A stretch of 12,135 bases of DNA, taken from a bacterium. Its GTDB lineage: Bacteria > UBP7 > UBA6624. The stretch covers positions 1 through 12,135 of the forward strand of contig JACNFQ010000040.1 in NCBI GenBank assembly GCA_014384545.1, written 5' to 3'. Shown one piece after another: positions 1-12,135 of the stretch. The notes beneath the pieces are model-generated. The model searched no databases. It saw nothing but the letters and a program-made list of their open reading frames with translations, and had not been told where the DNA came from. Both the position numbers and the translations under genes were made by a program. Numbering within the stretch: position 1 is the first letter of the stretch; every line of letters begins with the position of its first letter.

Positions 1-3000
1 GACTGGCCAGGACTCATCCACCCGAAGCTCTGGTAGGGGCGGCACTGGATTGTGGTCAAAATGACATCGCGAATACAGACCGTGGCACGATGTTCGGGGT
101 TCCTTCTTATGATCGGGCTGATGCCAAGAAGGGTATCAAGCCTTTGATTGGCTGTGAGGCGTATATCTTGGATCAGTTTGATTTGGGAGAGCGTGGCACA
201 GGTGCTCCCAAAACACACCACATCACACTCTTGGCTCAGAACCAGGTGGGGTATACGAATCTATGTCGCCTTATTACCAAAGCACACCTAAAAGGGTTTT
301 ATCGGAAACCCCGCCTCCATTTGGGGTGGCTGGAAGCGAGGGCAGAGGGAATCATCGTTCTTTCTGGATGTATGCAGGGTATCTTGGGTCAAGCGATTCT
401 GGAGGATAGAAGCGAGCATTATCGAGAACGAGCTGGATGGTTTAGGGAAGTTTTCAAGAATCGGTTCTTTCTAGAAGTGATGGATCATGATCTTCCTCAA
501 GAACAGCAGATTGCGAAAACTCTCTTTGAGTTGGCAAAGAAGGATGGGTATCCTGTCGTTGCCACGAATGATGTCCACTTTATTGAGAAAGGAGGAAATG
601 AAGCCCAGGATTTACTCTTGGCGATTCGGAGCAATGCCCCCCTTAATGATACGACTCGATGGAAAGCAGAGCTCGATAATCTTCACTTGACGACTGAAGA
701 GGAGATGAAGGCGATCTTCCCTGATCACAAAGAGGCAGTTTTTGCCAGTCAGGAGATTGCGGATCGGATTGACGACCTTTCTTCTCTCTTTTCGGATGCA
801 GAACCGATCTTTCCAGCGGTAGAAGTCCCCAAGCCCCATACAGATTCAATGACTTGGTTGAGGGGTTTATCTAGGAAGGGGCTAGAGAGCTTGGGAGTAA
901 ATGGGAAGGACGCCACAACTCGGTTGAACGACGAGTTGGGTGTGATTGACCGTTTGGGGTATGCTGATTATTTCTTGGTGGTGCGAGATTTCATTGCTTT
1001 TGCCCGGCAGGAAGGGATACCTGTGGGGCCAGGAAGAGGCTCTGCAGCGGGCAGTTTGGTCGCTTTTTCATTGGGCATCACTCAGGTCAACCCTTTAGAT
1101 TATGGACTCCTTTTTGAGCGGTTCTTGAATGAAGGAAGAAAGTCTCTTCCCGATATTGATACAGACTTTTGTACCCTGAGAAGAGAGGAAGTCTTGAATC
1201 ATATTCGAGAGACCCACGGCGAGACTAAGGTGGCACAAATCGTGACATTCAATCGACTCAAGGGTCGATTGGCGTTCCGAGATATGGCACGCCTTTCAGG
1301 TATTCCTGAAGGGAGGTATGGTCCTGTTGCCAAGGCACTCATTATGGGTGAGGAATTGGATGATACAAAAGAGAACGAAGTCGTCATGTCGATGCTCAAG
1401 AAGGACGATGAGTGCGCGGAGGCGATGGAGAAAGCGAAGAAGGTTGAAAATACCATCAGAAACCGTGGCGTCCACGCTGCGGGGCTCGTTGTGGGAAGAG
1501 AGACACTCTCTAATCTTGTTCCTTTGGCAAGGGATAAGTCGGGTGCGATTATCAGCCAATATGAGATGGGAGATTTGGAGAGGATGGGTTTGGTCAAGAT
1601 GGATGTCTTGGGCATCCGAAACCTGACTCTTTTGGATAAAGCCCAAGAGGAGATTCTCCGGTGCGGCGGCGTATGCGATCTAGAAAACCTACCCGATGGA
1701 GATGCCAAGGCATTCGCTATATTGGCGAAGGGAGATACGGATGGTGTCTTTCAGTTTGAAGCCCCAAATGCCGTTCGACTCCTCAAGCAAGTGAAACCCC
1801 GCTCGATTGAAGACCTTGCTGTTGTCAACGCTCTTATTCGTCCCGGACCGATGAATGCTGGGTTGACGCAGAGGTATGTAAGACGACGCAGGAAAAAAGA
1901 GAAACCGACCCCACCCCACCCTGCCCTTGAAGGAATCCTGAAGGATACTCTGGGGGTGATGGTCTATCAAGAACAGGTCATGCTGATGGCGAGAGAAATC
2001 GCAGGATTCTCATTGGTAGATGCAGATGACCTTAGAAAAGCGATGGGCAAGAAGAAGAAAGAGGTGATGGACGCTCAGCGTTCTCGCTTTATTGAAGGAG
2101 CGAAGAAGGTGGGAATGGTCAAGCCACGAGCCGCCAAAAAGCTCTTTGATGAAGTTGCGGAGTTTGCGCAATACGGGTTCAATAAGAGTCATGCTGTCGC
2201 CTACGCCATCGTCGCCTACCAATGTGCCTGGCTAAAGGCACATTTCCCCGCTCCGTTCCATGCTGCCCTCTTATCTAGTTTCGGAGGGAACGCCGAAAAG
2301 GTAGGGGAATCCGTTTCACGGTTGCGGAGCCGAGGTGTTGAGGTCTTGCCCCCACACGTCAACACCAGCGAAGGTATCTTCTCGGTGGCAAAGGGGGGTG
2401 CTATTCGGTTTGGATTGGGTTCAATCCGCCACTTCGGAGAAGGAGCCGCGGAGGCGTTGGTGACAGAAAGGGCATTGAATGGACCCTATCCCTCTGTTCA
2501 AGAGTTCGTAGAGCGTTGCTCAGATATTGTGAACAAGCGTGCGGCAGAATCTCTAGCTGCTTCCGGGGCTTTTGAAGGGATGGGATTTGATCGTCGACGG
2601 CTCGTTTGTGTGATGGAAGATCTTTACAGAGATACGGAACGGAACAAGGGAAACAAGAACCAGTTGATGCTCCTTGAAGAAATGGAAGCGGTTCGTGTTA
2701 GGGATCCCAGTGCAGAAGAGTTGGCAGTTTTGCCTAGTGAAGGGGCGCTGGAATACGGTGCACTGGACTGCTTCTTGACAACCGATCCCCTTGGTCAGGA
2801 GGGGTTGGCAATTCGGGAGAGAGGGTTGCTGAGTTTGAAAGAGAGTGCCAAAAAGAAGAGCAAGGTGAAAGTGGTGGGATTCCTGAGTGGCTCTTCAATA
2901 CGCTCCTTTGGAGGGAAGAAAGTCGCTGAAGGGATGATTCAGGATGACACCAACCGTTTTGAATGGGTGATGTTTGGAGATGGTGTTGCCAATCTGGAAC

Positions 3001-3341
3001 GAGATGATCTAGAGAATGGTCTCGTTGTGGCTGAAGGTGTTTTCAAGAAAGGGCGAGATGCGCGCCCTCGTCTCACCATCTCTGCGTTGTGGCCAAGAGG
3101 GATTGGAGTTGAGATTCAAAGGAAGAAGCCTTCGCCACCTTTGCCCCCCATTGAGTTGTTCTTACCAAGCAACCTTGACGAAACGGCGTTGGGACAATTG
3201 GCAAGACTGGTTCGCCAGATGAAGCCCGGTGGCATCCGTGTAGAGCTCCATTTTGAGTGTGGAGGGAGGTTTGAACTGACCTCTAGAGTTGAGGAAGCAT
3301 CCCGCCAATCCCTTGTGGATTGGAGCGAATCGCTAAAGTAG
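1..3341 (+). CDS. dnaE: DNA polymerase III subunit alpha, DnaE1 type (5' partial)
   Basis: Replicative DNA polymerase, the catalytic alpha subunit of the Pol III holoenzyme. The reading frame is open from base 3, and the ATG at 90 is the internal Met of the TDRGTMFG motif, not the start. The gene therefore begins upstream; 1112 residues are visible and perhaps 35-45 are missing. Numbering from base 3: N-terminal PHP domain (GCEAY, ATNDVHF); polymerase core with GPGRGSAAGS near residue 342; catalytic aspartates in PDIDTDF (D384, D386) and VKMDVLG (D534); the canonical YGFNKSHAVAYA block near residue 724; a helix-hairpin-helix region with KRAAESLAASGAF; a likely beta-clamp-binding motif QLMLL (bases 2661-2675); and an OB-fold at about residues 955-1030. 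GPGRGSAAGS with PDIDTDFC marks DnaE1 rather than the error-prone DnaE2. In the PHP domain, the usual TDHG is TDRG, so one metal ligand seems lost. Ends TAG, 12 bases before folE2, which is probably cotranscribed. Confidence 0.97.
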   Translation, partial: LARTHPPEALVGAALDCGQNDIANTDRGTMFGVPSYDRADAKKGIKPLIGCEAYILDQFDLGERGTGAPKTHHITLLAQNQVGYTNLCRLITKAHLKGFYRKPRLHLGWLEARAEGIIVLSGCMQGILGQAILEDRSEHYRERAGWFREVFKNRFFLEVMDHDLPQEQQIAKTLFELAKKDGYPVVATNDVHFIEKGGNEAQDLLLAIRSNAPLNDTTRWKAELDNLHLTTEEEMKAIFPDHKEAVFASQEIADRIDDLSSLFSDAEPIFPAVEVPKPHTDSMTWLRGLSRKGLESLGVNGKDATTRLNDELGVIDRLGYADYFLVVRDFIAFARQEGIPVGPGRGSAAGSLVAFSLGITQVNPLDYGLLFERFLNEGRKSLPDIDTDFCTLRREEVLNHIRETHGETKVAQIVTFNRLKGRLAFRDMARLSGIPEGRYGPVAKALIMGEELDDTKENEVVMSMLKKDDECAEAMEKAKKVENTIRNRGVHAAGLVVGRETLSNLVPLARDKSGAIISQYEMGDLERMGLVKMDVLGIRNLTLLDKAQEEILRCGGVCDLENLPDGDAKAFAILAKGDTDGVFQFEAPNAVRLLKQVKPRSIEDLAVVNALIRPGPMNAGLTQRYVRRRRKKEKPTPPHPALEGILKDTLGVMVYQEQVMLMAREIAGFSLVDADDLRKAMGKKKKEVMDAQRSRFIEGAKKVGMVKPRAAKKLFDEVAEFAQYGFNKSHAVAYAIVAYQCAWLKAHFPAPFHAALLSSFGGNAEKVGESVSRLRSRGVEVLPPHVNTSEGIFSVAKGGAIRFGLGSIRHFGEGAAEALVTERALNGPYPSVQEFVERCSDIVNKRAAESLAASGAFEGMGFDRRRLVCVMEDLYRDTERNKGNKNQLMLLEEMEAVRVRDPSAEELAVLPSEGALEYGALDCFLTTDPLGQEGLAIRERGLLSLKESAKKKSKVKVVGFLSGSSIRSFGGKKVAEGMIQDDTNRFEWVMFGDGVANLERDDLENGLVVAEGVFKKGRDARPRLTISALWPRGIGVEIQRKKPSPPLPPIELFLPSNLDETALGQLARLVRQMKPGGIRVELHFECGGRFELTSRVEEASRQSLVDWSESLK

Positions 3342-3353
3342 AATAAAGCACTA

Positions 3354-4217
3354 ATGGATTCCAGAGATACTCTGTCCAGCGACCATCTTCCTGATGTGCA
3401 AGAGTGGTCCGATAGCCGAGGAATTGATATCGAAAAGGTTGGGGTTTCCGAGATTCGAATCCCTCTCCAACTTAGAGAGAAAGGAGGAGGTATCCAGCGC
3501 TCTGTGGGGGAAGTGGCCCTCTCAGTAGCTCTCCCTGGGAAATGGAAAGGGACTCATATGAGCCGCTTTACCCAGCTGCTAAATACCTTTACCCAAAACC
3601 CTGACCACACCTTTGCCAGCGGTGAAATGGTCGCCTTGGCTTCGATGATGTTGGAGAAGCTTGGTGCCCAACGAGCATTTGTGGAGGTTTCTGTAGACTT
3701 TTTTATGAATGTGGAGGCTCCGGAGACTGGTCTTGTAGGTGTTGCTCCTTATGTGGGGCTGATAGAGGTGGAGGTCGTTAGGGAGGATGAAGGAGATTGT
3801 CACACACGCGTTTTTACGGGGGTTGAAGTTCAGGGACAGACCTGTTGTCCTTGCTCCCGCGAGATTAGTGACTTTGACCCCAAGACAGGCAAAGGGCGCG
3901 GAGCCCATTCACAGCATGGGGATGTCCATATCTTAGTAGAAGCGAAGGCCGGGGAGATGATTTGGTTTGAAGACTTGATTGAGATAGCTATCTCTTCATT
4001 ATCCGCACCTTCTTACCCCATTCTGAAGCGCATTGACGAGCGTGCAGCAACGATTCAGGCGTATGACAATCCTTGCTTTGTAGAAGATGTTGTGCGGAAT
4101 GCAGCACTCCAACTACGCTCATTCCCGGGGATAAGTTGGTTTGAAGTAGAAGTCCTCAATCACGAAGTGATTCACTTCCACAAAGCGTTCGCTCGTATCC
4201 AAGAAGACGTCACTTAA
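3354..4217 (+). CDS. folE2: GTP cyclohydrolase IB (FolE2 family)
   Basis: Converts GTP to 7,8-dihydroneopterin triphosphate, the first step of tetrahydrofolate and other pterin synthesis. The 287 residues fit the FolE2 (COG1469) family. The N-terminus has LPDVQ followed by IDIEKVGV, a family signature, which supports the ATG at 3354. The active-site block is TCCPCSREIS with C165 as the expected catalytic/metal-binding Cys. It is followed by GAHSQ (H185), and the FVEDVVR motif (E244) probably supplies the acidic ligand. About eight extra residues (DFDPKTGK region) lie between the Cys and His motifs compared with the usual CPCS-GAH spacing as I recall it. Cys164 next to C165 is also unusual. 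FolE2 enzymes are metal-promiscuous substitutes for zinc-dependent FolE. I see no Zur-like site, and the short gap after dnaE suggests read-through expression. There is no strong Shine-Dalgarno sequence. Stop TAA lies 13 bases from the convergent cytidylyltransferase gene. Confidence 0.95.
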   Translation: MDSRDTLSSDHLPDVQEWSDSRGIDIEKVGVSEIRIPLQLREKGGGIQRSVGEVALSVALPGKWKGTHMSRFTQLLNTFTQNPDHTFASGEMVALASMMLEKLGAQRAFVEVSVDFFMNVEAPETGLVGVAPYVGLIEVEVVREDEGDCHTRVFTGVEVQGQTCCPCSREISDFDPKTGKGRGAHSQHGDVHILVEAKAGEMIWFEDLIEIAISSLSAPSYPILKRIDERAATIQAYDNPCFVEDVVRNAALQLRSFPGISWFEVEVLNHEVIHFHKAFARIQEDVT

Positions 4218-4230
4218 TTCAGTCGTTGCT

Positions 4231-4791
4231 CTAAACGCCCTTTGCATCTAGAGGATAGTCTATGTTCCGAAGGATCCCTGGGTCATTCACATCCAAATAG
4301 TGACGGTTTTGGACGGAGATCCAAGTCCTTAGGGGCGTGTGAGGTTCTTCAGCCATCAAGGAGGGTAGAAGGTCAGCACCGATGCCGATGGGATGACCAG
4401 ACTTTCCCTTATATTGAGGGCACACAACACCATGAGGAATGAGTTCTTTTTCTATCAGTTGAATTGTCTCCAGCGTGACCAAGGGGTGGTCAATGGGCCA
4501 CAATAGTACACCTCTTTCTACCTTGCCTAGTGCGTGAATGCCCACCTGGATAGAGCCTGTCCTACCCCTTTCGGGGTGGGGATTATGAATAGGGATAATG
4601 GAAGGAGAATCAAGAGCGGAAGTAATGACCTCTATATCTTTCCCCAGTACGAGCACGACCGATTGAAACCCTCCCTTTAGGCAGGTTGCATATAGTACTT
4701 CTGCGGCGGGGTTCCCCCCAATGGATGTGAGTGCTTTGGGAGTACCCATTCTTTGGGATGCCCCTGCAGCAAGGATGAGTGCAGCGGTCAA
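4231..4791 (-). CDS. mocA: MobA/MocA-like molybdenum cofactor nucleotidyltransferase
   Basis: Probably transfers CMP from CTP to molybdopterin, giving the molybdopterin cytosine dinucleotide used by bacterial xanthine-oxidase-family enzymes. The 186 residues form one NTP-transferase (GT-A) domain: nucleotide-binding LAAGASQRMGTPK (residues 7-19), GRTGSIQVG (76-84), the metal-binding acidic motif PIDHPLV (D101, in place of the common PADMPLV), GHPIGIG (132-138), and a C-terminal NDPGILRNIDYPLD segment matching the family's DIDTPED ending. The start is TTG at 4791-4789, whose last two bases form part of the TGA stop of the FAD-subunit gene (TTGA overlap), so translation is likely coupled. It is the last gene of the four-gene minus-strand operon, and its position there argues for a dedicated cofactor-maturation role. 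MobA (guanylyl) activity or another sugar-nucleotide function cannot be excluded from motifs alone. Confidence 0.85.
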   Translation of the reverse strand: MTAALILAAGASQRMGTPKALTSIGGNPAAEVLYATCLKGGFQSVVLVLGKDIEVITSALDSPSIIPIHNPHPERGRTGSIQVGIHALGKVERGVLLWPIDHPLVTLETIQLIEKELIPHGVVCPQYKGKSGHPIGIGADLLPSLMAEEPHTPLRTWISVQNRHYLDVNDPGILRNIDYPLDAKGV

Positions 4792-5744
4792 TGGTCGCCG
4801 CGAAGGCGCATAAGGAGACGTCGGACAAAGACGGGCACCATTCTCTTTCTATAACTAGGTGTTAGACCTACATTCTTCATCGGTTTCACACGTGCATAGG
4901 CGCTCTTTGCTATCACTTCAATCGCTTCATCAGTTAGAGGCTCTCCCAGAAAACTCTCAGTGGGCACTTCAATAGGAATGGAATCAACGGCTCCGAGGAA
5001 AAGAGATAAGTTAGATAAGTACCCTTCACAAAGTCCCATGGCGCAACCCACGCCAAGTAAGGGAAAATCCCACGCCTCGCGAATTCGGAGTTTGGCATAA
5101 CCGGTGAGAAGTGTGGGATCATCATGCCATGAGATAGTGGTAAGAATCTCTCCCGGTTTTAGGACCATTCTTCGAATCCCATCTTGTTGGTAAAAGGTGC
5201 GCAAGGGTAAAGATCTTTCTCCTTGAGGACCCACAAATGATAGTGTTGCATCCATCGCCATCAACAGAGGAGCCAAGTCGCTTGAGAATGTCGCTACACA
5301 ACTGTTAGCACCTGGCACGACACGACAGACTGGACCCTCCGCTTTGAGACAAGACCCAACTGTTGCTCTCCAAAACGGGCTTTGATTGAAGAAGTGGCAT
5401 CGGGTATCCAATAGGAGGTTGCCCCCAATCGTCGCCGTTGTCCGAATCAAAGGGCTAGCCACCACCTCAATCGCCTCTCTTAAGCCTTGAGGCAACGGAG
5501 AAAATCCCAAGAGTGAATGGAGCGTTGCCAAAGCCCCAATCTTCCCAGATTCCACATCGTGCAAGGAGGGAATGGACTGGAGAGAGATGAGATGAGGCTG
5601 ATTGTTGAGACGGTTCTTCCAGTTGGGGAGGAGGTCAGTGCCTCCAGCTAAGAATGAGACGCCCTCTTCTTGATGGAGGGCGGCAAGGTCAACAGCTTCA
5701 TCAACCGTTGTGGGACGGTGTAGGAGAAAGGGTGGAAGTATCAT
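4788..5744 (-). CDS. hcrB: FAD-binding subunit of a 4-hydroxybenzoyl-CoA reductase-like molybdoenzyme, with predicted extra [4Fe-4S] cluster
   Basis: Medium subunit that passes electrons between FAD and the iron-sulfur chain of the complex. The 318 residues show the FAD_binding_5 signatures FLAGGTDLL (31-39) and TIGGN (105-109), followed by the CO-dehydrogenase-flavoprotein C-terminal domain. After TIGGN comes a loop with RCHFFNQSPFWR and four cysteines, C116, C132, C140 and C149. Their spacing of 16, 8 and 9 equals that of the four [4Fe-4S] ligands I recall for Thauera aromatica HcrB (C122, C138, C146, C155), shifted by six throughout. Ordinary xanthine dehydrogenase and CO dehydrogenase FAD subunits lack this loop. 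In HcrB the loop is an insertion that lets electrons enter from a low-potential donor. The start ATG overlaps the large-subunit stop (ATGA). The family assignment is strong; the physiological substrate is inferred. Confidence 0.93.
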   Translation of the reverse strand: MILPPFLLHRPTTVDEAVDLAALHQEEGVSFLAGGTDLLPNWKNRLNNQPHLISLQSIPSLHDVESGKIGALATLHSLLGFSPLPQGLREAIEVVASPLIRTTATIGGNLLLDTRCHFFNQSPFWRATVGSCLKAEGPVCRVVPGANSCVATFSSDLAPLLMAMDATLSFVGPQGERSLPLRTFYQQDGIRRMVLKPGEILTTISWHDDPTLLTGYAKLRIREAWDFPLLGVGCAMGLCEGYLSNLSLFLGAVDSIPIEVPTESFLGEPLTDEAIEVIAKSAYARVKPMKNVGLTPSYRKRMVPVFVRRLLMRLRGDH

Positions 5745-8098
5745 CGCTTCTTGTCCAAAGCAGCCAGAACCTTGTCTGGTGTGATGGGGAGATGTCGCAT
5801 TCGGATACCGACCGCATCATGAATCCCATTCCCAATGGCGGGCAGGATGGGCAATAGAGGGCCTTCCCCCGCTTCTTTTGCCCCATAAGGTCCTTCGGGG
5901 TCGTTAGATTCCACCAAGAAAACCTCCACTTCAGGGGCATCTGTAGAGGGAATAATCTTATAGTCCAGTAGATTGGCGTTCTCAATGCGCCCCGAGCCTC
6001 GGTTATAGTCGAAAGATTCGGTCAATGCTTGGCCCATGCCCATATGGACACATCCCTCAATCTGCCCTTCAACAGCGATTGGGTTTATGGCAAATCCACA
6101 ATCATGAGCCGCCCACACCTTAGGGACTTTCACAATCCCCGTTTCTGGATCCACATCCACTTCGGCGATGTAGGCACTCATGGAGTAGGACGGTGAAAGC
6201 CCAGCTGCAGCTCCCTTATGTGTGCCTCCCATAACGGCTCCCTTTTCTGATTCTTTACCGCGCAAGATCTCCACACGGGGCAAATCAGGATTCAAGTTAG
6301 GGGCTTGGTAGTGCCCTTTGCCGTGGAGCGCTCCTGAATCGAAAAGTGCCTCCCGCACCGCATCAACAAACGAGAGTCTGATCGTAGGGTTAGGTGCATA
6401 TATGACCTCTTCGCCTTCCAGAACAAAACCAGAAGCAGGTTGACCCGTTAGACGTGCTGCACCAGCAACAATCTGTTGAGCTACTTTTTCTGCTGCACGG
6501 ATTGCTGCGTTACCCGCCATGAAGGTCACACGGGAGGAATAGGACCCCAAATCGATGGGTGATGTATCGCTGTTCTTGGTGTAGACACGAATACGGTTAA
6601 GTCCTACACCCAGCCCTTCTGCTACACATTGAGCCAAGACTGTATCAGATCCCTGCCCTATTTCAGCAGCCAAGGAGTGTACAGTAACACCCCCATCAAA
6701 ATCGACTTTCAGATGGACGGTGCTTTGAGGCATTCGCTCCCAATGAATCGGTAGAGCACTCCCAGAAATGTAGAACCCACATCCGATACCTAGCCCTTTC
6801 CCAAAAGGGAGGTTCCCACGGCGCTCGTCCCAACCAGATGCCTCTCTAACGACCTCAATGCACTCCCGAATACCGCAACTGGTGATTCTGAGACCGTTAG
6901 GGGTTAAGGAATGGGGCTGCCATGCGTTTTGGAGACGAATAGCGCAAGGATCCATCCCCAAATCCTCTGCGATTTCGTCCAACAGGGTCTCCAACGCATA
7001 CCTAGAGTTCACGGCACCATGCCCACGCATTGCTCCTGAAGGAGGCTTATTCGTTGTTACGCGGCGACCTCTGTAATCAAAGGAGGGTATCTTGTAAGGT
7101 CCCATTGACAAGGCACCGTTGTAATAAGAGGTAATGACCCCAAAAGAACCCCATGCTCCACCATCAATCAGAGCATCTATTTGGAGGGCAGTCAAGTTCC
7201 CCAACGCATCAGCAGAGAGTGCCATTTCTGTCTTGGTGGGGTGGCGACCATGGTTTGTGATAAAGAGTTCTTCTCTGTCAAAGAGAATCTTGACAGGGCG
7301 ACCAGATTTCTTGGCGAGAAGAGCAGCGACCATTTCGTGGGGGAACGGGTCGCTTTTCCCCCCAAAACCTCCACCTACATAAGGGCGAATGACCCGAACC
7401 TTGTGCATCGGCAACTCAAATACTTCTGCGAGAGAGCGTTGGAGATAATGGGGTACTTGAGTCGCACTCCAAACAGTCAATCGTCCTTGAGCTGACCAAT
7501 GAGCAATCGTGGCATGGGGCTCCGTGGGAGCATGGGTAACACCTTGGAAGCGAAAAGAGCCCTTGACCGAAGAACGAGCGTCACGAAATGCCTCTTCCAC
7601 ATCTCCAAAGGACTGTTTGACCTCTTTGAAACGGCTGCCTGGATAGCTGTGCATGGGTTGGATCTTTTCAACGCCATCTTTGAGGGGTTTGAGAGCTTCG
7701 TCCATCCTCAATACAGGGGGCAGCACCTTCGTTTTCACCTTGATAAGGGAAAGCGCCTCCAAGGCGATTGCCTCGGTGTCGGCAGCGACTGCTGCAATGC
7801 CATCTCCTAAATAGACAACTTTGTCCACCGCCAAAGCTGTTTCATCTTTAGTCATCGGAAGAACACCAAATCGAATAGGCGCATCTGCACCTACGGCTAC
7901 CGCGTGAACACCAAGTAGATTTGATGCATCCACTACCCTAATAGACTCGATTTGGGCATGTTCGTGAGGGCTGCGCAGAATACGACCAACCAGGAGCCCA
8001 GGGAGGGTTATGTCATCGGTGTAAACTGCCTCGCCCGTTACTTTTTCGGCACCATCAACGAGTGGTGTTGACTTGCCAACAATCTCTTTGGATGTCAT
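5741..8098 (-). CDS. hcrA: Molybdopterin-binding large subunit, 4-hydroxybenzoyl-CoA reductase-like (xanthine oxidase family)
   Basis: Catalytic subunit that binds the Mo-pterin cofactor and the substrate. The 785 residues are close to the roughly 770 of HcrA. The N-terminal aldehyde-oxidase/xanthine-dehydrogenase a/b hammerhead domain opens with TPLVDGAEKVTG (11-22) and LVGRILRSPH (36-45). Cofactor-binding motifs follow: GGGFGGKSD (242-250), AMRGHGAVNSR (356-366), EIGQGSDT (479-486, Q482 near Mo), GSYSSRVTFMAGNAAI (518-533) and GPYGAKEAGEG (736-746), where E745 is the expected catalytic Glu. The AMRGHG motif replaces the Cys-containing loop of Mo/Cu CO dehydrogenase, which rules that enzyme out. 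The SYSSRVTFM and GAMRGHG blocks resemble 4-hydroxybenzoyl-CoA reductases as I remember them. No signal peptide is seen, so it is cytoplasmic. ATGA overlaps join it to both neighbours. A hydroxylase for another aromatic or heterocyclic substrate remains possible. Confidence 0.94.
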   Translation of the reverse strand: MTSKEIVGKSTPLVDGAEKVTGEAVYTDDITLPGLLVGRILRSPHEHAQIESIRVVDASNLLGVHAVAVGADAPIRFGVLPMTKDETALAVDKVVYLGDGIAAVAADTEAIALEALSLIKVKTKVLPPVLRMDEALKPLKDGVEKIQPMHSYPGSRFKEVKQSFGDVEEAFRDARSSVKGSFRFQGVTHAPTEPHATIAHWSAQGRLTVWSATQVPHYLQRSLAEVFELPMHKVRVIRPYVGGGFGGKSDPFPHEMVAALLAKKSGRPVKILFDREELFITNHGRHPTKTEMALSADALGNLTALQIDALIDGGAWGSFGVITSYYNGALSMGPYKIPSFDYRGRRVTTNKPPSGAMRGHGAVNSRYALETLLDEIAEDLGMDPCAIRLQNAWQPHSLTPNGLRITSCGIRECIEVVREASGWDERRGNLPFGKGLGIGCGFYISGSALPIHWERMPQSTVHLKVDFDGGVTVHSLAAEIGQGSDTVLAQCVAEGLGVGLNRIRVYTKNSDTSPIDLGSYSSRVTFMAGNAAIRAAEKVAQQIVAGAARLTGQPASGFVLEGEEVIYAPNPTIRLSFVDAVREALFDSGALHGKGHYQAPNLNPDLPRVEILRGKESEKGAVMGGTHKGAAAGLSPSYSMSAYIAEVDVDPETGIVKVPKVWAAHDCGFAINPIAVEGQIEGCVHMGMGQALTESFDYNRGSGRIENANLLDYKIIPSTDAPEVEVFLVESNDPEGPYGAKEAGEGPLLPILPAIGNGIHDAVGIRMRHLPITPDKVLAALDKKR

Positions 8099-8553
8099 TC
8101 CTTCGCTCTCTCTTTAGCAGAGAGGCGTATCGCCTTGATAATCTTGGTGTATCCTGTGCATCGGCAGAGATTGCCAGAAATCGCTTCCCTAATCTCTTGA
8201 TCTGTGGGATCTGGATTACTGCGAAGGAAGGCATCGGCAGTGATAAGGAATCCGGGCGTACAAAAGCCGCACTGACTTCCGCCCACTTCCCAAAACAGGC
8301 GTTGAAGCGGCGCTAGATTGTTGGGGGTGCCCAAACCTTCAATCGTTGAAATCTCTTTACCCGCTGCCTCCTTTGTCAAGAGCAAGCATGAGAGAACGGG
8401 GAGACCATCCACTTGGACGGCACAACAGCCACAAGTACCCATATCACAACCCCGCTTGGTACCTGTTAGACCGAGAGACCGAAGGGTATCCAAAAGGAGG
8501 GCATGGGGAGCTAGAGCAACCGTTTTCTGCGCCCCATTGATTGAGAGTGTCAT
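8095..8553 (-). CDS. hcrC: 2Fe-2S iron-sulfur small subunit of the molybdoenzyme
   Basis: Electron-transfer subunit with two [2Fe-2S] clusters between the Mo site and the FAD subunit. Numbering from the ATG at 8553 (152 residues; HcrC is about 160): plant-type ferredoxin cluster C36, C41, C44 and C56 in GTKRGCDMGTCGCC...LPVLSC, then the second cluster in SQCGFCTPG (C95, C98) and NLCRCTGY (C130, C132). C43 is an additional Cys where the family has Ala (CGCC instead of CGAC). The frame stays open to an ATG at 8808, but that 85-residue extension has no family similarity and lies antisense to xdhC. ATGs at 8601 and 8592 would add only 16 or 13 residues and are real alternatives. It is the first gene of the operon, and its TGA overlaps the next ATG. 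No good Shine-Dalgarno sequence precedes 8553. Confidence 0.93.
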   Translation of the reverse strand: MTLSINGAQKTVALAPHALLLDTLRSLGLTGTKRGCDMGTCGCCAVQVDGLPVLSCLLLTKEAAGKEISTIEGLGTPNNLAPLQRLFWEVGGSQCGFCTPGFLITADAFLRSNPDPTDQEIREAISGNLCRCTGYTKIIKAIRLSAKERAKE

Positions 8554-8599
8554 CACTTCGGCTCGGTCCTGTTTTGGAGAAGGAGTTCCCATAGATTCC

Positions 8600-8619
8600 A
8601 TTCTAGTCTTATCTAGAAT
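8600..8619. promoter_or_regulatory. Perfect inverted repeat in the divergent xdhC / molybdoenzyme intergenic gap
   Basis: ATTCTAG (8600-8606), a six-base spacer TCTTAT, then CTAGAAT (8613-8619): the two arms are exact reverse complements. It lies in the 73-base gap between two divergent transcription units, so it is placed to act as an operator for a dimeric regulator acting on both directions. It could instead form a weak hairpin in either leader RNA. On the minus strand it sits directly after GAGGAGG (8626-8620). I cannot identify convincing -35/-10 boxes in the gap. The function is inferred from position and symmetry. Confidence 0.5.
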
Positions 8620-8626
8620 CCTCCTC

Positions 8627-9403
8627 ATGGGATTGTCCTTCCATCGTCGTGTTCTTGAGTGCATCGAAAAGAGAGAACGAGTCGTCGTTGCCCGTTTGGT
8701 CTTGGTTGAAGGGCATGCCCCCCAAGAACCTGGAGCGGGGATGATCGTCTTTTCGGACGGAACGATTGAGTTTACGATTGGTGGAGGTCCCTTTGAAGCC
8801 AAAGTCATAAGTGATGCCCTAAAGCTCTTTGAGGGACCTGAGAGGATGAAACAGAAGAGTTATTCTCTGACAAGATCATCGCTAGGCATGGACTGTGCCG
8901 GCAAAGCGACCGTTCTCCTTGAAGTGGTCTCTCCTCCCCACCGCTTGTTCGTTTTTGGAGGAGGGCATGTGGGAAGAACATTAGCTGCCTCCACAGTCGC
9001 CTTGGGGCTTTTTGAAGTGTGGGTCATTGATGATCGGGAAGCGTTCGTCCATCCCCAACGCCATCCCCACTGTCACACCCATTGGGCAGAAAAAGACTGG
9101 ATAGATGGATTGCCACCTATGGACAGTCAGAGTTTTGTCGTCGTTGCAACGCGGTGCCATCAAACTGACAAGGGGATTGTGAAGGCGCTCGCTTTAAAAC
9201 GACTGGCATACTTGGGCATGCTGGGAAGCAAGGTGAAGGTAGCTACGATGTGGAACGAACTCGTGATGGAGGGGATTCCCCCTTCCGCCCTAGACCTTAT
9301 TGATGCGCCAGCAGGACTCCCCATTGGGGGGAAAACTCCCGGGGAAATTGCTGCGAGTATTTTGGCAAAACTCGTTCAAGTGCGCACCCACCTACCCTCC
9401 TAG
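8627..9403 (+). CDS. xdhC: XdhC/CoxI family molybdenum-cofactor maturation protein
   Basis: XdhC proteins bind the molybdenum cofactor, protect it during sulfuration, and deliver it to xanthine-oxidase-family apoenzymes. The 258 residues contain the N-terminal XdhC/CoxI domain (VVVARLVLVEG; GAGMIVFSDG; GGGPFEAKV; GMDCAGKATVLLEV with C90) and the C-terminal Rossmann-type domain: LFVFGGGHVGRTLA (107-120), VVVATRCHQTDKG, YLGMLGSKVK (195-204) and the highly typical DAPAGLPIGGKTPGEIAASILAK (226-248). The frame is open from an ATG at 8318, but family homology begins at about 8630, and the upstream part is antisense to the 2Fe-2S subunit gene, so the ATG at 8627 was chosen. It is preceded by CCTCCTC rather than a Shine-Dalgarno sequence. 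Divergent placement beside the molybdoenzyme operon links it to that enzyme. Its TAG stop shares CTAG with the convergent protease gene. Confidence 0.92.
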   Translation: MGLSFHRRVLECIEKRERVVVARLVLVEGHAPQEPGAGMIVFSDGTIEFTIGGGPFEAKVISDALKLFEGPERMKQKSYSLTRSSLGMDCAGKATVLLEVVSPPHRLFVFGGGHVGRTLAASTVALGLFEVWVIDDREAFVHPQRHPHCHTHWAEKDWIDGLPPMDSQSFVVVATRCHQTDKGIVKALALKRLAYLGMLGSKVKVATMWNELVMEGIPPSALDLIDAPAGLPIGGKTPGEIAASILAKLVQVRTHLPS

Positions 9404-10470
9404 GGGGTAAGATTGGGGCCCAACCAATCCCCCCCCTCGATAGCGATATCGCCATCTGTCAGAATCAGAGTTCCTTCGAAATGCCACCCTTGTTCCACGA
9501 CACCTCCGCCCCCACATCCAGCGATAACGAGGAGGAGGGTAAGGAGTCGTTTTCTTCTTGAGAGAAAAGGGAGGAAGAGGAGAAATGCCCAAGCGGGAGA
9601 GAGAGCTCGGGAAGCGACGATTTTCAGGGTGTCTCCTGATTGGGGGGCAAAGGACTCCCAACTTAAAGACCATTCCTCGGTTCCATGAGCGATGACTGAA
9701 GTGAGTAGTGTCTCTTCACCCTCTCGAACTAGGGTAGCAGAGAGAGAATTGAGTTCTTCTCCATGGACAGAACGAACCGTCATTCCACGAAGAGTTAGTG
9801 GCGTGCCTTGGATACGAAGAGTTGCAGATAATACGGTTTGGCTCATCCCTTCTCTTAGGGTGAGGCTATCCCGAATGGGTGTGATGAGGAGTCGGGGTGG
9901 ATAGGACGTTGACAAGGAGAGTTCGTTCGCTGGAAATAGTTGGCGTCGAACGCCTTGGTAGGTCGGTTCCATCACATTGGGGAGTTCCCAACTTGAAAGG
10001 GCGTGTCCCTCTCCTAAGAGGTGGATAAGTTCGTGCAGGACAACTGTTTCAAGGTCTAGGGGACAGGAACCATTGGAGGGAGTATGACCATCGGGTAAGC
10101 CCTCTACCCAACATGCATTGGGGTCAAAGAGAATATCTGCCTCTTGAACAACTCCTGCCTTATCCCATCTCCAAGTCCTGCCATGGGCATGCCCCGACCC
10201 AGGGGAATACGGTCCCCACCCTGCTCTGTTTTTACCATCCCTAATAAACCCAGCACCCCCTGTTGCAGGAACGACGATAACGACGAGCCCTGAACCAGAC
10301 ACAAAGGAGATTCTGCTTGCGGCTCTTTCAAAAGAAGGAAGAAGATCAATCACGCCTCCCTCTACGACTTCAACGATAAGGGGGTCTGTTGAGGGTGGCC
10401 AGGTCGCATTTGAGACGGCTAATAGAGAGAGTGAGAAGAAAAAAAACAGAGGGAGTCGTCGCTTCTTCAT
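9400..10470 (-). CDS. Secreted matrixin-like zinc metalloprotease with unusual double-hydrophobic, lipobox-containing C-terminus
   Basis: Predicted exported zinc peptidase of the metzincin clan. Of 356 residues, 1-22 look like a Sec signal peptide (MKKRR, then a long Phe/Leu core and cleavage near SNA). The catalytic motif is HELIHLLGEGH (146-156), fitting HExxHxxGxxH with E147 as the general base, and the Met-turn is NVMEP (M167). C120 and C136 may form a disulfide. Residues about 190-288 look like a beta-rich accessory domain. The tail has SPAWAFLLFLPFL, RRKR (305-308), then LLTLLLVIAGCGGGG, which reads like an internal lipoprotein signal with lipobox IAGC (C319), followed by 37 further residues. 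The start ATG overlaps the TGA of the permease-like gene upstream, so translation is probably coupled. The family is clear from the motif; the substrate is unknown. The gene is broadly compatible with M10A-like peptidases seen in bacterial genomes. Confidence 0.82.
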   Translation of the reverse strand: MKKRRLPLFFFFSLSLLAVSNATWPPSTDPLIVEVVEGGVIDLLPSFERAASRISFVSGSGLVVIVVPATGGAGFIRDGKNRAGWGPYSPGSGHAHGRTWRWDKAGVVQEADILFDPNACWVEGLPDGHTPSNGSCPLDLETVVLHELIHLLGEGHALSSWELPNVMEPTYQGVRRQLFPANELSLSTSYPPRLLITPIRDSLTLREGMSQTVLSATLRIQGTPLTLRGMTVRSVHGEELNSLSATLVREGEETLLTSVIAHGTEEWSLSWESFAPQSGDTLKIVASRALSPAWAFLLFLPFLSRRKRLLTLLLVIAGCGGGGVVEQGWHFEGTLILTDGDIAIEGGDWLGPNLTP

Positions 10471-12134
10471 CTTGTCGAAGCGAGTCGTTTTTTCTCCAGC
10501 GTTCCTAAGTAAAGGTAGATGGCTAGTTTAAGCAAGGTGATTCCCCAACCTATGCCCCAGTAAGAGCCTGCATTCATGCGCATAAGACGGTAGGAAACAC
10601 CCGCCAACATGCCCAACCCCACCGCGGGAACGCCGATGGAGAGCCAAGCAGGGTATACCTCTGCTTCTTCAGGAGGTTGAGAAAGGGGTTGTGCCGGGTT
10701 CATTAGGGCATCCAGCCTCATCACCAGCAGACAATCTAGAGGGAATGCCGCGACTTGTGCCAAAGTGACAGCAAAAGGGCTTCCCATAGCGATATGAACA
10801 CCACCACGGCCCCACCCATTGACGATAAAGTGGAGCGTGAGGGCGTAGAGAATCGTGACGGGAATGATATAGAGATGGCTGACCAACCGTGTGGCAGCTA
10901 GATGGGGGGCGTTTGGAGCTAAAGGAAGCGTCGCAAAACGGAGTCCCCCATCCCCATTCTCTGCATATCTCAGGGAATGGAGAAGGGTGGTGCCTGCAAG
11001 AATACCGATTGCCGTAATAACGACTGCCAATCCCACGAAGAGATCAATGCTCCAAGTGACTTGGGTTTGAGGAGAAAGAATATGACTCATTTCTCCAGGA
11101 CGAAACCAACCCATCAAGAGGGGGAGTATCGTGACGATGAGAAGGGGAGGAACGATGCCACGAATACGCTCTTCTCCCCACATATGTCGCCAAAGGAGGA
11201 ATCCCAGCGCTCCCTTGACGCCCTTTGAACGCCCCCACAGACGACGCTTCCTGACTGGTGTCGTCTTGGATGAGGATGAGAGAAGCCCCCCCAAAGAGTT
11301 CAAGGCAGTGGGGAGGAGGAGAGCTGTTGCACCCAATCCAGCCAACGCTGAAAAGAGGTGGGGAAGCCCTCCTCTTCCAGATGCCAATTCACCCAAACTG
11401 GCAAACCAAGAAGGGGGTAAGAACCAAGTCAAAGAGTTAGGTTCTGTATTGAGATGGAGGGTTGTTAGATTCGTATGCCCTGTACTAGACCACACAACGA
11501 AAAGGGCTAAAACGAGAACCATTACGAGTGAAAGAAGGGATGAGATATGGGGGCGGAGTGGCTTGAAGGTCCAAACACCGCGGTAGAGCAAGACCGTTAG
11601 GGACTGGACGAACGCCGCTAACAGCGCAGAGGATAGAAGTAAAGTGACCAGTGTCCCCACAGAACGAAGGAGTTCCTCCATACCAAAGGAGACCCCTCCG
11701 AGGTCTCCTTGAATCTGATGCCAAACACCAGGAATGTTGAAGGCAAGTGACCAAGCTGTCCCAAAGAGGAAGAGAACGAAAAGTTTAGCTCTTGCAAAGG
11801 AGCCCTTTGGGAGCGGAAGGGAGCGCATGAGGAGATTTCCTTGATGGGCTAAGACGAGATGCCCCATATTCAATGAAGTAAACCCTACAAGGATGAAGAT
11901 GAGGAGGGATGTGGCGACAAACTGGGTCGTAAAAGCGCTGCCATATTGCCAACTGACGGTAAAGACCCAACCCATCAACCCGAGTCCGACTAGGGGGCCA
12001 GCGAATCCAATGAGGTCGCCTGCCTTGGATTCAATCGCTTTCCCTAGGAATCCTGGCATGCCCACCGAAGTGCTCCGACGGAACGAAAGGGCTTCCATAT
12101 GAAGGAGGGCTCGAAAGGGTGCTGAGAATCTCAA
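10467..12134 (-). CDS. Polytopic membrane protein, probable ABC-2-type permease with duplicated halves
   Basis: A 555-residue integral membrane protein with about twelve predicted helices, near residues 40-60, 71-92, 115-135, 158-184, 198-216, 260-283, 327-342, 363-386, 419-438, 452-472, 496-513 and 524-543. A basic stretch (RKRRLWGRSKGVKG, 295-308) splits it into two halves. Each half has a loop of the form LPLxxxxxxxAxxL (LPLPKGSFARAKL 106-118; LPLAPNAPHLAATRL 403-417) after its second or third helix, like the conserved loop that follows the early helices in ABC-2 exporter permeases. This suggests an internal duplication. No ATPase motif is present; a partner would have to lie outside the window. 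The frame begins with TTG at 12134, one base from the window end, so the true start may be there, at the later ATG for MEALSFRR, or outside. The stop overlaps the protease start (ATGA). Confidence 0.6.
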   Translation of the reverse strand: MRFSAPFRALLHMEALSFRRSTSVGMPGFLGKAIESKAGDLIGFAGPLVGLGLMGWVFTVSWQYGSAFTTQFVATSLLIFILVGFTSLNMGHLVLAHQGNLLMRSLPLPKGSFARAKLFVLFLFGTAWSLAFNIPGVWHQIQGDLGGVSFGMEELLRSVGTLVTLLLSSALLAAFVQSLTVLLYRGVWTFKPLRPHISSLLSLVMVLVLALFVVWSSTGHTNLTTLHLNTEPNSLTWFLPPSWFASLGELASGRGGLPHLFSALAGLGATALLLPTALNSLGGLLSSSSKTTPVRKRRLWGRSKGVKGALGFLLWRHMWGEERIRGIVPPLLIVTILPLLMGWFRPGEMSHILSPQTQVTWSIDLFVGLAVVITAIGILAGTTLLHSLRYAENGDGGLRFATLPLAPNAPHLAATRLVSHLYIIPVTILYALTLHFIVNGWGRGGVHIAMGSPFAVTLAQVAAFPLDCLLVMRLDALMNPAQPLSQPPEEAEVYPAWLSIGVPAVGLGMLAGVSYRLMRMNAGSYWGIGWGITLLKLAIYLYLGTLEKKRLASTR

Positions 12135-12135
12135 A

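Follow-up and report, generated by a model that had tools for sequence, protein, structure and literature searches.

A putative 4-hydroxybenzoyl-CoA reductase-type molybdenum enzyme in a small bacterial genome that also encodes a benzoyl-CoA reductase

We favour, with moderate confidence, the view that the window, i.e. the whole 12,135-nucleotide stretch of DNA analysed here, encodes a member of an uncharacterised clade of 4-hydroxybenzoyl-CoA reductase (HBCR) type, and that this enzyme would dehydroxylate 4-hydroxybenzoyl-CoA or a close relative and thereby feed a benzoyl-CoA reductase (BCR) pathway encoded elsewhere in the same genome. The window is an entire contig of a 1.39 Mb metagenome-assembled genome, 79% complete (hereafter G000), which we compared with the two other genomes of its phylum, one of them G002. 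What the DNA shows is the homology of the cysteines, the conservation of the catalytic residues, the genes for subunits and maturation, a downstream pathway in the same genome and, in one relative, linkage of homologous operons; that the cluster is occupied, what donates the electrons, and which substrate is converted in which direction are inferred for the window enzyme.

The complex is encoded on the minus strand in the order FeS-Mo-FAD-mocA, each gene overlapping the next by 4 bp. The genes specify an HcrC-like subunit with two [2Fe-2S] clusters (8095..8601; TIGR03193, Pfam Fer2 and Fer2_2), an HcrA-like Mo catalytic subunit of 785 residues (5741..8098; phmmer to 1RM6_A, E 2.3e-186; TIGR03194), an HcrB-like FAD subunit of 318 residues with a four-cysteine loop (4788..5744; phmmer to 1RM6_B, TIGR03195 and an AlphaFold2 model) and a MocA-like molybdenum cofactor cytidylyltransferase (4231..4791; NTP_transf_3; TIGR03310 at E 6.6e-31, below cut-off). 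Divergently, on the plus strand, lies a gene for an XdhC-family Moco insertion chaperone (8627..9403; XdhC_C, XdhC_CoxI; TIGR02964 at E 8.6e-34). The HBCR-type set of Mo, FAD and two-[2Fe-2S] subunits is present, together with MCD maturation genes. The FeS reading frame extends to 8808, but the family match starts only at residue 86, which makes 8601, 8592 or 8556 the probable start; xdhC probably begins at the ATG at 8627, in a frame running from 8318. The two mechanically called frames overlap on opposite strands at 8318-8808, and both probably start later.

The setting of the operon is plain. A FolE2 GTP cyclohydrolase (3354..4217, plus strand; Pfam GCHY-1) adjoins it, and the order dnaE-folE2-[mocA-FAD-Mo-FeS]-xdhC-exporter is conserved in the sister-genus genome G002 (SP4379, PBAU01000003.1; locus L004). 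The window and SP4379 pair in the Mo-subunit tree with a support of 100. A marked imbalance was seen between the two operons: their Mo subunits are 67% identical, their FAD subunits only 44%. In G001, a search for the FAD subunit gave no match. Separately, positions 9400-10470 of the window encode a protein with the motif HELIHLLGEGH, a matrixin-like zinc protease signature, for which no Pfam match was found. The genes around the window operon are housekeeping genes, and when neighbours were clustered across 80 loci, maturation genes were recovered and otherwise housekeeping genes (a first pass of this clustering was unreliable because of antisense reading frames in GC-rich genomes).

The sequence-only reading had drawn attention to four cysteines directly after the TIGGN motif of the FAD subunit and had equated them with the [4Fe-4S] site of HcrB of Thauera aromatica. 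The cysteines are indeed there. TIGGN occupies residues 105-109 and the first loop cysteine, C116, follows seven residues on; the predicted [4Fe-4S] ligands (5298..5399, minus strand), assigned from codon positions and the HcrB alignment, are C116 (codon 5397-5399), C132 (5349-5351), C140 (5325-5327) and C149 (5298-5300), four of the six cysteines in the subunit, with a spacing of 16-8-9 that lies inside 5275-5410. The equation with HcrB also stood: phmmer aligned the subunit to 1RM6 chain B (E 6.4e-53) with no gap in the loop, placing the cysteines one to one on C122, C138, C146 and C155, so the residue numbers that had been given for HcrB were correct.

The loop is strongly conserved among relatives. 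None of the four cysteines varies across 41 aligned relatives, and four are kept in 111/111 loop-bearing FAD subunits, and on this evidence the match to HcrB is a matter of homology and not of chance. The exact 16-8-9 spacing is found in 68 of the 111; 16-11-10 occurs in 29, 16-8-19 in 13 and 16-8-10 in 1. The variants include lineage-specific insertions that leave the four cysteines intact, 16-11-10 in Poseidoniales (e.g. locus L082) and 16-8-19 in Planctomycetota (e.g. L019). Of the 111, 80 were retrieved with a pattern that included C116 but not the other three cysteines, hence the conservation of C116 is partly selected. Among loci fetched via the Mo subunit alone, the loop was present in 55 of the 56 that had a FAD gene in reach. 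The exception is locus L138 (contig C80 of genome G079), where a Tyr/His/Glu Mo site is paired with a FAD subunit of the ordinary kind that lacks the loop; at 890 bits, its Mo subunit has the top HBCR score in the sample of its phylum.

The predicted fold of the subunit as a whole is also closest to HcrB. The AlphaFold2 model of the FAD subunit (pLDDT 84.5, pTM 0.86) has 1rm6_B as its closest solved structure, with a TM of 0.87 and a Z of 36.7 over 314 residues, against some 275 residues aligned for most other FAD subunits in the fold search. The cysteine loop itself, modelled with no cofactor, has a pLDDT of 56-65, as is usual for loops modelled cofactor-free.

In the Mo subunit, equivalents of HcrA Tyr326, His360 and Glu726, which we take to be the catalytic residues, are all kept. 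The same holds for 62/62 relatives whose Mo subunit is full-length and for 60/60 further loci fetched via the Mo subunit. Residues 326 and 360 differ in quinoline oxidoreductase, in 6-hydroxypseudooxynicotine dehydrogenase and in two XDH-type plasmid proteins; position 360 is His in the window and Tyr in the XDH-type loci L179 and L180. For all three subunits, the HBCR models were the top-scoring models, and the FAD and Mo subunits had 1RM6 as their highest-scoring match. None reached its NCBIfam equivalog cut-off: the Mo subunit scored 844 bits against 994.55 (TIGR03194), the FAD subunit 243 against 404.55 (TIGR03195) and the FeS subunit 175.5 against 257.8 (TIGR03193). The window complex thus resembles HcrABC of T. 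aromatica (1RM6) in its three subunits, its cysteine spacing, its three Mo-site residues and its fold, but differs from it in several respects. Its FAD and Mo subunits are only 36% and 45% identical to those of HcrABC, its Mo subunit has some 18 inserted residues around 600-640, its gene order is FeS-Mo-FAD-mocA and no aromatic genes adjoin it.

An aromatic pathway is encoded in G000 nonetheless, at a distance. Reductive chemistry had been called notable beside such neighbours; the neighbours are as plain as described, but the pathway sits elsewhere in the genome. Contig C12 carries, at 18159-22240, a TetR gene and four class I benzoyl-CoA reductase genes, bcrCBAD, for two HGD-D proteins and two adjacent, distinct BcrAD_BadFG ATPases. 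BcrB scored 514.7 bits to MbdO and BcrC 476.6 bits to MbdN, far above 2-hydroxyacyl-CoA dehydratases; judged by these matches, the enzyme is an MBR-type class I reductase. The 3-methylbenzoyl-CoA reductase MbdNOQP (9G87), which it resembles also in its pair of ATPase subunits, is a counterpart of the proposed downstream enzyme, encoded on another contig, and not a homologue of the window complex. Contig C74 encodes Oah at 611 bits, over its cut-off of 464.45, which 0/14 control genomes exceeded; next to it lie genes for an SDR, Had and Dch, the last two being the top matches of their models, below cut-offs. Within G000 the window operon is unlinked to these genes, the bcr and oah-had-dch groups being on other contigs. 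Benzoyl-CoA reductase was thus recovered among the partners proposed from the sequence alone, as was a ferredoxin-linked function, a 2-oxoacid:ferredoxin oxidoreductase subunit. The third partner, a 4-hydroxybenzoate-CoA ligase, was not: in the 79% complete G000, the two AMP-binding proteins matched by PF00501 were an acetate-CoA ligase and a ligase of the fatty-acid type, the latter also present in G002, and no aromatic-CoA ligase was found.

Directly upstream of oah on C74 (locus L130, 2604-8233), we also observed genes for a molybdoenzyme of the DMSO-reductase family and its FeS, NrfD-like and TorD-like partners. The top matches, all low-scoring, are reductases of thiosulfate and arsenate. 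To judge from them, the operon may encode either a reductase of a respiratory chain or an oxidoreductase of aryl-acetyl-CoA; phenylacetyl-CoA oxidoreductase was considered and is one candidate.

Taken with the aromatic genes, the window enzyme may be pictured as follows. A low-potential one-electron donor, for example ferredoxin reduced by the 2-oxoacid:ferredoxin oxidoreductase of the genome, would reduce the HcrB-type [4Fe-4S] cluster, from which electrons would reach the Mo site by way of FAD and the two [2Fe-2S] clusters. There, the para-hydroxyl of 4-hydroxybenzoyl-CoA or of a closely related aryl-CoA would be removed, and the dehydroxylated product would enter the MBR-type benzoyl-CoA reductase and then the Dch-Had-Oah steps.

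The loop was found in 80 contig loci, mostly from Thermoplasmata (Poseidoniales among them), Planctomycetota, Wallbacteria, KSB1 and Gemmatimonadota. Of 40 genomes of this set tested for BcrB, G001 with its unmatched FAD subunit being one of the 40, 16 had a homologue at E up to 1e-20, and BCR-Oah-Had-Dch genes recur among carriers in Thermoplasmata, Planctomycetota, Wallbacteria and two further bacteria. We then sampled 389 genomes of Thermoplasmatota. At thresholds of E up to 1e-200 for the Mo subunit and up to 1e-60 for BcrB, the former was detected in 141 of them and the latter in 23. The Mo subunit was present in 21/23 BCR-bearing genomes versus 120/366 others (odds ratio 21.5, Fisher p 2.4e-8, uncorrected for kinship).

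Physical linkage was seen in two Thermoplasmatota. G318 has a mocA-xdhC-FeS-Mo-FAD operon, with a 16-8-9 loop, about 200 bp from a divergent BcrB-A-D-C operon. G042 has MBR-type bcrCBAD genes, whose products are 58-73% identical to those of G000, within about 23 kb of genes for a ligase, Had, Oah, Dch, an SDR and the FeS and Mo subunits, with no FAD gene there. The same G042 region (loci L173/L174 on contig C5, 6600-29500 of the joined stretch) also holds two more genes like BcrB, another ATPase gene and a gene for an AOR-like protein.

The chief caution is that many carriers, the sister genus and Poseidoniales among them, are without a benzoyl-CoA reductase; in these, the enzyme either serves a different function or yields a product that is used in some other way. 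Scores below the equivalog cut-offs, the lack of linkage within G000 and the aromatic-CoA ligase that was not found in it also speak against our reading. Most Thermoplasmatota carriers of the Mo subunit (120/141), marine Poseidoniales included, have no detected benzoyl-CoA reductase, thus the loop by itself does not point to an anaerobic aromatic pathway. G002, which keeps the operon in the same place, yielded neither a benzoyl-CoA reductase nor a true Oah. BCR-bearing genomes are dispersed over the Mo-subunit tree, with 13 changes against a shuffled mean of about 16 (45/500 shuffles were as low), which suggests that the pathway comes and goes and the Mo enzyme stays. In a second phylum of large genomes, probably Myxococcota, HBCR-type Mo subunits were found in 128/377 genomes, again with the 16-8-9 loop. 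No sequence from either sampled phylum exceeded the HBCR cut-off, so that HcrA of T. aromatica, which sits on a long branch, is the one true HBCR that the tree contains.

These observations bear on the strongest alternative, that the HBCR architecture serves another substrate, its ancestral role being unrelated to benzoyl-CoA and its co-occurrence with BCR in G000 incidental. Retention of the operon by the sister genus and by many genomes with no detected BCR, the wide occurrence of the same architecture in the Myxococcota-like phylum with no member over the HBCR cut-off, and the housekeeping neighbours would all fit such a role. The association in Thermoplasmatota does not, nor do the G318 operon beside its bcr genes, the FeS and Mo genes inside the G042 aromatic cluster and the invariance of the three catalytic residues. 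We regard another substrate as rather unlikely for the window enzyme.

A second alternative is that the enzyme is oxidative, a water-dependent hydroxylase or a dehydrogenase of aldehydes or heterocycles, in which the extra cluster would pass electrons out, as in PaoABC. Oxidation is the usual direction in this family, and a COX1-type oxidase gene is present in 3/3 genomes of the phylum, for which reason the window organism is probably not a strict anaerobe. Moreover, PaoABC (5G5G) and the aldehyde oxidase 5Y6Q have a cysteine-rich insertion at the same place of the FAD subunit, and PaoB of E. coli binds a [4Fe-4S] cluster. The claim that such a site is the hallmark of a reductive branch was thus overstated: both proteins belong to oxidative enzymes, a four-cysteine FAD loop alone does not imply reduction, and we do not take the extra cluster by itself as proof of a reductive enzyme. 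The details of the loop are more telling. The spacing is 10-9-19 in PaoB and 12-9-19 in 5Y6Q chain B, both more distant from the window in sequence and in the fold search; the 10-9-19 spacing is absent from the window FAD subunit, whose signature RCxFxNQ...WR...C(L)K is of the HcrB type and not that of PaoB. The catalytic residues likewise follow HcrA. At the level of sequence, HcrB spacing combined with HcrA residues makes a more specific sign of reduction than the loop alone, and we consider an oxidative role quite improbable. A purine role as xanthine dehydrogenase was suggested by the genes around the operon, named by eye as guaA, guaB and hpt in G002 and as purN-like in Thermoplasmata; it was dropped since the Mo-site residues follow HcrA and the Mo subunit missed the XDH equivalog cut-offs (528 of 780 bits for the top XDH-type model).

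Reductive dehydroxylation by an enzyme of this kind has a recent precedent. Ucdh of Enterocloster bolteae, by its published description, is a three-subunit enzyme of the xanthine oxidase family that removes a phenolic hydroxyl reductively and whose activity is helped by XdhC; at 32.7% identity to 4-HBCR, it was presented in 2025 as the second reductive dehydroxylase of this family after 4-HBCR, with more expected (PMC12771579). Our literature search turned up no paper on the HBCR-type clade described here. The xdhC and yagS genes of Poseidoniales (MGIIb) genomes have been read as xanthine dehydrogenase genes (PMC9723583), and by our comparisons some Poseidoniales genes read in this way may be of the HBCR type. 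More tentatively, and with a little less than even confidence, we suggest that HBCR-type enzymes, defined by a four-cysteine FAD subunit and a Tyr326/His360 Mo site, form a large, mostly unrecognised family, spread over Thermoplasmatota including the marine Poseidoniales, Planctomycetota, the Myxococcota-like phylum and the three-genome lineage of the window, in which many members from BCR-less genomes run another, undescribed reaction.

The clade provides a defined candidate set for reductive phenolic dehydroxylases that can be tested by one assay. Together with the genes on the other contigs, the analysis places a complete ATP-dependent benzoyl-CoA pathway in a small bacterial genome, from a lineage of which few genomes have been sampled, and in relatives among the Thermoplasmatota.
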